Assembly: GCF_024256385.1 (NCBI RefSeq)
Contig: NZ_JAMLFW010000002.1
Coordinates: forward strand, 1,240,001-1,304,000
DNA from: Anatilimnocola floriformis
GTDB lineage: Bacteria; Planctomycetota; Planctomycetia; Pirellulales; Pirellulaceae
Direction: 5' to 3'
DNA: 64,000 nt
A model generated the notes under the pieces. That model saw only the letters and a program-made list of their open reading frames with translations. It was not told where the DNA came from and searched no databases. Position 1 is the stretch's first letter. Each line of letters opens with the position of its first letter. Below are positions 1-64,000 of this stretch, in pieces. A program made the translations under genes and the position numbers.

Positions 1-1
1 G

Positions 2-340
2 CGATTCGATCTGCAGGCCGACGGCGGCGTCGATCTGAAATCGCAAAAACTCGTGCACGACTGGGGCAAGACTCGCGGCCCGGACGGCATGAAACTCGAC
101 GCCAAGGACCGGCTGTTCGTCGCCGCCGGCCTCAACAAACCCAACCCGCCTGCCGAAATTCAAGACAAACCAACAGCGGGCGTCTACGTCTTTTCACCGG
201 ACGGCAAGCTGCTCGACTTCGCGCCGATCCCGCGTGACGAAACCACCAACGTCGCCTTCGGCGGTGATGATGGTAAGACGTTGTTTGTCACCGCGGGTGG
301 GTCGCTGTGGAGCATCAAAGTGAATACTCCAGGGAAGTAG
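2..340 (+). CDS. SMP-30/gluconolactonase-like protein, C-terminal part
   Basis: Only the last 112 codons lie in the window; the frame is open from base 2. The visible part has beta-propeller character: blades such as GPDGMKLDAKDRLFVAA, VYVFSPDGKLL and TNVAFGGDDGKTLFVT are typical of the SMP-30/gluconolactonase/LRE family of calcium-dependent lactonases, which hydrolyse sugar lactones. The repeated 'GPDG..D..G.L.V' and 'T..AFGG.D..TLFVT' motifs support the family but not the substrate. The catalytic metal ligands mostly lie upstream of the window edge. The end at a TAG after NTPGK is clear. Confidence 0.75.
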   Translation, partial: RFDLQADGGVDLKSQKLVHDWGKTRGPDGMKLDAKDRLFVAAGLNKPNPPAEIQDKPTAGVYVFSPDGKLLDFAPIPRDETTNVAFGGDDGKTLFVTAGGSLWSIKVNTPGK

Positions 341-355
341 TTATTCCTTATTTCA

Positions 356-727
356 TCATTCAGCCGGAGTGGAATCTTCGAGAGTGTGAAGTAATTCCTG
401 GTCGGCCGAAAGTTCCATGTTCGACTTTGATCCGACCGGATCCCAGCCTTGCACGTGTGCGTAGCGAATCAACTGGCAGACGATTTTTGGCGTGAGGGAG
501 ATGCGCGGCGTGTTCTCCGGATAATCGTGCCAGAACGATCGATTCGTCAAGCCACGCACCTGGCAGACGGACCGATTGCCGAATTCAGCTCGGAAAGAAA
601 CACACAGCGGCACGTTGCCGTCGAAGTCAATTGCTGTGGCTGAAATGGAAACAGAATAATCCCGACCATCGATCGCGTAGGGTCGAGTCTTTTTCGGCCC
701 GCCATGTCTTCTGGGTGCTTTGGTCAT
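356..727 (-). CDS. Conserved hypothetical protein, 123 aa
   Basis: This gene converges with the lactonase gene, 15 bp from its end. It starts at ATG and reads as a soluble protein with no signal peptide or membrane helix. The second half contains a 'GNRSVCQVRGLTNRSFWHDYPE' style block and then 'LTPKIVCQLIRYAHVQGWDP'. As far as I recall, the GLTNR and ITP...GWDP elements recur in a family of small uncharacterised bacterial proteins, so I take it as real rather than a shadow. I cannot assign a function. It lies downstream of gyrB on the same strand, separated by a palindromic repeat. Confidence 0.6.
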   Translation of the reverse strand: MTKAPRRHGGPKKTRPYAIDGRDYSVSISATAIDFDGNVPLCVSFRAEFGNRSVCQVRGLTNRSFWHDYPENTPRISLTPKIVCQLIRYAHVQGWDPVGSKSNMELSADQELLHTLEDSTPAE

Positions 728-759
728 TGCACATCACCCGCTGAGTTCTCGCGAATCAG

Positions 760-803
760 CCCCTCACCCCAACCCTCTCCCCGGAGTACCGGGGCGAGGG
801 AGT
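760..803. repeat. CCCTCTCCCCGG palindromic repeat, copy 1
   Basis: C-rich tract followed by a hairpin: CCCTCTCCCCGG pairs with CCGGGGCGAGGG across AGTA. The same unit recurs at 15413-15455 and 46173-46205, and in diverged form at 54421-54466 and 54551-54595. It follows the gyrB stop and may act as a terminator or be a small mobile palindrome. Confidence 0.7.
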
Positions 804-822
804 TAAGACATACGCCCGGCTC

Positions 823-3288
823 CTACACATCCAGATTCTTCACCTCGAGCGCGTGCCGTTCGATAAACTCGCGGCGTGGTTCGACCTTTTCGCCCATCAG
901 CGTGCGGAACATTTCATCGGCGGAACCGGCGTCGCGCATGCTGACTTGCAGCAAGGTGCGGTTGTTGGGATCGAGCGTGGTTTCGCGGAGTTCTTCCGCG
1001 TTCATTTCGCCCAGACCTTTAAACCGCGTGACGTTCAGGCCCTTTTGACCCAGATCGCGAACGGCGCCGACCAGCGATCGCAGGTCCTGCAGGCCGGATT
1101 CGTTTTCGCCGCGGCGGAGAGCGTAGCGCGCTTCATCGCTGCCGGTTCGCTCTTGCGGGATGAGAATGTTGATGTCGAAGTTGAAAGTCCGCTTCAATTC
1201 ACCCAGGCCGGCGTTGATCGTGCGGATTTCATGCAGCTCGACAATGTGCATGCCGTGGGCACTCGTGTTGGGTGTTTCGGCTAAAGAAGATTCATCGACC
1301 TTCACTTCGTGGCCCGCTGTTTTTTCGTGCTCCGATTTGAATTGATCGACTTGAGCGCCGGTGACGAACCACTGCTCCTTGCCATCGAGAAAGACGTGGT
1401 AGTACGGCAGCTTGCCATCGGCATCCTGCCGCAGCGCGTGGGCTCGCAGGCTGATGCCGCGACGCTCGAGAGCGATGATCGCATCTTCCATATCGGCGAG
1501 TATGTTGCAGAGCTTCGTCATTTCGGCCCCGCGAATCACCTGGCCGTCGCGCAGGTCGAGCTCGCAATCGGCGAGGCCCTTTTCGAGCAACTGCGACTTC
1601 ATCTTCTCTTCGGTCTGAACGTAGTAGGTATCCTTCTTGCTCTTCACGCGGAACAGCGGTGGCTGGGCGACATAGACGTGGCCGCCGGTGATTAGCGAAT
1701 ACATCTGCCGGTAGAAGAAGCAGAGGAGCAGCGTGCGAATGTGCGAGCCGTCGACGTCGGCATCGGTCATGATGATGACCTTGTTGTATCGCAGCTTCGA
1801 GAGATCTTGATCCTCGCCGAAGCCGCCGCCAATCGCCGAGATCATGCTCTGCACTTCTTCGTTGGCGAGCACTTTGTCCTCGCGCGACTTGTAAGCGTTG
1901 ATGATCTTACCCCGCAGCGGCAAGATGGCTTGGAAGTCCCGCAATCGGCCACCCTCGGCCGAACCGCCGGCCGAGTCACCTTCGACCAGGTACAACTCGC
2001 ACTCTTCCATTTTCTTGCTGAGGCAATCGCGCAACTTGCCCGGCAAACCGCCGCCACTGAGCACTCCCTTGCGATCGCGGATCAACTTCTTGGCTTTCAG
2101 GGCAGCTGCACGGGCTTCGGCGGCCAGCAGCGCCTTCTTGATGATGGTCTTGGCAACCTTGGGATTCAGCTCCAAGAACTTGGCGAAATACTCGCCGAAC
2201 GAAGCATTGATGATCCCTTCGACTTCGGCATTGAGGAGGCGGTTCTTCGTCTGGGATTGAAACTGCGGATGCGGCACGCGGACCGCGATGACCACGGTCA
2301 ACCCTTCGCGAAAATCTTCGCCACTCACCGCCACATCGCTGAACATATTCTCCTTCTTGCCATAGGTATTCAGCGTGCGCGTGAGAGCAGTTCGGAAACC
2401 AACCACATGCGTACCACCGTCGGGCGTGTGAATGTTGTTCACATACGCGTGCAAGTTTTCGGTGTATTCATTCGCATATTGCAGCGCGATTTCGTACTGA
2501 ATCCCTTCGCTCTCACCATTCACGTACACCACGTCGTTGTGAATTGCTTCGGTCGAGCGATTGAGATACTCGACATATTCGACAATACCGCGCTCGTAGT
2601 GAAACTCCTCGGTCTGGCCATTCCGCTCATCGTGAAATTTGATGTGCACGCCACTGTTGAGGAATGCGAGATCGCGCAAACGCTTTTGTAGCTTGTCGAA
2701 CTGGAACTTCGTCGTCGTAAAGATCGTGCCGTCCGGCTTGAAGCTGACTCGCGTCCCGCGCTTGCTCGTGGCGCCGACTTCGCGGGCCGCTCCTTGTGGA
2801 ATACCGCGCTCGAACTCCTGCTGATACAGATGGCCGTTGCGGAAAACCTGCACCTCGCACCACTGCGAGAGGAAGTTCACGGCTTTGATGCCAATGCCGT
2901 GCAAACCGCCCGAGGTTTTGTAGCTCTTCTTATCGAACTTGCCGCCAGCTTTGAGGTTCGTCATCACCACTTCGAGCGCACTGACATCGCGTCCTTGCTT
3001 GGCCGATTCCTCTTCGTGCTTATCCACTGGAATGCCGCGGCCGTCATCCTCGACACTGCACGAACCATCGTTGCGAATCGTGACCAGCACGTGCTTCGCA
3101 TGGCCAGCCATCACTTCATCGATGGCGTTGTCGACGAGCTCATACACCAGGTGATGCAGCCCCTGCTCATCGATATTGCCGACATACATACCCGGCCGCA
3201 GCCGAACGTGATCGACATCGGACAAGTGCGAGATCGACTCTGAGTTGTAATCTTCGCTATTGGGATTCGGATTCGTTTCATCGGCCAT
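823..3288 (-). CDS. gyrB: DNA gyrase subunit B
   Basis: GyrB is the ATPase subunit of DNA gyrase, which introduces negative supercoils. The N-terminal GHKL ATPase shows ELVDNAIDE, DDGRGIP and the ATP-lid sequence SGGLHGIGIKAVN (family usual GGLHGVG). The Toprim domain shows LVEGDSAGGSA and the metal-binding MTDADVDGSHI. The C-terminal domain ends with RFKGLGEMNAEEL and LMGEKVEPRREFI. At about 820 residues it is full length, with an insert in the C-terminal half like that of Gram-negative GyrB. I prefer the ATG at 3288 to the GTG at 3297. It is the last gene of the dnaA-dnaN-dciA-gyrB series, 202 bp after dciA, with a palindromic element between. Confidence 0.97.
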   Translation of the reverse strand: MADETNPNPNSEDYNSESISHLSDVDHVRLRPGMYVGNIDEQGLHHLVYELVDNAIDEVMAGHAKHVLVTIRNDGSCSVEDDGRGIPVDKHEEESAKQGRDVSALEVVMTNLKAGGKFDKKSYKTSGGLHGIGIKAVNFLSQWCEVQVFRNGHLYQQEFERGIPQGAAREVGATSKRGTRVSFKPDGTIFTTTKFQFDKLQKRLRDLAFLNSGVHIKFHDERNGQTEEFHYERGIVEYVEYLNRSTEAIHNDVVYVNGESEGIQYEIALQYANEYTENLHAYVNNIHTPDGGTHVVGFRTALTRTLNTYGKKENMFSDVAVSGEDFREGLTVVIAVRVPHPQFQSQTKNRLLNAEVEGIINASFGEYFAKFLELNPKVAKTIIKKALLAAEARAAALKAKKLIRDRKGVLSGGGLPGKLRDCLSKKMEECELYLVEGDSAGGSAEGGRLRDFQAILPLRGKIINAYKSREDKVLANEEVQSMISAIGGGFGEDQDLSKLRYNKVIIMTDADVDGSHIRTLLLCFFYRQMYSLITGGHVYVAQPPLFRVKSKKDTYYVQTEEKMKSQLLEKGLADCELDLRDGQVIRGAEMTKLCNILADMEDAIIALERRGISLRAHALRQDADGKLPYYHVFLDGKEQWFVTGAQVDQFKSEHEKTAGHEVKVDESSLAETPNTSAHGMHIVELHEIRTINAGLGELKRTFNFDINILIPQERTGSDEARYALRRGENESGLQDLRSLVGAVRDLGQKGLNVTRFKGLGEMNAEELRETTLDPNNRTLLQVSMRDAGSADEMFRTLMGEKVEPRREFIERHALEVKNLDV

Positions 3289-3368
3289 TGCGGTCACTAT
3301 CTCTCTTTAGCGGACTTTGTTCTTCGACTCATAATCCGCGGCATTAGCCAGCGAATTCGGCGAGCGAC

Positions 3369-3469
3369 GTAGCACGAACTCCTAGGTTCGTGTGAGTCGT
3401 TCACGCATCACAACTTTGGTCTCTGGTGTTTTCGATAATCGCTCACACGAACCTGGGGGTTCGTGCTAC
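3369..3469. repeat. Long inverted repeat between dciA and gyrB
   Basis: The left arm begins GTAGCACGAACTCCTAGG and the right arm ends CTGGGGGTTCGTGCTAC. The arms are about 28 bases, with a loop of about 45 bases. The GTAGC...GCTAC ends resemble the other dispersed palindromes in this window. Confidence 0.75.
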
Positions 3470-3490
3470 GCGATCCTGCTGCCGTCCCAC

Positions 3491-3886
3491 TCATCCCAGT
3501 TTCCCCACGCGGAACTTGATGTCCTTGATCTTTTGATCCGCTGCTGTCGTGGCCAGGGTTTTCACCAGCTTCGCTTTGACGAAGGCTAGTTCTTGCATGA
3601 CGGCAGAGTTGAGAACGAAGACTTCCAGCACGCCGCGCTTCACCTGGCCGGCTTTGGTTTGGGGAGCGAGTCGTTCACCGACCGCGGCGGTCCACACCGC
3701 ATCGAGCGAAGCCGCTTGTTGCACGTTGGCGTAGCCACGCTTAACCAGCAGTTGACCGACGACGTCGCCCATCTTTTTCGCTTGCGGCACGGGGACGCGC
3801 CGCCGGCGATAGTCGTCTTGCAGGTAACGCTCGGCCTGTTGGGCTTCGGTTTCGTTCTTTGGTGGCGGCTGGGGCCTGGGCGGCAC
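3491..3886 (-). CDS. dciA: DciA-type (DUF721) helicase-loading protein
   Basis: DciA/DUF721 proteins are the ancestral loaders or operators of the replicative helicase DnaB in bacteria without DnaC or DnaI. The DUF721 core is visible in the second half: WTAAVGERLAPQTKAGQVKRGVLEVFVLNSAVMQELAF, with the invariant W, the VG and the rGvLeV strand. A proline-rich, charged N-terminal tail precedes it. The reading frame opens at a GTG at 3913, but the GTG at 3886 has a perfect AAGGAGG seven bases upstream, so I chose it. It sits between dnaN and gyrB, the usual place. Its presence fits with the DnaA encoded here lacking the DnaB-contacting domain I. Confidence 0.85.
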   Translation of the reverse strand: MPPRPQPPPKNETEAQQAERYLQDDYRRRRVPVPQAKKMGDVVGQLLVKRGYANVQQAASLDAVWTAAVGERLAPQTKAGQVKRGVLEVFVLNSAVMQELAFVKAKLVKTLATTAADQKIKDIKFRVGKLG

Positions 3887-3915
3887 TAAACTCCTCCTTG
3901 TGTTGCGACTCACAC

Positions 3916-5034
3916 TTAGCGATCGCGCGACAACGGCATGACGACATATCCGTACTTGTCGTCATCGGCGGAAAAGACGGCAGCCGTTTCGCCATTCTCA
4001 ATCTCGAGAATGATGTTGGCCTCGGGGCCGAGCACCTTCAAAAAGTCCGAGACAAAGCGGTGATCGAGCGTCACCACAATGGCTGGCCCTTCGTAGGCGA
4101 TGGGCAGTTCGACCTGAGCCTGACCGATATCAGCCGTCGACGACGTGAGCGTGAGCGTGCCCGCCGTGAAGCTGAAATCGATGCCGCGGCTGTCGTTGTT
4201 CGTCACGACGGCTGCCTGGCGCAAGCACGCGTGCAACGGGCCGACGGTGAGCGGAATCTTCTGCATGTCGCGGCGATTCGGAAACACATCGCGCCAACGC
4301 GGAAAGCGACCTTCGACCAGCCGCGAATAAAACGTGGCCCGCGGCGTGCGGAGAAGCACATCGTTGCCGCGAGCGGCCAGGTGAACTTCGCCATCGGAAT
4401 CTTGCACCGAACGATTGAACAGTCGCATCGATTGCGTGCGGATGATCGTCATCGTGTCGCCCGTCTTGTGACCACCCACCGACGATGCGGGCCCTTCCAT
4501 CCGCGACAACCGCCGGCCATCGGTGCCAACGGCGGTGATCTTGTTTTCGTCGAGTTCGACCAACACGCCACCCAGAGCATATCGGCTGCTCTCCAGATCG
4601 GTGGCGAACTCGGTACGGCTGACGATCTGCCGAAACAACGGCGCCGCGATGACGTGATATTTCTCTTCGGCAAACTTGGCGACCTCGGGAAACTCTTCCG
4701 GATCGGCGCTCGGGAGTTTGAACTCGCTGCGATCGCCCTTCACCACCGTGCCACGGCTGGTCGATTCGATCGTCAGGAATTCATCGCTGCTCTCGCGGAG
4801 GATCGCACCCACATGGCTCACGGGCAACACGATGCTCCCGGCCTTGTCGACCTCGACCCCTTCCACGTTCACTCGCACGCCCACTTCCATATCGGTGGCC
4901 GAGAACGTCGCTCCGTCCTTTTCGACTTCGAGCTTTACGTTCTGCAGAATCTCTTTCGGGCTGCGAGCAGGTGCAAAGAGAGCTGCCGTCTGAAACGAAT
5001 TGAGGAGCTTCTCACGATCACAACGAATCTTCAC
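3916..5034 (-). CDS. dnaN: DNA polymerase III beta subunit (sliding clamp)
   Basis: DnaN forms the ring-shaped dimer that tethers DNA polymerase III to DNA. The 372 residues match the family length and its three repeated clamp domains. Characteristic segments are MKIRCDREKLL at the start, GTDGRRLS in the middle (usual ATDGHRLA) and the C-terminal clamp pocket ending YGYVVMPLSRDR (usual YVVMPMRL). The ATG start is unambiguous. It lies between the candidate origin and dciA; the stop codon is 30 bases upstream of the preferred dciA start, so the two are probably co-transcribed. Confidence 0.97.
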   Translation of the reverse strand: MKIRCDREKLLNSFQTAALFAPARSPKEILQNVKLEVEKDGATFSATDMEVGVRVNVEGVEVDKAGSIVLPVSHVGAILRESSDEFLTIESTSRGTVVKGDRSEFKLPSADPEEFPEVAKFAEEKYHVIAAPLFRQIVSRTEFATDLESSRYALGGVLVELDENKITAVGTDGRRLSRMEGPASSVGGHKTGDTMTIIRTQSMRLFNRSVQDSDGEVHLAARGNDVLLRTPRATFYSRLVEGRFPRWRDVFPNRRDMQKIPLTVGPLHACLRQAAVVTNNDSRGIDFSFTAGTLTLTSSTADIGQAQVELPIAYEGPAIVVTLDHRFVSDFLKVLGPEANIILEIENGETAAVFSADDDKYGYVVMPLSRDR

Positions 5035-5425
5035 TGTCGAATTCCTTCCTGGTGTTCAGTTTGCTCAAAAGGTGTGAAGTTCACTCTCACGCCTTTTGCG
5101 TTGCCTATTGTCTTTTAAGTTCTTTAAAATTTAGCAGTAGTAGAAAAGCGAGCCGCTGCGCTGTCGATAGAGTCACCGACACATCGCCCAACTCCCTTGG
5201 GCGGCAGCGATTGCATTCGAAAATTCGATCGCCAACCGTCGTGGAAAAACAGTCGAATGCCTGTCGCACGATTGTGCATGACGGCCGCAGGTTGTGGATG
5301 AGTCGCAACTTGAACGAACAAGCCGCAAATCAACGAGAATTGTGCCTGCCAGGACCGACAGCCATCGACGAGTTTTCCCCAAAATGTGCCCCGTTTCTGA
5401 ACGTAGACACATTGAATTTCATGGT
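5035..5425. other. oriC: Candidate replication origin (oriC) between dnaA and dnaN
   Basis: This 391-bp gap has no plausible gene. It contains an AT-rich stretch at about 5100-5150 (TTTTAAGTTCTTTAAAATTTAG) and one good DnaA-box candidate on the minus strand at 5293-5301 (TCATCCACA, one mismatch to TTATCCACA). Weaker boxes with two mismatches lie near 5241-5249 and 5373-5381. Position next to dnaA and dnaN is the main argument. The boxes are few and degenerate, so the call is tentative. Confidence 0.45.
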
Positions 5426-6496
5426 TCATCCGCGGGCCTCGCTCGCGGAAAGTTCCTGTCGTAGTTCTTCCACATGCTGCCGCAATTGCGAGTCTTGATC
5501 GATCTGCTCGGTGATCTTGCGGGCCGAATGCAGGATGGTGGTGTGGTCGCGTTTGCCGAGCAATTCGCCAATCGTGGCAAAGCTGGCCGACGTGAGTTGC
5601 CGCGACAGATGCACGGCGACGCCGCGGGCGAGGACTAGGTTTCGTTGCCGACAATCGCCCTTGAGCGACGAGAGCGAGATCTCGAAATGCTTTGCCACGG
5701 CAGACGCAATGCGTCGCAGTGTTGCTTTCTCATCGGGCAAATGTTCGGCGAGCAATTCGTCGACCAGGCTGGCATCGATCGGGCATTTGTTCTCGGTCGA
5801 TAGATGAGCCAATTGCAACAAGGCATGCCGCAACGAAGCAGCCGTCAGAAACGCCGGAGCAGCCGCCGTACGCTGAGTGAGGCGTTCGCGGGCATCGGTT
5901 GGCAGTGTGAGCTGTTCCCGCTCTGCATAGTGCGCCAGGAGCGCTGAGCGGGTTCCATCCTCCGGCGGCAACAACGGCACACACAGGCCGCACGATAACC
6001 GGCTGACCACACCCGGCGACAAACCCTCGGTCTCGGCCGGCAGTTGCTTGAGCGTAACAATCACCAGCGAACCACGTCGCAGCCAACCATCGAGCCGGTT
6101 CTGCAGTTCTTCGAGCGCGGTTGCCCGACCGGCCAACTTGTGCACATCGTCAATCAGCACCACATCGGCTCGACCCATGCGACCGCGATATTCAGTCACC
6201 GAGTCGGTATCGTGAGCATGGCTGGCCGCCCGAGCGAAGTCGGCACCGGTGGTGCGAAAGACCTGACTCGTTCCCAGGTGCTGAGCTCGCAGATCGACGA
6301 GCAACATGGCCAGGCTAGTTTTGCCGGTGCCACTGCCGCCACAGAAGACCAGCGGATTGCCGGCCGGCTGCACTTCGTGAACGAGACTTTCGAGACGGCG
6401 AACGAGGGCATTCTCGGGACCAAACAACAACGGCTCGCTGTTACCATTTGCGGTACGCGATTGCACCGCAGTGCGCGCTGCCGAAGGGCTGGCCAT
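5426..6496 (-). CDS. dnaA: Chromosomal replication initiator DnaA, short form without domain I
   Basis: DnaA binds oriC and melts it. The AAA+ domain shows Walker A CGGSGTGKTS (about residues 53-60), Walker B VVLIDDVHKL and the arginine-finger region VSRLSCGL. The C-terminal DNA-binding domain shows the signature FATIGELLGKRDHTTILHSARKI. The protein is about 356 residues, against roughly 450-470 in most bacteria. Walker A begins near residue 53 rather than about 170, so domains I and II (DnaB/DiaA contact and linker) are absent. There is no in-frame room upstream for them: the frame opens only seven codons earlier, at a GTG (6517). The start may be either this ATG or that GTG; neither has a strong ribosome-binding site. 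Confidence 0.93.
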   Translation of the reverse strand: MASPSAARTAVQSRTANGNSEPLLFGPENALVRRLESLVHEVQPAGNPLVFCGGSGTGKTSLAMLLVDLRAQHLGTSQVFRTTGADFARAASHAHDTDSVTEYRGRMGRADVVLIDDVHKLAGRATALEELQNRLDGWLRRGSLVIVTLKQLPAETEGLSPGVVSRLSCGLCVPLLPPEDGTRSALLAHYAEREQLTLPTDARERLTQRTAAAPAFLTAASLRHALLQLAHLSTENKCPIDASLVDELLAEHLPDEKATLRRIASAVAKHFEISLSSLKGDCRQRNLVLARGVAVHLSRQLTSASFATIGELLGKRDHTTILHSARKITEQIDQDSQLRQHVEELRQELSASEARG

Positions 6497-6517
6497 GGTT
6501 AAAATGCCGCTGATCAC

Positions 6518-6658
6518 CGAACCGTCCGAGCAGGCCTTTTCGCGTCGCTTGACTCGCCGAAAATGGCCGGAAAAAGAAGCTGCTTTTGAGCTAAAAAATC
6601 GTCCCCGAATTGTAGCGGATTCGGCATCTCAATACGAGGACTTGTGGACAGATTTCGA
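6518..6658. promoter_or_regulatory. dnaA upstream region
   Basis: This 141-bp gap separates dnaA from the cysteine desulfurase gene on the same strand. It is locally AT-rich (6575-6615). It holds a weak DnaA-box-like sequence on the minus strand at 6643-6651 (CTGTCCACA, two mismatches), which could serve autoregulation. I see no confident -35/-10 pair. Confidence 0.3.
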
Positions 6659-7855
6659 CTAGTTTCTCGTCGGTTGTAACCGCTTGACAGTATTGATGAT
6701 ACGCTCAGCCGCGTCGGCAATTTCGGCCGTCGTCGTCAACGCACTCAAGCTGAAGCGGAGTGCGCTGGAAATTACCGCCGCGGGTAGCCCCATCGCCACG
6801 AGCGACGGCGAGGGTTCGCTCGACCCGCTAGCACACGCGGAACCGGTTGAACAAGCCACGCCGGCCAGATCGAGTGCCATTACGAGAGCCTGGCGATCGA
6901 GCATCGGAAAACTGATACACGTTGTGTTCGGAGTACGCAAAATATTTTGGCTAACAACCACGGCAGACTTAATTTCTGTTTGGATAGTAGCTTCAAACTG
7001 ATCGCGCAATTGTTTCATTCTCAAGCAGCGAATCTCGCGCTCGGAGATCGCCAGATTCAGCGCACGATGAAAACCGACCGCCAGTGCTGCGCTCTCCGTG
7101 CCAGGCCGCAGCGCGCCTTGCTGAAATCCACCAAACAATTGTGGCTGTAGTTGTACATCATTTCGCAGCAATAGACCGCCGATGCCGATGGGGCCGTGAA
7201 ACTTATGCGGAACCACCGTCAACGCGACGACACTTAGCGAGTGAAATTGCACATCAGTCTTGCCGATCGCTTGCACCGCATCGCTGTGAACGAGCACCTG
7301 TGAGCTAGCCGCGAGTCGACTCACTTCAGCCACCGGCTGCAAAACGCCCGTCTCGTTGCTGGCAAGCATCAGGCTCATCAACTGCGGCCGAGTTGCTTCG
7401 TCGACAAGCAGTTGCTCGATCGAGGCCAGATCAATCAATCCAGAACTCAACACCGGAATACGCTGCACGCGCACTCCGCGCGAGCGAAGCTGTTCAGCGG
7501 TAGCTTGAATGCTGGGATGTTCTAATGCAGAAATCGCCAGGCCGCGGTCAGGCTCAGTCAGCAAACCATGCAGCGCCAGATGATTCGCCTCGGTGCCGCC
7601 GCTGGTGAAGATCAATTTATCGGCGGCCATGCCTGTGGTGCGAGCGCCGAGCAGTGCGAGAATTCCTTCGCGCGATTCTTCCACCAACCGCCGAGCGGCG
7701 CGACCGAAGGAATGCGGACTCGCCGGGTTAGCGCCGCAATCGCGCCAGACTTTCGTCATGGCCTCGAGCACGCGCGGATCAAGCGGAGTGGTGGCGTTAT
7801 TGTCCAAGTAAATGGACTTACTCCCGCCTCCCGCCTCTCGCCACTCGCCTCCCAC
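6659..7855 (-). CDS. Cysteine desulfurase (NifS/IscS class)
   Basis: This PLP enzyme converts cysteine to alanine and supplies persulfide sulfur for Fe-S clusters and thio-modifications. It begins with the family start IYLDNNATTPLDPRVLEAM. It contains the PLP lysine in VVPHKFHGPIG (K218 from the GTG) and the catalytic-cysteine loop CSTGSACASGSSEPS (C341). Length, about 398 residues, is normal. The start is uncertain: the GTG lies three bases after the anti-sigma stop, and the first dozen residues (purine-rich, Gly/Glu) are not family-like. No IscU, IscA or TrmU partner is adjacent. Instead it directly follows the sigma/anti-sigma pair, which suggests that this cassette includes it. Confidence 0.9.
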   Translation of the reverse strand: MGGEWREAGGGSKSIYLDNNATTPLDPRVLEAMTKVWRDCGANPASPHSFGRAARRLVEESREGILALLGARTTGMAADKLIFTSGGTEANHLALHGLLTEPDRGLAISALEHPSIQATAEQLRSRGVRVQRIPVLSSGLIDLASIEQLLVDEATRPQLMSLMLASNETGVLQPVAEVSRLAASSQVLVHSDAVQAIGKTDVQFHSLSVVALTVVPHKFHGPIGIGGLLLRNDVQLQPQLFGGFQQGALRPGTESAALAVGFHRALNLAISEREIRCLRMKQLRDQFEATIQTEIKSAVVVSQNILRTPNTTCISFPMLDRQALVMALDLAGVACSTGSACASGSSEPSPSLVAMGLPAAVISSALRFSLSALTTTAEIADAAERIINTVKRLQPTRN

Positions 7856-7858
7856 GCC

Positions 7859-8563
7859 TCAACCCTTATGACAAATCAAGCAACTCTGCTGCAGCGTCGC
7901 AACCTGCGTCATCGAAGGCGAATGCGAGCGATTTTCTTTGTGACACCGCGTGCAACAGGCGATTTCATGCATATCGAGGGCTTCGGCAATTTGCTGAGCA
8001 ATTGGGCCCGTGTGGCGAGTTCGCGGGAAATTCTGATCCAACCAACAAGCGGCAGGAAGTTTCAAAGCCAGCAACTGCCGGGCTGCCTCAGCCGAAGTAT
8101 TCGCGGTCGGCACGGTGACAATTCGCTCGCCACCGCCGCTGCCGTTTTTCATATTGCGAGAGCTATTGCCAAAACTCATGACGAGCATGACGACGACAAT
8201 CGTAAGCGCCATCGCAATCGCGCCTTGCAAGAACATCATCCACCGTTGAGCCGTGGGATGATCATGCCGGGGCGTGTTTTCCGACGGCAGTTGCACCTCG
8301 GCCATTGTCTGGGGCAAGCGACGCGTGAACGGTTGCGTCATGGGGGTGACGTCGCCGTGGTATTCCGGCAGGTCGGCGACTTCTTCTTTCGACAGGCACT
8401 CATGAAATAGTTCGACCGCGGGTCGGAGCGCTTCGGCCAATTGCCGGCAGTCGTGACACGACCGCAAGTGGTGCTCAACGGCGGGATCGCTCTCGTGCCC
8501 AGACGGGAACGGCCCGCGGGTGAGGATGTCGAAAACTTCGTCGCAATGAATCAGGAGTTTCAT
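7859..8563 (-). CDS. Membrane anti-sigma factor with two C-terminal CxxCH motifs
   Basis: The N-terminus has the zinc anti-sigma (ZAS, zf-HC2-like) signature H32-x3-C36-x2-C39, normally the cytoplasmic sigma-binding domain. A single transmembrane helix follows at about 108-131. The exported tail ends with two c-type haem attachment motifs, CTRCH (204-208) and CLICH (228-232), plus further histidines. The start overlaps the stop of the ECF sigma gene by four bases (ATGA), the usual sigma/anti-sigma coupling. I infer that it holds the sigma factor at the membrane and that a diheme or redox-sensing tail outside the cytoplasm controls release. Haem binding is inferred from motifs only; the cysteines could instead bind zinc or form disulfides. 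Confidence 0.8.
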   Translation of the reverse strand: MKLLIHCDEVFDILTRGPFPSGHESDPAVEHHLRSCHDCRQLAEALRPAVELFHECLSKEEVADLPEYHGDVTPMTQPFTRRLPQTMAEVQLPSENTPRHDHPTAQRWMMFLQGAIAMALTIVVVMLVMSFGNSSRNMKNGSGGGERIVTVPTANTSAEAARQLLALKLPAACWLDQNFPRTRHTGPIAQQIAEALDMHEIACCTRCHKENRSHSPSMTQVATLQQSCLICHKG

Positions 8564-9159
8564 CGAGAATCTCCAGCCAGGTCAGCTGTTCTTTCGCCAG
8601 TGTTCGCGAGCGGCTTGGGATTCAACCACGCAGCCAACTGCGTCAGTCCCAACCGCACGCGGTTCTTCGCGCCACTCACACTGCATTCCATCGCCTGCGC
8701 AATTTCTTCAAACTTCAGTCCGCCAAAAAATCGCAGCCGGAGCGCATCGGCTTGTGTATCGGGCAGTCGCGCGAGGAGCGCATGCAATCGATCGGCGCTT
8801 TCGCGAGCGAGGAGCAGTTCCACCGGCGAAGCCTCCGCCTGGCGTTCCTCTTTCGGCTCTTCCGTGGTTGCCGGCAACTTGCTTCGCCGCTGCGCGATCC
8901 GCGTGCATTGGTTCAGCAGAATCGTCCACAGCCAAGTCCGAAAGCTGTAGCGCGAATCGTAAGTATGCAGCCAACGAAACGCATTCAGCAGTGCCTCTTG
9001 CACGGCATCTTCGGCCAACTGCCGATCGGTCAGCCGGCTCCGCGCGGCATGTTGCAGCGGCCCTTGATAGCGCCGAGCCAACTGCGCGAACGCAGCCTCA
9101 TCGCCAGCGAGTGCCGCGGCGATCAGCGAACCATCGGGAATGGAATTCGGCTCGGACAT
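8560..9159 (-). CDS. ECF-type RNA polymerase sigma factor
   Basis: This is an alternative sigma factor of the sigma-70 group, ECF class, 199 residues. Region 2 runs from EAAFAQLARRYQG through RLTDRQLAEDAVQEALLNAF to FRTWLWTILLNQC. Region 4 is LLARLPDTQADALRLRFFGGLKFEEIAQAM followed by the helix-turn-helix CSVSGAKNRVRLG. The ATG start is clear. It is the first gene of a tight three-gene series with the anti-sigma factor and cysteine desulfurase, and faces away from the secreted-protein gene at 9413. An AT-rich TAGAATAAT just upstream could be a -10 region. Confidence 0.93.
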   Translation of the reverse strand: MSEPNSIPDGSLIAAALAGDEAAFAQLARRYQGPLQHAARSRLTDRQLAEDAVQEALLNAFRWLHTYDSRYSFRTWLWTILLNQCTRIAQRRSKLPATTEEPKEERQAEASPVELLLARESADRLHALLARLPDTQADALRLRFFGGLKFEEIAQAMECSVSGAKNRVRLGLTQLAAWLNPKPLANTGERTADLAGDSR

Positions 9160-9214
9160 CGAACATTATTCTATCACAGCCGCTGATCGCTCAGTGAAGT
9201 CTCGCTGCCTGGAT

Positions 9215-9287
9215 GTAGCTGAATTCGCCAGAATTCAGAACCTGTCGAGCCAGAGTTTGCCATCCGAATTCTGGCGAATTCGGCTAC
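9215..9287. repeat. EcoRI-rich palindromic element, copy 1
   Basis: The left arm begins GTAGCTGAATTCGCCAGAAT and the right arm is its near-perfect complement, ending GGCGAATTCGGCTAC; the loop is about 29 bases. Copies 2 and 3 are at 31930-32000 and 37402-37473. It lies in the divergent gap between the ECF sigma gene and the secreted-protein gene. Confidence 0.85.
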
Positions 9288-10397
9288 TTGGTCACCGTCT
9301 TGATACGATAGCATCCCGCCCTGCGATCGATCACAATACATTGTGCCAATTCGCTCCCACGAGAGGACGCGTGCTCTCACGGAGTGAAAGCCGACAGTCT
9401 GGAACTCTTCTCATGACCACAAAACTCGGCTCGATGTTCGCCGTCGCCTGGCTCTTTTTGGCGGTCTTGCTTGCGCCTGCCAGCGCTCAGCCGGCGTCCG
9501 AAGCGGCAGCCCGTCTGCGCGCACTCGGCATCGAACCGACGACCGAGGGTCTGCAGCAATATCTTCGCGAGTTCACTGGCGGCGAACTGCAAAAGACCGT
9601 TGCCAAATTGATCGCAGATCTGGGAGCCGAAGAATTTGCGACGCGTGAAAAAGCCTCCAAAGCCCTCGCCGATGTGGTGCCGCTGCCGATCGCCGCGCTG
9701 ACAAAAGCCACTAAAGGAGACGACGCCGAACGAGCCTGGCGGGCCGACCGACTGCTGAAGCTCGTCCAGCCGCAAAGCGACAAAACCCTCTCCGCCGCGC
9801 TCGAGGTCATCACGCAGCAAAAGCTCCTCGTCGGCGCGCCCTTGCTAATCAAGGCTTATCATCAACTCGAAACGGCTGAGTCGCGCGGCGAAGTGCTCGC
9901 CGCGCTGCTGGCGACCGTGCAAGAAAGTGACCGCGCTGTTGTCGTCGATCTCACCAAGCATGCCGACAAGTCCAAGCAAGATCTTGGCCGGGTGCTGTTG
10001 GCCCGTCTCGACAAAAAGGACCTGCCCCTCGACTTGGCCCGCAGCTTCGACGCCGTGAAGGTCACGCCCGGCGGTGTCGCTGGCGGCGGGCCCAATTTAA
10101 TCTGCGGCTGGGAGTTCAAAACCAAAGCCGACATCACCGTCACGCATCTCGCCCTGTACGACCGCAAGCCCTACGGCCTCGCCATGCCGCACGAAGTGGC
10201 CATCTACGACATCGAAGAAAACCAAAAGCCGCTCGTCCTCGAAACCATTCCCGACGGCGAAAAAGCCCCGCTCGCCGGCGAGTTCCGCCTCGTCCCCGTG
10301 CCGCGCACCCGCCTCCGCGCCGACCGCCGTTATGCCATCGTCGCCCACTATGCCGACCCCTCCGACACTACCGTCAGCATGGTCAACCCCGGCGGCC

Positions 10398-11432
10398 TAG
10401 TGCGTTTCCATCTTAGGTGTAGCGGTAGCCGCAGTGCTTGAAGTAGTTGCGGCACTCCTGCTCGGTGAATTCATCGAGCAGTGTGCCGCATAGCTCCCAA
10501 AGTTTTTCGACGGTGCGTCGCGCGCCATCGCGCAGTAGCTTTTTGAACTTCGCGAACGCCAGTTCGATCGGGTTCAAGTCGGGTGAGTACGGCGGCAAGT
10601 AACGCACCTCGGCACCTACGGCTTCAATCGCTTCGCGGACGCCGGCCACTTTGTGGCTGGAGAGATTATCCATCACGACAATGTCGCCAGGCCGCAACAC
10701 CGGCGATAGTTCTTTCCGCACCCAAGAAAGAAACAGCTCGCCGTTAATGGCTCCTTCGACTGTCAGCGGCGCGATAAATCCTTCGGCTCGCATCGCACCG
10801 AGAAACGTCGTTGTTTCCCAACGGCCGCTGGGAACTTTTTCGATCAGTCGCGTACCAATGAGCGAACGCCCATAGGTCCGCGTCATACAAGTTTTGGCCC
10901 ACGTTTCATCGATGAAAACTGCTTTTTCGGGAGGAATGGTTTGCTGCTCAGCGCGCCACTTCTCGCGCTTCTCGACAACATCCGGACGATCATGCTCGCT
11001 CGCAATCAGCGTCTTTTTTTTCGCGTGAGCTCGAGCGCGCGACACGCATTGCAGATCGTCATCAAACAAACTTCTTCGCCGCGCTCGGCCTTGAGTTCCG
11101 CCTGCAGCTCGCGCAAATAAATGTCCGGCTGAGCCGTGACTTTCGCCACCAACCAATCGCCCCACGCCTTCCACTCGGGCTGCCGCGGCGCTGCCGTCTT
11201 CGGGCCAAGCTGATTCGATTCGCGACGCTGCTGCTTCACGCGTCGCACCCACGACTCCGACACGCCGTAGCGTACGGCGACGATGCGTGTGCCCTCGCCA
11301 GCATCGCAAGCGGCAAGAATCTCGGTGCGAATTTCCACGGCAATCGGTTCCATCAGACCACACCTCCTTGAGATGATCCCTAAGTTACCGACCTTGCCCA
11401 CCTGGCGCTAGATGGGTCATGGAAACGCACTA
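10398..11432. mobile_element. IS630-family insertion sequence, complete, with TA duplication
   Basis: The element body is 10400-11430 (1031 bp), flanked by TA on both sides (10398-10399 and 11431-11432), the target of the IS630/Tc1-mariner superfamily. The terminal inverted repeats read GTGCGTTTCCAT at the left and its exact complement ATGGAAACGCAC at the right. It carries one transposase in two overlapping frames on the minus strand. Ends, target duplication and open frames are intact, so it may be active. Confidence 0.95.
10413..11353 (-). CDS. IS630-family transposase, made by -1 frameshifting
   Basis: Frame A runs from ATG 11353 (AAGGAGGTG nearby) to TGA 11008-11006 and encodes the N-terminal helix-turn-helix part ([20 protein letters not shown]). 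Frame B continues to TAA at 10415-10413. It holds the DDE catalytic core: [21 protein letters not shown] and [19 protein letters not shown]. The overlap contains eight A residues on the coding strand (11021-11014), phased in frame A as the classic A-AAA-AAA slippery heptamer. A -1 slip there joins ELTRKK to KTLIASEHD. Either ribosomal frameshifting or transcriptional slippage could make the fusion. The fused product of about 312 residues is normal for the family. Confidence 0.9.
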
Positions 11433-11646
11433 ACCCTCGACTACAGCCCGCACCTCGAACCCCTCGGCCGCCGCTACACTTTCCCGCACAAAGCGATGGC
11501 CTTCCCCAGCAACTTTCAAGAAGGCAAAACCCACGCCACGATCGGGCCGAGCTTTAAGTATGAGACGCTGGAAGTCGGGAAGTAGGTCACCTTCATAACC
11601 CGCGGCATTAACCCTACGGGCGATGAAAACCGCACTCTCGACCACT

Positions 11647-13644
11647 CTAAGCCGTGGCTTTAAAGCCCAGGTGGTACAACCGGCGATAGAGTTCGCAGCG
11701 GCCGATGAGTTCTTCGTGCGTGCCGATGTCGAGGACTCGGCCGCCGTCGAGAACCAGCACTTCGTCGGCGAGGGCCAGTGAGGCCACGCGGTGCGTGATC
11801 ATCAGTGTGGTGCGGCCGCGGGTAAATTGTTCCAAGACGCGATGGATCAGTTGTTCGCTCTCGAGGTCGATCTGGCTGGTAGCTTCGTCGAGAATGAGGA
11901 TGGCTGGATCTCGGAGAATGGCGCGGGCTAGCAAGATGCGTTGCCGCTGACCGCCCGAGAGTTTGCCCCCTCGTTCGCCGACCACGGTCTGATAACCCTT
12001 CTCGAGTTTCTCGGTAATGAAGCGATGCGCGTGGGCCTTGGTTGCGGCTTCGATCACTTCGGCATCGGTCGCTTGGGGCGAGCCGTAGCGAATGTTGGCG
12101 ATAACCGTGTCGTCGAAGAGCATGGCTTGCTGCGCGACGAGGCCTATCCGCGAGCGCAGATCTTGCTGCCGCATTTGTCGCAGGTCGAGATGGTCGAGTC
12201 GAATGCTCCCTTCCACGGGATCGTAGAAGCGGAGGAGCAGGCTGATGAGCGTGCTTTTGCCGCAGCCATTAGGGCCCACGACGGCGACGGTCTTGCCGTA
12301 GGGAATGCGGAAGCTGATGTTTTTCAGAACCGGATTGCCCGCTTTGTAGTGGAACGAGACATTGTCGAAAACCACTTCGGGCTGTGGATTGGCCAGGCGT
12401 TCGGCCTTTGGCGGATCGACGATCTTCGACTTGGCGTCGAGCACTTCATAAACGCGATCGGCAGCGGCCAGGCCACGCTGAATGTAGTTGAAAACATCGG
12501 CCAGCTTTCGCGCAGGATCGCTGATGCCGGCCAGCAGAGCGTAAAACGCGAGCAGCGATCCAGAACTCAGCGGCCGTTCCATGATCTTGATTCCCAGCAG
12601 CGTCGTTTGCTGATTGAGAACCAGGTAAGCGCCACACAGAATCGCGAGGGAGATGATGATCGTGCCCATCAGTTCGGCGCTAGTGCGGGCGCCGGCGTTG
12701 TAGACCGCGATGCGAATGGCTTTGAAGAAATAGTCTTTGCTGGCTTCATGAAAGCGGCGGCTTTCGTAGCGTTCCATGCCGAACGCTTTGACCGCTTGAA
12801 TGCCGGTGAGCGATTCGGTGATGCGGTTATAGAGCTGCGACATTTGTTCCATCGCGCGGCGGTTGGCTCGCTTGAGCGACTGCGCCAATTTGTAGGCGAC
12901 GTATCCGGCCAGCGGCGCGACAATGAGCGACACGATCAGCAACCGCCAACAGATCAGCGCGGCGCCGATGAGGCAGGCGAGCATCTTGAGAGGCTCAAGC
13001 AACACACGGCCAAACATTGCGTTGACCGCAGCCGTGACGCTGGAGACATCGGTGGTAAAGCGCGATAGTAGATCGCTGCTGCGATCGTTGCCAAAGGCTT
13101 CAAGCTCGCGGCCAAGCGTTTTCCGCATCAGCTTGGCGCGCAGATCAAACGCGCTGAGTTGAGCCAGGCGTTCGACGAGAATCATATGGCCGGCGAGGAA
13201 CCCATCTTTGACGACGGTGACGGTGCACAAGATGCCCATCAGCAGCGCGAGGGCCCAGAACGAGCTGTCGGGTAAGTAGCGGACGATCCAGGGATGATAG
13301 GCTTCGGCTTGCTTCAGACCGAGACGTTCACTGACGAGTTGCAGCTGATCGGCGTCGAGTTGCTTGCGAATGTCCGCACGCTCGGCAGCCGTCGCGAGAG
13401 GAAGTTGCAGTTGTTCATCGGCGATCTTTTTTTCGAGATCATGCACTCGCTGGGCGGCTTCGAGCACTTCGTCATCGGCCCACTTGTGCGGCGATTTGCC
13501 GCTGAAGGTGATATCGACGATGGGCTTCACGAGACCAAGATTCGAGCCCCAGAAGAGGGCGACGAAGAGCGCGCATGTAACGGTCAGCGCAAAGGTCAAC
13601 CGCCTCCGCAAGGTGAGTTGCATGACGCGGAGAAAATTCCTCAT
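11647..13644 (-). CDS. ABC exporter, MsbA-like fused permease-ATPase
   Basis: This 665-residue half-transporter has an N-terminal six-helix membrane domain and a C-terminal nucleotide-binding domain, and acts as a dimer. The ATPase shows Walker A VVGPNGCGKST, signature LSGGQRQRILLARAIL, Walker B ILILDEATSQID and the H-loop MITHR. A long insert of about 90 residues, rich in charged helices, separates the first and second membrane helices; it is probably extracytoplasmic and is absent from classical MsbA. Its closest known relatives export lipids, peptides or drugs, but substrate cannot be deduced. The ATG at 13644 is preceded by GGAAG; the frame is open further upstream (to 13767) but that part does not look like a transporter. 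Confidence 0.9.
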   Translation of the reverse strand: MRNFLRVMQLTLRRRLTFALTVTCALFVALFWGSNLGLVKPIVDITFSGKSPHKWADDEVLEAAQRVHDLEKKIADEQLQLPLATAAERADIRKQLDADQLQLVSERLGLKQAEAYHPWIVRYLPDSSFWALALLMGILCTVTVVKDGFLAGHMILVERLAQLSAFDLRAKLMRKTLGRELEAFGNDRSSDLLSRFTTDVSSVTAAVNAMFGRVLLEPLKMLACLIGAALICWRLLIVSLIVAPLAGYVAYKLAQSLKRANRRAMEQMSQLYNRITESLTGIQAVKAFGMERYESRRFHEASKDYFFKAIRIAVYNAGARTSAELMGTIIISLAILCGAYLVLNQQTTLLGIKIMERPLSSGSLLAFYALLAGISDPARKLADVFNYIQRGLAAADRVYEVLDAKSKIVDPPKAERLANPQPEVVFDNVSFHYKAGNPVLKNISFRIPYGKTVAVVGPNGCGKSTLISLLLRFYDPVEGSIRLDHLDLRQMRQQDLRSRIGLVAQQAMLFDDTVIANIRYGSPQATDAEVIEAATKAHAHRFITEKLEKGYQTVVGERGGKLSGGQRQRILLARAILRDPAILILDEATSQIDLESEQLIHRVLEQFTRGRTTLMITHRVASLALADEVLVLDGGRVLDIGTHEELIGRCELYRRLYHLGFKATA

Positions 13645-13785
13645 GACGCTTCCGCTGCTGACTGGCGACCATCCGTGATCGAACCCGCGCGACCGAACTG
13701 CTAGCAGGACCAATGCGCAATCTTGCGGGACAGTGAAGCTTTTAGCAAAACCGGGCAATTTCGCCAAGGTCGGAAGAGTGGCCGA

Positions 13786-14172
13786 TTACCAGATCAATGG
13801 CACCGCGTATGGCTGGAATTGAGAATCGTCACTGACGAGCGTTAATTGCTCGCAAAGTGCTTGGGAGATTAGGAGGCGATCGAAGGGATCGCGATGAAGT
13901 GCTGGGAGGTTGGCAACGAACAAAACGTGTTCTTTGCGAATGTCCAGCAACCGAATCTCACTGGCCTCCAGCCATTGATCGATGACCAAGTCCAATTGCC
14001 CGTTGATGACAAACTTCCCGATACCAACTTTGATTGCGATTTCCCAGATGGAAGCAACACTGAGATAGAGTTCGTTTTGCGGGTCCGCAATTGCCGCGTT
14101 TGCAGGTGAACTCAGTTGCGCACTTCCTTGCGCAAGCCAAAGGAAGGTATGCGTGTCGAGCAGGAGCTTCAC
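13786..14172 (-). CDS. PIN-domain toxin (VapC-like ribonuclease)
   Basis: PIN toxins cleave RNA, often tRNA or rRNA, using Mg2+ held by acidic residues. The 128-residue protein shows the expected set: D6 in LLLDTHTFLW, E44 in SIWEIAIKVG, and D95/D98 in HRDPFDRLLISQA, followed by VSDDSQF. It resembles the subgroup paired with Phd/YefM-type antitoxins. Its start overlaps the end of the antitoxin gene by four bases, typical of a toxin-antitoxin operon that ensures antitoxin is made first. Confidence 0.9.
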   Translation of the reverse strand: MKLLLDTHTFLWLAQGSAQLSSPANAAIADPQNELYLSVASIWEIAIKVGIGKFVINGQLDLVIDQWLEASEIRLLDIRKEHVLFVANLPALHRDPFDRLLISQALCEQLTLVSDDSQFQPYAVPLIW

Positions 14173-14405
14173 TCCATATACTCCCGGAATTCCTCCAGGG
14201 GCGCATCAAAGTCAGGCGCGATGTAGACGATCGAATCTTTGCCGAAACCCGGCGCGGCGCGAGTGCCTCGGCGGGGAGCTTCCGAAGTAATCTTGGCAAT
14301 GACCTGCTGATCCTTCGTGATCACAATCTCATCGCCACGAGCCAAGCCGCCAATGAGTTCTTTCAGATTGGCGGCGGCTTCATCGAGTGAAACGGTGGTG
14401 GTCAT
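14169..14405 (-). CDS. Phd/YefM-type antitoxin
   Basis: A 78-residue antitoxin with the Phd/YefM N-terminal DNA-binding fold: TTTVSLDEAAANLKELIGGLARGDEIVITKDQQVIAKI (usual 'a...f..ll..v..Ge.v.ItrhGkpva.l'). The acidic C-terminal tail (PDFDAPLEEFREYME) is the part that usually wraps the toxin. I chose the ATG at 14405, which begins directly with the family motif, over one six codons upstream. Such antitoxins normally repress their own operon together with the toxin. Confidence 0.85.
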   Translation of the reverse strand: MTTTVSLDEAAANLKELIGGLARGDEIVITKDQQVIAKITSEAPRRGTRAAPGFGKDSIVYIAPDFDAPLEEFREYME

Positions 14406-14497
14406 GGACAATACGCTGCGCAAGGTGTGAACTGAGCGTCCTCAATCTATTTTCGCAGCGGTAGCTTGCTCCTTCAAGCTTTGCCCCGAAGCGTTCC

Positions 14498-15358
14498 TTA
14501 CGCCCGATACTTATCGAGCAGCCGGCCCGGCGTGCCCATTTCGGAATAACCGCCGTCGACATGCACCGTTTCGGCCGTGATGCCGTCGGACATGGTCGAT
14601 AGGAGGAAACCGCCGGTGCGGCCCACTTCTTCGTGCGTGACGATCCGTTGAAGTGGCGCCATTTGCTTGTAGACGGGTTGGAACTCACCGACACCAGCGG
14701 CAGAACCAGCGAGCGTCTTCAGTGGGCCGGCGCTGAGCGCGTTCACGCGGATGCCGTCGATGCCCAGGTCGTAGGCAGCGTATTTCATGCACGATTCGAG
14801 GGCTGCTTTGCAAATGCCCATCACGTTGTAGCCCGGCACGATGCGCTCGCCGCCGTAATACGTCAGCGTGAGGACCGACGCCCCAGCTTCGAGCACTTCT
14901 TCGCGCTTGTCGTCAACCTTGGCCTTCTTGAGGATGTCCTTAGCCGCGTTGCAAACGGCGAGCAAGCTATAGGCGCTGATGTCCATCGCCAGCTTGAAAC
15001 CGTCACGCGAGGTGGCGATCGAATCGACCTTCAGATCGTCGAGTTTGGCGAAGGCGATGCTGTGGAGGAGAAAGTCGATCTCGCCGAATTCCTTCTTCGC
15101 CGTGGCCATCACCTCAGCGATGCTTTGATCGCTCTGGGCATCGAGCGGCACCAGGAATTTCGTCTGCTCGGGATATTGCTCGACGCACTTTTCGACGCGG
15201 TGGCGATTTTTCTTTTGCTTTGCTTCATCGGCGTCGGCCAGGTGAGTGAAGCCGCACACGCCGCCCTGATCCATGATGAACTTGGCGATGTACCAGGCGA
15301 TCGACCGATCGTTGGCGACGCCGAGGATGAGACCTTTTTTGCCTTCGAATATGCCCAT
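14498..15358 (-). CDS. fabI: Enoyl-[acyl-carrier-protein] reductase (NADH)
   Basis: FabI reduces trans-2-enoyl-ACP in the last step of each fatty-acid elongation cycle. The dinucleotide site is GLILGVANDRSIAWYIAK (usual GIANKRSIAWGIA). The active site is Tyr167 and Tyr177 with Lys184 in YYGGERIVPGYNVMGICK, giving the Y-x6-K spacing of FabI. Length is 286 residues, somewhat longer than E. coli FabI because of inserts near residues 45-60 and 145-155. Single gene; a palindromic repeat lies upstream, and the toxin-antitoxin pair follows on the same strand. Confidence 0.96.
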   Translation of the reverse strand: MGIFEGKKGLILGVANDRSIAWYIAKFIMDQGGVCGFTHLADADEAKQKKNRHRVEKCVEQYPEQTKFLVPLDAQSDQSIAEVMATAKKEFGEIDFLLHSIAFAKLDDLKVDSIATSRDGFKLAMDISAYSLLAVCNAAKDILKKAKVDDKREEVLEAGASVLTLTYYGGERIVPGYNVMGICKAALESCMKYAAYDLGIDGIRVNALSAGPLKTLAGSAAGVGEFQPVYKQMAPLQRIVTHEEVGRTGGFLLSTMSDGITAETVHVDGGYSEMGTPGRLLDKYRA

Positions 15359-15412
15359 TGCTTAAACCTTGTTCTACGTCTCGAGGGACGGCCGAAGTTT
15401 CTGGCGGCCCGG

Positions 15413-15455
15413 CCCCTCACCCCAACCCTCTCCCCGGAGCACCGAGGCGAGGGAG
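15413..15455. repeat. CCCTCTCCCCGG palindromic repeat, copy 2
   Basis: Nearly identical to the copy at 760-803 (CCCCTCACCCCAACCCTCTC then CCCGGAGCACCGAGGCGAGG). It lies in the divergent gap between fabI and the sigma-54-type activator. Confidence 0.7.
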
Positions 15456-15583
15456 TAATGCAGTGAAACAGCGCTCGCAGAATACCCCAACTTGCCGAAA
15501 TCGACCATGCCAGACTTTTCGATTTGAACACACTTACTTACGATAAGCGCTATCGGGTTGACGACAGAACAGGTTGAAATTTC

Positions 15584-17530
15584 ATGGCCAAAACTCCGCG
15601 CACGCCGCTTCAAAGCCTTGAGTCGCATCCTGCGCTGGCCGAAACGGCTTCGCAGCTGTTCTATGCGGCGGCGCTCGAATCGTCGCCGGCGGCTTTTTTG
15701 AAGATCGCCTTGCCGCTGGTTTGTCAGGCTCTCGGTGGCGATTATCTGGCCCTGGTCAAAGGGGAAAAAGGAAAATGGCGAGTCCTTGGCGCTTCTGGCC
15801 CCGAACGGCCGTTGCCGCAGGACTTGCTCGCTGAAGTGCTCGATGATGATCAGCCACAACTGAAACGCCAGTGGTACATCGCGCCTCTTGCGCCGCGGAG
15901 TGGCACGGGCGAAGTCCTCGCCGCGTATCGAACCTGGCTGGAACGACCCGAGCCGGGCGATGCACTTGAAACATTGGCCGGTTGGTTGCAAACGGCGCTG
16001 GCTGCCGTCCGTGAGCGCGAACGACAAGATCAGCGCATGCTCCGGCTGCAGGCGATTTTGGAAATCGCTGCCCGTTGGCAACAGACGCATGAGATGCAAC
16101 CGCTGCTCGAACAGATGGCCGCAACCTCGACTCGGCTGTTGCATGCGGAGCGAGCAACGATCTTTTTGTGGGATCGTGCGACGAAGACACTCGTCGGCAG
16201 GCCGGCGCTGGGTGTGACCGGGAACGAGTTGAAAATTCCCGATCATGTCGGCGTTGTCGGGCAAGTGGTTCACAGCGGGCAATCGCGGCGCGTCGATGAA
16301 GACGTCGCTGCCGAGCAAGGCGAAGTCGATCGGCGTGTCGATCAGCAGCTAAAGTTTCACACGCGGTCGCTGCTGTGTGTGCCGTTGCGGGGCCGCGGCG
16401 GCGAACTCTTCGGCGCGTTTGAAGTCATCAATAAAATCGGCGGTAACTTTTCCGACAGCGATCTGGAAGCGCTCCAAGAGCTCGCCGCGCACGCTGCCAT
16501 CGCGCTGGAGAACACGCAGCAAGTCGAAGAGCTGCTCCACTCGCGCAAGCAGATCACCGACGATGCCGCCGGTCGGGTGCAGATGATCGGCGATTGCCCG
16601 CAAGTGCAAGCGCTGCGTTCGACCATTCGTCGCGTTGCCGATACGGATCTCGCCGTGTTGATACTCGGCGAAAACGGCACCGGCAAGGAAGTCGTCGCGC
16701 AGATGATTCATTACGGCAGCCGCCGCCGCGCGGAGCCGTTCGTCGCCGTCAACTGCGCGGCGATCACCGAAACGCTCCTTGAGAGCGAGCTCTTCGGCCA
16801 TGAAAAAGGGGCGTTTACGGACGCTCGCGAGACTCGCCAAGGCAAATTCGAATTGGCTTCCAGGGGTACGCTCTTTCTCGACGAGATCGGCGACATGAGC
16901 CTCGGCGGCCAGGCGAAATTGCTGCGCGTGCTCGAAGAAAAAATCGTGGTTCGCGTCGGCGGCTCGACGAATATTGCGAGCAACGCGCGCGTCCTGGCGG
17001 CGACAAATCAAAACCTGGCCGATCTCGTGCGGCAGAAAAAGTTTCGCGAAGATCTCTATTTCCGTCTGTGCGTAGTGACCGTCGATATGCCGCCACTGCG
17101 TGAGCGCGGCGATGACATCGTTACGCTGGCCGAGCACTTTCTGCGGCACTTCTGCCTGCAAGCACGGCGACGAGTGGTGAAGTTCACCACTGCGGCGAAG
17201 AAACGTCTGCTGTCGCACGCCTGGCCGGGGAACGTCCGCGAGTTGCGGAATTTGATGGAGCGTCTCGCCTATCTCGCGCCGGATGACAACGACAAGCTCG
17301 ACGCGCCGGACTTGGCGTTCATCCTTTCTCCGGCAGCAACAGCGGCTGGCGCGCTGTCGCTCGATGCGCCGCTGACCGACGCGACGCAGCGATTTCAAAC
17401 CGAATACATCAAGCGTCACATCGAAGCCTGCCGTGGCAACATGACTGCCGCGGCGGAGCGACTCGGCCTGCATCGCTCGAACTTGTATCGCAAGATGCGG
17501 CAGCTGGAGATGGATGTGGTGGAAGAGTAA
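15584..17530 (+). CDS. GAF-domain sigma-54-type AAA+ transcriptional activator, variant GAFTGA loop
   Basis: A 648-residue regulator. Residues about 150-310 form a GAF sensor domain. The central AAA+ domain has Walker A GENGTGKE (362-369), HEKGAFTDARETRQGKFELA and the Walker B region TLFLDEIGDMSL. It ends with ALNRNL-like NVRELRNLMERLAYL and a Fis-type helix-turn-helix (GNMTAAAERLGLHRSNLYRKM). The loop that contacts sigma-54 is normally GAFTGA; here it is GAFTDA (409-414). Family knowledge says this loop is essential for sigma-54 remodelling, so the protein may act differently or with a matching sigma-54. The ligand of the GAF domain and the target promoters are unknown. Monocistronic, followed by a hairpin. 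Confidence 0.9.
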   Translation: MAKTPRTPLQSLESHPALAETASQLFYAAALESSPAAFLKIALPLVCQALGGDYLALVKGEKGKWRVLGASGPERPLPQDLLAEVLDDDQPQLKRQWYIAPLAPRSGTGEVLAAYRTWLERPEPGDALETLAGWLQTALAAVRERERQDQRMLRLQAILEIAARWQQTHEMQPLLEQMAATSTRLLHAERATIFLWDRATKTLVGRPALGVTGNELKIPDHVGVVGQVVHSGQSRRVDEDVAAEQGEVDRRVDQQLKFHTRSLLCVPLRGRGGELFGAFEVINKIGGNFSDSDLEALQELAAHAAIALENTQQVEELLHSRKQITDDAAGRVQMIGDCPQVQALRSTIRRVADTDLAVLILGENGTGKEVVAQMIHYGSRRRAEPFVAVNCAAITETLLESELFGHEKGAFTDARETRQGKFELASRGTLFLDEIGDMSLGGQAKLLRVLEEKIVVRVGGSTNIASNARVLAATNQNLADLVRQKKFREDLYFRLCVVTVDMPPLRERGDDIVTLAEHFLRHFCLQARRRVVKFTTAAKKRLLSHAWPGNVRELRNLMERLAYLAPDDNDKLDAPDLAFILSPAATAAGALSLDAPLTDATQRFQTEYIKRHIEACRGNMTAAAERLGLHRSNLYRKMRQLEMDVVEE

Positions 17531-17531
17531 C

Positions 17532-17588
17532 AGTGTAGTCGCCACACTCCGTGTGGCGATGCACCACGCGGAGCGTGATGACTACACT
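17532..17588. repeat. Palindromic hairpin after the activator gene
   Basis: AGTGTAGTC pairs with GACTACACT at the ends, with an inner hairpin (CCACACTCCGTGTGG). It sits in the 70-bp gap before the esterase gene and could end transcription, though it has no T-tract. Confidence 0.6.
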
Positions 17589-17600
17589 AATTCGCAGGAG

Positions 17601-18374
17601 ATGACTTTGAACGGCCAATGGCATGAGCTTTCAATCGGTGGGCATCCCGCCGATGTTTTTGAACCCGCGGTGCGGCATCCGCAGGGCTTTGTCGTGCTTT
17701 ATTTGCATGGCGTGCATCTGAATCGCCTGGTCGACAAAAGCGTTTTCGTCGAGCTGTTTGCCAAGCATGGTTTGACCGTGGTGTCGCCGTTCACGCAGCG
17801 GAGCTGGTGGACTGACATCATCTGCAACGAATTCGATCCGAAGATCACCGCGCAGCAACATCTGTTGCAAAACGTCGTGCCGTGGATCACCGAGCGCTAT
17901 GGCGCGCAACCGGGTCAACTATCGCCGCCGCGGCCAACGAAGATCGCGCTGCTCGGCACCAGCATGGGAGGGCAAGGCGCACTTCGGCTGGCATATAAAT
18001 TTCCGAATCAGTTTCCGGTGGTTGCCGCGATCTCACCGGCGATCGACTATTACCTGCGCTACAACGAAGGGGACGAGACGATCCCGCAGATGTACGCCGA
18101 TCCCGAAGCTGCCCGGCAGGATACCGCTTTGCTGCACGTTCATCCGCTCAATTGGCCGCGGAATCAGTTCTTTTGCTGCGATCCGGAAGACTTCCGCTGG
18201 TGGAACAGCGCCGATCGCTTGCGGATGAAACTCTACTCGCTCGGCGTGCCGCACGAGTGCGATCTGGAAACCAGCGGCGGTGGCCATGGCTTTGAGTATT
18301 ACAACCGCATGGCGCCGCGGGCGATCGAGTACCTCGTTGATCGGCTGCAAGCAGAACAACGTCGGTTGATGTAG
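17601..18374 (+). CDS. Alpha/beta-hydrolase, esterase D/S-formylglutathione-hydrolase-like
   Basis: A 257-residue soluble alpha/beta hydrolase. The oxyanion region VVLYLHGVH follows the first strands. The nucleophile elbow is GTSMGGQGALRLAYKFP, with Ser in G-x-S-x-G. A histidine near the C-terminus in SGGGHGFEYYNR probably completes the triad. The overall pattern resembles the esterase D family (S-formylglutathione hydrolase and feruloyl esterases), but the length and 'HVHPLNWPRNQFFCCDPEDF' insert give no firm substrate. No signal peptide. The ATG has GGAG immediately before it, which is closer than usual. Confidence 0.8.
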   Translation: MTLNGQWHELSIGGHPADVFEPAVRHPQGFVVLYLHGVHLNRLVDKSVFVELFAKHGLTVVSPFTQRSWWTDIICNEFDPKITAQQHLLQNVVPWITERYGAQPGQLSPPRPTKIALLGTSMGGQGALRLAYKFPNQFPVVAAISPAIDYYLRYNEGDETIPQMYADPEAARQDTALLHVHPLNWPRNQFFCCDPEDFRWWNSADRLRMKLYSLGVPHECDLETSGGGHGFEYYNRMAPRAIEYLVDRLQAEQRRLM

Positions 18375-18383
18375 CTTTTTTCA

Positions 18384-18470
18384 GTAAGACGGACCATTGG
18401 TCCGTCTAAGAAGCGGTATCGAGCCAAACTTCGGTAGCGGCACCTGGCCGGACCAATGGTCCGGCCTACG
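18384..18470. repeat. GGACCATTGGTCC paired palindrome, copy 1
   Basis: Two palindromes, GACGGACCATTGGTCCGTC and GGCCGGACCAATGGTCCGGCC without its last base pair, separated by about 40 bases and lying in inverted orientation. A second copy is at 40711-40803. Confidence 0.75.
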
Positions 18471-18507
18471 AGGAACGTGCGATCCTCTCAAACCTATCAA
18501 GAAAACG

Positions 18508-18537
18508 AACAAGGCGGTTCTTGCGAACCGCCTTGCG
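18508..18537 (-). terminator. Rho-independent terminator of the BBP7-like gene
   Basis: On the minus strand an 11-bp perfect stem, CAAGGCGGTTC/GAACCGCCTTG, with a four-base loop is followed by GTTCGTTTTCTTG. It lies 24 bases past the stop of the outer-membrane protein gene. Confidence 0.8.
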
Positions 18538-18560
18538 TGGATTGTCGCTGACTGAGTTGC

Positions 18561-19811
18561 TTAGCGGTTGATTTCGAAACCGATATTCAAACCAGCCATC
18601 GTCAGGCCTTCGGTGTTGTCGCGGATGTCGTTGCCGCGGCCAATGCCGTCGGCGAAGTTCATCACGGTCAAGCCAAAGCGGAAGCCGATGTCGCGGGTCA
18701 GAGCATAGGCTGCTTCGACGCGTACTTCACCACCCCAGGTGAACTCATCGCTGCGGTCAAAGGCACGGGCCCGGTTCCGCAGTTCATACACTACGTCAGT
18801 ACCGTTCGCATCCCCGTAGTTGGTTACAGTCTGGTCCTGGTACCGCGTCAGGTACTGGAAGTTATGGCAGGCAAACATTCGGAATTCGCTTTGCAGTTTC
18901 CAGTGGGCCTTCTCATAGAAGTGCCGGAACCCAATGTGACCACCGAGCATGTTGTTCTCGAAGTGGGCCCGATCAACCACCCGCACTTCCACCGGGCCGT
19001 CTGGCGTCGGCACGTTGAGGTCTGGGAAGTTGTCTGGATCCAGAGCATATCGGCCGTATCCATCCTGGCGATAGATGTCCTTGAAGGTCATGTACCGAGC
19101 CCCGACGAATGGTTCGAGCACACCGCCCAGGTGGAAGTCTTTCTTCCGCCAAACCTTGTTGAGCTCAATGTTCGAGAAGCGAGCCGCATTCAACGTGGCA
19201 TACAGATCGTAGTACCGTGGATTGCGGTCCTGCAGAATCGGGTCGGGATTGGTCGGCGGAGTATCATCGGGGTTGATCCGGTTGATACGTTCCTGCCGCA
19301 CTCGCAAGCTTTCGGCGGGACCAGCGACGTGCGTATGCGATGCATACCAGCCGTGGTCGTCTTCGGTCATGTAACCGAAATCATAGCGATTGCCCCAGGT
19401 AAAGTCGCCATCGTAACCCGTCTGGCGATCACCCGTGAAACCGATCATGCCCAGCGTCTTGATCTGATCGTTATTGAGCCCGGCCGCGAAGTCCTGCTCA
19501 AAGCCGACTCGATTAATCGGTCGCTGCGACGGCCGCTGGATGTTCCAGTACAACCGCGTGTAGTTGAAGAAGAAGCCGATATTCGGCGGATCTCCACCAC
19601 CGTAGTCCGATGCATCGAATGGCGCAAAGAACTGCAGGTCCGGACCGAAGTGGTCAGGCTCGGTGAACGGCGACCAGCGTTCCAGCTGAACCGTCGGGGC
19701 TGAGGCTGGATAGGCAGGTTCCGCCTTGGCGCTCGGCGTCATGCCGGCGAAGGCTGCGCCCATCGACGCCAGGATCGCCAGGAACCACTTCTTTGTTCGT
19801 TTCAGCGACAT
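18561..19811 (-). CDS. BBP7-like outer-membrane beta-barrel protein
   Basis: A 416-residue exported protein with a typical signal peptide (MSLKRTKKWFLAILASMGAA then FAGMTPSAKA). The rest is rich in aromatic residues and alternating strands (NIGFFFNYTRLYW, FHLGGVLEPFVGARYMTFKD, WKLQSEFRMFACHNFQYL) and ends in a strand, GLNIGFEINR, as beta-barrels do. It resembles the planctomycete BBP7 family of outer-membrane proteins, of unknown function, probably structural or porin-like. The ATG at 19811 has GAAGGTG nine bases upstream; the open frame extends far upstream but without coding character. It has its own terminator and is probably well expressed. Confidence 0.75.
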   Translation of the reverse strand: MSLKRTKKWFLAILASMGAAFAGMTPSAKAEPAYPASAPTVQLERWSPFTEPDHFGPDLQFFAPFDASDYGGGDPPNIGFFFNYTRLYWNIQRPSQRPINRVGFEQDFAAGLNNDQIKTLGMIGFTGDRQTGYDGDFTWGNRYDFGYMTEDDHGWYASHTHVAGPAESLRVRQERINRINPDDTPPTNPDPILQDRNPRYYDLYATLNAARFSNIELNKVWRKKDFHLGGVLEPFVGARYMTFKDIYRQDGYGRYALDPDNFPDLNVPTPDGPVEVRVVDRAHFENNMLGGHIGFRHFYEKAHWKLQSEFRMFACHNFQYLTRYQDQTVTNYGDANGTDVVYELRNRARAFDRSDEFTWGGEVRVEAAYALTRDIGFRFGLTVMNFADGIGRGNDIRDNTEGLTMAGLNIGFEINR

Positions 19812-20200
19812 AATTAATGCACCTTCGGAGTTGCGTTCCGTTGGCTTCTCGTCCGGGGGTATAGGACGTTCCACGCGGAAACCTTTTTTCCGCTCGTGAC
19901 GGTAGTATCGGATATGCTCGCCGCAGAGATTGAGTAAACGTGGTAAAGGATTCCGAGAATTCCGGTTCTGCGGCGCGATCTTGCCATGGCCGGTACATCG
20001 ACAGCCCCTGCCGCCAGCCGCCAGCAAAACGCCTCGGACCGCCTGCGACAGCCGAAAGAATTGCCGCAAGTACCGCAGCGGCGTATACTTTGGCGCTGCG
20101 GGCGCGGTATGTCCGCTAGTTTTTTCAGCAGGTTCGGCTCGGCCGATGAATGCACCGGCTGCTGTCATTTTGCTCGCTTTCCGCTCTTAGGACCGTTCTT
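19812..20200. other. Divergent intergenic region, no gene seen
   Basis: This 389-bp gap lies between two exported-protein genes that read outwards. Open frames here overlap one another on both strands and have no start signals or recognisable protein features. It should hold the promoters of both flanking genes; I could not pick a -35/-10 pair with confidence. Confidence 0.4.
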
Positions 20201-21172
20201 ATGCGCGCTTCCCCGATGTGGTTGACTGCCGCTCTTGTCGCTAGCACCTGGTTCAGCGGCCTGACCAGTTTCCTCTTCGCTCAAGAGACGAAGCCCGCCG
20301 ATGCACCTGCGGCAAAACAGCCCGAAAAGAAGGTTGAGAAGAAGAAGGAAGAGAACTTCATTCGCATCGTGCGCAACGACAAGGGAACGGCCCTGACGAT
20401 GGACACTGCCATCGCCAGCTATGTTCCCGCCGACGGCAAACATGCGGGCGTGACGATCGACCTGATTGGCGCTGTACACATCGGCGAGAAGGGCTACTAC
20501 GACGCGCTCAACAAGAAGTTCGAAGACTACGAAGTGCTGCTGTTCGAGCTCGTCGCGCCGCCGAACACTAAGATTCCCAAGGGAGCCAAGGGTGGCTCGG
20601 CCCATCCGATTGCTGCCATGCAAAAGGGGATGCAATCGATGCTCGGTCTCGAACATCAGCTCGAATGCGTCGACTACACGAAGGACAACTTCGTGCATGC
20701 CGACATGTCGCCCGAAGAGTTCAGCAAGTCGATGACCGACCGCGGCGAAAGCTTCGGCCAGATGTTTATGAAAGCGATCGGCGCCGGCCTGGCCCAGCAA
20801 GCGACCGGCACGGCAGGGACGAGCGATTTCGAAATGCTATCGGCACTGTTTGCCAAAAATCGCGCCCAAAAGCTGCGGCAAGCGATGGCAGGCCAATTCG
20901 AAAACATGGAATCGCAACTGACAATTTTCGACGGCCCCGAAGGCTCGACGATCGTCACCGAGCGCAACCGCAAAGCCTTTGAAGTGCTTGCCAAACAGCT
21001 GGAAGAAGGCAAAAAGAAGATCGGCGTGTTCTATGGCGCCGCCCACTTGCCCGACATGGACAAACGCCTGCTCGCCGACTTTGGCATGAAGCGCAAGGGC
21101 GAACTGACGTGGATGAAGGCTTGGACGCTGGGTGAAGGCAAGGACGAGGGGAAGAAGGAAGAGAAAAAGTAG
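20201..21172 (+). CDS. Secreted TraB/GumN-like (Tiki-superfamily) protein
   Basis: A 323-residue protein with a signal peptide (MWLTAALVASTWFSGLTSFL then FAQ) followed by a Lys/Glu/Pro-rich linker. The folded part shows the two GxxH motifs of the TraB/PrgY/GumN/Tiki superfamily: IDLIGAVHIGEKGYYDALN near the start and GVFYGAAHLPDMDKRL near the end, with the acidic EVLLFELVAPP between. Members are proposed metal-dependent proteases; that activity is established for Tiki, not for bacterial members. The C-terminus is a lysine/glutamate-rich tail. I chose the ATG at 20201, which leads straight into the signal peptide. Confidence 0.75.
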   Translation: MRASPMWLTAALVASTWFSGLTSFLFAQETKPADAPAAKQPEKKVEKKKEENFIRIVRNDKGTALTMDTAIASYVPADGKHAGVTIDLIGAVHIGEKGYYDALNKKFEDYEVLLFELVAPPNTKIPKGAKGGSAHPIAAMQKGMQSMLGLEHQLECVDYTKDNFVHADMSPEEFSKSMTDRGESFGQMFMKAIGAGLAQQATGTAGTSDFEMLSALFAKNRAQKLRQAMAGQFENMESQLTIFDGPEGSTIVTERNRKAFEVLAKQLEEGKKKIGVFYGAAHLPDMDKRLLADFGMKRKGELTWMKAWTLGEGKDEGKKEEKK

Positions 21173-21567
21173 AGCCTATTTGGCTTGGGTCGTTGGCACG
21201 CCAATCCGTTCGGATTTCCTCCAGCCAAGAAACTGGGGTTGAATCGCGGCAGCCACCTGCGCTAGAATTTTCGCGGTGCTATGGAGGGCACACTATCGGC
21301 GGCCGTTTCTGCTGCAGCTTGGCAGCGAACACACGGCAACTGGTGGCATGGAAGCCGTCATCTGACGGATTTGAGCAACACCCGAATGACTCAGGGCGAT
21401 GTGCGGTAAATCCCAAAAAGGATGAACCAAGTCAACGCCTGATTCGTAATCCGGCCAGCCCAGCAGCTCGCCGCAAGGAATGCTCAAACCGGCCGTGACT
21501 GCTAAACTGGAGGCAGCGAATTACGTGACATCTTGTCACACGATGAGCTGCAGGAGTTTCAGCGAAC
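21173..21567. other. Intergenic region upstream of dnaG, no gene seen
   Basis: This 395-bp gap has one 101-codon frame with biased, protein-unlike composition and no ribosome-binding site. Nothing else is recognised. It probably holds the promoter of the dnaG-rpoD pair. Confidence 0.4.
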
Positions 21568-23442
21568 GTGAATTTCGCCGCATCAAATTTCGGCAGTGCC
21601 AAAGACGAAATCCGCCAGGCGATTAACATCGTCGACTTGGTGGGCAGCTATCTCGACCTGCGTCGGCAGGGGAGTGGCTTCGTCGCGCTCTGTCCGTGGC
21701 ACGACGACAGCAAGCCCTCGCTACAAGTGAATCCCGCCCGCAACATCTGGAAGTGCTGGGTCTGTAACATCGGCGGCGATATTTTTTCGTTCGTCATGCA
21801 GCATGACGGCGTTGATTTCCGTGCGGCGATGAAACTTCTCGCCGATCGCGCCGGCATCGAGCTGAAACAATACGCTCCGGAAAAACACGTCACGCCCGGC
21901 AGCCCCGATGACAAAGTCGCGCTAATGGCCGCGGCTGCTTGGGCGGAACAGCAATATCATCAGTTCCTGCTAAACGCCCCCGACGCCGAAGTTGCCCGTC
22001 ACTATCTCGAGGACCGCGGCGTTACGCCCGAAAGCATCGAAAAATTTCGCCTCGGCTTTTGCCCCGACAGTTTTTCCTGGCTGCTCGATAAGGCCCGCAA
22101 CACACCGCATTCACCGGCGATTCTCGAAGCGATCGACGTCGCCGGCAAAAGCGACACCGGCAGGTATTACGACCGCTTTCGCAATCGCGTGATGTTCCCG
22201 ATTCGCGATTCGCAATCACGGCCCATCGCCTTCGGTGGTCGCGTGTTGCCGAATTCGGCCGACAAGGGCGGCAAGTACATCAACAGCCGCGAAACAAAAC
22301 TCTTTAGCAAGCGCGAACAGCTCTACGCTCTCGACATTGCCAGCAAGGAAGCCCGCAAGTCGCGGCACCTGACGGTTGTTGAAGGCTACACCGACGTCAT
22401 CGCCTGCCACCAGTACGGTGTGGGCGACGTCGTCGCTTGCCTCGGCACCGCGCTCGGCGAAAAGCACATTCCGCTGCTACGGCGCTTTGCCGATACGATC
22501 ACGTTGCTCCTCGACGGCGACGAAGCGGGTCAGGCGCGCACAAACGAGATCTTGGAAATCTTCGTCACGGCCGGCATCGATTTGCGCGTTCTCACACTGC
22601 CCGATGAACTCGACCCCGCTGAGTTCTTGATTGAACGAGGCCGAGAGCCGTTCGTGAAACTGCTGCAAGAACAGGCAGTCGATGCGCTCGAACACAAAAT
22701 CCGCGTCGAGACTTCGGGTCTGAATATCGCCACCGAGACGCATCGCGCCAGCATCGCCTTGGAAGGAATTCTAAGCACACTTGCTCGCGGCACATCGACT
22801 GGCGCGCTCGATGCCAAGAGTCTTCGCGCTCAACAACTCCTCGCTCGTCTCGCCCGGCAGTTCTTGTTGAACGAAGCCGACGTACGCGATCGCTACATCC
22901 AGCTCTGCAGCGCTGCACAGACTCAGCAGCGTCCCACGCCCGCGCCGGCCGTTACGCTGGAACCGCCGAAGCCAGAATATCGACTTTCTTCCATCACGAT
23001 GGACGAGATTGAGCTTCTTGAAATCTTCGTCGCGCATCATGATTACGCCTGCACCGCGCTCGGCGAGCTCGGCGAACTCGATCTCTCGTCGGAAGCGGCG
23101 AAGGTTGTGTTCCGCACCTATCGACAATTGGAAGAAGCCGGCGAGTCGCTCGATTTCAATCGAGTTCTCTCCGAGATCGAAGACCCACAACTGCAGAGCC
23201 TGCTGGTGCAACTCGTCGAGATCGCCGACCGCAAGGCGGCGAAGGCAACGATCGATGTCGCCACGCGGCTGCGGCAGTTACTACAAAAATTCCACCGCGG
23301 CCATGAGCAGCGGATCATTCGTGAGAAGCAAGCGTTCCTGCAACAAGCGGAGGGTAATGACCAGGAAAAGCACGATGTGTTTTTAGAAATATTGGAAGCC
23401 AAACGCCGGCAGCAAGGCATTATCGCGCCCACGGAAGGGTAG
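21568..23442 (+). CDS. dnaG: DNA primase
   Basis: DnaG lays down RNA primers at the replication fork. The N-terminal CHC2-type zinc finger is visible (ALCPWHDDSKPS ... WKCWVCNIGGD). Next come the catalytic-core elements KFRLGFCPDSF and RNRVMFPIRDSQSRPIAFGGR. The Toprim residues are in VVEGYTDVIACHQ and LLLDGDEAGQ. The last 140 residues are helical and correspond to the helicase-interaction domain in position. 624 residues is normal. It starts at GTG, with GCAGGAG about 12 bases upstream. It precedes rpoD by 115 bp, as in the classical macromolecular-synthesis operon. Confidence 0.95.
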   Translation: MNFAASNFGSAKDEIRQAINIVDLVGSYLDLRRQGSGFVALCPWHDDSKPSLQVNPARNIWKCWVCNIGGDIFSFVMQHDGVDFRAAMKLLADRAGIELKQYAPEKHVTPGSPDDKVALMAAAAWAEQQYHQFLLNAPDAEVARHYLEDRGVTPESIEKFRLGFCPDSFSWLLDKARNTPHSPAILEAIDVAGKSDTGRYYDRFRNRVMFPIRDSQSRPIAFGGRVLPNSADKGGKYINSRETKLFSKREQLYALDIASKEARKSRHLTVVEGYTDVIACHQYGVGDVVACLGTALGEKHIPLLRRFADTITLLLDGDEAGQARTNEILEIFVTAGIDLRVLTLPDELDPAEFLIERGREPFVKLLQEQAVDALEHKIRVETSGLNIATETHRASIALEGILSTLARGTSTGALDAKSLRAQQLLARLARQFLLNEADVRDRYIQLCSAAQTQQRPTPAPAVTLEPPKPEYRLSSITMDEIELLEIFVAHHDYACTALGELGELDLSSEAAKVVFRTYRQLEEAGESLDFNRVLSEIEDPQLQSLLVQLVEIADRKAAKATIDVATRLRQLLQKFHRGHEQRIIREKQAFLQQAEGNDQEKHDVFLEILEAKRRQQGIIAPTEG

Positions 23443-23557
23443 CGACTGCTGGGCCGTTTCGCACTGAACCCGCAATTTCAGCGCGAACCGGTGACAGATT
23501 AAATGCGTCCCGATTTAGTCAAACGCGGACCGACACGCACGTTCAAGGAGGAACGAC

Positions 23558-25219
23558 ATGACCCAGAACCAAATGCCGACCCATCTCGAAAGCGACCTGC
23601 AAACCCTCGTGAGCAAGGGCAAGACGCAGGGCTATCTCACCTATGACGACATCGGCGGCTATCTCCCCGATCAGGACACCAACCCCGAGAAGCTCGACAA
23701 TCTGCTCGTCGCGATCGACGAAGCGGGCATCGAACTCCTCGATCAAGCTCCCCCCGGCCCCGGCGACATCCTGAAGTTTCCTACCAAGGAAGACGAAGGC
23801 CCGACGCTGACGAACAAGTCGACCGAACCGCCGACGAAGCTCAACAACGATCCGATCCGCCTGTACCTGTCGCAGATGTCGGAAATTCCGCTCCTGTCGC
23901 GAACCGAAGAAATCTCGCTCGCCAAGAAGATCGAAGTCACCCGCAAGCGGTTCCGCCGCACGCTGCTGAGCTGCGATTATGCGATGCGCGAAACGGTGAA
24001 GATCCTCACGCAAGTTTACAAGGGTGAGCTCCCCTTCGATCGCACGATCAAGGTCTCGCTCACCGAGCAACTCGCCAAAGAACAGATTCTCGCTCGCATG
24101 CCGCACAACCTGCGGACCATCGAAAATCTGCTCGATCGCAACCGCGAAGACTTCACTCGCCTGGTGCGCAAGAGCACCAGCCGCGAAGAACGTCAGCTCG
24201 CTCGTCGCAACTTCCTCCGCCGTCGTCGCAAGTGCCTGCAGCTGGCCGAAGAGCTGAGCCTCCGCACTCGCCGCGTGCATCCGCACATGGCGCAGCTCGA
24301 AATGTATTCCCGCCGGATGGACGCGGTTCAAGCGCGCTTGAATGCCATTCGCGGCGACGTCGCTTATCGTGACGAGCGCGCCGATCTTCGTCGCGAATTG
24401 TTCGACCTGATGCGGATCACGCTCGAAAGCCCCCGCAGCCTTCGCGAACGCTGCACCGCTTTCCGCCGTCAGCATCAGGAATACGAAGAAGCCAAGCGGA
24501 ACCTCAGCAGCGGCAACCTGCGGCTCGTCGTTTCGATCGCCAAGAAGTACCGCAACCGTGGCTTGTCGTTCCTCGACTTGATCCAAGAAGGCAACACCGG
24601 CTTGATGCGGGCCGTCGATAAGTACGAATATCGCCGCGGCTTCAAGTTCAGCACCTACGCCACGTGGTGGATTCGCCAAGCCATTACTCGCGCGATCGCC
24701 GATCAAGCCCGCACGATTCGCATTCCGGTCCACATGATCGACATTCTGTCGAAGCTGCGGAACATTCAGAAGACGCTGCAACAACAGCTGGGCCGCGAAG
24801 CGACGACTGAAGAAATCGCTGCACAGACCGATGTGCCGATCGAAGAAGTTCGCCGCATCATGGACATCGGCCGCCATCCGGTGAGCCTTGACCGCCCGGT
24901 CGGCGACAGCGAAGACTCGAGCTTCGGCGAGTTCATCCAGGACAACAGCAGCGACAACCCGGTCTACAGCGCGACCAACGCGATCCTCCGCGAGAAGATC
25001 GAAACGCTGCTGAAGACGCTAACCTGGCGGGAACGCGAAATCGTCCGCCTGCGTTACGGCTTGCAGGATGGCTACACCTACACGCTGGAAGAAGTGGGCC
25101 GCATCTTCAAGGTAACCCGCGAACGCGTCCGGCAAATCGAAGCCAAGGCTGTGCGGAAGTTGCAACATCCGAACCGCAGCCAGCACTTGGAAGGCTTTTT
25201 GAAGCCGATGGCTGGCTAA
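23558..25219 (+). CDS. rpoD: Primary RNA polymerase sigma factor (sigma-70)
   Basis: The housekeeping sigma factor, 553 residues. Region 1.1 is recognisable ([14 protein letters not shown]), then region 1.2 ([30 protein letters not shown]). Region 2 shows [27 protein letters not shown] and [22 protein letters not shown]. Region 3 is [14 protein letters not shown]. Region 4 shows [15 protein letters not shown] and the helix-turn-helix [28 protein letters not shown] non-conserved insert between 1.2 and 2 is moderate in size. A strong AAGGAGG precedes the ATG. Codon use is strongly biased, consistent with high expression. A clear terminator follows. Confidence 0.97.
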
Positions 25220-25244
25220 GTTCTGGAGCACATTTCGAAAATCA

Positions 25245-25290
25245 AATCCCCAGGTGTGGCGCAATTGCGGTGCACCTGGGGATTGTTTTT
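25245..25290 (+). terminator. Rho-independent terminator after rpoD
   Basis: A 12-bp perfect stem (AATCCCCAGGTG/CACCTGGGGATT) with a 16-base loop is followed by GTTTTT. It lies 25 bases after the rpoD stop. Confidence 0.9.
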
Positions 25291-25369
25291 GATACTGGCT
25301 CGGTGCCTCATACCTTCGGGATAACTCCTTGGGGATTGCATTCGCTGAGATAACCTCCATCCTGATGGC

Positions 25370-26599
25370 ATGACACAATCCATCTCTCTCGCCGACATCC
25401 GCGCTGCGCGTGAGCGCATTCAAGACGGCGTTGCTCTCACGCCTTGTCCACTTAGCGTGCCGTTGTCGGAAGTCACCGGCTGTGAGATTTATTGCAAGCT
25501 GGAGTTCTTGCAGCGAACCGGTTCGTTCAAAGAGCGCGGCGCGCGGAATGCGCTGCTGTTGCTCAGTGATGAGCAGCGGAAGAAAGGCGTGACTGCCGCG
25601 AGTGCGGGAAATCATGCGCTGGCGCTCGCGCATCATGGCAACTCGCTGGGCATTCCGGTGACGGTGGTCATGCCGACGTATGCGCCGCTGATCAAGCAGA
25701 CGAATTGTCGCAAGCTCGGCGCGAAGGTCATCGTGCAGGGGAACAGCTTTGCGGAAGCCGCAGCTCTCGCGCGAGAACTCGTTAGCAACGAAGGGCTGAC
25801 GTATGTGCATGGCTACGACGATCCAGGCGTGATCGCGGGGGCAGGTACGCTTGGTTTGGAAGTGCTCGAGCAGGTGCCCGATGCCGATGCGGTGATCGTG
25901 CCGCTCGGTGGCGGCGGCCTGGCGGCGGGGGTGTCGCTGGCGATTAAGTCGTTGCGGCCGCAGGTGCAGGTCATCGGCGTGCAGGCCGCCAATGCGACGG
26001 CCTTTTCGACTGCTTTTTCGGCGGAAAAGCCGGTCGAAGTGACGACTCAACCCACGCTCGCCGATGGACTTGCGGTTTCCAAGGCGGGAGCCCTCGCGGT
26101 GTCGATTGCTGGGCCGCGACTCAATCAAATCGTGACGGTCAGCGAAGCCGAGTTGGCCCTCGCGGTGGTCCGCTTGATGGAACTCGAGAAGAGCGTTGTC
26201 GAAGGGGCCGGCGCTGCTTCGCTCGCTGCCGTTCTCAGCGGCAAGTTACCTGAACTCGCCGGCAAAAAAGTTGTGTTGCTCCTCTGCGGCGGCAACATCG
26301 ACCTCACGATTCTCGCGCGCTTGATCGATGCCGCGCTCGTTGCCGATGGACGTCTCGCGCGGTTCACTGCCGAGATCAGCGATCGGCCCGGCGGTCTCGC
26401 GACATTCACTACGCTGCTCAAAGACATCGGCGTGAGTGTGCAAGACATCGTGCATGATCGTACGTTCTGCGGAACCAACATTGCCGCCGTGAATGTGCTC
26501 TGCACGGTCGAGACGCGCGATGCGGCACATCTCGCGCAGCTCTATGAGCGTCTGACTGCGGCTGGCATTCGTCACTTCGCGCATGTCGGTCGTGAGTGA
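25370..26599 (+). CDS. Threonine ammonia-lyase (threonine deaminase) with ACT domain
   Basis: This PLP enzyme converts threonine to 2-oxobutanoate and ammonia, feeding isoleucine synthesis or threonine breakdown. The PLP lysine is K54 in GSFKERGARN. The glycine loop VPLGGGGLAAG and the SAGNHALALAHHG motif are typical of the family. The last 80 residues (FTAEISDRPGGLATFTTLLKDIGVSV) form one ACT regulatory domain, which often binds isoleucine or another amino acid. The 409-residue, single-ACT layout matches the catabolic/biosynthetic type of Bacillus and archaea rather than the two-ACT E. coli IlvA. It is monocistronic as far as can be seen. Confidence 0.92.
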   Translation: MTQSISLADIRAARERIQDGVALTPCPLSVPLSEVTGCEIYCKLEFLQRTGSFKERGARNALLLLSDEQRKKGVTAASAGNHALALAHHGNSLGIPVTVVMPTYAPLIKQTNCRKLGAKVIVQGNSFAEAAALARELVSNEGLTYVHGYDDPGVIAGAGTLGLEVLEQVPDADAVIVPLGGGGLAAGVSLAIKSLRPQVQVIGVQAANATAFSTAFSAEKPVEVTTQPTLADGLAVSKAGALAVSIAGPRLNQIVTVSEAELALAVVRLMELEKSVVEGAGAASLAAVLSGKLPELAGKKVVLLLCGGNIDLTILARLIDAALVADGRLARFTAEISDRPGGLATFTTLLKDIGVSVQDIVHDRTFCGTNIAAVNVLCTVETRDAAHLAQLYERLTAAGIRHFAHVGRE

Positions 26600-26890
26600 A
26601 CGATGATCAACGCGCAAGCGCGCGGCGCACTTCGTCATCATCAAGCGCGCAGAAAAAGTTTGCAAAATTTCATGCGCTCGCGTGAGTTAGCAATTGCAAA
26701 TGCGCGGGGTCGTCGATTACTTTGAATCATGCGAGATGAATTGCGGCTTGGACCGCCATTCAACCCAGCGCGCGATGCACATCACTTCCCTCCTCGCCGG
26801 TGTTGATTCGAGTTGTTGTGAGTGAACAACAACGAACAGCACACGAAGTGAACTGCGATCGCCGCGCAAGAGACCCCGTGAGCGACGGAT
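26600..26890. other. Intergenic region, no gene seen
   Basis: This 291-bp gap has a GCGC-rich start (CGCGCAAGCGCGCGGCGC) that could fold and end the upstream transcript. It then becomes less GC-rich. No open frame with coding character was found. Confidence 0.3.
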
Positions 26891-27502
26891 ATGTATCAGG
26901 AGTTTGCCCGCTTTCTCGAGCTGCCCGGCCGCGCGACGTTCATCGCCGCGCGGGCTGCCTGGCTGCAACAGAAGGTGTCGCCTCTCACTCCCGAAGAATT
27001 GCAGAGTGTCGCTCAGTTGCTCGCTGCTGGCGAAGCAACGGCGGTGATCGAGCAAGTTCACAGCTGGAAGTCGCGGGCCGCTTTTTCACCGCGGGCGCAC
27101 TACTTTTGTGGTGAAGCCCATGCTCTGCTCGGCGAGCTCGAGCAAGCCGAAGTCGAACGTCTCGCCTTCAGCGCTTGCTTGCAGGGCATTCTGGCGACCG
27201 GTGATGGTTCGCGGCTAAAGCCCTACATAATCTCGCAAATTCCCGACGAATACGACGTTTTGAAGCTCCTCGGACTGACTTGTCAGAAGCAACGTCTGGT
27301 GCAGCGCGGCCGGCGGTCGTGTGATGTGCTGACTTGCCAGGACGGCAGTTCGGTGTGGTTCAACATCAGCGATTTGCTGACGCTGCCCGCCGCGGAGACC
27401 AAGTCGCCAGCGATTGAACGCGTGCAAATCGAGCGGGCCACGACTGGCTTTATTCGAACGAAACGTCGACCTTCCGGCCGTCTACGAGCGTCTCCCCGGT
27501 GA
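26891..27502 (+). CDS. Hypothetical protein, helical, 203 aa
   Basis: A soluble protein of unknown function. It begins MYQEFARFLELPGRATFIAARAAWL and has short helix pairs (YFCGEAHALLGELEQAEVERLAFSACLQGIL) that look TPR-like, then SQIPDEYDVLKLLGL and a beta-rich stretch around RRSCDVLTCQDGSSVWFNISDLL. The last 20 residues are arginine-rich and overlap the end of the convergent gene by 53 bp, so the true end may have been extended by mutation. No signal peptide. I do not recognise a named family. Confidence 0.6.
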   Translation: MYQEFARFLELPGRATFIAARAAWLQQKVSPLTPEELQSVAQLLAAGEATAVIEQVHSWKSRAAFSPRAHYFCGEAHALLGELEQAEVERLAFSACLQGILATGDGSRLKPYIISQIPDEYDVLKLLGLTCQKQRLVQRGRRSCDVLTCQDGSSVWFNISDLLTLPAAETKSPAIERVQIERATTGFIRTKRRPSGRLRASPR

Positions 27503-28430
27503 AGTGATACAGCTGTTTTTCCAGCAGCTTGTTCACACTCTCAAAGTACCGCGCGATCTGCTCCTTCTTGCCGGATAGATCGGTACCCTTCAGCGTCTTG
27601 CTGCGCGAGATCACCAGCACGTAGTACTTGCCGGGCCGCGGCACGGTGATGCTGTAGTTCCCATCCTTATCGGTGCGAGCATAGCCGCCTCCCATCTGTT
27701 GCAGAATGAGCAAGCCGCGATGATTCTCTGCTGGCGCGGCGTCGCTGGGCCGCAGGCCGTCAACGGGCACTTGTTCGTCGATGTTGCGTGAGTCTTCCGG
27801 CAGAATAAAAACCGCGGCGCCTTCTTCGGGCTGAGTGGTTTTTCCCTCGGCGACATTCACCACGCCACTTATCTTGCATGGTCCGGCTTGGGCGACATCC
27901 GTTCCGCGCAAGAACGCGCTTCCCATGAGTGCGCCGAGCGTAAAGCAAACGATGGCCACGGCGGCGAGCAATCCGGCCTGCACATATAGCACGCGCCGCG
28001 GCAACGTGATCAGGTCGGGATTGTCGTGCTGGGGAACGTGCGGATGCGTGTCGATTTGTGATGCGGTTATGGAGTGCCCCAATCCGGGGTCGCTCAAGCC
28101 CGTGTCGTGCGGCCGCGCCTCGCTAGAGATGGCGTTGCTCAGCCCTGAATCTTCCACACCGATTTCGAAGCCGAAGTCGGCCGGCTCGATGGCGAAGTCT
28201 TCATCGCCGCCGATAGCCAGGGCGGGATCGTACGGCGCCGGCTGCTCGATGGCTTGGGCTTGGCCTTCCATCACAATCACCGACGCGGTCATCGTCGCCG
28301 CGCCGGGCGTGGGATCGTCGGGGACGCGGATGGTCTGGTGGCACCGCGGGCAATCGGCTTTCGAGCCGCCGCGTCGTCTGCCGACGGTCAGCTTCTGGCC
28401 GCAGTGGTGGCAGACAAAACGAATGGGCAT
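27450..28430 (-). CDS. Zinc-ribbon/transmembrane protein with extracytoplasmic beta domain
   Basis: A 326-residue protein. The N-terminus is a zinc ribbon with C7, C10, C27 and C30 (FVCHHCGQKL ... DCPRCHQTI), a layout very common in planctomycete membrane proteins. An acidic, low-complexity linker follows, then one transmembrane helix near residues 148-175 (LLAAVAIVCFTLGALMG). The C-terminal part (CKISGVVNVAEGKTTQPEEGAAVFIL ... YARTDKDGNYSITVPRPGKYYVLVIS) is like the carboxypeptidase regulatory/CNA-B beta-sandwich domain and should lie outside the cytoplasm. Function unknown. Confidence 0.75.
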   Translation of the reverse strand: MPIRFVCHHCGQKLTVGRRRGGSKADCPRCHQTIRVPDDPTPGAATMTASVIVMEGQAQAIEQPAPYDPALAIGGDEDFAIEPADFGFEIGVEDSGLSNAISSEARPHDTGLSDPGLGHSITASQIDTHPHVPQHDNPDLITLPRRVLYVQAGLLAAVAIVCFTLGALMGSAFLRGTDVAQAGPCKISGVVNVAEGKTTQPEEGAAVFILPEDSRNIDEQVPVDGLRPSDAAPAENHRGLLILQQMGGGYARTDKDGNYSITVPRPGKYYVLVISRSKTLKGTDLSGKKEQIARYFESVNKLLEKQLYHFTGETLVDGRKVDVSFE

Positions 28431-28646
28431 GAGAATCTGCGTTCCTGCGTACTCGCAGCATCAAACCCGTAGCGCCAAATCTGGCCCGGGCCGCAACGGG
28501 AAAAAGGACAATCCTTCCAGAGTAACTAGCGAGCCGGCGATTGCCCAGCGAGACCCGTTCGTACGGCAAAATTCTCTTGCAACTTGCCAGCCAGTTCGGC
28601 ATCCTAAAGTGAAACCCCGCCTCACTTTCCCTCCCGAGCGTTCACC

Positions 28647-31001
28647 ATGTCTACCCGCAGCAACGGCCTGTTGCTTCTCGTTGTTCTTGCCGGCACGGCC
28701 GCCGCGGAGCCACCCGACACGGCGTATCTGTTTCCCGCCGGCGGGCAGCGCGGAACAAAAGTGCCGGTGCGAATCGGCGGCTACTACTTATATGAGCGCA
28801 CTCCGCTGGAAATGATTGGCCCGGGCATCACGGGGCCGGCGGAAATCGAACGCGTGCCGACCAAATGGTTCGAAGGGCCGGTCATCAAACAGCCGGCGAG
28901 TCAGCAGAAAGAAGATTATCCCAAGGACTACGCGGCCGAACTCGTGATCACTTCCGACGCGGCGCTCGGCCCGCATGGCTGGCGGTCGTGGAACGCGCAA
29001 GGGGCCACGCCGGTGCGGCCGTTCATCGTCGGCACGTTGCCGGAAGTTGTCGAAGAAGAAACCGACGGCGATCCCTTGCCCGTGGCGGTCACACTGCCGG
29101 TGACGATCAACGGCCGAATCTTTCCGCGCGAGGATCTCGATGAATGGACCTTCACCGCCGAGGCCGGCAAGCCGATCACAGTCGCAGTGATGGCCGAGCA
29201 AATCGGTTCGTCGCTCGAACCGCGGATTGAAATTCGCAGCGCTACGGGCGCGCTCGTCGCCGAAAGCACCGGTCAACTCAATCGCGATCCGCAACTGCGA
29301 TTCACTCCCGCCACGAGCGGCCAATATGCCGTGCGCATTACCGATACGCGCAGCGCCGGCCTGCAGACGTTTGTCTATCGAATGACGATCACGGCCGGGC
29401 CGTGGATCGATTCGATCTATCCGCTCGGTGGTCAGCGCGGCGTGGCGACGAAGTTCGCTGTGCGCGGTCAGGGCGTGGAAACACTCGAAGAGACGTTGCC
29501 GGCCGCGACTGGAACGGTTTCGCATTACTTCACGCATCAGGGGAACTCGCTGAATGCGGTGAAGCTCGATATTGATGAGCTCGCCGAGATTCGCGAACAA
29601 GAACCGAACAACTCGCTGGAGCAAGCGGCTGAGTTGAAACTCGCCATGATCGCCAACGGCCGAATTGATCAAGCCGGCGATGTCGATGCCTGGAAAGTGA
29701 CGCTCGCCAAGGGCGAAACGGCGCAATTGGAAGTTCGTGCAGCGCGACTTGGCTCGTCGCTCGATGCGGTGATTGTGATTCATGATGAAACGGGCAAGGA
29801 ACTGGCCCTCGGCGAGGACTTGCCGAATGGCTCGCCCGATTGCGAAGTGAAGTTTACGGCGGCGAAGGAAGGGACTTACGCCGTCCTCGTGCAAGAACGC
29901 TTCGCCTCGCGCGGCGGGCCCGATTTTGCGTATCGTCTGCGTTGCACAAAACCGACGCCCGATTTTGCGCTCGATATGACCGTTGATTCACTGCCGGTCG
30001 ACATCGGTAGCACGAAAAAACTGCCGATAAACATCACGCGGCTCGGCGGTTTCGCCGGCGCGATCACGTTGACTGCGGAAAATCTGCCGACCGGCGTCAC
30101 TGCTCCGGCCGTCGAAGTGAAAGCCAATCAAAACAAGGGTGAGCTCGTCTTCACTTGCGAATCGATGGTGCCAGTCAGCCGCACGGCGATTCGCATCGTC
30201 GGCAAGGCGGACATCGACGGCAGCAGCGTTACTCGCCTGGTAAAAAGCGTCGCGCCGCCGAACAACAACAATCAAATCTCCGCGCTCGGTCTCGTCGATG
30301 TCGATCATCTGCTGCTCGTCACCAGCCTGGCCACTCCGTTCAAATTTGCTGGCCAGTACGATCTGCAATACATCGTCCGCGGCTCGACGCTCCGCAAAGG
30401 CTTTGAAATTGACCGCGGCGGATTTGAAGGGCCCATCTGGGCGGAACTTTCCGACAAGCAAGGCCGCCACCTGCAGGGCGTAGCCGCTGAGCGAAAAACC
30501 GTGCCGCCCGGCAGCAGCGATTTTGAATTCGAAGTTTCGTTGCCCCCCTGGATGGAGCTCGGCAGGACGAGCCGCACACAGCTGATGGTTGTCGGTGAAC
30601 TCGCCGATGTGACCGGCAAGAAGCACAAAGTGAGTTACACGACGAACAATCAAAACGAACAGCTGATCGCAATTGTTTCGCCCGGCCCGCTGCGTGTTTC
30701 TGCCGAAGCGACCACGATGTCGATTCGGAAGGGAACGGAATTGGTCATTCCGCTGCAGATCAACTGCGACCGCACTGTCGGCAAACCGCTGAAGATCGAA
30801 CTGCTCATTCCCGAGCATATGCGCGACCTGGCAACCACGGCCATCGAAGCCAAACCGCAAGACACGACGGCGAAGATCAAGCTCCGCTGCGGCGAAGCTC
30901 CCGGCCCGCTGAACATGCCGCTGACGATTCGCGCGACGAGCGAACGTGACGGCAAACCGATTATTTCCGAAACGCCGCTGACGTTGTTACTGCAGCCGTA
31001 A
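28647..31001 (+). CDS. Secreted protein with pre-peptidase C-terminal (PPC) domains
   Basis: A 784-residue exported protein. The signal peptide is MSTRSNGLLLLVVLAGTAAAEPP. The next segment, TAYLFPAGGQRGTKVPVRIGG, is a beta-sandwich start that recurs at YPLGGQRGVATKFAVRG. Two PPC-type domains are visible at about 150-250 (INGRIFPREDLDEWTFTAEAG) and about 315-430 (IREQEPNNSLEQAAELKL ... GRIDQAGDVDAWKVTLAKGE). The C-terminal half is made of further beta domains without recognised motifs. No protease domain is present. PPC proteins of this layout are frequent in planctomycetes and probably act at the cell surface. Confidence 0.8.
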   Translation: MSTRSNGLLLLVVLAGTAAAEPPDTAYLFPAGGQRGTKVPVRIGGYYLYERTPLEMIGPGITGPAEIERVPTKWFEGPVIKQPASQQKEDYPKDYAAELVITSDAALGPHGWRSWNAQGATPVRPFIVGTLPEVVEEETDGDPLPVAVTLPVTINGRIFPREDLDEWTFTAEAGKPITVAVMAEQIGSSLEPRIEIRSATGALVAESTGQLNRDPQLRFTPATSGQYAVRITDTRSAGLQTFVYRMTITAGPWIDSIYPLGGQRGVATKFAVRGQGVETLEETLPAATGTVSHYFTHQGNSLNAVKLDIDELAEIREQEPNNSLEQAAELKLAMIANGRIDQAGDVDAWKVTLAKGETAQLEVRAARLGSSLDAVIVIHDETGKELALGEDLPNGSPDCEVKFTAAKEGTYAVLVQERFASRGGPDFAYRLRCTKPTPDFALDMTVDSLPVDIGSTKKLPINITRLGGFAGAITLTAENLPTGVTAPAVEVKANQNKGELVFTCESMVPVSRTAIRIVGKADIDGSSVTRLVKSVAPPNNNNQISALGLVDVDHLLLVTSLATPFKFAGQYDLQYIVRGSTLRKGFEIDRGGFEGPIWAELSDKQGRHLQGVAAERKTVPPGSSDFEFEVSLPPWMELGRTSRTQLMVVGELADVTGKKHKVSYTTNNQNEQLIAIVSPGPLRVSAEATTMSIRKGTELVIPLQINCDRTVGKPLKIELLIPEHMRDLATTAIEAKPQDTTAKIKLRCGEAPGPLNMPLTIRATSERDGKPIISETPLTLLLQP

Positions 31002-31021
31002 TTCGTCGAGCAAGCAAGCGA

Positions 31022-31906
31022 TTAACCAAACCGGCCCGTCACGTAGGCTTCGGTTTCTTTCAACTTCGGCCGAGTAAAAATTTCCGAAGTCTCGCCGTAC
31101 TCGATCAAACGGCCGAGATACATGAAGGCCGTGAAGTCGCTGACGCGCGATGCTTGCTGCATGTTGTGCGTGACGATCACGATCGAGTATTCGCCGCGCA
31201 ACTCTTGAATCAAATCTTCGACCTTCGCCGTGGCGATCGGATCGAGCGCCGAACAAGGTTCGTCGAGCAGCAGCACTTCCGGTTCACCGGCGAGTGCTCG
31301 CGCGATGCACAACCGCTGTTGCTGACCACCCGACATCCCGAGCGCGCTATCGTGCAGTCGGTCTTTCACTTCATCCCACAGCGCGGCGCCCTTCAGGGCT
31401 TGCGCGGCTACGTCGCGGATGATCGCGCTGTTGCGTTCGCCATCGATCCGCAGCGGATAAACGACGTTCTCAAAAATGCTCATCGGAAACGGATTGGGCT
31501 TTTGAAAGACCATGCCCATTTGTTTCCGCAGTTCGATCACATCGACGCCCGGCGAATAAATCGACTGGCCGTTGATCTTCATTTCGCCTTTGATGTCGAC
31601 GTTTTCGATCAGGTCGTTCATGCGGTTGATGCACCGTAGCAGGGTGCTCTTGCCGCAGCCGCTCGGCCCGATGATGGCCGTCACCTGCTTGCGGGGAAAG
31701 CTGAGGTTCACGTCAAACAGGGCCTGCTTTTGCCCGTACCACAGATTGAAGTTTTGCACTTCAACGACTGGATCGATCCCCTGCAACGATTTGTGGATGA
31801 CCGGTTGCACTGGCTCGCCGCGAGCGATGGCATCGAGCCGCGTGTTGCCGGCGCCGGGCGCGGGGGGAGGCGTTTTGACAGGCTGATTCGGCAGAGGTGA
31901 AGACAT
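31022..31906 (-). CDS. pstB: Phosphate ABC transporter ATP-binding protein
   Basis: PstB powers phosphate uptake through PstCA. The NBD shows Walker [22 protein letters not shown], the signature [16 protein letters not shown] and Walker [14 protein letters not shown], with the PstB-specific NRMNDLI and [28 protein letters not shown] (the latter two closely follow the family). A proline-rich N-terminal tail of about 40 residues is extra. No pstS, pstC, pstA or phoU is in the window next to it, so the gene is separated from its partners or they lie elsewhere. Confidence 0.95.
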
Positions 31907-31929
31907 GGGAACGGCACAGAAGATTCAAA

Positions 31930-32000
31930 GTAGCTGAATTCGCCAGAATTCAGAGCGCACCGCGGGACTCAACCGGCTGAATTCTGACGAATCCAGCTGC
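31930..32000. repeat. EcoRI-rich palindromic element, copy 2
   Basis: The left arm is the same as in copy 1 (GTAGCTGAATTCGCCAGAAT). The right arm is degenerate (TTCTGACGAATCCAGCTGC). It lies just upstream of pstB. Confidence 0.8.
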
Positions 32001-32123
32001 TGAAAACAGACGCGGGTCCAACTATCCTAAGCTCCGTCGCATCTTGCGGCGAGTCGCCTGCTGGTTAAGAATTGCGGAAGTTCTGCGGGTTTTTGACCTT
32101 TCCCGTTTCCATTTCTCTCTGAG

Positions 32124-33074
32124 ATGAAGTTGGTTGCCATGAATCGTGCACCTGTTTCGCGTCGTGATCTGCTCAAGTGGACCGCTGCCGGCGCTGTCGC
32201 CGCTACTCTGCCCGGCTTGCTGCGGGCCGAAGATAAGAAGGAACCCCTCTTCAAGATCTCGCTCGCCGAGTGGTCGCTGAATAAGTCGCTCTTCGGCCGC
32301 ACCGATTGGAAGATCACCAACATGGACTTCGCCCGCGTCGCGAAGGAAGAGTTCGGCATCGAAGCCGTCGAGTACGTCAATCAATTCTTCAAGGACAAAG
32401 CCAAGGACACCGCGTACCTGGGCGAACTGAAGAAGCGCTCGGACGATTTGGGCGTGAAGACCCTGCTCATCATGTGCGACGGCGAAGGCGCGCTGGGCGA
32501 TGCCGATGAAAAGAAGCGGACGCAAGCCGTTGAAAATCACTACAAGTGGGTCGAAGCCGTGAAGTATCTCGGCGGGCATTCGATTCGCGTCAACGCGCAA
32601 TCGAGCGGCACTTACGAAGAACAGATCGATCGCGCTGCCGACGGTTTGCGGAAGCTGAGCGAATTTGGCGATACGCACGGCATTAACGTGATCGTCGAAA
32701 ATCACGGCGGCAACTCGAGCGATGGCGAATGGCTGTCGAAGGTGATGAAGAAGGTCGACCACAAGCGCTGCGGCACGTTGCCGGACTTCGGCAACTTCAA
32801 CATCGGCAACGGCAAGGTCTATGACCGCTATAAGGGCGTCGACGAACTCATGCCGTTCGCCAAAGCCGTGAGCGCCAAGAGCCACGACTTCGACGCCGAT
32901 GGCAACGAAACGAAGACCGACTACAAGAAGATCATGGAAATCGTGGTCAAGAAGCACAATTACCACGGCTACTGCGGCATCGAATACGAAGGAAGCCGCC
33001 TGCCAGAAAAGGAAGGCATCATGGCCACCAAGAAGTTGCTGGAAAAAGTCCGCGACGAACTGGCCAAGGCTTAG
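32124..33074 (+). CDS. Tat-exported sugar phosphate isomerase/epimerase-like TIM-barrel protein
   Basis: A 316-residue protein. The N-terminus has a twin-arginine signal ([20 protein letters not shown] then LLRAED), so it is probably exported folded. The body follows the AP-endonuclease-2/xylose-isomerase-like TIM barrel: [69 protein letters not shown] and YCGIEYEG, with plausible metal-binding Glu/His residues. The reaction is not known; related planctomycete proteins are numerous. Start could be ATG 32124 or ATG 32139. Confidence 0.8.
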
Positions 33075-33090
33075 TCTGCCCAATCAGTCG

Positions 33091-33147
33091 CCTTTCACTC
33101 CGTGAAAGGACGCGTCTTCGGGAAGCCACCAACATCGGTTGGTGGCT
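33091..33147 (+). terminator. Two hairpins after the TIM-barrel gene
   Basis: CCTTTCACTCCGTGAAAGG (33091-33109) and AGCCACCAACATCGGTTGGTGGCT from 33124 form successive stems downstream of the stop. Neither has a good T-tract, so termination is plausible but not certain. Confidence 0.5.
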
Positions 33148-33189
33148 AAGAGGCTAGGACGAGCGCGATCATTGCGAAAGCATTTCTAA

Positions 33190-33817
33190 ATGCGTCGAGT
33201 GGCAACTAGCTGGGCGGCGATCGAAGCGATACTTCAAGAGCAAGCGCGCTCGACCTTCAAAACGCTGCGACCACCGGCGACACCAGCCGCCATCGAAAAA
33301 CTCGAGCGGCAGATCGGCTGCAAATTGCCGCCAGCAATCGTCAGTCTCTGCTGATCCATAACGGTATGTCGACGCGCGGCGACTGCACGTTCATCGATTA
33401 CGTCACGCTCTTGCCGGTTTCCGGCATGGCCGAGTGGCGCGGATCTGCCTGGATTATCCGTGGGACGATCCCGGGCCGAGATTCAGCGCTGGGAAGAAAA
33501 TCCTCGGCGACTCGCGCTGGCGGCAGCGCTGGCTTCCCATCGCCGTCGATGCGGGTGGCAACTTACTCGCGGTTGATCTCGATCCTGGTCCGCAGGGCTC
33601 GCGCGGCCAGGTGATCGCTTGGAACGGCTCGCCGCCGCCACGTGTGGTCGCTCCGTCGTACGCTGCCTGGCTTAACGCCATCGCCGAGGAGCTAAGCGCG
33701 CGGCGCTTTGATATCGACGACTGGCATGCACTTTGCGACTCCCGTGCGAACGTCGCACAACGTCCTCTTCAGGAGCCCGCAAATGTCTACGTCTTCCATT
33801 TTTCCCAGTACGGTTGA
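33190..33817 (+). pseudogene. SUKH (SMI1/KNR4) family protein, broken by two frameshifts
   Basis: Three consecutive pieces of one protein lie in three frames. The first (from ATG 33190) reads PPATPAAIEKLERQIGCKLPPAIVSL and stops at a TGA. The second, in another frame, reads SLLIHNGMSTRGDCTFIDYV then TLLPVSGMAEWR. The third, in the last frame, reads SRWRQRWLPIAVDAGGNLLAVDLDPGP and PPPRVVAPSYAAWLNAIAEEL. In order they give the complete SUKH layout (LP...LL.HdG, lLp...W, rWlPia.dgGGnllclDldP, v..sf..wL). SUKH proteins are often immunity proteins against secreted toxins. The gene is non-functional unless the sequence has errors. Confidence 0.8.
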
Positions 33818-34256
33818 TCGCGTACCTGCCAACACGGCGGACGAATACAACCAGCGGATTCAGCAGCAAACCGAAGAGCGCGTCGCTCAGCTAGCTCGCC
33901 AAGGGCGGGCTGCGATCGACCAGCGGCTTGAGGAACTCGATGAAGAATGGGACGTCGAACGGCGGTTGGAAACCAACGCGGCTTGCGCGGTGGTCGTCGG
34001 TTCAGCGCTCAGCGTTCTGGTCGATCGGCGGTTCATTTTGTTGCCGATCGCAGTCGGTGGATTTCTGCTGCAGCACGCACTGCAAGGTTGGTGTCCACCA
34101 CTGCCGGTGTTCCGGGCTTTGGGTGTGCGAACGCAATCCGAGATCGATGAAGAACGCTACGCGCTGAAAGCGCTCCGCGGCGATTTTGTTTCGACTAACG
34201 GCAGTCAGCCTGGCAATCGTTCGCCGCAACAAGCGCTGGCGGCAGCGCGGCGATAG
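33783..34256 (+). CDS. Small membrane protein with DUF2892-like core
   Basis: A 157-residue protein. The first 65 residues are a charged helix, likely coiled coil (EYNQRIQQQTEERVAQLARQ). Then two hydrophobic segments follow (ACAVVVGSALSVLVD and FILLPIAVGGFLLQHALQG) and a conserved end CPPLPVFRALGVRTQSEIDEERYALKALRGDF. The membrane part resembles DUF2892, found alone or fused to rhodanese domains. The ATG at 33783 has AGGAG eight bases upstream, preferred over an earlier in-frame start. It overlaps the decayed SUKH gene by 35 bp. Confidence 0.75.
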   Translation: MSTSSIFPSTVDRVPANTADEYNQRIQQQTEERVAQLARQGRAAIDQRLEELDEEWDVERRLETNAACAVVVGSALSVLVDRRFILLPIAVGGFLLQHALQGWCPPLPVFRALGVRTQSEIDEERYALKALRGDFVSTNGSQPGNRSPQQALAAARR

Positions 34257-34268
34257 TTGTCGCTGGGC

Positions 34269-37200
34269 CTACTTCTTATCGCGATCTCGCGCCCGTACTT
34301 CACGCAGTTTCTTCAGCAGCCGATCGGAGTATTGTTCTTCGTCGGCTTGAGGCGTGATGGGCTTAGTCTCGGCAATTTTTGGCTGCGGTGTAGATATACC
34401 TTCGCTCGCAACGGTGCGAACTTCGGCGGGCGCTTCGTCATCGAGTTGCGGCGGAGTCCAATGCCGGTTGGAAGTGGTTTGCTCTCGCACTTGTCGCTTC
34501 GTTGCTTGTAATCGATCGAGCGGATGAGCCACGGCGACTGCTGCTTCGCGGCGAGTTAAGCGCGTCCAAACATCGGCGAAGTAATCCCAGGGAATCTGCA
34601 CGCGGCGGTTGAAGATATCGAAGAAGAACAGGCACGCGCCGATCAGCACGACTGTCGGCCAGATGGCGGTCAAGCCGCGGCCCGGTTGCAGATCGCGGCG
34701 GAACAGATTCGGTCCCGCGAACTTCCGCCAAGTGTCTGGATCATCCGGCAAGCGGATGAGTTCGCCCGCTTTACCGCCGGCGGGCTTCAACTGAGCCAGC
34801 GAAGCGAGGAGTGCTTCATTGGTCGTTGTTTCACGATACTCTGCCGACGGCGGCACGTTGATGCCGGTGCGGAGTACACCCAGGCCGGGGCCCGGTTGAA
34901 TGCCGAGGAGATAAGTGCCAGCCTGCGCGATCGGCACGCGGGCTCGGTATTTTCCCGGGCCGGTTTGTTCGAAGCGGAGTTCGGCATCGCCGCTGGCGGT
35001 GGTTTCGACTGCGGTGGCATCGGCGTTTGTCAGGCCACCGATCATCGTCAGGTTATTGACGAAATCGCCCGCCGAGGTGATGGCTTGCACGTTCACCTCT
35101 AGCTCGCCGTCGCGAACTTGCGAGTTGACGGTGAAGTTGCCTTGATCGAGCAACGGCCGCATCGACCAGCGAACCATTTGCACAAACAGCTTGTCGCGAT
35201 CGGCCCAATTGTTCCACGAGGTCGCCCACCGCTGCCCCGTATCCGAGGTGAACGCCACCGTTCGGCCGAGGCCATAGGTCCATGTCGCGAGCACGGTGTT
35301 ATTCGGCGCGCCTGGCGCGGATGCGAGGAGCGGCGCTTCGACCAGCGGGTTGGCTTTCAGCGTGGTCAGCACATAACCGGTGATCGGCGGCAGCTCAGTC
35401 GACACTCCGGCGAGGATTTCATGATCGTGCGACCGCTGCAGCTGCAGGCCGCTTTCGTTTTCATACACCAGCGGCCGCACCACGCGGCGCGTCTCGCGCA
35501 TGAAGATCTTCGGCAGCACCTTGGGATTGGTCGCTTGATAAAACTTGCCGTCGCCACGAATCGCGATGTCTTGCAGCAAACCCTTGGCTGCATCGGTGCC
35601 GACGGCGACCGTGGTGGTGGTGATCTGATGGCGACTGCGCATCGTGGCCGATTGCTGGGCGTAGCCACTGCCGGTCGTCTGCCCATCGGTGAGGATGATC
35701 ATGTGCTTCACCGCCGCCTTGGAACTGCGGAGTTGTTCATAGCCGCGTTTGAGTGCCGACTCCATGTTGGTGCCACCGCCGGGCCCGAGCCGCTTGATTC
35801 GTTCCTTGATGCGGTGGGCGTTGCCGCCAAGCTTTTGCAGCGGAATGACTTCCTCGTGGCCGTCGTCAAAAGCGATCACGCCGATCGAATCATGCGGACC
35901 GAGCATGCCGGCCGCGGCGATCGCGGCCCCTTTGCTCATCTCCAATTTTTCGCCCGCCATCGAGCCCGACTTGTCGATGATGAGCATCAACGCGCCCACA
36001 GCGGCAACCTTGGAGTTGCTCACTTGCAGATCGACCGGCAGGGCTTTTTCGAGCTCGGTGTTTTGCCAGCCGCCGGCGCCGAAGCTATCGGGGCCGCCGA
36101 TCATCACCATGCCTGCACCGAGTTGCTCGACGTTTTTCACCAGCATGTTCACTTGCTCGTCGGTGAATTGCACCAGCTCTTCGGCCTGATTGCCGGTGGT
36201 CCGCGCGACATTGCCCAGCACCACACAGTCGTAGTTCTGCAGCTCGGCCAGGCTTTGAAAAAGAGCGCTCGTTGGCTGGATGGTTACTTCGAGTTCATCC
36301 TTCCGCAGCAACGAAGCCAAGCCATCGAAGGCCGCGGGATTTTCGGAGTCGACAATCAGCAGCACGCGACCGCGACCCTGCAGATGCGTGAAGGCCGTCG
36401 CGGTGTTGTTCTGCGAGTAATGGTCGGCCTTCACATCGTCGGGCTGAAACTTCGCTTCGTAGCTGTAGAACGCGGCTTCGGTCAGTTGCTGGCGAAATTG
36501 AAACAGCTGCTTACCGGGACGGAGTTTGACTTGCTCCTCCGCGATCAGGTGCGTGTGCCCCGATGATTTGCGAAGGATCACCAGTTTGCCGCCGACGGTT
36601 TCGGCTGCTGCCGGGCGAAATTCGTTCGGCGGCGGCAGGCGGTAGTCGACGAGCACCTGCACGTCGAACGTGGTGCCGATGCGCGCACCGGCCGGCGCGG
36701 TGACGCGCTCGATCACCACATCGCCATGCGGGCCATGCGCGAGCGGAGCCACGTCGATGCCGATGCCGGCCGCAGCCAGGTCGCTCGCTTCCAGCAGCGC
36801 ATCGCCGGTGTTTTGATTGCCATCGCTGAGAATGATTACCCGCTTTGCCGATTCGGCGGGGAACGAAGCCTTGGCCAAACGAAGCGCCGCGGCCAGATTG
36901 GTGCGACTGTCGTCGACTTCGCTTTCTCGCTGCCGGACCAAGTCGCCGACGGCGGTGGGGGCTTGTTCGATATGGGCGCTCGCGCCGAACACGATCACGC
37001 CGGCGGCGTCTTCGACGATGGTGTTGCGATGCTTCGCGACAGCGGAGTTCGCGTACGCAAAAGCCGCGCTCCGTTCAGCGGTGGCGACGCTCGTCGATTG
37101 ATCGATGAGGAACAGCGCCACAATCCGCTGCGAAATGCGGACGATCTGAATTTCGGCCAGCGCAAAGACAAACAGAATGAGCAACGCCGATCGCAAGCCG

Positions 37201-37328
37201 AGGGCTAGCCAAAAACGATATCGCCCGAGGCCGGACAAACTTTGCCAGCCAATCCGCCAGATGACCGGCAACAGCAATAGCAGCAACAACCACCAGGGAC
37301 GATCGAACGAAAGTTGCAACCAGTGCAT
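34269..37328 (-). CDS. Large membrane protein with two VWA domains and a glutamine-amidotransferase-like domain
   Basis: A 1019-residue protein. Two hydrophobic N-terminal segments (WWLLLLLLLPVIW and FWLALGLRSALLILFVFAL) anchor it. A first VWA domain follows (IVALFLIDQSTSV ... VIILSDGNQNTGDAL). Then comes a region like class-I glutamine amidotransferases (GRVLLIVDSENPAAFDGL ... MVMIGGPDSFGAGGW). A second VWA domain has a full MIDAS start DKSGSMAGEKL and MIILTDGQTTG. A beta domain and a membrane helix near the end (LTAIWPTVVLIGACLFFFDIF) precede a charged tail. This layout is typical of planctomycete BatA-like proteins. It probably takes part in protein assembly at the envelope; function unproven. 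Confidence 0.85.
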   Translation of the reverse strand: MHWLQLSFDRPWWLLLLLLLPVIWRIGWQSLSGLGRYRFWLALGLRSALLILFVFALAEIQIVRISQRIVALFLIDQSTSVATAERSAAFAYANSAVAKHRNTIVEDAAGVIVFGASAHIEQAPTAVGDLVRQRESEVDDSRTNLAAALRLAKASFPAESAKRVIILSDGNQNTGDALLEASDLAAAGIGIDVAPLAHGPHGDVVIERVTAPAGARIGTTFDVQVLVDYRLPPPNEFRPAAAETVGGKLVILRKSSGHTHLIAEEQVKLRPGKQLFQFRQQLTEAAFYSYEAKFQPDDVKADHYSQNNTATAFTHLQGRGRVLLIVDSENPAAFDGLASLLRKDELEVTIQPTSALFQSLAELQNYDCVVLGNVARTTGNQAEELVQFTDEQVNMLVKNVEQLGAGMVMIGGPDSFGAGGWQNTELEKALPVDLQVSNSKVAAVGALMLIIDKSGSMAGEKLEMSKGAAIAAAGMLGPHDSIGVIAFDDGHEEVIPLQKLGGNAHRIKERIKRLGPGGGTNMESALKRGYEQLRSSKAAVKHMIILTDGQTTGSGYAQQSATMRSRHQITTTTVAVGTDAAKGLLQDIAIRGDGKFYQATNPKVLPKIFMRETRRVVRPLVYENESGLQLQRSHDHEILAGVSTELPPITGYVLTTLKANPLVEAPLLASAPGAPNNTVLATWTYGLGRTVAFTSDTGQRWATSWNNWADRDKLFVQMVRWSMRPLLDQGNFTVNSQVRDGELEVNVQAITSAGDFVNNLTMIGGLTNADATAVETTASGDAELRFEQTGPGKYRARVPIAQAGTYLLGIQPGPGLGVLRTGINVPPSAEYRETTTNEALLASLAQLKPAGGKAGELIRLPDDPDTWRKFAGPNLFRRDLQPGRGLTAIWPTVVLIGACLFFFDIFNRRVQIPWDYFADVWTRLTRREAAVAVAHPLDRLQATKRQVREQTTSNRHWTPPQLDDEAPAEVRTVASEGISTPQPKIAETKPITPQADEEQYSDRLLKKLREVRARDRDKK

Positions 37329-37401
37329 AGGCCTGCGATCCTCGGGCGGACTTGCGATGCGGTTCTTCCATCATAGCTGGCTGGGCAGCGGGCGTTTGGC
37401 A

Positions 37402-37473
37402 GTAGCTGAATTCGCCAGAATTCGGAATCCGGCATGCACGCGAGACCTTCTGAATTCTGGCGAATTCAGCTAC
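37402..37473. repeat. EcoRI-rich palindromic element, copy 3, supplying a stop codon
   Basis: Arms GTAGCTGAATTCGCCAGAAT and its complement ending GGCGAATTCAGCTAC are near perfect. The right end overlaps the stop codon of the TPR gene: on the minus strand the repeat begins with the TAG that ends the gene after KKK. Confidence 0.85.
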
Positions 37474-40091
37474 TTCTTCTTCCACTTCTGCAACCGCTGC
37501 TTCAGCTCGACATTTTGTTTCTCTAGCCGAATCGCTCGCTCTCCCGACTCGATGGCAGCCGCTCGGTCGCCGCGGACGAAGTAGATCTCGGCGAGCGCGT
37601 CGTGATATTCCGCGTCGTTCGGTTCGAGTTTCATCGCGTCCTTGGCGAGCTGCAGCGCTTCATCGAGCCGGCGGTTGCAGCGCGCGAGCATCAAGGCGAG
37701 CTCGCGGCGATGGTACGAAGTTAGGGGGTAGTCGCGAATCGTTTGTTCGTAACGCTGCGCCACTTCCTGGAAGAGTTCCGCGGCGACTTCTTTGCGATCG
37801 GCCTTTTCGAGTTGCGGCACAAACTCTTCGATCATTCGCACGTTGCCCGGCATGATGTTCAGCACGCGCCGCAGTTCCGCAATGGCTGCGTCAGGTTTGC
37901 CTGCCGCGAGGTGGGCCTGAGCGCGGCAACGATGGATCAACTCTGGATCGGTCAAATAGTGATCGAACAGGCTGTAGTTTTGCGAGCCCCACAGCATGCT
38001 GAGGAGCCACCGTTGCCACGCATCGGCCGATGCGGCAGGCGTTTCGATCGACGTGAGATTGGCCCGCAGATGCCCCGCGGCCAACGTCGGTTGCTGCACG
38101 GTCGGGTTTGCGGTGCGGATGATGATCTGCGCTTGTTCAGCCGCGGCGGTATTGAAGCGTCGCTCCTTCAATTGCTGGGCGAACGCGTAGCGCGTAACCG
38201 GCGACAGCGCCGCGAGCGAAGCCCGCCGTTGCTCCTTTTCGCCTTCCTCGCGCTGTCCGGCATCGATCAACGTTTGGCCGAGCAGATAGCGCGGCAACGG
38301 CAAGCCGGGCAATCGCTCGAGCGCTTTGCGATACCATTTTTCGGCGGCCTTCCAGTCCTGATCTTCACGGGCCAGATCGCCGAGGCGGACCGAAGCGTCG
38401 GTGGTGTGTGGCTCCGCGCGTTCGAGCCAAGTGCGGGCCAGTTCGCGTTCGTCGAGCCGCAGATAAACTTCGGCGGCTCGCATATGCAGGCGGAAATCCG
38501 TCGCTCCTTGCCATGGATCGAAGAGGGGCGCGAATTTTTTGACCAGCTCCTTTCGTTCGTCCTCGGTGTAACCACGCGGGCCAAAGAGCTGTTCCAGCAG
38601 CGGCAGATAGTCGGGCTTTTGCACACCATCGGCGGTGAATTTCAGATGGAGCCCATCGACCAGCGCCGCGTCTTTTTCATAGACCATCCGCAGGACGGAC
38701 GTGGAGTTGACGCTGGGACGGAGGGCCGATTCAAGATCGATGAGCGCTTGCGCGCGATTGCCGCTTTGCACAGAGGCATCGATGAGCGCCGGCCAGTGAT
38801 TGCCGTTCGGATCTCCTTCGCTGCGAACGATGGCGACGATCTCTTTCGCCCGCTCGCGCTCACCGAGCAAATAGAGTTGCCGGGCGAGATCGCGGGCGTA
38901 ATTAAACCGTGGCACGAGTGACTGCGTGACCACGAGTCCGCCGGCAGGGAGCTTCTCGTACCAGGATTTGTCGAACTTGGTATCGAGCGTGATGCCGGCC
39001 AGCTTCTGCGAACGAGCATACTTCATTCGCAGAAAGTCGTAGTACGAGGCCGCGGCGGGAATGCTTTCGGAGAGGAGTTCGGTGGCTTCCTCGATTTGTT
39101 CGCAAGCCAGATGAGCTTCGGCGGCGAACCAATAGTCGCCGGGTTGCCGTCGCGCGAGATCGCGCAGCTCTAGCAGTTTTGCATCGGCCACTCCTTGATT
39201 GCCCGCAAAGAACTGCAGCGTGGCCGAATACGCCGTGAGCTCAGCCGGCGGCATGCGATCCTTGGCCAAGCCATCTTGCACACCGGCAGCAGCGGCCCAG
39301 TCTCCTTTTTCCAACAGAATGGCTCGCTGATAAAAGCCCAGCTGTTGTTGACCCGCCAGCTCGGCGGCGCCCGCAAGATCGCCGGCGGCGCGACGGTAGT
39401 AAATGACTCGTTTGGCGAGCGCAGGATTCGGCGAACGCTTGTAGAGCTTCTCGGCGGCTTCGAGTCGTTCGGGCAAACGGCCGGTGATGAGCAGCACGGC
39501 GGTCAGCCGCTCAAGCGTGGAATCGGAGGTGATGTCGACCTGCTCGAGAATACTTTCGGCTTCGCTATACTCCTCGCGGACGAGCATCTCGGGCACATAC
39601 CGCTGGGCCTGACGGGCAGTGCTCATCAGCAGCGTATCGCGTTCAATATCCACGTTATGCGAACGGGCCAACTGCATCGCCAGTTTGACTTGCTTTTTGT
39701 CGACCAAGACCCGCAAGGTGTTCTGCTTGGAATCGAGGTCGCCGCTGCGAAATTGCGCCAGCAGCGTTTCGAATTCCGGTGGCATGTCGGGAGTCAGGCC
39801 GAGCTCGAATTTTTCGAGAATCAACCGCGCCCGCATCTTCACTTCGGGATCGTTGCTCGTCACCGCTTTTCGAAGCACTGCTTCGGCGTTGTTGCCGGCC
39901 AGCCAGAGGAGCTTCGAAGCGGCTTCACGCGTGGCGAACTCTTCGTGACCGAGCTCCACCACTGCCTTTTGAATGGCAGCCGCATCGGGCTTGGGGCCGC
40001 TGACTTTCTTCTCCGGCAGATCGGCCTGGCCGTGAGCCAAACGAATGCTGCCGAGCAAGATGAGGGCTGCTATCCAGATTCGTGTCGACAT
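37470..40091 (-). CDS. Exported tetratricopeptide-repeat protein
   Basis: An 873-residue protein with a signal peptide ([20 protein letters not shown] then GQA). The first 100 residues have a HEAT-like pair ([32 protein letters not shown]) of a kind shared with other secreted planctomycete proteins. The rest is a long run of TPR-like helices (for example [52 protein letters not shown], then [16 protein letters not shown]). Probably a periplasmic scaffold. The ATG at 40091 begins the signal peptide; the frame is open to 40169 but that part is repeat DNA. The final codons and stop lie at the edge of a palindromic element, so the native C-terminus may have been altered. Confidence 0.85.
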
Positions 40092-40188
40092 ACGTTTCGG
40101 GAGGGCGAGGCTCCCGCCGAGCCGTGGAGGTGGCGAATCGAAAAATGCTGTGCCCTGGAAGAGAACCAAAATTGATTATGATAGTCGC

Positions 40189-40686
40189 ATGAATACACAA
40201 CAACCGCTGGTCGGCGTGATCATGGGCAGCAAGTCCGATTGGGAGACGATGCGTCATGCCGCCGAAATGTTGACTCAGTTTGGCGTGGCTCACGAATGTC
40301 GCGTGGTCTCGGCCCATCGCACGCCGCAGTGGATGTGCGAATATGCCGCCTCGGCTGAAGAGCGCGGCCTGGCCGTCATCATCGCCGGAGCCGGCGGCGC
40401 CGCGCACTTGCCGGGCATGGTCGCTTCGCAAACGGTGCTCCCTGTGCTCGGCGTGCCGGTGCAAAGTCGCGCTCTCTCGGGACTCGATTCGCTCCTTTCC
40501 ATCGTGCAAATGCCCGGCGGCATTCCGGTCGGCACGCTCGCCATCGGCGAAGCCGGTGCCAAAAACGCCGGTCTGCTCGCCGTCCGCATTCTCGCCGTGC
40601 AAGACGCCGCGCTCCGCAAAAAGCTGCAGGAGTTCACCGACGAACAAGCGGCGAAGGTGATGAAGGATACGCTGCCACCGGTGTAG
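40189..40686 (+). CDS. purE: N5-carboxyaminoimidazole ribonucleotide mutase
   Basis: Class I PurE interconverts N5-CAIR and CAIR in purine synthesis. The 165-residue protein shows [14 protein letters not shown], the catalytic histidine in [22 protein letters not shown] and [17 protein letters not shown], all highly conserved. Starting at ATG 40189 gives the normal length; the open frame extends upstream but is not family-like. No purK is next to it. Confidence 0.96.
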
Positions 40687-40710
40687 CGAAGCGTGCAGTG
40701 ACTTCCCTCC

Positions 40711-40803
40711 CGTAGGACCGGACCATTGGTCCGTCCAAGAAGCGGGTACCGCGTCAACCAGGCAGCACGCGCTGCCCATCAACGGACCAATGGTCCATCC
40801 TGC
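40711..40803. repeat. GGACCATTGGTCC paired palindrome, copy 2
   Basis: ACCGGACCATTGGTCCGTCC and, inverted about 45 bases later, ACGGACCAATGGTCCATCC. Same architecture as 18384-18470, including AAGAAGCGG just after the first palindrome. It fills the gap between purE and the SGNH hydrolase gene. Confidence 0.75.
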
Positions 40804-40876
40804 CGACTGGCAGACCCACTGTCGCCCAACTTATCATGCGAGCGCCTTCCTTCTTTCCTTCCGAGGAGCCTCTCCC

Positions 40877-42076
40877 ATGCTTTGCCGTATCTGGTCCGTA
40901 TTCTTCACGCTGGCCGCTATCTCCATCGCGCACGCCGCCGAACCCGCCGTGCCCCTCAAGCTCAAAGAGAACGACGTGTGGGTGATGGCTGGCGACAGCA
41001 TCACTGCCCAGCGGCAACACTCGAATTACATCGAAGCCTTCTTTCGCACTCGCTATCCCGAGCTGAAGTTGCAATTCCGCAATTCGGGCGTCGGCGGCCA
41101 CACGATGCAAAGCACGTCGGCCCGGTTTGATTACGACATCGCCGCCTTCAAGCCGACAATCGTCAGCATCGAGCTCGGCATGAACGACGTCGGTGCCGGT
41201 GACGACCCGAAGAAGTACATCGAAGGCGCCGTGAAACTGATCGGCCAAGTGCGCTCGGCCGGCGCAACGCCCGTGCTCATCACATCGAGCCCGGTCAACG
41301 ACGGCAGTAAAATGGAAAGCTGGAAGGGCGATCGCTGCCGCCGCATTCATCCTTACTCGGAGGCTTTGAAGCAACTCGCCACCGATGAGAAGCTGACCTA
41401 CGTCGATCAATATCATCCGCTCCTCGCCCTATGGGCCAATAACAAAGATGAATCCAACAAGGACAAGATCGGCCTGATCGGCGATCCGGTGCATCCGGGC
41501 CCAGTCGGTCAATACACGATGGCGGCCACCATCATCACGGGCCTCGACGTCAACCGCGAAGTCAGCTCGGCCACCCTGCAAGCCGATGGCAAGGTCGTCG
41601 AAACGAAGGGCTGCATGATCACCGCGACCAAGGCCGCCGATGGCGGTTTGACCTTCACGCGGCAGGACGAAAAGTTGCCCTGGCCGATCCCAGCTCAAAG
41701 CCGCGCCGCGCTGAAGCTCATGCCCGAGATCGCCGACCTGTCGCGCTACCTGCTCACCGTCACCGGCCTGGCCGCGGGCGATTACACCATCTCCATCGGC
41801 GGCAAAGACGCAGCCAAGGTCACCGCCGAAGAACTGGCCCGCGGTGTGAACATGGCCACCTTCGAAAACGGCGCGATCGCCGAACGCGGCGCCAAGATCG
41901 TCGAGCAGATCAACAAGCTGCAAGGCGGCCTGAACAACAACTTCCGCGGCGCCAGCAAAGCCAAAGACGAAACCAAACTCGCCGAAGCCCAAAAGGAAAT
42001 CGCGGCCACCGAAGCCGAACTCACGAAGCTCGTTCAGCCCGAAGCGGTCGAGATCGCCATCAAGCCGGTGAAGTAG
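40877..42076 (+). CDS. Secreted SGNH/GDSL hydrolase
   Basis: A 399-residue exported hydrolase. The signal peptide is MLCRIWSVFFTLAAISIAHA. The SGNH blocks are all visible: block I VMAGDSIT (Ser nucleophile), block II NSGVGG, block III SIELGMND and block V DPVHPG with Asp and His. The C-terminal 150 residues are an added domain with a helical end (GGLNNNFRGASKAKDETKLA). SGNH hydrolases act on esters of carbohydrates or lipids; in planctomycetes they are often linked to polysaccharide deacetylation. The substrate is unknown. ATG 40877 has GAGGAG upstream. Confidence 0.88.
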   Translation: MLCRIWSVFFTLAAISIAHAAEPAVPLKLKENDVWVMAGDSITAQRQHSNYIEAFFRTRYPELKLQFRNSGVGGHTMQSTSARFDYDIAAFKPTIVSIELGMNDVGAGDDPKKYIEGAVKLIGQVRSAGATPVLITSSPVNDGSKMESWKGDRCRRIHPYSEALKQLATDEKLTYVDQYHPLLALWANNKDESNKDKIGLIGDPVHPGPVGQYTMAATIITGLDVNREVSSATLQADGKVVETKGCMITATKAADGGLTFTRQDEKLPWPIPAQSRAALKLMPEIADLSRYLLTVTGLAAGDYTISIGGKDAAKVTAEELARGVNMATFENGAIAERGAKIVEQINKLQGGLNNNFRGASKAKDETKLAEAQKEIAATEAELTKLVQPEAVEIAIKPVK

Positions 42077-42796
42077 AAACCACCTGAAGAAAAGCCAGGC
42101 GTCAACATAACCATTCCATTCGTTCAGGTGGTTATAATATAACAGGTTATCAAATTTTCATTTGGCCGTAAGGCGTTTCGGTTCAACGCCTTACGGCAAA
42201 TCACTCTCCCGGGGTTATAACCTTTTATAACCCCTGCGATGTCTCTCTAACGCGTCGCCATGTCGCCCGGCGAGCATCTCCCGCGTCCAATCCGGCGCGC
42301 ACCGGTAGCGCATGGATCTTTGTCCCAACGCGCGCACCACCACACTGAGAAAGAGCACTCGCAAAATTAGACAATCCCACCCTGACAACTCAGGTCCGCG
42401 CGCGGCGAGAAAAGTGAAACGTAATCGTTCACGTTGACACAGAGTCCGCGACCACCGGGCTCGTCCCGGTTGAGCGCTCACTGGTCTGCTACCCGCAGAT
42501 CCAATCGACGCGGCGACCATCGGCCTTGTGCCCTCACTGAGCGGCTGAGGAAGCTTAAAGTGATCGCTCCACGGGGATGAACCCCGTGGTCGCGAAGGAA
42601 CGTTTCTCGCGTGACATTGGTAGCTGGGGAGTGATCGCCCCACCGGCACAAGGCCGGCGGTCGCGGGAATCGCAACCGCTTGGCAACGGTAGCCGGCGTG
42701 AATGGTTGCTGACCAATCCCAGAAATGTCACAGGTTCAAGTCAACCTCTAGCCCCTCTACAATAACCCGCCAACCCTCTTCGAGAAGGAGCTCGCC
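42077..42796. other. Long non-coding region rich in hairpins
   Basis: No gene is supported in these 720 bases. Near the left end are two clear hairpins: GCCGTAAGGCG ... CGCCTTACGGC (about 42164-42197) and GGGGTTATAACCTTTTATAACCCC (about 42213-42236). The first probably ends the SGNH transcript. The middle holds a cluster of four related hairpin units (see 42445-42665). Confidence 0.6.
42445..42665. repeat. Cluster of four related hairpin units, two in each orientation
   Basis: Each unit has the plan GCGACC-hairpin-GAGCG-CACT. Units at 42445-42482 and about 42508-42545 read forward; units at 42559-42594 and 42630-42665 read in reverse. The clearest are CACGGGG-ATGAA-CCCCGTG (42570-42588) and CCGGC-ACAAG-GCCGG (about 42643-42657). 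GGTAGC or GCTACC separates units. The arrangement is mirror-like around about 42552. Confidence 0.6.
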
Positions 42797-43312
42797 ATGC
42801 GCTTCGGATTACGAACGCTCTTAGCCGTCAGCACTGTTTGTGCGGTTCTCTGTGCGATCCTGTTCGCCTTCCCCCTCGCCGTCGAGTTGCCGATCTTGGC
42901 CCTCATCGTGCTCGTCGCTCCCAGCTTTTGGATCAGCGGCGCGTGCTTCGCTCACGGCGGTTGGCGAGCCTTCTTTGTCGGCGGCATCTGCGCCGGCTGG
43001 CTCCCGCAAGCGGCCCTCATGTACCTGGCCGCCACCGTAATCGTCTCCAGCCCCGCGCTACTCACCTCCGGCGAAATCCCGAGCATCTTCAACGACCCCG
43101 GCATCCGCGGCAGCATCGCGTTCTACTTCTTCCTCCCCCTCCTCATCACCCTCTGCGGCGGCGCCTGCGGAGCCCTCGTCCACCACTTGTTCAACCCCGC
43201 AGCAACTCGCACACCCACACCACAACCCACTCCCGAATCCTCCCGCCTGCATGAGCCATATGTATTGCTCGAAAGCAGACTGACAGCGCTGGCCAAGGAA
43301 GAGACGAAATAG
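42797..43312 (+). CDS. Small polytopic membrane protein, MRFxLRTLL type
   Basis: A 171-residue protein that starts MRFGLRTLLAVSTVCAVLCA, a beginning shared by a very large planctomycete protein group of unknown function. Three to four membrane helices are predicted (to about residue 135), followed by a polar Pro/Thr-rich tail. AAGGAG precedes the ATG. I cannot assign a role. Confidence 0.7.
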   Translation: MRFGLRTLLAVSTVCAVLCAILFAFPLAVELPILALIVLVAPSFWISGACFAHGGWRAFFVGGICAGWLPQAALMYLAATVIVSSPALLTSGEIPSIFNDPGIRGSIAFYFFLPLLITLCGGACGALVHHLFNPAATRTPTPQPTPESSRLHEPYVLLESRLTALAKEETK

Positions 43313-43328
43313 CAACGACTCAACCGCC

Positions 43329-43534
43329 GGGTGGCACGGCGTGTACTCACCCGTGTCTTCTTTTAGATCTTCTGCGGTAAGTCTCCACCACGAAGCCCGG
43401 CGAAACCCCAATAAATTTCGCCACCCACGGCAGCACGCCCTTAACTCAGAACGGCCCGATCTCCACCGCCGACTGCCATTGATCCTCAACCGAAAATGGC
43501 CAACGAACACTGGTGAGTACACGCCGTGCCACCC
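43329..43534. repeat. MITE-like element with perfect 23-bp terminal inverted repeats
   Basis: GGGTGGCACGGCGTGTACTC starts at 43329 and its perfect complement ends at 43534; the 23-bp arms match exactly and a few more bases match after one mismatch. The 206-bp unit contains no gene. No clear target duplication is seen. It lies just beside the restriction-like island. Confidence 0.75.
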
Positions 43535-43564
43535 TGCAGAATCTCCGCGGCTGATACCCTTGGT

Positions 43565-44116
43565 CTAGTGTAAGTCGATTGACCGTGGAATCTCGGACGT
43601 AATTCGCAAAGCACCTTCATTCGCGGGCACCAAAAAAGATTCGCCGTCGTCGCGAATCGCAAGCACGGCGACGGGATCGCCAGCATTCGGATGCACAAAC
43701 ACGCTCCAGCCATGTGGTCGGCGTTCGACTAGAAGATCGGGTTTCGAAACGTCCGACTTGTCGCGAGCCCCCAAGATCAAGCGAAGACCGCTTGAGCAAC
43801 CAATAAGTATTGGCGTTTTCGAATATGTGTACTCGCCTGCTTCGGTATTCGGGCTGATTGTCAAATTTCGTTCCCTAACGTAGGTCGGCACGAACACCAC
43901 GAGCTCAGCGCCAACATCGTCGCGTGACGATGAGTTAGCTTTTTCACGTTCGTCGAGAAAGCGTTGAAGTAAGTCGCGAACTTCGCGTTGCGACAGCGGT
44001 GACTCTCGCGAGAGCTGGCTTTCATCCATGATCCGCTGATCTTCATCGTAGAGCCCCTCCTCCCAAAAATCTAAAGCCTCGACAATGGTGGAGAGCTCTC
44101 GTTCGGTGAATTTCAC
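43565..44116 (-). CDS. Unknown protein under controller-type operators, 183 aa
   Basis: A soluble protein of unknown family. The first half is helical and acidic (FTERELSTIVEALDFWEEGLYDEDQ ... QREVRDLLQRFLDERE). The second half is beta-rich (VVFVPTYVRERNLTISPN, LLVERRPHGWSVFVHPNAGDPVAVLAIRDDG). I chose the GTG at 44116 because AGGAG lies seven bases upstream; that AGGAG is itself part of operator A. Its promoter (TTGCTC-N17-TACGAT, minus strand 44168-44140) is almost a copy of the promoter of the gene at 45135. It is transcribed away from the XRE regulator. It has no methyltransferase or nuclease motif that I can see. Confidence 0.7.
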   Translation of the reverse strand: MKFTERELSTIVEALDFWEEGLYDEDQRIMDESQLSRESPLSQREVRDLLQRFLDEREKANSSSRDDVGAELVVFVPTYVRERNLTISPNTEAGEYTYSKTPILIGCSSGLRLILGARDKSDVSKPDLLVERRPHGWSVFVHPNAGDPVAVLAIRDDGESFLVPANEGALRITSEIPRSIDLH

Positions 44117-44119
44117 ATC

Positions 44120-44142
44120 GATGCTCCTGTTTTGGGAGCATC
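44120..44142. promoter_or_regulatory. Operator A, controller-protein site
   Basis: Perfect 8-bp inverted repeat GATGCTCC-N7-GGAGCATC. It overlaps the -10 region and transcription start of the unknown gene at 43565-44116 and the -35 element of the XRE regulator. Its GGAG half also serves as the ribosome-binding site of the leftward gene. Confidence 0.75.
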
Positions 44143-44160
44143 GTAGCACGCTCCGATAAT
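44132..44160 (+). promoter_or_regulatory. Promoter of the XRE regulator, probably leaderless
   Basis: TTGGGA (44132-44137), 17-bp spacer, GATAAT (44155-44160). A start seven bases on falls at 44167-44168, the regulator's ATG itself. This predicts a leaderless mRNA, as described for several restriction-modification C-protein genes. Confidence 0.6.
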
Positions 44161-44166
44161 CGGAGC
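44150..44166. promoter_or_regulatory. Operator B, controller-protein site
   Basis: Perfect 17-bp palindrome GCTCCGATAATCGGAGC, centred 27 bp from operator A. It covers the -10 element of the regulator's promoter and the -35/spacer of the leftward promoter, so bound protein could repress the former and affect the latter. Confidence 0.75.
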
Positions 44167-44167
44167 A

Positions 44168-44431
44168 ATGCAAAAGTCGACTCATACGAACGATTATCGA
44201 AAACTGCGGGCCGCACTCGTTGAGGTGCGCACAGCGGCAGGGCTTACTCAGCGAGAACTAGCGACCATTTTGCGAGTCCAACCCAGTTGGGTCGCAAAAG
44301 TCGAAACGGGAGAGAGGCGAATCGATGTGCTGGAGTTTTGTTGGTACGTGAGGGCATGTAACGGAGATCCTGCAGCCACGATAGCAGAGTTCTCAGCGAC
44401 GAAAGGCGCGAAAGGAAATCGCGCGTCATGA
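44168..44431 (+). CDS. XRE-family controller-type transcription factor
   Basis: An 87-residue protein that is almost entirely a lambda-repressor-like helix-turn-helix domain: LRAALVEVRTAAGLTQRELATILRVQPSWVAKVETGERRIDVLEFCWYVRAC. Size and position (overlapping the nuclease gene by four bases) are those of restriction-modification C proteins, which bind paired palindromes, repress themselves and delay nuclease expression. Four candidate operators flank its own promoter and the promoter at 45135. GGAG lies only two bases before the ATG, too close for a normal ribosome-binding site, in line with leaderless translation. Confidence 0.88.
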   Translation: MQKSTHTNDYRKLRAALVEVRTAAGLTQRELATILRVQPSWVAKVETGERRIDVLEFCWYVRACNGDPAATIAEFSATKGAKGNRAS

Positions 44432-45042
44432 CTCTGCCGCTCGACGATTTCCACCGAAAGTCGCTGCTCGAAGTGTTTCGCATGCCGCTCGCGCAGTCGA
44501 TGCTTGGCCGCAAGTCCAGCATCACTAACGCCTTCGTGAATGCAATAATTCCCATCGTGAATCCCTCGGCCGAAGAGATTCACGAGGCGCTCACCATTCT
44601 GGAAATGACGCCGGAAACAACTCGATGCGCATACTGTGGTGACAAACAAACCGAGTGGGATCATCTGCGACCGCTCGTCGACAAAATGAGGCCCACGGGA
44701 TTCATTTCTGAGATTGCCAACCTTGTTCCGTCGTGCTCCAAGTGCAACCAGAGCAAAGGAAACAAGTATTGGAAAACATGGATGTGTGGTAGTTCTAAAC
44801 TCTCACCGCGCACCAGAGCAATTGCTGATGTCGATTCGCGGATTGCTAGGCTCGAAGCATATGAACGTTGGCGAGCACCGACCAAGGTCGACTTCCAATC
44901 GTTGCTCGGAGATGAAGCCTGGCAGCACTACTGGAAGATGTGGGAAAATTTGAACGGCGCGCTGGCGGAGGCGCAAGCAGTCGCCAATGAAATGCGAGAT
45001 GCCATTCGCGATCGCGTCAAGAGTTCGAAGAACGAGCGCTAG
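44428..45042 (+). CDS. HNH endonuclease, probable restriction enzyme
   Basis: A 204-residue nuclease. The HNH/zinc core is clear: C67-x2-C70 (RCAYCGDK), the catalytic D78-H79 in TEWDHLRPL, N98 in ANLVPSCSKCN, and C103-x2-C106 followed by NQSKGNKYW. The N-terminal 60 residues and the helical C-terminal 80 residues are outside the core and may bind DNA. It is translationally coupled to the XRE regulator (ATGA overlap). By context it should be the restriction enzyme of a type II system. No methyltransferase is found in the window, so either it is harmless, acts on modified or foreign DNA, or its partner is elsewhere. Confidence 0.85.
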   Translation: MTLPLDDFHRKSLLEVFRMPLAQSMLGRKSSITNAFVNAIIPIVNPSAEEIHEALTILEMTPETTRCAYCGDKQTEWDHLRPLVDKMRPTGFISEIANLVPSCSKCNQSKGNKYWKTWMCGSSKLSPRTRAIADVDSRIARLEAYERWRAPTKVDFQSLLGDEAWQHYWKMWENLNGALAEAQAVANEMRDAIRDRVKSSKNER

Positions 45043-45081
45043 CTCGGACCAATTGCGAATCGCTTCGACAGTGGTTGCGAT

Positions 45082-45110
45082 TTGCTCCGAATATCGAAGC
45101 GCGTTACCAT
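45082..45110 (+). promoter_or_regulatory. Promoter of the DUF4928-like gene
   Basis: TTGCTC (45082-45087), 17-bp spacer, TACCAT (45105-45110). It matches, nearly base for base over some 50 bp, the leftward promoter between 44168 and 44120. It lies in the 92-bp gap after the HNH gene. Confidence 0.6.
45084..45100. promoter_or_regulatory. Operator D, controller-protein site, one mismatch
   Basis: GCTCCGAATATCGAAGC, a 17-bp near-palindrome equivalent to operator B (GAAGC for GGAGC). It overlaps the -35 element of the 45135 promoter. Its centre is 27 bp from that of operator C. Confidence 0.65.
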
Positions 45111-45130
45111 GCTCCCCAATCAGGAGCATG
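45108..45130. promoter_or_regulatory. Operator C, controller-protein site
   Basis: Perfect 8-bp inverted repeat CATGCTCC-N7-GGAGCATG, equivalent to operator A. It overlaps the -10 element and transcription start, and its GGAG is the ribosome-binding site for the ATG at 45135. Confidence 0.75.
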
Positions 45131-45134
45131 CTTA

Positions 45135-45701
45135 ATGTCGCCGAAGCGAGAACGCCCTATTTCTGCGGATCCCATTCTGTTGCCAGCTCTCGCATGCTCG
45201 CACTTAGGCGCCTTCGTGACGCTAATTCTCGGTTCCACCGAAACGCTCTCGGCGGGTGGACGTGTTGCACGAGCACTTGTAGATGCCAAACTGCGCCTTC
45301 GCTTTCCCAGCCACATGGTCACGAGGTGCGAAAAGCGAGGTTCACAGACGTTTACGGAATTCACGGTCGGAAGCCTGCGCGTAATCGTCGCGATACCTTT
45401 GTCTGACGAGGCCTTCAACTCCGCTGGAGCCTTTGCAAAAAATGAGCGACAAGTATTTTTCGTCGTCCCAGCAGATGACGTAGAGTATGCACACCACCGA
45501 ATCAAGAAAATGCGATGTCGGCTTGAGTGGGTCCGGGTGAAATCGGTCGATGACTTTGTCACAGACTACATGCACGGTGTTGCAACGGATTTGAGTTTGA
45601 CTCCTGCACAATTCTGCCTCAAATTTATCGCGGAGTACAATCGGCGAATTGCCGCTGATGGTGATCCTTCGCTGCAAGTACTCCTGCCGGCAATTGAGTA
45701 G
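45135..45701 (+). CDS. DUF4928-like restriction-associated protein
   Basis: A 188-residue protein. The core (FTEFTVGSLRVIVAIPLSDEAF, then AKNERQVFFVVPADDVEYAHHR, then VKSVDDFVTDYMHGVATD) and the end (FIAEYNRRIAADGDPSLQV) resemble, from memory, the C-terminal part of DUF4928 proteins, which occur beside m5C methyltransferases and nucleases. The match is weak, and the protein is shorter than the family. It is driven by its own operator-flanked promoter. The gene is followed after three bases by the start of the vsr relic, which also points to a former m5C restriction-modification system. Alternative: an unrecognised restriction subunit. Confidence 0.6.
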   Translation: MSPKRERPISADPILLPALACSHLGAFVTLILGSTETLSAGGRVARALVDAKLRLRFPSHMVTRCEKRGSQTFTEFTVGSLRVIVAIPLSDEAFNSAGAFAKNERQVFFVVPADDVEYAHHRIKKMRCRLEWVRVKSVDDFVTDYMHGVATDLSLTPAQFCLKFIAEYNRRIAADGDPSLQVLLPAIE

Positions 45702-45704
45702 CAA

Positions 45705-46121
45705 ATGGCCGACACATATCGCCCTCTGAGCGCTCGCGAATTATGGCAGCGGTGAAGTCGACCGACACTTCGCCGGAGTTGGTGGTGCGGCGGTTGATTC
45801 ATGCGATGGGATATCGCTACCGGTTGCATGTAAAGTCGTTGCCAGGGACACCAGATTTGGTGCTCCGCCGACTGGGCAAGGTTGTCATTGTGAACGGCTG
45901 CTTTTGGCATGGCCATTCATGCGGTAGGTGCCGCATACCCGCAACCAATCGCGACTACTGGGTGGCCAAGATCGAGCGCAATTAAGCCCGCGACCGGCGA
46001 ACACGTCGCGCGCTCAATCGGCAGGGCTGGCGAGTTATGACCGTTTGGGAATGTCAGACCGTCGTGCGCCGCCGTGAGGCGCTGCGGCGGAGGTTGGCGA
46101 CGTTTTTGAGCTCGAGTTAGC
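45705..46121 (+). pseudogene. vsr: Very short patch repair endonuclease (vsr), decayed
   Basis: The Vsr family nicks T:G mismatches that arise by deamination of 5-methylcytosine. ATG 45705 starts MADTYRP in one frame; the family continuation PSERSRIMAAVKSTDTSPELVVRRL is one base out of frame, implying a 1-bp loss near 45722. From 45743 the frame reads through RLHVKSLPGTPDLVLRRL, VVIVNGCFWHGHSCGRC and YWVAKIERN, then hits TAA at 45983-45985. After it, the same frame continues with ARDRRTRRALNRQGWRVMTV and WECQTVVRRREAL to a stop at 46119-46121. The WEC segment is needed for the fold. Two inactivating lesions make this a pseudogene. Confidence 0.85.
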
Positions 46122-46172
46122 GCGGAGAGCGCAACTAGTTCGACGTCGTGAGAGAGATTTCACACTGCATTA

Positions 46173-46205
46173 GCCCCTCTCCCCGGAGTACCGGGGCGAG
46201 GGAGT
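46173..46205. repeat. CCCTCTCCCCGG palindromic repeat, copy 3
   Basis: CCCCTCTCCCCGGAGTACCG then GGGCGAGGGAG, identical in its hairpin to copy 1. It lies between the vsr relic and the 3' end of typA and could terminate either transcript. Confidence 0.65.
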
Positions 46206-46228
46206 TTGGAAAGGCAGAGCTGCGAGCG

Positions 46229-48052
46229 TTAGGCGGTCGAGGCTTCTTTGCGGCCTTCGCGGCGGCGGTCGTGTTCCTTGAGGAGCATTTTCCGCAGGCG
46301 GATTTGCGTCGGCGTGATTTCGACTAGCTCGTCGTCCTCGATGTATTCGAGGGCCGCTTCGAGGTCCATGCGGCGCGGCGGCTTGAGCAGGATGTTGTCA
46401 TCGGTGCCCGAGGCTCGCATGTTGGTGAGCTTCTTTTCCTTGGTCGGGTTCACGGCCAGGTCGTTGTCGCGGGCGTTTTCGCCGACGATTTGACCTTCGT
46501 ACACTTCGTCGTTGTGCGTGACGAACATGTCGGCCCGTTCTTGCAGCGTGTTCAAGCCGAAGGCGTTGGCTTTGCCGGTGACCATGCTCACATACACGCC
46601 GTTGGGCCGCTTCGGCACTTCACCGATCACAGGCTTGTAGCCGGCGAAGCGGTGATGCACGACGGCGGTCCCCTGCGTGCCGTTGAGCAAGCGGGTGCGG
46701 AGGCCGATCAGGCCGCGGGCGGGGATCATGAATTTGCAGTGCGTGAAGTCGCCACGGACGTGCAGCTCTTCGGTTTCGCCGCGGCGAGCGCCGACCAGTT
46801 CCATCACCGGGCCGAGCTTGTCCGAGGGGACTTCGACGACCAGCGATTCAAACGGCTCTTGCTTCACGCCGTCGATTTCCTTCATGATCACCTGCGGCTT
46901 GCCGACCGAAAGCTCATAGCCTTCGCGACGCATCGCTTCGATCAGCACGGACAAGTGAAGCACGCCACGGCCCGAAACGGCAAAGGCATCGCTCCCTTCC
47001 ACCTGGCGGACGCGAAGAGCGACGTTACGCTCGAGTTCCTTGGTGAGGCGTTCACGCAGCTGGCGGTTGGTGACGTACTTCCCTTCCTTGCCGGCGAAGG
47101 GGCTGCTGTTGATCGTGAAGATCATCTCCAGCGTCGGTTCGTCGATCGTCAGGCGCGGCAGCGGGCGAACATGTTCGCGATGGCAGATGGTATCGCCAAT
47201 TTCGACGTCTTCGACGCCGACGATCGCGCACACGTCACCGGCTTGCACTTCTTCGGTTTCGGTGCGGCCGAGGTTGGTGAAGATGTAGAGCTTTTGAACT
47301 TTCGATTCCGTGACCACGCCGCCCTTCTTGACGAGGGCGACGGTTTGGCCACGCTTCACGCTGCCGGCTTGCACACGACCCACCGCAATGCGGCCGACGA
47401 ACTCCGACCAGTCGAGCGTGGTGCAGAGCATCTGCAGCGGCGCTTCGATATCGACGTCGGGACCGGGGATTTGTTCCAGCACCATGTCGAGCAGTGGCTG
47501 CATCGACTCGGTCTTCACTTCGGGATCGGTCGTGGCGTAGCCAAGGCGGCCGCTGGCAAACAGGTATTTGAAATCTTCGAGGTGCTCTTCGGCGCCGAGG
47601 TCCATCAGCAGAGCGAACGCTTCATCGAGCGTCTCATGCGGGCGGGCATCGGGGCGATCGATCTTGTTGATGAGCACAATCGGCTTGAGACCAACTTCAA
47701 GGGCCTTCGAGAGGACGAACCGCGTTTGCGGCATGGGCCCTTCGGCAGCATCCATCAGCACCACAGCGCCGTCGGCCATGCGGACGACGCGCTCGACCTC
47801 GCCGCCGAAATCGGCGTGTCCGGGGGTGTCGATGATATTGATCTTCACGCCCTTGTAGGGGAGCGAAATGTTCTTGGCGAGAATGGTGATCCCGCGTTCG
47901 CGTTCCTGATCGTTGGAATCGAGGATGCAGTCGCCCTGGAGCTGGCTTTCGCGGAACTGGCCGCTCTGGTGCAACAGGCAGTCGACGAGAGAGGTCTTCC
48001 CATGGTCGACGTGGGCGATGATGACGATGTTTCGAATGTCGTTACGGCGCAT
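46229..48052 (-). CDS. typA: Ribosome-associated GTPase TypA/BipA
   Basis: TypA (BipA) is a translational GTPase that aids 50S assembly and stress growth. The G domain shows IIAHVDHGKTSLVDCLL (G1), ERGITILAKN (G2), DTPGHADFGGEV (G3) and NKIDRPDARP (G4). The C-terminal part shows the BipA-specific PRGLIGLRTRLLNGTQGTAV and a conserved end with NMRASGTDDNI. 607 residues is the usual length. The ATG is clear. Upstream, a G-rich tract lies between this gene and the divergent gene at 48313. Confidence 0.97.
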   Translation of the reverse strand: MRRNDIRNIVIIAHVDHGKTSLVDCLLHQSGQFRESQLQGDCILDSNDQERERGITILAKNISLPYKGVKINIIDTPGHADFGGEVERVVRMADGAVVLMDAAEGPMPQTRFVLSKALEVGLKPIVLINKIDRPDARPHETLDEAFALLMDLGAEEHLEDFKYLFASGRLGYATTDPEVKTESMQPLLDMVLEQIPGPDVDIEAPLQMLCTTLDWSEFVGRIAVGRVQAGSVKRGQTVALVKKGGVVTESKVQKLYIFTNLGRTETEEVQAGDVCAIVGVEDVEIGDTICHREHVRPLPRLTIDEPTLEMIFTINSSPFAGKEGKYVTNRQLRERLTKELERNVALRVRQVEGSDAFAVSGRGVLHLSVLIEAMRREGYELSVGKPQVIMKEIDGVKQEPFESLVVEVPSDKLGPVMELVGARRGETEELHVRGDFTHCKFMIPARGLIGLRTRLLNGTQGTAVVHHRFAGYKPVIGEVPKRPNGVYVSMVTGKANAFGLNTLQERADMFVTHNDEVYEGQIVGENARDNDLAVNPTKEKKLTNMRASGTDDNILLKPPRRMDLEAALEYIEDDELVEITPTQIRLRKMLLKEHDRRREGRKEASTA

Positions 48053-48182
48053 TGTGATTGCTGCGGGTACGCAGAGTGGGGTTTTTGGCTGCGAGTACGC
48101 AGGCTCAAATTCCGGGCAAATTTCTCGCTAATCCTTATTTTTAGGCTGTCGGCGTGAAATGGCCAAGGGCAACGATGGTTTT

Positions 48183-48214
48183 GGGGGCTGGGAACTGGGG
48201 GCTAGGGGCTGGGG
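48183..48214 (+). other. G-quadruplex-type G tract
   Basis: Five G runs (5, 3, 5, 4 and 4 bases) separated by two to four bases, in the divergent gap between typA and the gene at 48313. The pattern satisfies a simple G4 rule. A looser example lies at about 53291-53335. Confidence 0.55.
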
Positions 48215-48312
48215 AGGAAAGCTTTGGTGAAGAACGGATGAAGCCAGGGGCTGAGGCAAAATCTGCTTAACTGTGCTGCTGTCGGGAGTTACGATGACGG
48301 CAGGAGGAGAAT

Positions 48313-48828
48313 ATGTCGAATAACGAGCCCCAGCCGAATCCCTTTGAATCTCCGGTGGAAGCAAACCCCGGTGACGAGCAATCTTCGGAAACCGGCAAGT
48401 TGATCTTCAAAACCGTCAAATACGCCGGCGGGGCGCTGGTGCTGTTGGTTGCCTTGCAGTTCCTCAACATCGTGGGATTTACGTATATCCGCCGCGTGGA
48501 CAACCAACCGCTGAAGAATCCGATCCGCGTTATTCGCAACAGCAACGACGAGTTGGAATTGGCCGATGGTCGGGTGGTCGTCAATTACTGGGACGGTCAG
48601 CGCTTGGCTGAGGTGATGAAGCGCACAGGATTGAATGACGTCGAAATCGAGTCATCCGACCTGGGGCACGATAAGGTCGATGTTTACGTGCGGGACCACC
48701 AGTTCATTTGTGGCATCGGCGGCCCGATATTCATCATTCCTTTGATTCCCTTGAACGCGCCGCGCTACAAACGGACGTCCGCTGGCTACGGGTATCGAGT
48801 TCAGCAGCCAGATCAAGTGAGTGAGTGA
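48313..48828 (+). CDS. Hypothetical membrane protein, 171 aa
   Basis: The first 30 residues are polar with a planctomycete-typical NPFESPVEA motif. One strong membrane helix follows (YAGGALVLLVALQFLNIVGF), then a soluble beta-rich domain (VIRNSNDELELADGRVVVNYWDGQRL) and a second, weaker hydrophobic stretch (GGPIFIIPLIPL). GGAGG lies 10 bases before the ATG. No known family; role unknown. Confidence 0.7.
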   Translation: MSNNEPQPNPFESPVEANPGDEQSSETGKLIFKTVKYAGGALVLLVALQFLNIVGFTYIRRVDNQPLKNPIRVIRNSNDELELADGRVVVNYWDGQRLAEVMKRTGLNDVEIESSDLGHDKVDVYVRDHQFICGIGGPIFIIPLIPLNAPRYKRTSAGYGYRVQQPDQVSE

Positions 48829-48843
48829 GGCAGTCGCACGGAA

Positions 48844-49308
48844 CTATAGTCCCGCGAGCTCTAGCACTTCTTCGAACTCTTCTTCCGTCACCGGTTGCAC
48901 GGAGAGGCGCGAGCCCTTGCGCAGCAGTTCCATCTTGGCCAGCGCCTTTACTTTCTTTAGCTCGTCGAGTCCCAGCGGCTTGTCGAAGATTTGATCGAGT
49001 TGGATGTCGATCATGTACCAGCGCGGGTTTTCTTTGGTGCTCGCGGGATCGTAGTGATGGTGCTTTTTGTCCTGCGCGGTGAGATCGGGATAGCCTTCCT
49101 TCACGACCTTGGCAGTACCGACGATCGCCGGGGGATTGGCGTTGCTGTGATAGAACAGCACGCGGTCTCCGGACTTGATTTCGTCGCGGAGAAAGTTGCG
49201 GGCCTGGTAATTTCGCACGCCGTCCCAGCAGGTCGTTTGCTTCGGCGCCTTCTGCAGGTCCTGGATCGAAAACGACTCGGGCTCGGATTTGAGCAGCCAG
49301 TATTTCAT
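48844..49308 (-). CDS. EVE-domain protein
   Basis: A 154-residue protein consisting of one EVE domain, a PUA-like fold proposed to bind modified bases in RNA or DNA. Conserved pieces are MKYWLLKSEPESFSI, WDGVRNYQARNFLR, GDRVLFYHSNANPPAIVG, DPASTKENPRWYMIDIQ and the terminal FEEVLELAGL. It closely resembles the stand-alone EVE proteins such as human THYN1 and their bacterial relatives. Convergent with the hypothetical gene at 48313, 15 bp apart. Confidence 0.92.
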   Translation of the reverse strand: MKYWLLKSEPESFSIQDLQKAPKQTTCWDGVRNYQARNFLRDEIKSGDRVLFYHSNANPPAIVGTAKVVKEGYPDLTAQDKKHHHYDPASTKENPRWYMIDIQLDQIFDKPLGLDELKKVKALAKMELLRKGSRLSVQPVTEEEFEEVLELAGL

Positions 49309-49435
49309 GGTGACGTATCTGGTGAGTGACTACATTGCCTTCATAACCCGTGGCAGCAGCCAGGGAAAATGAGAGTGTAACAAGATTCGCCTGTACGCTG
49401 CGAATAACCAGCCAGCCAGCCACGAGAGGATCATC

Positions 49436-49570
49436 ATGCTCGCCCTGTTTGGAATCGGTATGATCGAGTTGATCATCCTGGCCGCAGTCGGCGGCTTGGC
49501 CTGTTTGATCGGCGCGATTGTCCTCGTCGTGATCTTGATGGCGGCGTCGAAAGATCGGCGTCGGGATTAA
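49436..49570 (+). CDS. Tiny single-helix membrane protein 1, 44 aa
   Basis: ATG 49436, preceded by GAGAGGA, encodes one long hydrophobic helix (LIILAAVGGLACLIGAIVLV) with a basic end, ASKDRRRD. It is followed 26 bases later by a second gene of the same plan. The hydrophobic N-terminus, the shared tail and the ribosome-binding site support a real gene. Function unknown. Confidence 0.6.
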   Translation: MLALFGIGMIELIILAAVGGLACLIGAIVLVVILMAASKDRRRD

Positions 49571-49596
49571 ACCTCAACCGCAAAGAACCAGACTCC

Positions 49597-49737
49597 ATGG
49601 GTCCGGCACCAATGATGTCATTCAGCATTCTGCTTATCGGCGGCGTGATGGCGCTCGTCTTCGTCGTCGGCCTGATCGTCGTGGTCGCCGCAGTGGCTGC
49701 ATCGTCGGGCAAGCGTGGCGATCGGCGCGAGGACTAG
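49597..49737 (+). CDS. Tiny single-helix membrane protein 2, 46 aa
   Basis: ATG 49597 (or ATG 49612) encodes one hydrophobic helix (FSILLIGGVMALVFVVGLIV) and a tail SSGKRGDRRED, like the tail of the preceding gene. The two look like tandem paralogues. It converges with the DUF420 gene 13 bp away. Function unknown. Confidence 0.55.
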   Translation: MGPAPMMSFSILLIGGVMALVFVVGLIVVVAAVAASSGKRGDRRED

Positions 49738-49750
49738 CGTCGCCGCAGAA

Positions 49751-50284
49751 CTATGTCGCGATAAACGCCATCCAGTAGAAGATCCACCCGGTCACGCCGG
49801 TCATCACCATGCCTGCCGTGGCGATCATGCCCCAGCGGCGATGCCACGCCGAATGCTTTCCCGGTTGCGGCGGACTCGGAAAGTGCCGCAGCGCTTGCAC
49901 GATCACCACGATCCACAGCAACAGCGTGGGAATCGCGAATGACAGGTGCACGATCAGGCTGTAACCAACCGGGCAGCTCCAAGGCTTGGTCGCATCGAAA
50001 TAGGGCGACGGCGTGGCGAGGGCTTTCCAATCGGTGAAGAACCGCATGTCGAGCTCAAAAGCCGTGACCGCGATCAGCAGCACCGTGCCGAGGACAATCT
50101 GCAGCTGTTTATGCAGCTGATACCGCCGCAGGTACTTCACCTGATAGACGCTGAAGAGCAACACCGGCACGACGAGAAACATGGCTAGGAAGACCACGTC
50201 GAGCATCAGTGAGCCGCGGCCGCCCAGAAAACCATAGGCGCCTTTCACGGGCAAAGCCGCATCCGCAGCCAACAAAAATTCCAC
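49751..50284 (-). CDS. DUF420 membrane protein
   Basis: A 177-residue polytopic membrane protein matching DUF420: GRGSLMLDVVFLAMFLVVPVLLFSVYQVKYLRRYQLHKQLQIVLGTVLLIAV, then HLSFAIPTLLLWIVVIVQALRHF and HRRWGMIATAGMVMTGVTGWIFYWM. Four helices with conserved His residues recall haem-copper-oxidase-associated proteins, but no oxidase genes are nearby. I chose the GTG at 50284, preceded by GGAG, because the longer frame (from 50401) would overlap the upstream gene and adds no membrane protein features. Confidence 0.75.
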   Translation of the reverse strand: MEFLLAADAALPVKGAYGFLGGRGSLMLDVVFLAMFLVVPVLLFSVYQVKYLRRYQLHKQLQIVLGTVLLIAVTAFELDMRFFTDWKALATPSPYFDATKPWSCPVGYSLIVHLSFAIPTLLLWIVVIVQALRHFPSPPQPGKHSAWHRRWGMIATAGMVMTGVTGWIFYWMAFIAT

Positions 50285-50373
50285 GCTCAAACTCCGCGGC
50301 AGGTGTACTTCAAGGATGCGGAAGATTGTACCACCGCAGCCTAGGGCGACGAATGGCGGGTTCGAGTTGCCAT

Positions 50374-51819
50374 TCACCACGGCTTGAGCCAATTCCACCA
50401 ACCGCCACCGAGCTTGCGGAGCTCCTCATGAGGAGATTTGCGGAGGCTTTCGCGAGCGAGCGTGGCGATCGATTTGGCATCGCCCATCCAGCCGAGATTA
50501 GTCCGTCGGCTGGGAGTTTTGGTTTCGGCGAGCAATTTTTCCGCAACCGGTTTTGCGCGGAGGTCGCCCAGTTTGCACAGGCTTTCGAACGCGGCCAAGC
50601 GGTGCAAATCATCGGCGTCTGCGATCCATTTCAACAGCAGGTCGACGTTCGTCTCACCCGGAATATCGCCCAACAGCCGCAGTAGGTTGTCGATGTGATT
50701 CGGGTCAATTTCGCGCGCGAGGAGTTCGGTAGCCGCCGGCAAGCATGACGGATTCTTCAGCTGCCGTAAGCCGAGAATGGCATAGTGGCGAACGCTGAAG
50801 TTCTCATCGGCAAGTAACTCGATGAGCAGCGGCACATCGTTGAGCTTCCAGTCGATTGCGTTCGCCGCGAAACCGCGCAGCGACCGATGCGGCGAACGGA
50901 GCAACTGCAGGAGGATTGCACGCGAATGGGGCTGCGTCGCATTGAGCGCAAAGTAAGCACTCTGCGCGACCTCTTCGTTCTCGTCAAAAAGAAGAACTAC
51001 GGCTTCTGGGTCAAATCTCTGCTGCAGATTTTCGGCGGCATATACCGCTGCTTGCCGCACTTCGGCTGCTTCGTCTTGCAGACGAGGGACCAGGAGCTTC
51101 GCTGCCTCGTGAATCTGGAACTTTCGCACGACACGACAAGCGGCAGCTCGAACACCGGCCAGCGGATGACCGAGGAGTTCGGCCGCGCGGCCGCGCCCCG
51201 CCCGAGATAACGTCGGCCAGCGGAGGAGCGCATCGACGGCGAACCCACGATGACGATCCTGAGTGGCAGGATCGTCGAAGATCTGCCATAGCTGCGGCTC
51301 CTCGCCCCTCAGCCCGTAACCAAAACCACTCATTTCGCAGCCGGCGAGCAACTCATCGAGCCAACGCTCATACCAACTCAAAAAATCAGGTTCGAGAATC
51401 ACATACGGCGGTTGATTGTCTTCATCGAGATACACCACGCGGCCCGCGTACTCGCCGGTCACAATCAAGCCGATCATGTACGAACAGCCTTGCGTGCCGA
51501 TCACCAGAATGCCGTGGTAGACATCGTTGTTGAACTCCTTTTCCCAATCGTTCTCGCGCGACATGTCAGGATAGAGCGGGCACGGCAGCGCCAGAAAATT
51601 GGCCGGCGGATCGTCGACCGTGTAGTCGAGCGGATGCATCTTCTCGATGCCGTAAATCCCATAGTAGGGCCCCGCGCCGCCATTTCCGGCGAGTTGCAGA
51701 AACGCCGCAAAATCAGCGGGCAAACGGATCTGATGCTTCGTTTCAAACTGCCGAATATCCACTGCGCTCAGTCGCGAGTTCAATTTGAATTTGTGTGAAT
51801 CCGAGCCAAAGCAGGACAA
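50374..51819 (-). CDS. SUKH (SMI1/KNR4)-HEAT-repeat protein, start uncertain
   Basis: About 481 residues. The N-terminal SUKH domain is visible (LSAVDIRQFETKHQIRLPADFAAFLQLAGNGGAGPYYGIY ... FNNDVYHGILVIGTQGCSYMIGLIV ... FLSWYERWLDELL). The C-terminal half has HEAT-like repeats (LGHPLAGVRAAACRVVRKF, LADENFSVRHYAILGLRQL). SUKH domains are common toxin-immunity modules. The protein-like frame continues upstream of the TTG at 51819 (ADRIEQILAKLGLVRSRG) to a stop, without an ATG, GTG or TTG there. The true start may therefore have been lost, or may be a CTG. Functional status is uncertain. Confidence 0.75.
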   Translation of the reverse strand: MSCFGSDSHKFKLNSRLSAVDIRQFETKHQIRLPADFAAFLQLAGNGGAGPYYGIYGIEKMHPLDYTVDDPPANFLALPCPLYPDMSRENDWEKEFNNDVYHGILVIGTQGCSYMIGLIVTGEYAGRVVYLDEDNQPPYVILEPDFLSWYERWLDELLAGCEMSGFGYGLRGEEPQLWQIFDDPATQDRHRGFAVDALLRWPTLSRAGRGRAAELLGHPLAGVRAAACRVVRKFQIHEAAKLLVPRLQDEAAEVRQAAVYAAENLQQRFDPEAVVLLFDENEEVAQSAYFALNATQPHSRAILLQLLRSPHRSLRGFAANAIDWKLNDVPLLIELLADENFSVRHYAILGLRQLKNPSCLPAATELLAREIDPNHIDNLLRLLGDIPGETNVDLLLKWIADADDLHRLAAFESLCKLGDLRAKPVAEKLLAETKTPSRRTNLGWMGDAKSIATLARESLRKSPHEELRKLGGGWWNWLKPW

Positions 51820-51903
51820 GCCCCGGCTGCGAACCAGGCCGAGCTTGGCAAGGATTTGCTCGATGCGATCGGCGTGGGAAGCGGTGATGGCTCTGCCCTT
51901 ACT

Positions 51904-52386
51904 TCATTGCGAATTCAAATTTGGCTGAGTTTGAATCTGCTTGGCAATTTCTGCCTGGCGCTGTGCCGATTGAATCGCGCCGTCGATGTAAAAGCAATCG
52001 TAAAGCGCGGCGCAGAGTAATCGAAATCGCTCTTGGTCGGTCGAGGTCTTCCTGGGATCGGCGTAGGACGGATAGGCATTCACGCCCGCAGCTTTGTGGC
52101 TACGGCCGTCGATCTCAATGTTAAAGAACCACACGCCGCCATCTAGGACTTCGTGGCCGATGTCGTTGGGGTTGTAGTCGGTTCGCCAATTCCAAACATC
52201 GAGCAGTTGCAACGCGACGACGAACTTCTCAACTTGTTGATTCGATGCTGGAATGCGGCCGACGATCAAGTCCTTGAAATAGTCTGTACCGCGATAACGA
52301 AGCTCGCCGTCCTTCAATCGCCAGCTGTATTCGCCATGAAAACAGAGGCGTTCAGCGAGTTCGAATTTTGAATTGGTCGGCGACAT
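51904..52386 (-). CDS. Hypothetical protein, 160 aa
   Basis: A soluble protein with no signal peptide. It shows FHGEYSWRLKDGELRYRG, VEKFVVALQLLDVWNWRTDYNPNDIGHEVLDGGVWFFNIEIDGR and NAYPSYADPRKTSTDQERFRLLCAALYDCF. The pattern W..Y.....D...W...I......G.NAYP is seen, as I recall, in a group of uncharacterised bacterial proteins. It lies upstream of the SUKH-HEAT gene on the same strand and could be co-transcribed with it. No function is known to me. Confidence 0.65.
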   Translation of the reverse strand: MSPTNSKFELAERLCFHGEYSWRLKDGELRYRGTDYFKDLIVGRIPASNQQVEKFVVALQLLDVWNWRTDYNPNDIGHEVLDGGVWFFNIEIDGRSHKAAGVNAYPSYADPRKTSTDQERFRLLCAALYDCFYIDGAIQSAQRQAEIAKQIQTQPNLNSQ

Positions 52387-52429
52387 AACGCACTATCAAA
52401 GAACGCTACTTCGCTGATTTGTTGAGCGC

Positions 52430-53287
52430 CTACTCGCGCGTCAGCGCATGAAACTTTGCGGTCAACTGCTTCGTCATCGGCCCGGGTTTGCCGTCGCTGA
52501 TGCTGCGGCTGTCGATTTCGACGACGGGGATTACTTCGGCGGCGCTGCCGGTGAGGAAGACTTCGTCGGCGATGTAGACGTCGTGGCGGCTCAGCGGGAT
52601 TTGCTTCACCGTGATGCCGGCCTTTTCGGCGAGCTCGATCACGGCGTTGCGGGTGATCCCTTCGAGAATGCCCGCGTCGATCGGCGGCGTGAAGAGCACG
52701 CCGCCCTTCACCAGGAAGATATTGTCGCCGGTGCACTCGGCCACTTCGCCTTGCGTGTTGAGCATCAGCGCTTCGACGCAGCCAGCTTTCAGACCTTCGA
52801 TCTTGGCGAGAATGTTATTGAGATAGTTCAACGACTTGATGCGCGGGCTGAGGGCGGCGGTGTGATTGCGCACCGTCGACGCCGTCACAATCTTCAGGCC
52901 GTTGTCGTAGAACTCTTTGGGATAGAGCTGAATGTGATCGGTGATGATGATCACTTCGGCCACCGGGCACTTGTTCGGATCGAGGCCGAGCGTGCCACTG
53001 CCGCGGGTGATGATCAGGCGGATGTAGCCATCGCGGATGCCGTTCTTGGCCAGCGTTTCGTTCACCGCCGTGGCCATCTGCTCTTTGCTGATCGGAATGT
53101 TCAGCCAGATCGACCGGGCCGAATCCCACAGGCGGTCGAGATGCTCCTCCAGCCGAAACACCTTGCCGTGGTAGCTCCGCATCCCCTCGAACACGCCGTC
53201 GCCGTAGAGCAGCCCATGGTCATAGACGCTGATCTTGGCGTGCTCTTTGTCGTAATACTTGCCGGAGATGTAGATTTGGAGAGTCAT
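52430..53287 (-). CDS. ilvE: Branched-chain amino acid aminotransferase (class IV)
   Basis: A PLP fold-type IV transaminase that makes leucine, isoleucine and valine from their 2-oxo acids. The PLP lysine is K151 in SPRIKSLNYLNNILAKIE. Other conserved pieces are YDHGLLYGDGVFEGMRSY, GYIRLIITRG, EALMLNTQGEVAECTGDNIF, GITRNAVIELA and EVFLTGSAAEVIPV. 285 residues is normal. D-amino acid transaminase or aminodeoxychorismate lyase are alternatives, but the sequence fits IlvE best. G-rich sequence directly precedes the ATG. Confidence 0.92.
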   Translation of the reverse strand: MTLQIYISGKYYDKEHAKISVYDHGLLYGDGVFEGMRSYHGKVFRLEEHLDRLWDSARSIWLNIPISKEQMATAVNETLAKNGIRDGYIRLIITRGSGTLGLDPNKCPVAEVIIITDHIQLYPKEFYDNGLKIVTASTVRNHTAALSPRIKSLNYLNNILAKIEGLKAGCVEALMLNTQGEVAECTGDNIFLVKGGVLFTPPIDAGILEGITRNAVIELAEKAGITVKQIPLSRHDVYIADEVFLTGSAAEVIPVVEIDSRSISDGKPGPMTKQLTAKFHALTRE

Positions 53288-53679
53288 GGCGGAAGGGGCC
53301 AGGGGTTAGAGGTCAGAGGTTAGGGCTGTGGGGCGAGGCGAGAGACGGGGGAAGTCGTCTCAAACCATTGGGCCTGCTCCCCAATCATATCGGAGTTCGA
53401 GAGACTTGGGAGAGAGTGAGCAGCGAGCGAATCGGTTCGCGCGGCGGGGATTTTTTCTAACCGCTCCCGTCGCTTGAGCTCCGCAGGCCACCACTTTCAC
53501 AACAGTGGTTGCAGTATTTTGAATCGGCGGTAAGTCCTTTGGGTGAATTTGGTTGCGGCAGAAAACAAGGGTTGTTTTGGTCGGATTTCACAACAGTTCA
53601 CAACAACTCCGCAGGTAGTGCTGGATTAAGTGGACCTGGCCGGGAAGGGCGGAACTAAGGGGAATCGGGTTAGTTTCAC
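53288..53679. other. Intergenic region, no gene seen
   Basis: These 392 bases begin with a G-rich tract (about 53291-53335) and then show no open frame of coding character. The ilvE promoter should lie here. No repeat family of the window is present. Confidence 0.4.
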
Positions 53680-53979
53680 CTACTGGTGGGACCAAATAAC
53701 CGGCGGTTCCCACGCCCCCGGTCGCAATCGGCGGTCAGCGTTCTCGATTGGCCAGAAGAAAGACTCGGCCCACTTTCCGCCAACTCGATATGTCTTGTAC
53801 TTTAGAAGGTCGAGAAGAACATCCCGATTCGAGACTTCGCCGTAGCGTGTCTCAGTCCCATCAGGCATGACACACACACTTCCCGGCAAGACCAGAGCCA
53901 GATAACTTCCCGCGTACAGCACCGGCAAAACCAGTAGCACGATGGCGACGATCAGGGGTGCGCGGGATTCGCGTTTCAT
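53680..53979 (-). CDS. Small membrane protein, 99 aa
   Basis: The N-terminus carries one membrane helix (APLIVAIVLLVLPVLYAGSYLALVL), followed by a soluble domain with FFWPIENADRRLRPGAWEPP. The FF-PI...DR-LRP motif recurs in many small planctomycete proteins as far as I recall. Its start overlaps the stop of the gene upstream by four bases, so the two are translated together. Function unknown. Confidence 0.65.
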   Translation of the reverse strand: MKRESRAPLIVAIVLLVLPVLYAGSYLALVLPGSVCVMPDGTETRYGEVSNRDVLLDLLKYKTYRVGGKWAESFFWPIENADRRLRPGAWEPPVIWSHQ

Positions 53980-54245
53980 GGCCCCTCGCTTTCCTGAGTG
54001 ACAGTGCCATCCCGCAAATTGACAATCAGTGCCATATAGCCGCCATCAATCACGCTACCTTGTGGTGGTACCGGGGCAAATACAACCTGCCACCTAACCG
54101 GATACGGCGTATCCACTGCTGCCGGAGATGGATATGTGCAACGATGGTAAAACATGTCGCCACCTGGAATGCCAGCGATCAGCGTTTCGGCCCGCTGCCG
54201 CGCAATCGCTGCCGCTTCTGCCCACGTAAGACTGACGTTGCCCAT
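53976..54245 (-). CDS. Hypothetical protein, 89 aa
   Basis: A small soluble protein starting MGNVSLTWAEAAAIARQRAE and ending GYMALIVNLRDGTVTQESEGP. The ATG at 54245 has GGAG six bases upstream, which I prefer to a longer frame. The composition (helix, then beta strands WQVVFAPVPP and YMALIVNLRDG) is like PepSY-type small domains, but the resemblance is weak. It is coupled to the downstream membrane protein gene. Confidence 0.6.
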   Translation of the reverse strand: MGNVSLTWAEAAAIARQRAETLIAGIPGGDMFYHRCTYPSPAAVDTPYPVRWQVVFAPVPPQGSVIDGGYMALIVNLRDGTVTQESEGP

Positions 54246-55062
54246 AGTCACTCCACTGCGTATTTCGGCATCAGTCCGGCAACTCGATTCCCAGCAGCAG
54301 ATCAGCTTAACCGCCATTCGGCTCGACTGCGCTCATTATTACTCGCGCACTGACAACTCAGGTCTGACCAATTCGCGCACGGTAACCGTGCACGCCAGTG
54401 CCGCTGTCATCGCCTTTTTCTCTCTCCCCTCGCCCCGTTTCGGGGAGAGGGGTCGGGGGTGAGGGGATAATGCGTGAGTTTGACTCAATTTTCTGGCGAA
54501 CTGGTCGGCAATCTATAGTGCGTGCTCATTAGCAGACTCTCGCTTCGGTTCACCCCTCACCCCCAGCCCCTCTCCCCGAAGCGGGGCGAGGGGAGCAGGA
54601 CAGGATGCTGCCTGCCGAGCGCTCACGATCATGCATTGCCAGCGTGAACGGCTACCGCGCACGCGAGAGTTGCGCGCGGCCTCGCAATTCGTCCTCTGGT
54701 AAGCGGAGATTCGTGTGCAGGCTTGTGGGGAAGAATCGACGCCAAAATTGTCGCGCGGCTCGTCGGCGAAGAGTGGAACTTGCCGAACGCCAGGTGCGGA
54801 AAAGCTGTTGCCAAATCACGGCTGAGATAAGCCAAAACTGATTGCGGCAGACCGTGTGGCAAAAAACATTGCCAAGCCAAAATTTTTTCCTATAAAGCAA
54901 TTCACGCGAATTTTTCGGCAGTAGTCCGAGGCTGCCGGATCGATTCGTTCTTTTCTCTTGCTTCGTCCGCCGGAACGGCGAAGCGCACTTATCTGTCGCC
55001 GACCAACGGCGAACAAACACTGCGGTGGCATTCTGTCGGCTACCCAACACGGAGTCTTTGCC
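54246..55062. other. Long intergenic region before the metalloprotease pair
   Basis: About 800 bp without a supported gene. It contains the paired palindromes at 54421-54595. The part after 54600 is moderately GC-rich with short frames on both strands that lack start signals. The promoter of the metalloprotease gene probably lies in the AT-richer stretch near 54860-54920. Confidence 0.45.
54421..54595. repeat. Inverted pair of the CCCTCTCCCCGG repeat (copies 4 and 5)
   Basis: Copy 4 (54421-54466) contains CCCCTCGCCCCGTTTCGGGG; copy 5 (54551-54595) is its near-perfect reverse complement over about 43 bases. They enclose 85 bases. The unit looks like a composite MITE-like element. Confidence 0.7.
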
Positions 55063-58035
55063 TTGAAGAGGTCTACTCTCTCCCTGCGCCGTTGCTCTAC
55101 TTCACGACGGCCTCGCACGACTGCTCAACGGAAAAACTTGCGGCTCGAATTTCTCGAGCCTCGCGCGGTGCTCGCCGCCGATTGTGGTGTGGATCTCGCG
55201 CACACCGATGTCGTCTTTGCTCCTGGCACTTCGGCCGAAGTGATGGCCGCTTACGACGATCTGCCGAGCCAAGACGGCGTGGCGAATTTCACGTTCGACG
55301 ACAGCGATCGCTGGACGCGCACCGCGACCAACACCACGACGCTCGCACAGGGCGATCCGACCATCATTCGCTGGAGCGTCGTGCCCGATGGCACCGCGGT
55401 CGCGGGTTCGAATGGCGAACCGGCAGCGCCGAGCAACCTGCGCTCGTGGCTCGCGGGCATCTATGGTTCGAATGCCAGCAGCACGGCGGCCGCCGATCAG
55501 CCCTGGTTTCCGGTGTTGAAATCGGTTTTCGATCGCTGGAGCGCGGTCTCGGGGGTCGAGTATGTCTACGAAGCAGCCGACGATGGTGCGGCGCTTGGCT
55601 CGCAAAGCAATGGCGTGATTGGTCGTCGCGGCGATGTGCGGATCAGCGGCCATTACATCGATGGCCCGAGCAACATTCTGGCCTACAACTTTTATCCGAC
55701 CGTCGGCGACATGGTGCTCGACACGGGCGACACGTTCTTCAACAACACGGCGAACAACTCGCTGCGGCTGCGGAACACGATGGCCCACGAAGCGGGGCAC
55801 GGCTTGGGGCTCGATCACGTCACGCCGGTGAACGGCACGAAGCTGATGGAGCCGTCGATCTCGCTGAACTACGACGGCCCGCAAGCCGACGACATTCTTG
55901 CCGTGAATCGCGGCTACGGCGATCGCCTGGAAAAGAACGGTGGCAACAACACCGCCGCCACCGCGACGAGCCTCGGCAGTGGCGCGACGTTCTCGTTTGA
56001 TACGCTGAGCATCGACGACGACAGCGATGTCGATTGGTTTCAGTTCATCGTCGGGGCGAATTCGTCGGTGAGCGTCAATCTCACGCCGACCGGCAGCACT
56101 TATACGTCGGGCAGCACGTCGTTCAATTCGCTCGCGCAGAGCAACCTGGCCTTTGCGATCTACAGCAACAACGGCAATACGCTGCTGACCACGGTCAACT
56201 CCACCGCAGCCGGCTTGGCCGAAACGCTGAGCGGTTACAACCTGCCGGGCGCGGGGACTTACTATGTAAAAGTCACCGGCTCGGCCAACGCCGCGCAGAT
56301 GTACAAGCTGACGGGATCGATCTCGGGCGTGACGACCACCACCGCGCCGGAAATCGGCGTGCTCGACGGCAGCACGAACATTGTCGATGGCACGGGCTCG
56401 GTGGCGCTCGGCAGCGGCAACGTCGGCAGCACCGTTTCAAAAACCTTCACGATTCAAAACACGGGCAATGCCGATCTGACGCTCGGAACGGTTACGGTGC
56501 CGACGGGCTTTGTGTTGACGCAAGCGCCGACGAGCACGGTCGCGGCGGGAGCATCGACGACGTTCACGGTCTCGTTGAATACGACCACGGCAGGCACCTT
56601 TAGCGGTGAGTTGTCGTTTACGAATAACGACGCTGATGAGAGCCCGTTCAACTTCGCGCTCAGCGGCACGGTGAATACGACCACGCCGACGACGTCGCCG
56701 GAAATTGAAATCCTCGACGGCTCGACGGTGCTGGTCGATGGCGCGAGCACGGTCAACTTCGGCAGCGTTGCCGTCGGCAGCACGGCGACGAAGACGTTCA
56801 CGATTCGCAATCTGGGCACCGGCAATCTGACTCTGTCGCAAATTGTGTTGCCGACGGGTTACTCGCTGTCGGCGGGACCGGGACAGACGACGATTGCTCC
56901 CGGCGGTTCGACGACACTCACGCTCGCCATGAATACGAGCACGGCGGGAACGAAGGCCGGCGGCGTGGCGCTCGCTAACAACGACGCCGACGAAGGGCCG
57001 TTCAATTTCAACGTCACCGGTGTGGTGACGACGCAAACGCCGACGACGGCGCCCGAGATCGATGTGCTCGACGGTTCGACGTTGCTCGTCGATGGTGTGA
57101 GCACGGTCAACTTCGGCAACGTGACGGTCGGCAGTGTGGCCACGAAGACGCTGACGATTCGCAACGTCGGCACCGGCAACCTGGTCCTCTCGCAACTCGT
57201 GCTGCCGCCGGCGTACTCGGTGACGGCGGGGCCGGGCGTGACGACACTCGCGCCGGGCGTTTCAACGACGATCACGCTCTCGCTGAATACGGCGAGCGCG
57301 GGAACGTTCACCGGCGCGTTCGAGCTGCGCAACAACGATGCGAACGAAGGGCCGTTCAATCTCACGCTCACGGGAACTGTGACTGCGACGACGACCAATC
57401 CGACGGCGCTCTTCAGCGACAACTTCAACCGCACGAGCAGCACGTTCATCGGCAACGCGTGGACGGAGCGGGCCGGCAACTATTCGATTTCGAATCAAGG
57501 ACTGGTCAGCACGAGCTCCGGCGCTTCGGTCGCGACTGTGAACGTTACGGCGACCGATGTCATCCTCTCGGCCGATGTCGACATCGGCACGGGGACGAGC
57601 ACGCGCGATACGGGCCTGGTCGCTCGGCAAAGTGGCAACGGCGTCGGTAGCCAATACTGGGCGGGCATTCGTTACAGCAACGGTGGTTACTCGGCGGACA
57701 TTTACAAGGCGATCAACGGCAGCTGGACTCGCCTGGCCACGACGGCAGTGACTTCCGGTTCGGCGGCTATTCGCTTTGAAGTGGTGGGCTCGTCGCTGAG
57801 CTTCTACGTCAACGGCGTGCTGACGACGAGCGCGACCGATACGTCGCTGACGACGGGCCGGATCGGCGTGTCGTCGACCAATGCTAATACGCGGCTCGAT
57901 AACTTCGTGGCGACTCGGCCAACCGCGCCACTGACAGCCGCCGCCACGGCAGGGACGGCCAACAACAGTGCCTGGCTGGCGGCGCTCGATCAGTTGTTGG
58001 CACAGTGGAATCAGCAGTCGCACCGCAACCCGTAA
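55063..58035 (+). CDS. Secreted matrixin-like metalloprotease with choice-of-anchor-D repeats, paralogue 1
   Basis: 990 residues from a TTG start. The basic N-terminus leads to RLEFLEPRAVLAAD, the LEPR-type export/sorting motif of planctomycetes. The protease domain (about 40-290) carries the zinc site HEAGHGLGLDH (H242 to H252) and a downstream Met (KLMEPSIS), as in M10 matrixins. A beta domain of PPC type follows (DTLSIDDDSDVDWFQFIV). Then come three choice-of-anchor-D repeats of about 115 residues (PEIGVLDGSTNIVDG and SPFNFALSGTV mark one). The C-terminus is a LamG-like domain (YWAGIRYSNGGYSADIYK). The TTG has GGAG upstream, conserved in the neighbouring paralogue. Probably a surface protease. 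Confidence 0.85.
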   Translation: MKRSTLSLRRCSTSRRPRTTAQRKNLRLEFLEPRAVLAADCGVDLAHTDVVFAPGTSAEVMAAYDDLPSQDGVANFTFDDSDRWTRTATNTTTLAQGDPTIIRWSVVPDGTAVAGSNGEPAAPSNLRSWLAGIYGSNASSTAAADQPWFPVLKSVFDRWSAVSGVEYVYEAADDGAALGSQSNGVIGRRGDVRISGHYIDGPSNILAYNFYPTVGDMVLDTGDTFFNNTANNSLRLRNTMAHEAGHGLGLDHVTPVNGTKLMEPSISLNYDGPQADDILAVNRGYGDRLEKNGGNNTAATATSLGSGATFSFDTLSIDDDSDVDWFQFIVGANSSVSVNLTPTGSTYTSGSTSFNSLAQSNLAFAIYSNNGNTLLTTVNSTAAGLAETLSGYNLPGAGTYYVKVTGSANAAQMYKLTGSISGVTTTTAPEIGVLDGSTNIVDGTGSVALGSGNVGSTVSKTFTIQNTGNADLTLGTVTVPTGFVLTQAPTSTVAAGASTTFTVSLNTTTAGTFSGELSFTNNDADESPFNFALSGTVNTTTPTTSPEIEILDGSTVLVDGASTVNFGSVAVGSTATKTFTIRNLGTGNLTLSQIVLPTGYSLSAGPGQTTIAPGGSTTLTLAMNTSTAGTKAGGVALANNDADEGPFNFNVTGVVTTQTPTTAPEIDVLDGSTLLVDGVSTVNFGNVTVGSVATKTLTIRNVGTGNLVLSQLVLPPAYSVTAGPGVTTLAPGVSTTITLSLNTASAGTFTGAFELRNNDANEGPFNLTLTGTVTATTTNPTALFSDNFNRTSSTFIGNAWTERAGNYSISNQGLVSTSSGASVATVNVTATDVILSADVDIGTGTSTRDTGLVARQSGNGVGSQYWAGIRYSNGGYSADIYKAINGSWTRLATTAVTSGSAAIRFEVVGSSLSFYVNGVLTTSATDTSLTTGRIGVSSTNANTRLDNFVATRPTAPLTAAATAGTANNSAWLAALDQLLAQWNQQSHRNP

Positions 58036-58039
58036 GTCG

Positions 58040-58071
58040 GTAGCCAGCCACGCTCTGGCGAGCGTGGCTAC
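58040..58071. repeat. GTAGC-type hairpin
   Basis: GTAGCCAGCCACGCT-CT-GGCGAGCGTGGCTAC is a near-perfect hairpin five bases after the first metalloprotease stop. Its GTAGC/GCTAC ends resemble other palindromes of the window. Confidence 0.6.
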
Positions 58072-58146
58072 GGGCAGGTTATCTAGTTGGCGGAGCTCTA
58101 GGACAGAGAAAGAGCCCTTACACGGAATCGTAAACGCCAACGGGAG

Positions 58147-58182
58147 CAGGGCGGAGTCATTACTCCGCCCTGTTTCCTTTTC
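58147..58182 (+). terminator. Terminator of metalloprotease paralogue 1
   Basis: An 11-bp perfect stem CAGGGCGGAGT/ACTCCGCCCTG with loop CATT is followed by TTTCCTTTTC. The identical hairpin ends paralogue 2 at 61526. Confidence 0.85.
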
Positions 58183-58553
58183 TGTTTCCCATTTTGGCAG
58201 GTGCAGGCAGCCAAATGCTTGCGAAAAAGCAACCTGCAATCGAACATGGGTCGGTCAAGGCAACGTTGGGCTTCCGGCTGCTCATGAACTAGCGGCAAAC
58301 TGCCGCAGTGACCGCGAAAAGTGACGAAAGTCAGCCAAACGGGTGCATTTTTCCCTAGGCGATTGCCGGTGGGGGTGAGTAGACTTAGGGTTCTAGTAGT
58401 TTTGCTTATAAAGCATCCTCAAACGAATATAGCGGTGGCAGCCTAGCCGAATCCTGCCGGTCGCGAACTTCGGACTTTTTGTTGGAGCTCTTCGCTCGGC
58501 GGAGCGCGAAATCTGAGGCGGCACCAGTCGGCGACAATCACGGAGTTTATGCA
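58183..58553. other. Intergenic region between the metalloprotease paralogues
   Basis: About 370 bp with no supported gene. The last 75 bases resemble the sequence before paralogue 1 (CACGGAGT shortly before the TTG start). An AT-richer stretch at 58390-58430 may hold the promoter. Confidence 0.4.
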
Positions 58554-61490
58554 TTGAAGAGGTCATCCTTCTCCTCGCGTCGTCCTTCCCTGCGACGAAA
58601 ACCAGACACGACCGCCCGGCGTAAGCTCCAACTCGAGTTTCTGGAGCCCCGCGCGGTGATGAATGCCGACAGCGGCATCGATTTTATCTTTGCGCCCGGC
58701 ACGTCGCCCGATGTGATTGCGCGCCACGAAGACACGCCCGGCCATCAGAATACTCCCCGGTTCACGTTCAACGACGTCGACCGCTGGGATGTGACGGCGA
58801 CCAACACCGTGCCGTTGAATCAGGGCGATTCGACCACGCTCACTTGGAGCATCGTTCCCGACGGCACACCCGTCGGTGGTTTTAGCGGCCCTCCCGAACC
58901 TGCTGCGCCGAGCAACTTGATTTCGTGGCTGGGGACCGTGTATGGGACCAATCCCACCAGCACGCTTGTCGCCGATCAGCCGTGGTTTAGCGTCATCCAG
59001 TCGGTGTTTGATCGCTGGAACGCCGTTTCGGGCGTGAACTATGTCTACTCCGCAGCCGACGACGGCGTCGCGTTGAGCTCGCAGGCCGGCGGTGTGCTCG
59101 GCACGCGCGGCGATGTGCGGATCAGCGGCCACTATGTCGATGGTCCAGGCAACATTCTGGCTTATAACTTCTTCCCCACGTACGGCGACATGGTGATCGA
59201 CACGAGCGACACCTTCCTCACCGACACGAGCAACAACTCGGTCACTCTGCGGAATACGATCGCTCACGAATTCGGCCACGGCTTGGGGCTGAATCACGTG
59301 AATCCGCCCAACAGCACGAAGCTGATGGAGCCGTTTCTCTCGACCAATTACGACGGCCCGCAGCCTGACGATATCCTGGCCGTGAACCGCGGCTACGGCG
59401 ATCGGCTGGAGAAGAATGGTGGTAACGACACCTCGGCCACGGCGGCGCTCTTGGCCACGACCGCGACGTTTACGCAAGATACTTTGAGCATCGATGACGA
59501 CTCCGACGTCGACTGGTTCAAGTTCACCGTGACCTCGGGTGGGTCGCTGGCCATGACGCTCACGCCGACTGGCAGCACCTATCAGTCGAACACGGGCATG
59601 TTCAACAGCTTGAGTCAGAGCGATCTGACGCTGACCGTCTTCGGCACGAACGGCACGACGGTGCTGCGAACGGTGAATGCGGGCGGAGCTGGCGCGACCG
59701 AAACGCTCAATGCCATGAACCTGCCCGGCGCTGGCACTTATTTCGTCCGCGTCAGCGGCACGGCCAACGCGGCGCAAATGTATCGCCTGAACGGCACGAT
59801 TACGGGCCTGGCGGTTCCCGCCGCTCCTGAAATTGCCGTGCAAGATGGCGTGACGAACATCGTCGACAATACGGGCACGGTGGCCTTTGGCACCGCCCCG
59901 CTGACGACACTCGTGCAGAAGACCTTCACGATTGTGAATTCGGGCACCGCGCCGCTGACCATTGGTACCGTGACGGTGCCGACCGGCTTTGTGTTGGCGT
60001 CGCCTCCGGCGGCCACCGTGGCCGCGGGACGCACCACAACGTTCTCCGTGCGACTGAACACCGCCGTGGCTGGCAACTTCAGCGGCATGGTTTCGTTTGC
60101 GACGAACGATGCCGATGAAAATCCCTTCAACTTCACGATCAACGGCATCGTGACTCCGACCGCGCCGGTAACCGCGCCCGAGATTGAAGTGCTCGATGGC
60201 GCGACGTTGCTCGTCGATGGAACGAGCACGGTCGACTTCGGCAGCGTGGCCCTCGGCGCCACGGCGACGAAGACGCTCACCATTCGCAACCTCGGCACCG
60301 CCGCTCTCACGCTGACGTTGCCGGTTACCGTGCCGACAGGTTTCACCGTCTCAACGCCTCCCGCTGCGACCGTTGCAGCCGGCGGATCGACGACGATGAC
60401 CATCACGATGAGCACCGCCAGCCCAGCGACTCTCGCCGGCGGCGTCGTGATCACGAACAACGATGCCGACGAAGGGCCGTTCAATTTCAATGTCACCGGT
60501 GTGGTGACGGCTCAGGTGCCGAAGGCTCCCGAGATCGAAATCTACGACGGCACGACCGTTCTCGTCGATGGCACGAGCATCGTCGACTTCGGCACGGTGG
60601 CTGCCGGCGGCACATCGACCAAGACCTTTACCATTCGCAATTTGGGCACTGCCGATCTGAGCATGTCGCTGCCGGTGTTGCCGGCTGGATACACCATGGC
60701 GGTCTCGCCTGCCTTGCGAGTGCTCACGCCGGGATCGTTGACGGTCTTCACGGTCGCGCTGAACACCACCAATGCAGGAACGTTCACGGGGCCGTTCTCG
60801 CTCGTCAATAACGATGCCGACGAAGGGCCGTACAATCTCACGTTTACGGGAACGGTGACCGCAGCCGCGCCGACCACGGCCTTCAGCGATAACTTCAATC
60901 GCACCAACAGCACCGCGCTCGGGGCGAATTGGACCGAGCGAAACGGCGACTTCACGATCACCAACCAAGGTCTGCAGAATTCGTCGACCGGCACTTCAGT
61001 CGCCACGGCGAACAACGTGAACTTGAACGACGCGATCATTGCCGCCGATATCAACCTGGGTACGGGCACGGCGACTCGCGACGCGGGTCTCACCGCCCGG
61101 CAAATCAGCAACGGCGTTGGCAGCCAGTACTGGGCCGGCATTCGCTACAGCGGCGGGCAGTACTCGGCTGAAATTTACCGTGTGATCAACGGCGTGTGGA
61201 CTCGGCTGGCCACGACCAGTGTCACTTCGGGTTCGGCTGCTCTGCGCTTTGAATTGAGCGGTCGATCGCTGAAGCTGTACGTCAACGGCACGCTGACCAC
61301 CAGCGCTACCGACAGCGTGCTGACAACCGGCCGGATCGGTGTGACTTCGACAGGTCTCAACACGCGGATCGACAACTTCTCGGTCACGCAACCCACGGCG
61401 CCGCTGACGGCCTCCAATCTGGCCGTGCTCGATCTACTGCTGGCCCAATGGGACCAACAGTCGCGCGGCAGTAACGGCAACAACAAGTAA
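58554..61490 (+). CDS. Secreted matrixin-like metalloprotease with choice-of-anchor-D repeats, paralogue 2
   Basis: 978 residues from a TTG start with GGAG upstream. Same architecture as the preceding gene: basic N-terminus, LEFLEPRAVMNAD, zinc site HEFGHGLGLNH (from H238) with KLMEPFLS, the domain DTLSIDDDSDVDWFKFTV, three choice-of-anchor-D repeats (for example PEIAVQDGVTNIVDN; NNDADEGPFNFNVTG) and a LamG-like end (YWAGIRYSGGQYSAEIYR). The two differ throughout at moderate level, so the duplication is not very recent, yet both keep the zinc ligands. Both end with LLAQW-x2-QS-x2, a short conserved tail. The stand-alone terminator is the same as in paralogue 1. Confidence 0.85.
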   Translation: MKRSSFSSRRPSLRRKPDTTARRKLQLEFLEPRAVMNADSGIDFIFAPGTSPDVIARHEDTPGHQNTPRFTFNDVDRWDVTATNTVPLNQGDSTTLTWSIVPDGTPVGGFSGPPEPAAPSNLISWLGTVYGTNPTSTLVADQPWFSVIQSVFDRWNAVSGVNYVYSAADDGVALSSQAGGVLGTRGDVRISGHYVDGPGNILAYNFFPTYGDMVIDTSDTFLTDTSNNSVTLRNTIAHEFGHGLGLNHVNPPNSTKLMEPFLSTNYDGPQPDDILAVNRGYGDRLEKNGGNDTSATAALLATTATFTQDTLSIDDDSDVDWFKFTVTSGGSLAMTLTPTGSTYQSNTGMFNSLSQSDLTLTVFGTNGTTVLRTVNAGGAGATETLNAMNLPGAGTYFVRVSGTANAAQMYRLNGTITGLAVPAAPEIAVQDGVTNIVDNTGTVAFGTAPLTTLVQKTFTIVNSGTAPLTIGTVTVPTGFVLASPPAATVAAGRTTTFSVRLNTAVAGNFSGMVSFATNDADENPFNFTINGIVTPTAPVTAPEIEVLDGATLLVDGTSTVDFGSVALGATATKTLTIRNLGTAALTLTLPVTVPTGFTVSTPPAATVAAGGSTTMTITMSTASPATLAGGVVITNNDADEGPFNFNVTGVVTAQVPKAPEIEIYDGTTVLVDGTSIVDFGTVAAGGTSTKTFTIRNLGTADLSMSLPVLPAGYTMAVSPALRVLTPGSLTVFTVALNTTNAGTFTGPFSLVNNDADEGPYNLTFTGTVTAAAPTTAFSDNFNRTNSTALGANWTERNGDFTITNQGLQNSSTGTSVATANNVNLNDAIIAADINLGTGTATRDAGLTARQISNGVGSQYWAGIRYSGGQYSAEIYRVINGVWTRLATTSVTSGSAALRFELSGRSLKLYVNGTLTTSATDSVLTTGRIGVTSTGLNTRIDNFSVTQPTAPLTASNLAVLDLLLAQWDQQSRGSNGNNK

Positions 61491-61525
61491 CAGCCGATTC
61501 GCGGCATCACTGAAGTAAACGCTAG

Positions 61526-61557
61526 CAGGGCGGAGTCATTACTCCGCCCTGTTTCGT
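61526..61557 (+). terminator. Terminator of metalloprotease paralogue 2
   Basis: The same CAGGGCGGAGT-CATT-ACTCCGCCCTG hairpin as at 58147, followed by TTTCGTTG. Confidence 0.8.
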
Positions 61558-61635
61558 TGCTAGCAACAGAATCGGCGCGGTTGTTGCTTTTGTTGGTGGC
61601 TGACTCGCTGCAACTGCCGAAATTGCGGGAGAAGA

Positions 61636-61720
61636 AGTTCTGAGTTCGAAGTTTTGAGTTCTGAGACAAGAGGCTGAAATCGCTTCCTGTCTCAAAACTC
61701 AGAACTCCCAACTCAGAACT
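61636..61720. repeat. Inverted repeat AGTTCTGAGTT
   Basis: AGTTCTGAGTTCGAAGTTTT on the left pairs with its near complement ending CCCAACTCAGAACT; about 35 bases with five mismatches, and a short loop. It lies in the 373-bp gap 61491-61863, which otherwise holds only the terminator and no gene. Confidence 0.65.
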
Positions 61721-61863
61721 GTTCCCCGCCCCTAACCACTTACTCCACTTCATCTTGTCGCAAAATTCCACTCTCGATAGAATCCCACACGTCTCGCATT
61801 GCGCGCCCACGGAGGGCTGCTTCGCATTGTTAGATGCTGCAGGGAGGTTGGCATCGCTCGCGC

Positions 61864-62472
61864 ATGACCGCGTCGTCAGCTCGCACCATATCGCCGTGGA
61901 ATCCTCTCTCGGCCAGCGCTGTCTGGCCGGGACTGGCCCGGTTATGGCTGCGCGGCGAGGTGGGAGGATTGTTGACGGCCGTAGCGTTTGGGCTGTTGTT
62001 GAACTTCGCGCTGATCACAACGTTTGTATGGCCGCAACTTTTATCGCGGCAGCTGCCCGAGTGGCTGGTTCCCACGATGGCATGGATTGCGGTGGTATGG
62101 TTTTGGATTGCCGGACTGCGCGCCGGGGTGCGGATTGCCGTGGCCCTCGCTCGTGCCGGTATTCCCGCCGATGCCGAATCGACAATATCCCTCCGCCAGG
62201 CACAACTCGACTACTTGAAAGGTCATCTGATCGAAGCCGAACGCCGGCTGACTACGCTGCTCGCGCGAACTGCGGGAGACGTGGAAGCCTGGCTGCTGCT
62301 CGCGAGTGTCCAGCGTCGTTCGCGACGCTTGACCGAAGCCCGTCAATCGTTGGCCAAACTGGCCGAACTGGCGGGCTCGGCCCTGTGGGCCGACGATGTG
62401 CAGCGAGAACTGGCCAAGATTCAGTTGCTCGAACGCGAACAACCCACCAAGCCCGTTGCCAAGGCGGCTTGA
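61864..62472 (+). CDS. Membrane protein with TPR-like cytoplasmic part
   Basis: A 202-residue protein. Two membrane helices are near the N-terminus (GGLLTAVAFGLLLNFALITTFVW and LVPTMAWIAVVWFWIAGLRAG). The soluble rest is helical: ISLRQAQLDYLKGHLIEAERRLTTLLARTAGDVEAWLLLASVQRRSRRLTEARQSLAKLAEL, a pair of TPR-like repeats. I chose the ATG at 61864, though an upstream start in the same frame at 61834 is possible. Function unknown; it lies upstream of clpC but separated by 228 bp. Confidence 0.7.
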   Translation: MTASSARTISPWNPLSASAVWPGLARLWLRGEVGGLLTAVAFGLLLNFALITTFVWPQLLSRQLPEWLVPTMAWIAVVWFWIAGLRAGVRIAVALARAGIPADAESTISLRQAQLDYLKGHLIEAERRLTTLLARTAGDVEAWLLLASVQRRSRRLTEARQSLAKLAELAGSALWADDVQRELAKIQLLEREQPTKPVAKAA

Positions 62473-62700
62473 GGGGTAGAAATACCTTAGACCACTTGGC
62501 GATTGATCCCCAAAGGGAAAGAATGCCTGCGGAAGGATGACGGATTAGTTAAGACGGTTAGGACGATTTGATTTCGGTTGGAACAACTTAGAACAAGCAA
62601 CCACGAAGATCGCGGCTGTACACAGGTAAGGACGCTCACTATTCACAAGGTGTCACGAACTGGGTTCACCAGCACCGAACACCTGCGGGAGAGATGAAGA

Positions 62701-64000
<1,300 letters not shown>

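Follow-up and report, generated by a model that had tools for sequence, protein, structure and literature searches.

A C-protein-like regulator, an HNH nuclease gene and exchangeable partners in a putative restriction-type cassette of Planctomycetota

Within the 64,000-nt stretch of the Anatilimnocola floriformis genome analysed here (the window), a small XRE regulator gene (44168..44431, + strand, 87 aa, HTH_31 1.1e-8) overlaps through an ATGA at its stop with a gene for a predicted HNH endonuclease (44428..45042, + strand, 204 aa, Pfam HNH 1e-7). Divergent from the regulator lies U183 (43565..44116, − strand, GTG start), which encodes a 183-aa protein with no Pfam or NCBIfam family. On the other side of the HNH gene, 45135..45701 (+ strand) encodes a 188-aa protein (PF16280 7.1e-6; 3.1e-13 with our own profile) whose PF16280 match is confined to positions 156–303 of a 306-position profile instead of spanning its full length, and which we call DUF4928-C. 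These assignments agree with the initial annotation, which had described an XRE-HNH pair, a DUF4928-like gene and a 183-aa protein without known family. A vsr pseudogene follows (45743..46120, + strand) with an in-frame stop and, by eye, an apparent frameshift near its start (from about 45706), which indicates that part of the window locus is decaying. The cassette has a GC content of 52–56%, against 60–62% on its right side, and because the left flank ranges over 55–64% the contrast is clear on the right only.

The promoter regions contain four predicted operators of the form GCTCC-N7-GGAGC, arranged as two pairs with a centre-to-centre distance of 27 bp in each. One pair, lying between XRE and U183 and shared by both, consists of operator 1 (44123..44139, exact), distal to XRE, and operator 2 (44150..44166, exact), which ends one base 5′ of the XRE ATG and covers the predicted XRE −10. 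The other pair, operator 3 (45084..45100, one mismatch) and operator 4 (45111..45127, exact), gives the DUF4928-like gene an operator pair of its own, an arrangement seen only in the window; no second pair was found at the other cassettes among the 12 XRE-HNH loci described below. The four sites and both spacings had been noted in the initial annotation and were borne out, with the refinement that its intervals 44120–44142 and 45108–45130 are longer palindromes with 8-bp half-sites that enclose the core motifs of operators 1 and 4. It had also proposed a genome-wide motif search, in which the single site proved not to be rare and the paired arrangement stood out. The exact motif occurs 15 times in the genome of 8.93 Mb, including the 3 sites here (40 times for a control pattern read backwards), and the window holds 9 sites with at most one mismatch where 3.87 are expected, a number reached in 3 of 100 shuffles. 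At up to 3 mismatches in 20, the genome contains four pairs, two here (0 and 1 mismatches) and two elsewhere (3 each), so that no further pair with fewer than 3 mismatches exists in the 8.9-Mb genome outside this locus; the backwards control gave eight pairs at up to 3 mismatches genome-wide, a count that comes without the mismatch number of each pair, and 100 dinucleotide shuffles of the window gave none at that threshold.

These sites coincide with candidate promoter elements. A consensus scan of 43500–46200 returned one sigma-70-like promoter, TTGGGA-N17-GATAAT (44132..44160, + strand), and because shuffles average 1.2 the scan alone is no evidence; a sequence resembling it lies at the equivalent position in relatives. 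It overlaps operators 1 and 2 and ends 7 nt from the ATG, which together predict an autoregulated, leaderless XRE-HNH operon, and the position of the −10 indicates that the XRE transcript is probably leaderless. In the opposite direction, the predicted U183 promoter (44140..44168, − strand) combines TTGCTC (44168–44163) with TACGAT (44145–44140) over N17, and the predicted DUF4928-C promoter (45082..45110, + strand; TTGCTC-N17-TACCAT) has the same layout, matching the TTGCTC-N17-TAC-x-AT motif previously recognised as common to the leftward and 45135 promoters. For the U183 and DUF4928-C genes, the GGAG half-site could possibly double as the ribosome-binding site, as had been proposed.

The regulator itself resembles restriction-modification (R-M) controller proteins, as the initial annotation had supposed. 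Compared with solved structures, XRE profile A2 matched C.AhdI at 1.1e-8 and C.BclI at 5.2e-8, with higher scores for 3eus, 3f6w and 2ef8, whose names say no more than XRE-like or putative factor, and PADLOC assigned it to Control_protein (1.6e-6). We infer that XRE would control all three transcripts. The same operator layout occurs at 9 other XRE loci beyond the 12 cassettes. More distant XRE relatives were found without an HNH gene, and the neighbourhoods of 12 of these relatives, read by eye, were varied, with no constant partner seen.

Eleven of the 80 HNH loci kept for analysis carry, like the window, an XRE gene directly 5′ of HNH in the same direction, giving the set of 12 cassettes. 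In every one of them operator 1 is recognisable at a distance of 45 bp from the XRE ATG, on its 5′ side, with 0–3 mismatches over its 10 half-site positions (0 in seven loci, 1 in one, 2 in one and 3 in three). The full pair is present with at most 4 mismatches in 20 in 9 of the 12, rising to 5 in L039, 6 in L041 and more than 7 in L053; loss of the operator 2 palindrome in the last two counts against the explanation we prefer. By comparison, the 1.15 Mb of sequence that surrounds XRE-less HNH genes contained no operator pair at up to 4 mismatches. The HNH proteins of the XRE-HNH loci form one clade (100/91), and an alignment of 17 sequences shows C67/C70, H79, N98, C103/C106 and N107 as invariant. 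The other 69 of the 80 HNH loci, some of them in other phyla, have no neighbouring XRE gene of this family. Of 25 of their genomes searched for PF00145 (m5C methyltransferase), 13 gave no match, from which it follows that the HNH protein can do without both a linked regulator and an m5C methylase. One such XRE-less relative, a planctomycete HNH protein in G294 (41% identical), also counts against our preferred explanation. Pfam scans of the window HNH protein and of a number of partner proteins detected no modified-base reader domain.

The gene in the divergent slot is exchanged among loci. A U183 relative occupies it in 3 of the 12 cassettes (the window, L035 and L050 (G303)), which answers in the negative the question, raised in the initial annotation as a check, whether U183 is a constant companion of the regulator, and DUF4928-C occupies it in 5; elsewhere the slot holds no gene (L036), a contig end (L039), an unassigned ORF (L041) or a fragment of an m5C methyltransferase (L087). 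The gene set first described was partly right; the window has both U183 and DUF4928-C. In total, DUF4928-C is present in 7 of the 12 cassettes. Singly, L037 and L040 were indistinguishable from shuffles as DUF4928-like and L034 gave a marginal result (E 0.01, with 0.16 for the best shuffle); as one profile the three matched DUF4928 with 95.6% probability. The L041 ORF was indistinguishable from shuffles in the same comparison, and U183 was rejected as DUF4928-like (1.1%). U183 homologues were found in neither plasmids nor viral contigs, and DUF4928-C homologues were not found in plasmids. AlphaFold2 gave an unusable model for U183 (mean pLDDT 47) and a weak one for DUF4928-C (mean pLDDT 58), for which Foldseek returned nothing at E ≤ 0.001. 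The VIA-align matches of the weak DUF4928-C model include the restriction enzymes EcoT38I (Z 6.7 over 88 residues), BspD6I (small subunit, Z 5.1) and MspJI (Z 4.2), and since unrelated folds reach the same level we assign the protein no fold.

The flanks of the 12 cassettes, some of them short, yielded no intact m5C methyltransferase. A crude motif scan for other kinds of methyltransferase, covering 5 kb on either side or as much of that as the contig held, returned only hits that were assessed by eye as chance matches. The initial annotation had mentioned neither this absence nor the broken vsr gene. Fragments of m5C methyltransferases do occur: L087 has one adjoining the cassette, and L034 has one at 1.8 kb from HNH. 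A full-length DUF4928 gene stands after an m5C methyltransferase gene in three loci, L033, L201 and L202. In L036, a partnerless XRE-HNH unit is flanked by direct repeats of 210 bp (92%) made up of the end of a neighbouring gene; a long target duplication was also sought in the window and none was found. A search for an empty site via typA covered 12 other genomes, and among the 9 of the same family that returned a locus no shared neighbourhood was apparent by eye. In our best reading the cassette, found in this form so far only in Planctomycetota, moves between genomes.

With moderate confidence, we interpret the locus as a mobile, restriction-type nuclease cassette under C-protein-like regulation, with a swappable partner gene, set among remnants of m5C R-M and Vsr modules. 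XRE dimers would bind the two 17-bp palindromes, 27 bp apart, and cover the −35 and −10 elements of the leaderless XRE-HNH promoter together with the divergent promoter. A possible activation from operator 1, as is known for C proteins, counts against this reading. The proposed autoregulation would hold the HNH nuclease and its divergent partner at a low set level, and in the window the second operator pair would bring the DUF4928-C gene under the same control. HNH would be the cutting subunit, and DUF4928-C or U183 would probably supply DNA recognition, as their position and the swapping of partners suggest. The system would most likely attack foreign DNA through a mark or feature absent from the host, or else be protected by a methyltransferase acting in trans. 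Because no intact m5C gene was found beside the cassette, a defence of restriction type that dispenses with a methylase is a possible reading. We propose only tentatively the more specific combination of a methyltransferase-free cassette in which a C-protein-like regulator with a new operator class governs, from one divergent promoter, both an HNH nuclease and a recognition partner that can be exchanged (DUF4928-C or U183), host methylation is not needed, insertion proceeds with a long target duplication, and the whole constitutes a stand-alone, self-limited nuclease built from the remains of an m5C R-M system.

The most durable alternative, which we regard as somewhat unlikely, is a split R-M system, with the HNH target protected by a methyltransferase (m5C, m4C or m6A) encoded elsewhere in the genome. 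Consistent with it, the window genome has 5 PF00145 matches, four other cassette genomes show such matches at a distance from the cassette, and N6/N4 methyltransferases (PF01555 matches) were present in 8 of 8 genomes searched, so that a protecting enzyme may act in trans. Against it, 5 of the 12 cassette genomes had no PF00145 match and 2 more had only the fragment near the cassette, counts from genomes whose completeness is mostly not stated, and the window genome offers no other operator pair with fewer than 3 mismatches.

That the locus is a decaying Type II R-M system of the usual controller-regulated kind, with XRE-HNH as a passenger relic, is unlikely. The broken vsr gene, the methyltransferase fragments in L087 and L034 and the reduction of DUF4928 to half all speak for decay, but XRE, HNH, DUF4928-C and U183 are intact ORFs in the window, diverged loci have retained the operators and the active-site residues of HNH, and HNH persists without XRE, also in other phyla; moreover, a restriction enzyme that outlives its methylase should be lethal if active. 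A toxin-antitoxin pair, with XRE as antitoxin and autorepressor and HNH as DNase toxin, is distinctly improbable: the regulator comes first, the genes overlap, the sites look autoregulatory and XRE has a weak match to an NCBIfam HipB-like antitoxin subfamily (1.9e-6; 27.7 bits, where the cut-off is 71.65), yet a nuclease that so often lacks the putative antitoxin is evidently tolerated without it, and the swapping of the third gene would be left unexplained. Finally, it is very improbable that the palindromes act as RNA hairpins over ribosome-binding sites instead of DNA operators, for although the two long ones fold at −11.5 and −15.8 kcal/mol (z −3.4 and −3.8), any inverted repeat folds as RNA, the predicted −10 boxes place transcript starts inside or after them, and operator 2 lies upstream of the predicted leaderless XRE start.

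C proteins delay the restriction enzyme until the methylase has protected the host. If the restriction-type cassette is the correct reading, C-type control would serve a further purpose, holding a nuclease at a low level instead of delaying it, and the locus would illustrate the conversion of R-M components into different defences. The regulator-operator class is open to testing through about twenty natural variants, from the 12 cassettes and the 9 other XRE loci.

A narrow literature search returned nothing on planctomycete controller-protein R-M systems or on this gene set, and the locus is best placed by comparison with systems that share parts of it. PcaRCII is described as a solitary methylation-dependent HNH endonuclease with a defence role and no neighbouring methyltransferase (PMC8989522); the likeness is that of an HNH nuclease without an adjoining methyltransferase, and the passages on the enzyme show no XRE operator cassette. 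SGI1-related elements carry an ATPase, Vsr, DUF4928 and an m5C methyltransferase together, according to PMC9035990, and the window locus resembles such modules in its DUF4928 C-terminal half and vsr, but lacks the DUF4928 N-terminal half and the methyltransferase and has XRE-HNH in addition. The C.Csp231I/C.EcoO109I class, with CTAAG-N5-CTTAG palindromes about 18 bp apart (PMC3115060) and a transcript that appears leaderless (PMC4824078), similarly has two separated pentamer palindromes, but here the half-site differs, the spacer is N7 instead of N5, 10 bp separate the palindromes, a divergent partner uses the same operator pair and no methyltransferase is linked. For controller systems more generally, a close C-R gene junction is given as the rule and the C.PvuII transcript as leaderless (PMC2997769), leaderless C transcripts are called a common property (PMC4824078), and the boxes are mostly GACT-tat-AGTC (PMC3115060). 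Like the C.AhdI/C.PvuII/C.Esp1396I class, our cassette has a small XRE gene co-directional and overlapping with the nuclease gene, tandem palindromes before the regulator gene and a probably leaderless regulator transcript; unlike that class, its palindromes are GCTCC-N7-GGAGC, 27 bp apart centre to centre and over the predicted −35 and −10. GCTCC-N7-GGAGC may be a new operator class, or could be among the classes into which Sorokin et al. (cited in PMC3115060) reportedly sorted C-protein motifs. What chiefly sets the locus apart from standard R-M systems under controller regulation is that no intact methyltransferase was found linked to the cassette.

The cassette in the window comprises an XRE gene (44168-44431; HTH_31, 1.1e-8) that overlaps an HNH gene (44428-45042; 1e-7) at ATGA, followed by a gene for a protein matching the C-terminal half of DUF4928 (DUF4928-C; 45135-45701; 7.1e-6), with a divergent gene for a 183-aa protein, U183 (43565-44116, minus strand), that has no Pfam family. 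Its GC content is 52-56%, compared with 60-62% on the right side and 55-64% on the left, and downstream is a vsr pseudogene, interrupted by an in-frame stop and apparently also frameshifted. Immediately left of the cassette, 27 bp beyond the end of the 183-aa gene, lies a MITE-like element (43326-43537) bounded by 31-bp terminal inverted repeats (94%). Searching the genome with it gave 17 rows, three of them the element and its own arms and the remainder partial copies.

The four GCTCC-N7-GGAGC operators proposed in the initial annotation are present, exact at 44123-44139 (operator 1), 44150-44166 (operator 2) and 45111-45127 and with one mismatch at 45084-45100, and the claimed 27-bp centre-to-centre spacing was found in both pairs. 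The motif had been expected to be rare elsewhere, which does not hold for single sites (15 exact places in the genome vs 40 for a control pattern read backwards) but does for pairs: the two window pairs are the only ones with <3 mismatches in the 8.93-Mb genome, where two further pairs each have three mismatches and the control pattern, at up to three, gives eight. No pair at three or fewer mismatches appeared in 100 shuffles of the window.

Within the phylum, 11 of 392 genomes gave HNH matches, near full-length in four (the window genome, G266, G303 and G294) and restricted to the HNH domain in seven, and the 183-aa gene had one match besides the window, in G303. A scan of 84,980 species genomes gave 167 HNH relatives, and among the 80 listed, whose loci we compared, an XRE gene of the window family (phmmer, E 1e-3) directly precedes HNH in 11, all Planctomycetota by title, and is missing from the other 69. 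These 11, which include the G266 and G303 loci (L038 and L050), make up 12 cassettes together with the window, and their HNH proteins form one clade (ultrafast bootstrap 100, SH-aLRT 91) in a tree of 82 rows that omits L064, which is split between two frames. The planctomycete relative in G294 (41% identity) lacks an XRE gene and adjoins a methyltransferase; at L028 in this genome (C160, 9893-11429) the distant HNH relative is divergent to a Dcm-type methyltransferase, on a contig that looks phage-derived by eye. Solitary HNH proteins, mostly ~190 aa and 46-56% identical to the window protein, are widespread in Pseudomonadota, Bacillota, Actinomycetota, Bacteroidota and others (L042-L113 minus L050, L053 and L087), and no constant neighbour was recognised in this set. 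In other phyla, as read by eye, the HNH core also carries extra stretches, before it in L088 and L113 and, in similar form, after it in L090; Pfam gave these no convincing name, and the additions fit a nuclease core changing partners.

All 12 cassettes have operator 1 at a distance of 45 bp upstream of the XRE ATG, and in seven it is free of mismatches. Counted over operator 1 (of 10) and the pair (of 20), mismatches number 0 and 0 in the window and L036, 0 and 1 in L087, 0 and 2 in L034, 1 and 2 in L038, 2 and 3 in L035, 0 and 3 in L050, 3 and 4 in L037 and L040, 3 and 5 in L039, 0 and 6 in L041, and 0 and >7 in L053. The surroundings of HNH genes lacking XRE, 1.15 Mb in all, contained no pair at 4 or fewer mismatches.

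The predicted promoter TTGGGA-N17-GATAAT (44132-44160) overlaps operators 1 and 2, and only 7 nt separate its end from the XRE ATG, so that a leaderless XRE mRNA is predicted. The predicted leftward (U183) and DUF4928-C promoters share the layout TTGCTC-N17-TACNAT, each with its −35 within one operator and its predicted start within the other. Because a protein bound at the operators would cover elements of all three promoters, repression would be the simplest reading of the proposed control of three transcripts by XRE. C proteins are known to activate at low dose, and since operator 1, whose centre is ~37 bp upstream of the XRE start, touches the −35, low-dose activation of the XRE promoter from operator 1 may also occur.

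The initial annotation asked whether the 183-aa gene always travels with the regulator; it does not, and its relatives occupy the divergent slot only in the window, L035 and L050. DUF4928-C fills the slot in L038 (Pfam, 9.3e-10) and L053 (7.8e-14), and the slot proteins of L034, L037 and L040 match it when combined into one profile (hhalign 95.6%, 1.1e-8), although singly those of L037 and L040 are indistinguishable from shuffles and that of L034 is marginal. One or the other gene thus fills the slot in 8/12 cassettes. Of the remaining four, L036 has no divergent gene, the L039 sequence begins at the operator, an ORF without family assignment lies at L041, and that side of L087 holds an N-terminal piece, 89 aa long, of an m5C methyltransferase (2.8e-16). 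Downstream of HNH, DUF4928-C occurs in the window and L087; in the latter (10873-11592) its start resembles by eye that of a DUF1501 protein from planctomycetes, which would suggest a fusion.

We searched the 12 cassette genomes with PF00145 (METHYLTRANSFERASE). The m5C methyltransferase family gave no match in five (G266, G303 and those of L036, L037 and L053; completeness, for G266 and G303 only, 98% and 96%), present only as a near-cassette fragment in two (L034, 1.8 kb from HNH; L087, adjacent), and matched elsewhere in five (the window, L035, L039, L040 and L041), the window genome having five rows, the nearest ~170 kb off. Among the 25 solitary-HNH genomes searched, 13 gave no match to it and 12 gave one. 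The vsr gene, broken in the window, is an open frame near the cassettes of L034, L037, L053 and L087, whose genomes have no PF00145 match or a fragment only. PF01555 (N6/N4) was present in 8/8 genomes searched, so another kind of methylase could protect in trans.

Profile A2 of the XRE family matched 44/392 phylum genomes at 1e-9, three of them cassette genomes. In 40 stretches around part of the remaining matches we read 41 XRE genes; nine have palindrome pairs laid out likewise ahead of the start codon (score >=8/10, vs 0.6% of shuffles), often with half-sites differing from those of the window, and 20 score 5 or less, so that this arrangement is apparently shared by part of the wider XRE family. 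These same-layout relatives (L152, L155, L157, L158, L160, L162, L165, L169 and L175) lack an HNH gene, and L158 has nearly the window's half-sites but a stop inside its frame.

In L036 the XRE-HNH unit stands alone between 210-bp direct repeats (9370-9579 and 11012-11221, 92% identical) that are copies of a neighbouring gene's end. Such an arrangement is known as 'insertion with long target duplication' and is linked to R-M mobility. L033 and two plasmids each have an m5C methyltransferase with full-length DUF4928 behind it, and SGI1-related elements are described as carrying an ATPase, Vsr, DUF4928 and an m5C methyltransferase together (PMC9035990); because of this association, the cassettes seem to lie in, or to have been assembled from, remnants of m5C methyltransferase-DUF4928 modules.

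The conserved paired sites, the gene order and the lack of a linked intact m5C methyltransferase are features of the sequence itself. We infer that XRE would bind the paired sites and regulate, HNH would cut DNA, and the slot protein, U183 or DUF4928-C, might lend recognition. The observation behind the initial annotation is real and its controller idea largely right for the regulator, whose profile matches the solved structures of C.AhdI (1.1e-8) and C.BclI (5.2e-8), behind 3eus, 3f6w and 2ef8; the whole, to the extent that tests were possible, does not amount to a standard R-M system. Among HNH enzymes, the solitary PcaRCII is described as restricting methylated DNA (PMC8989522).
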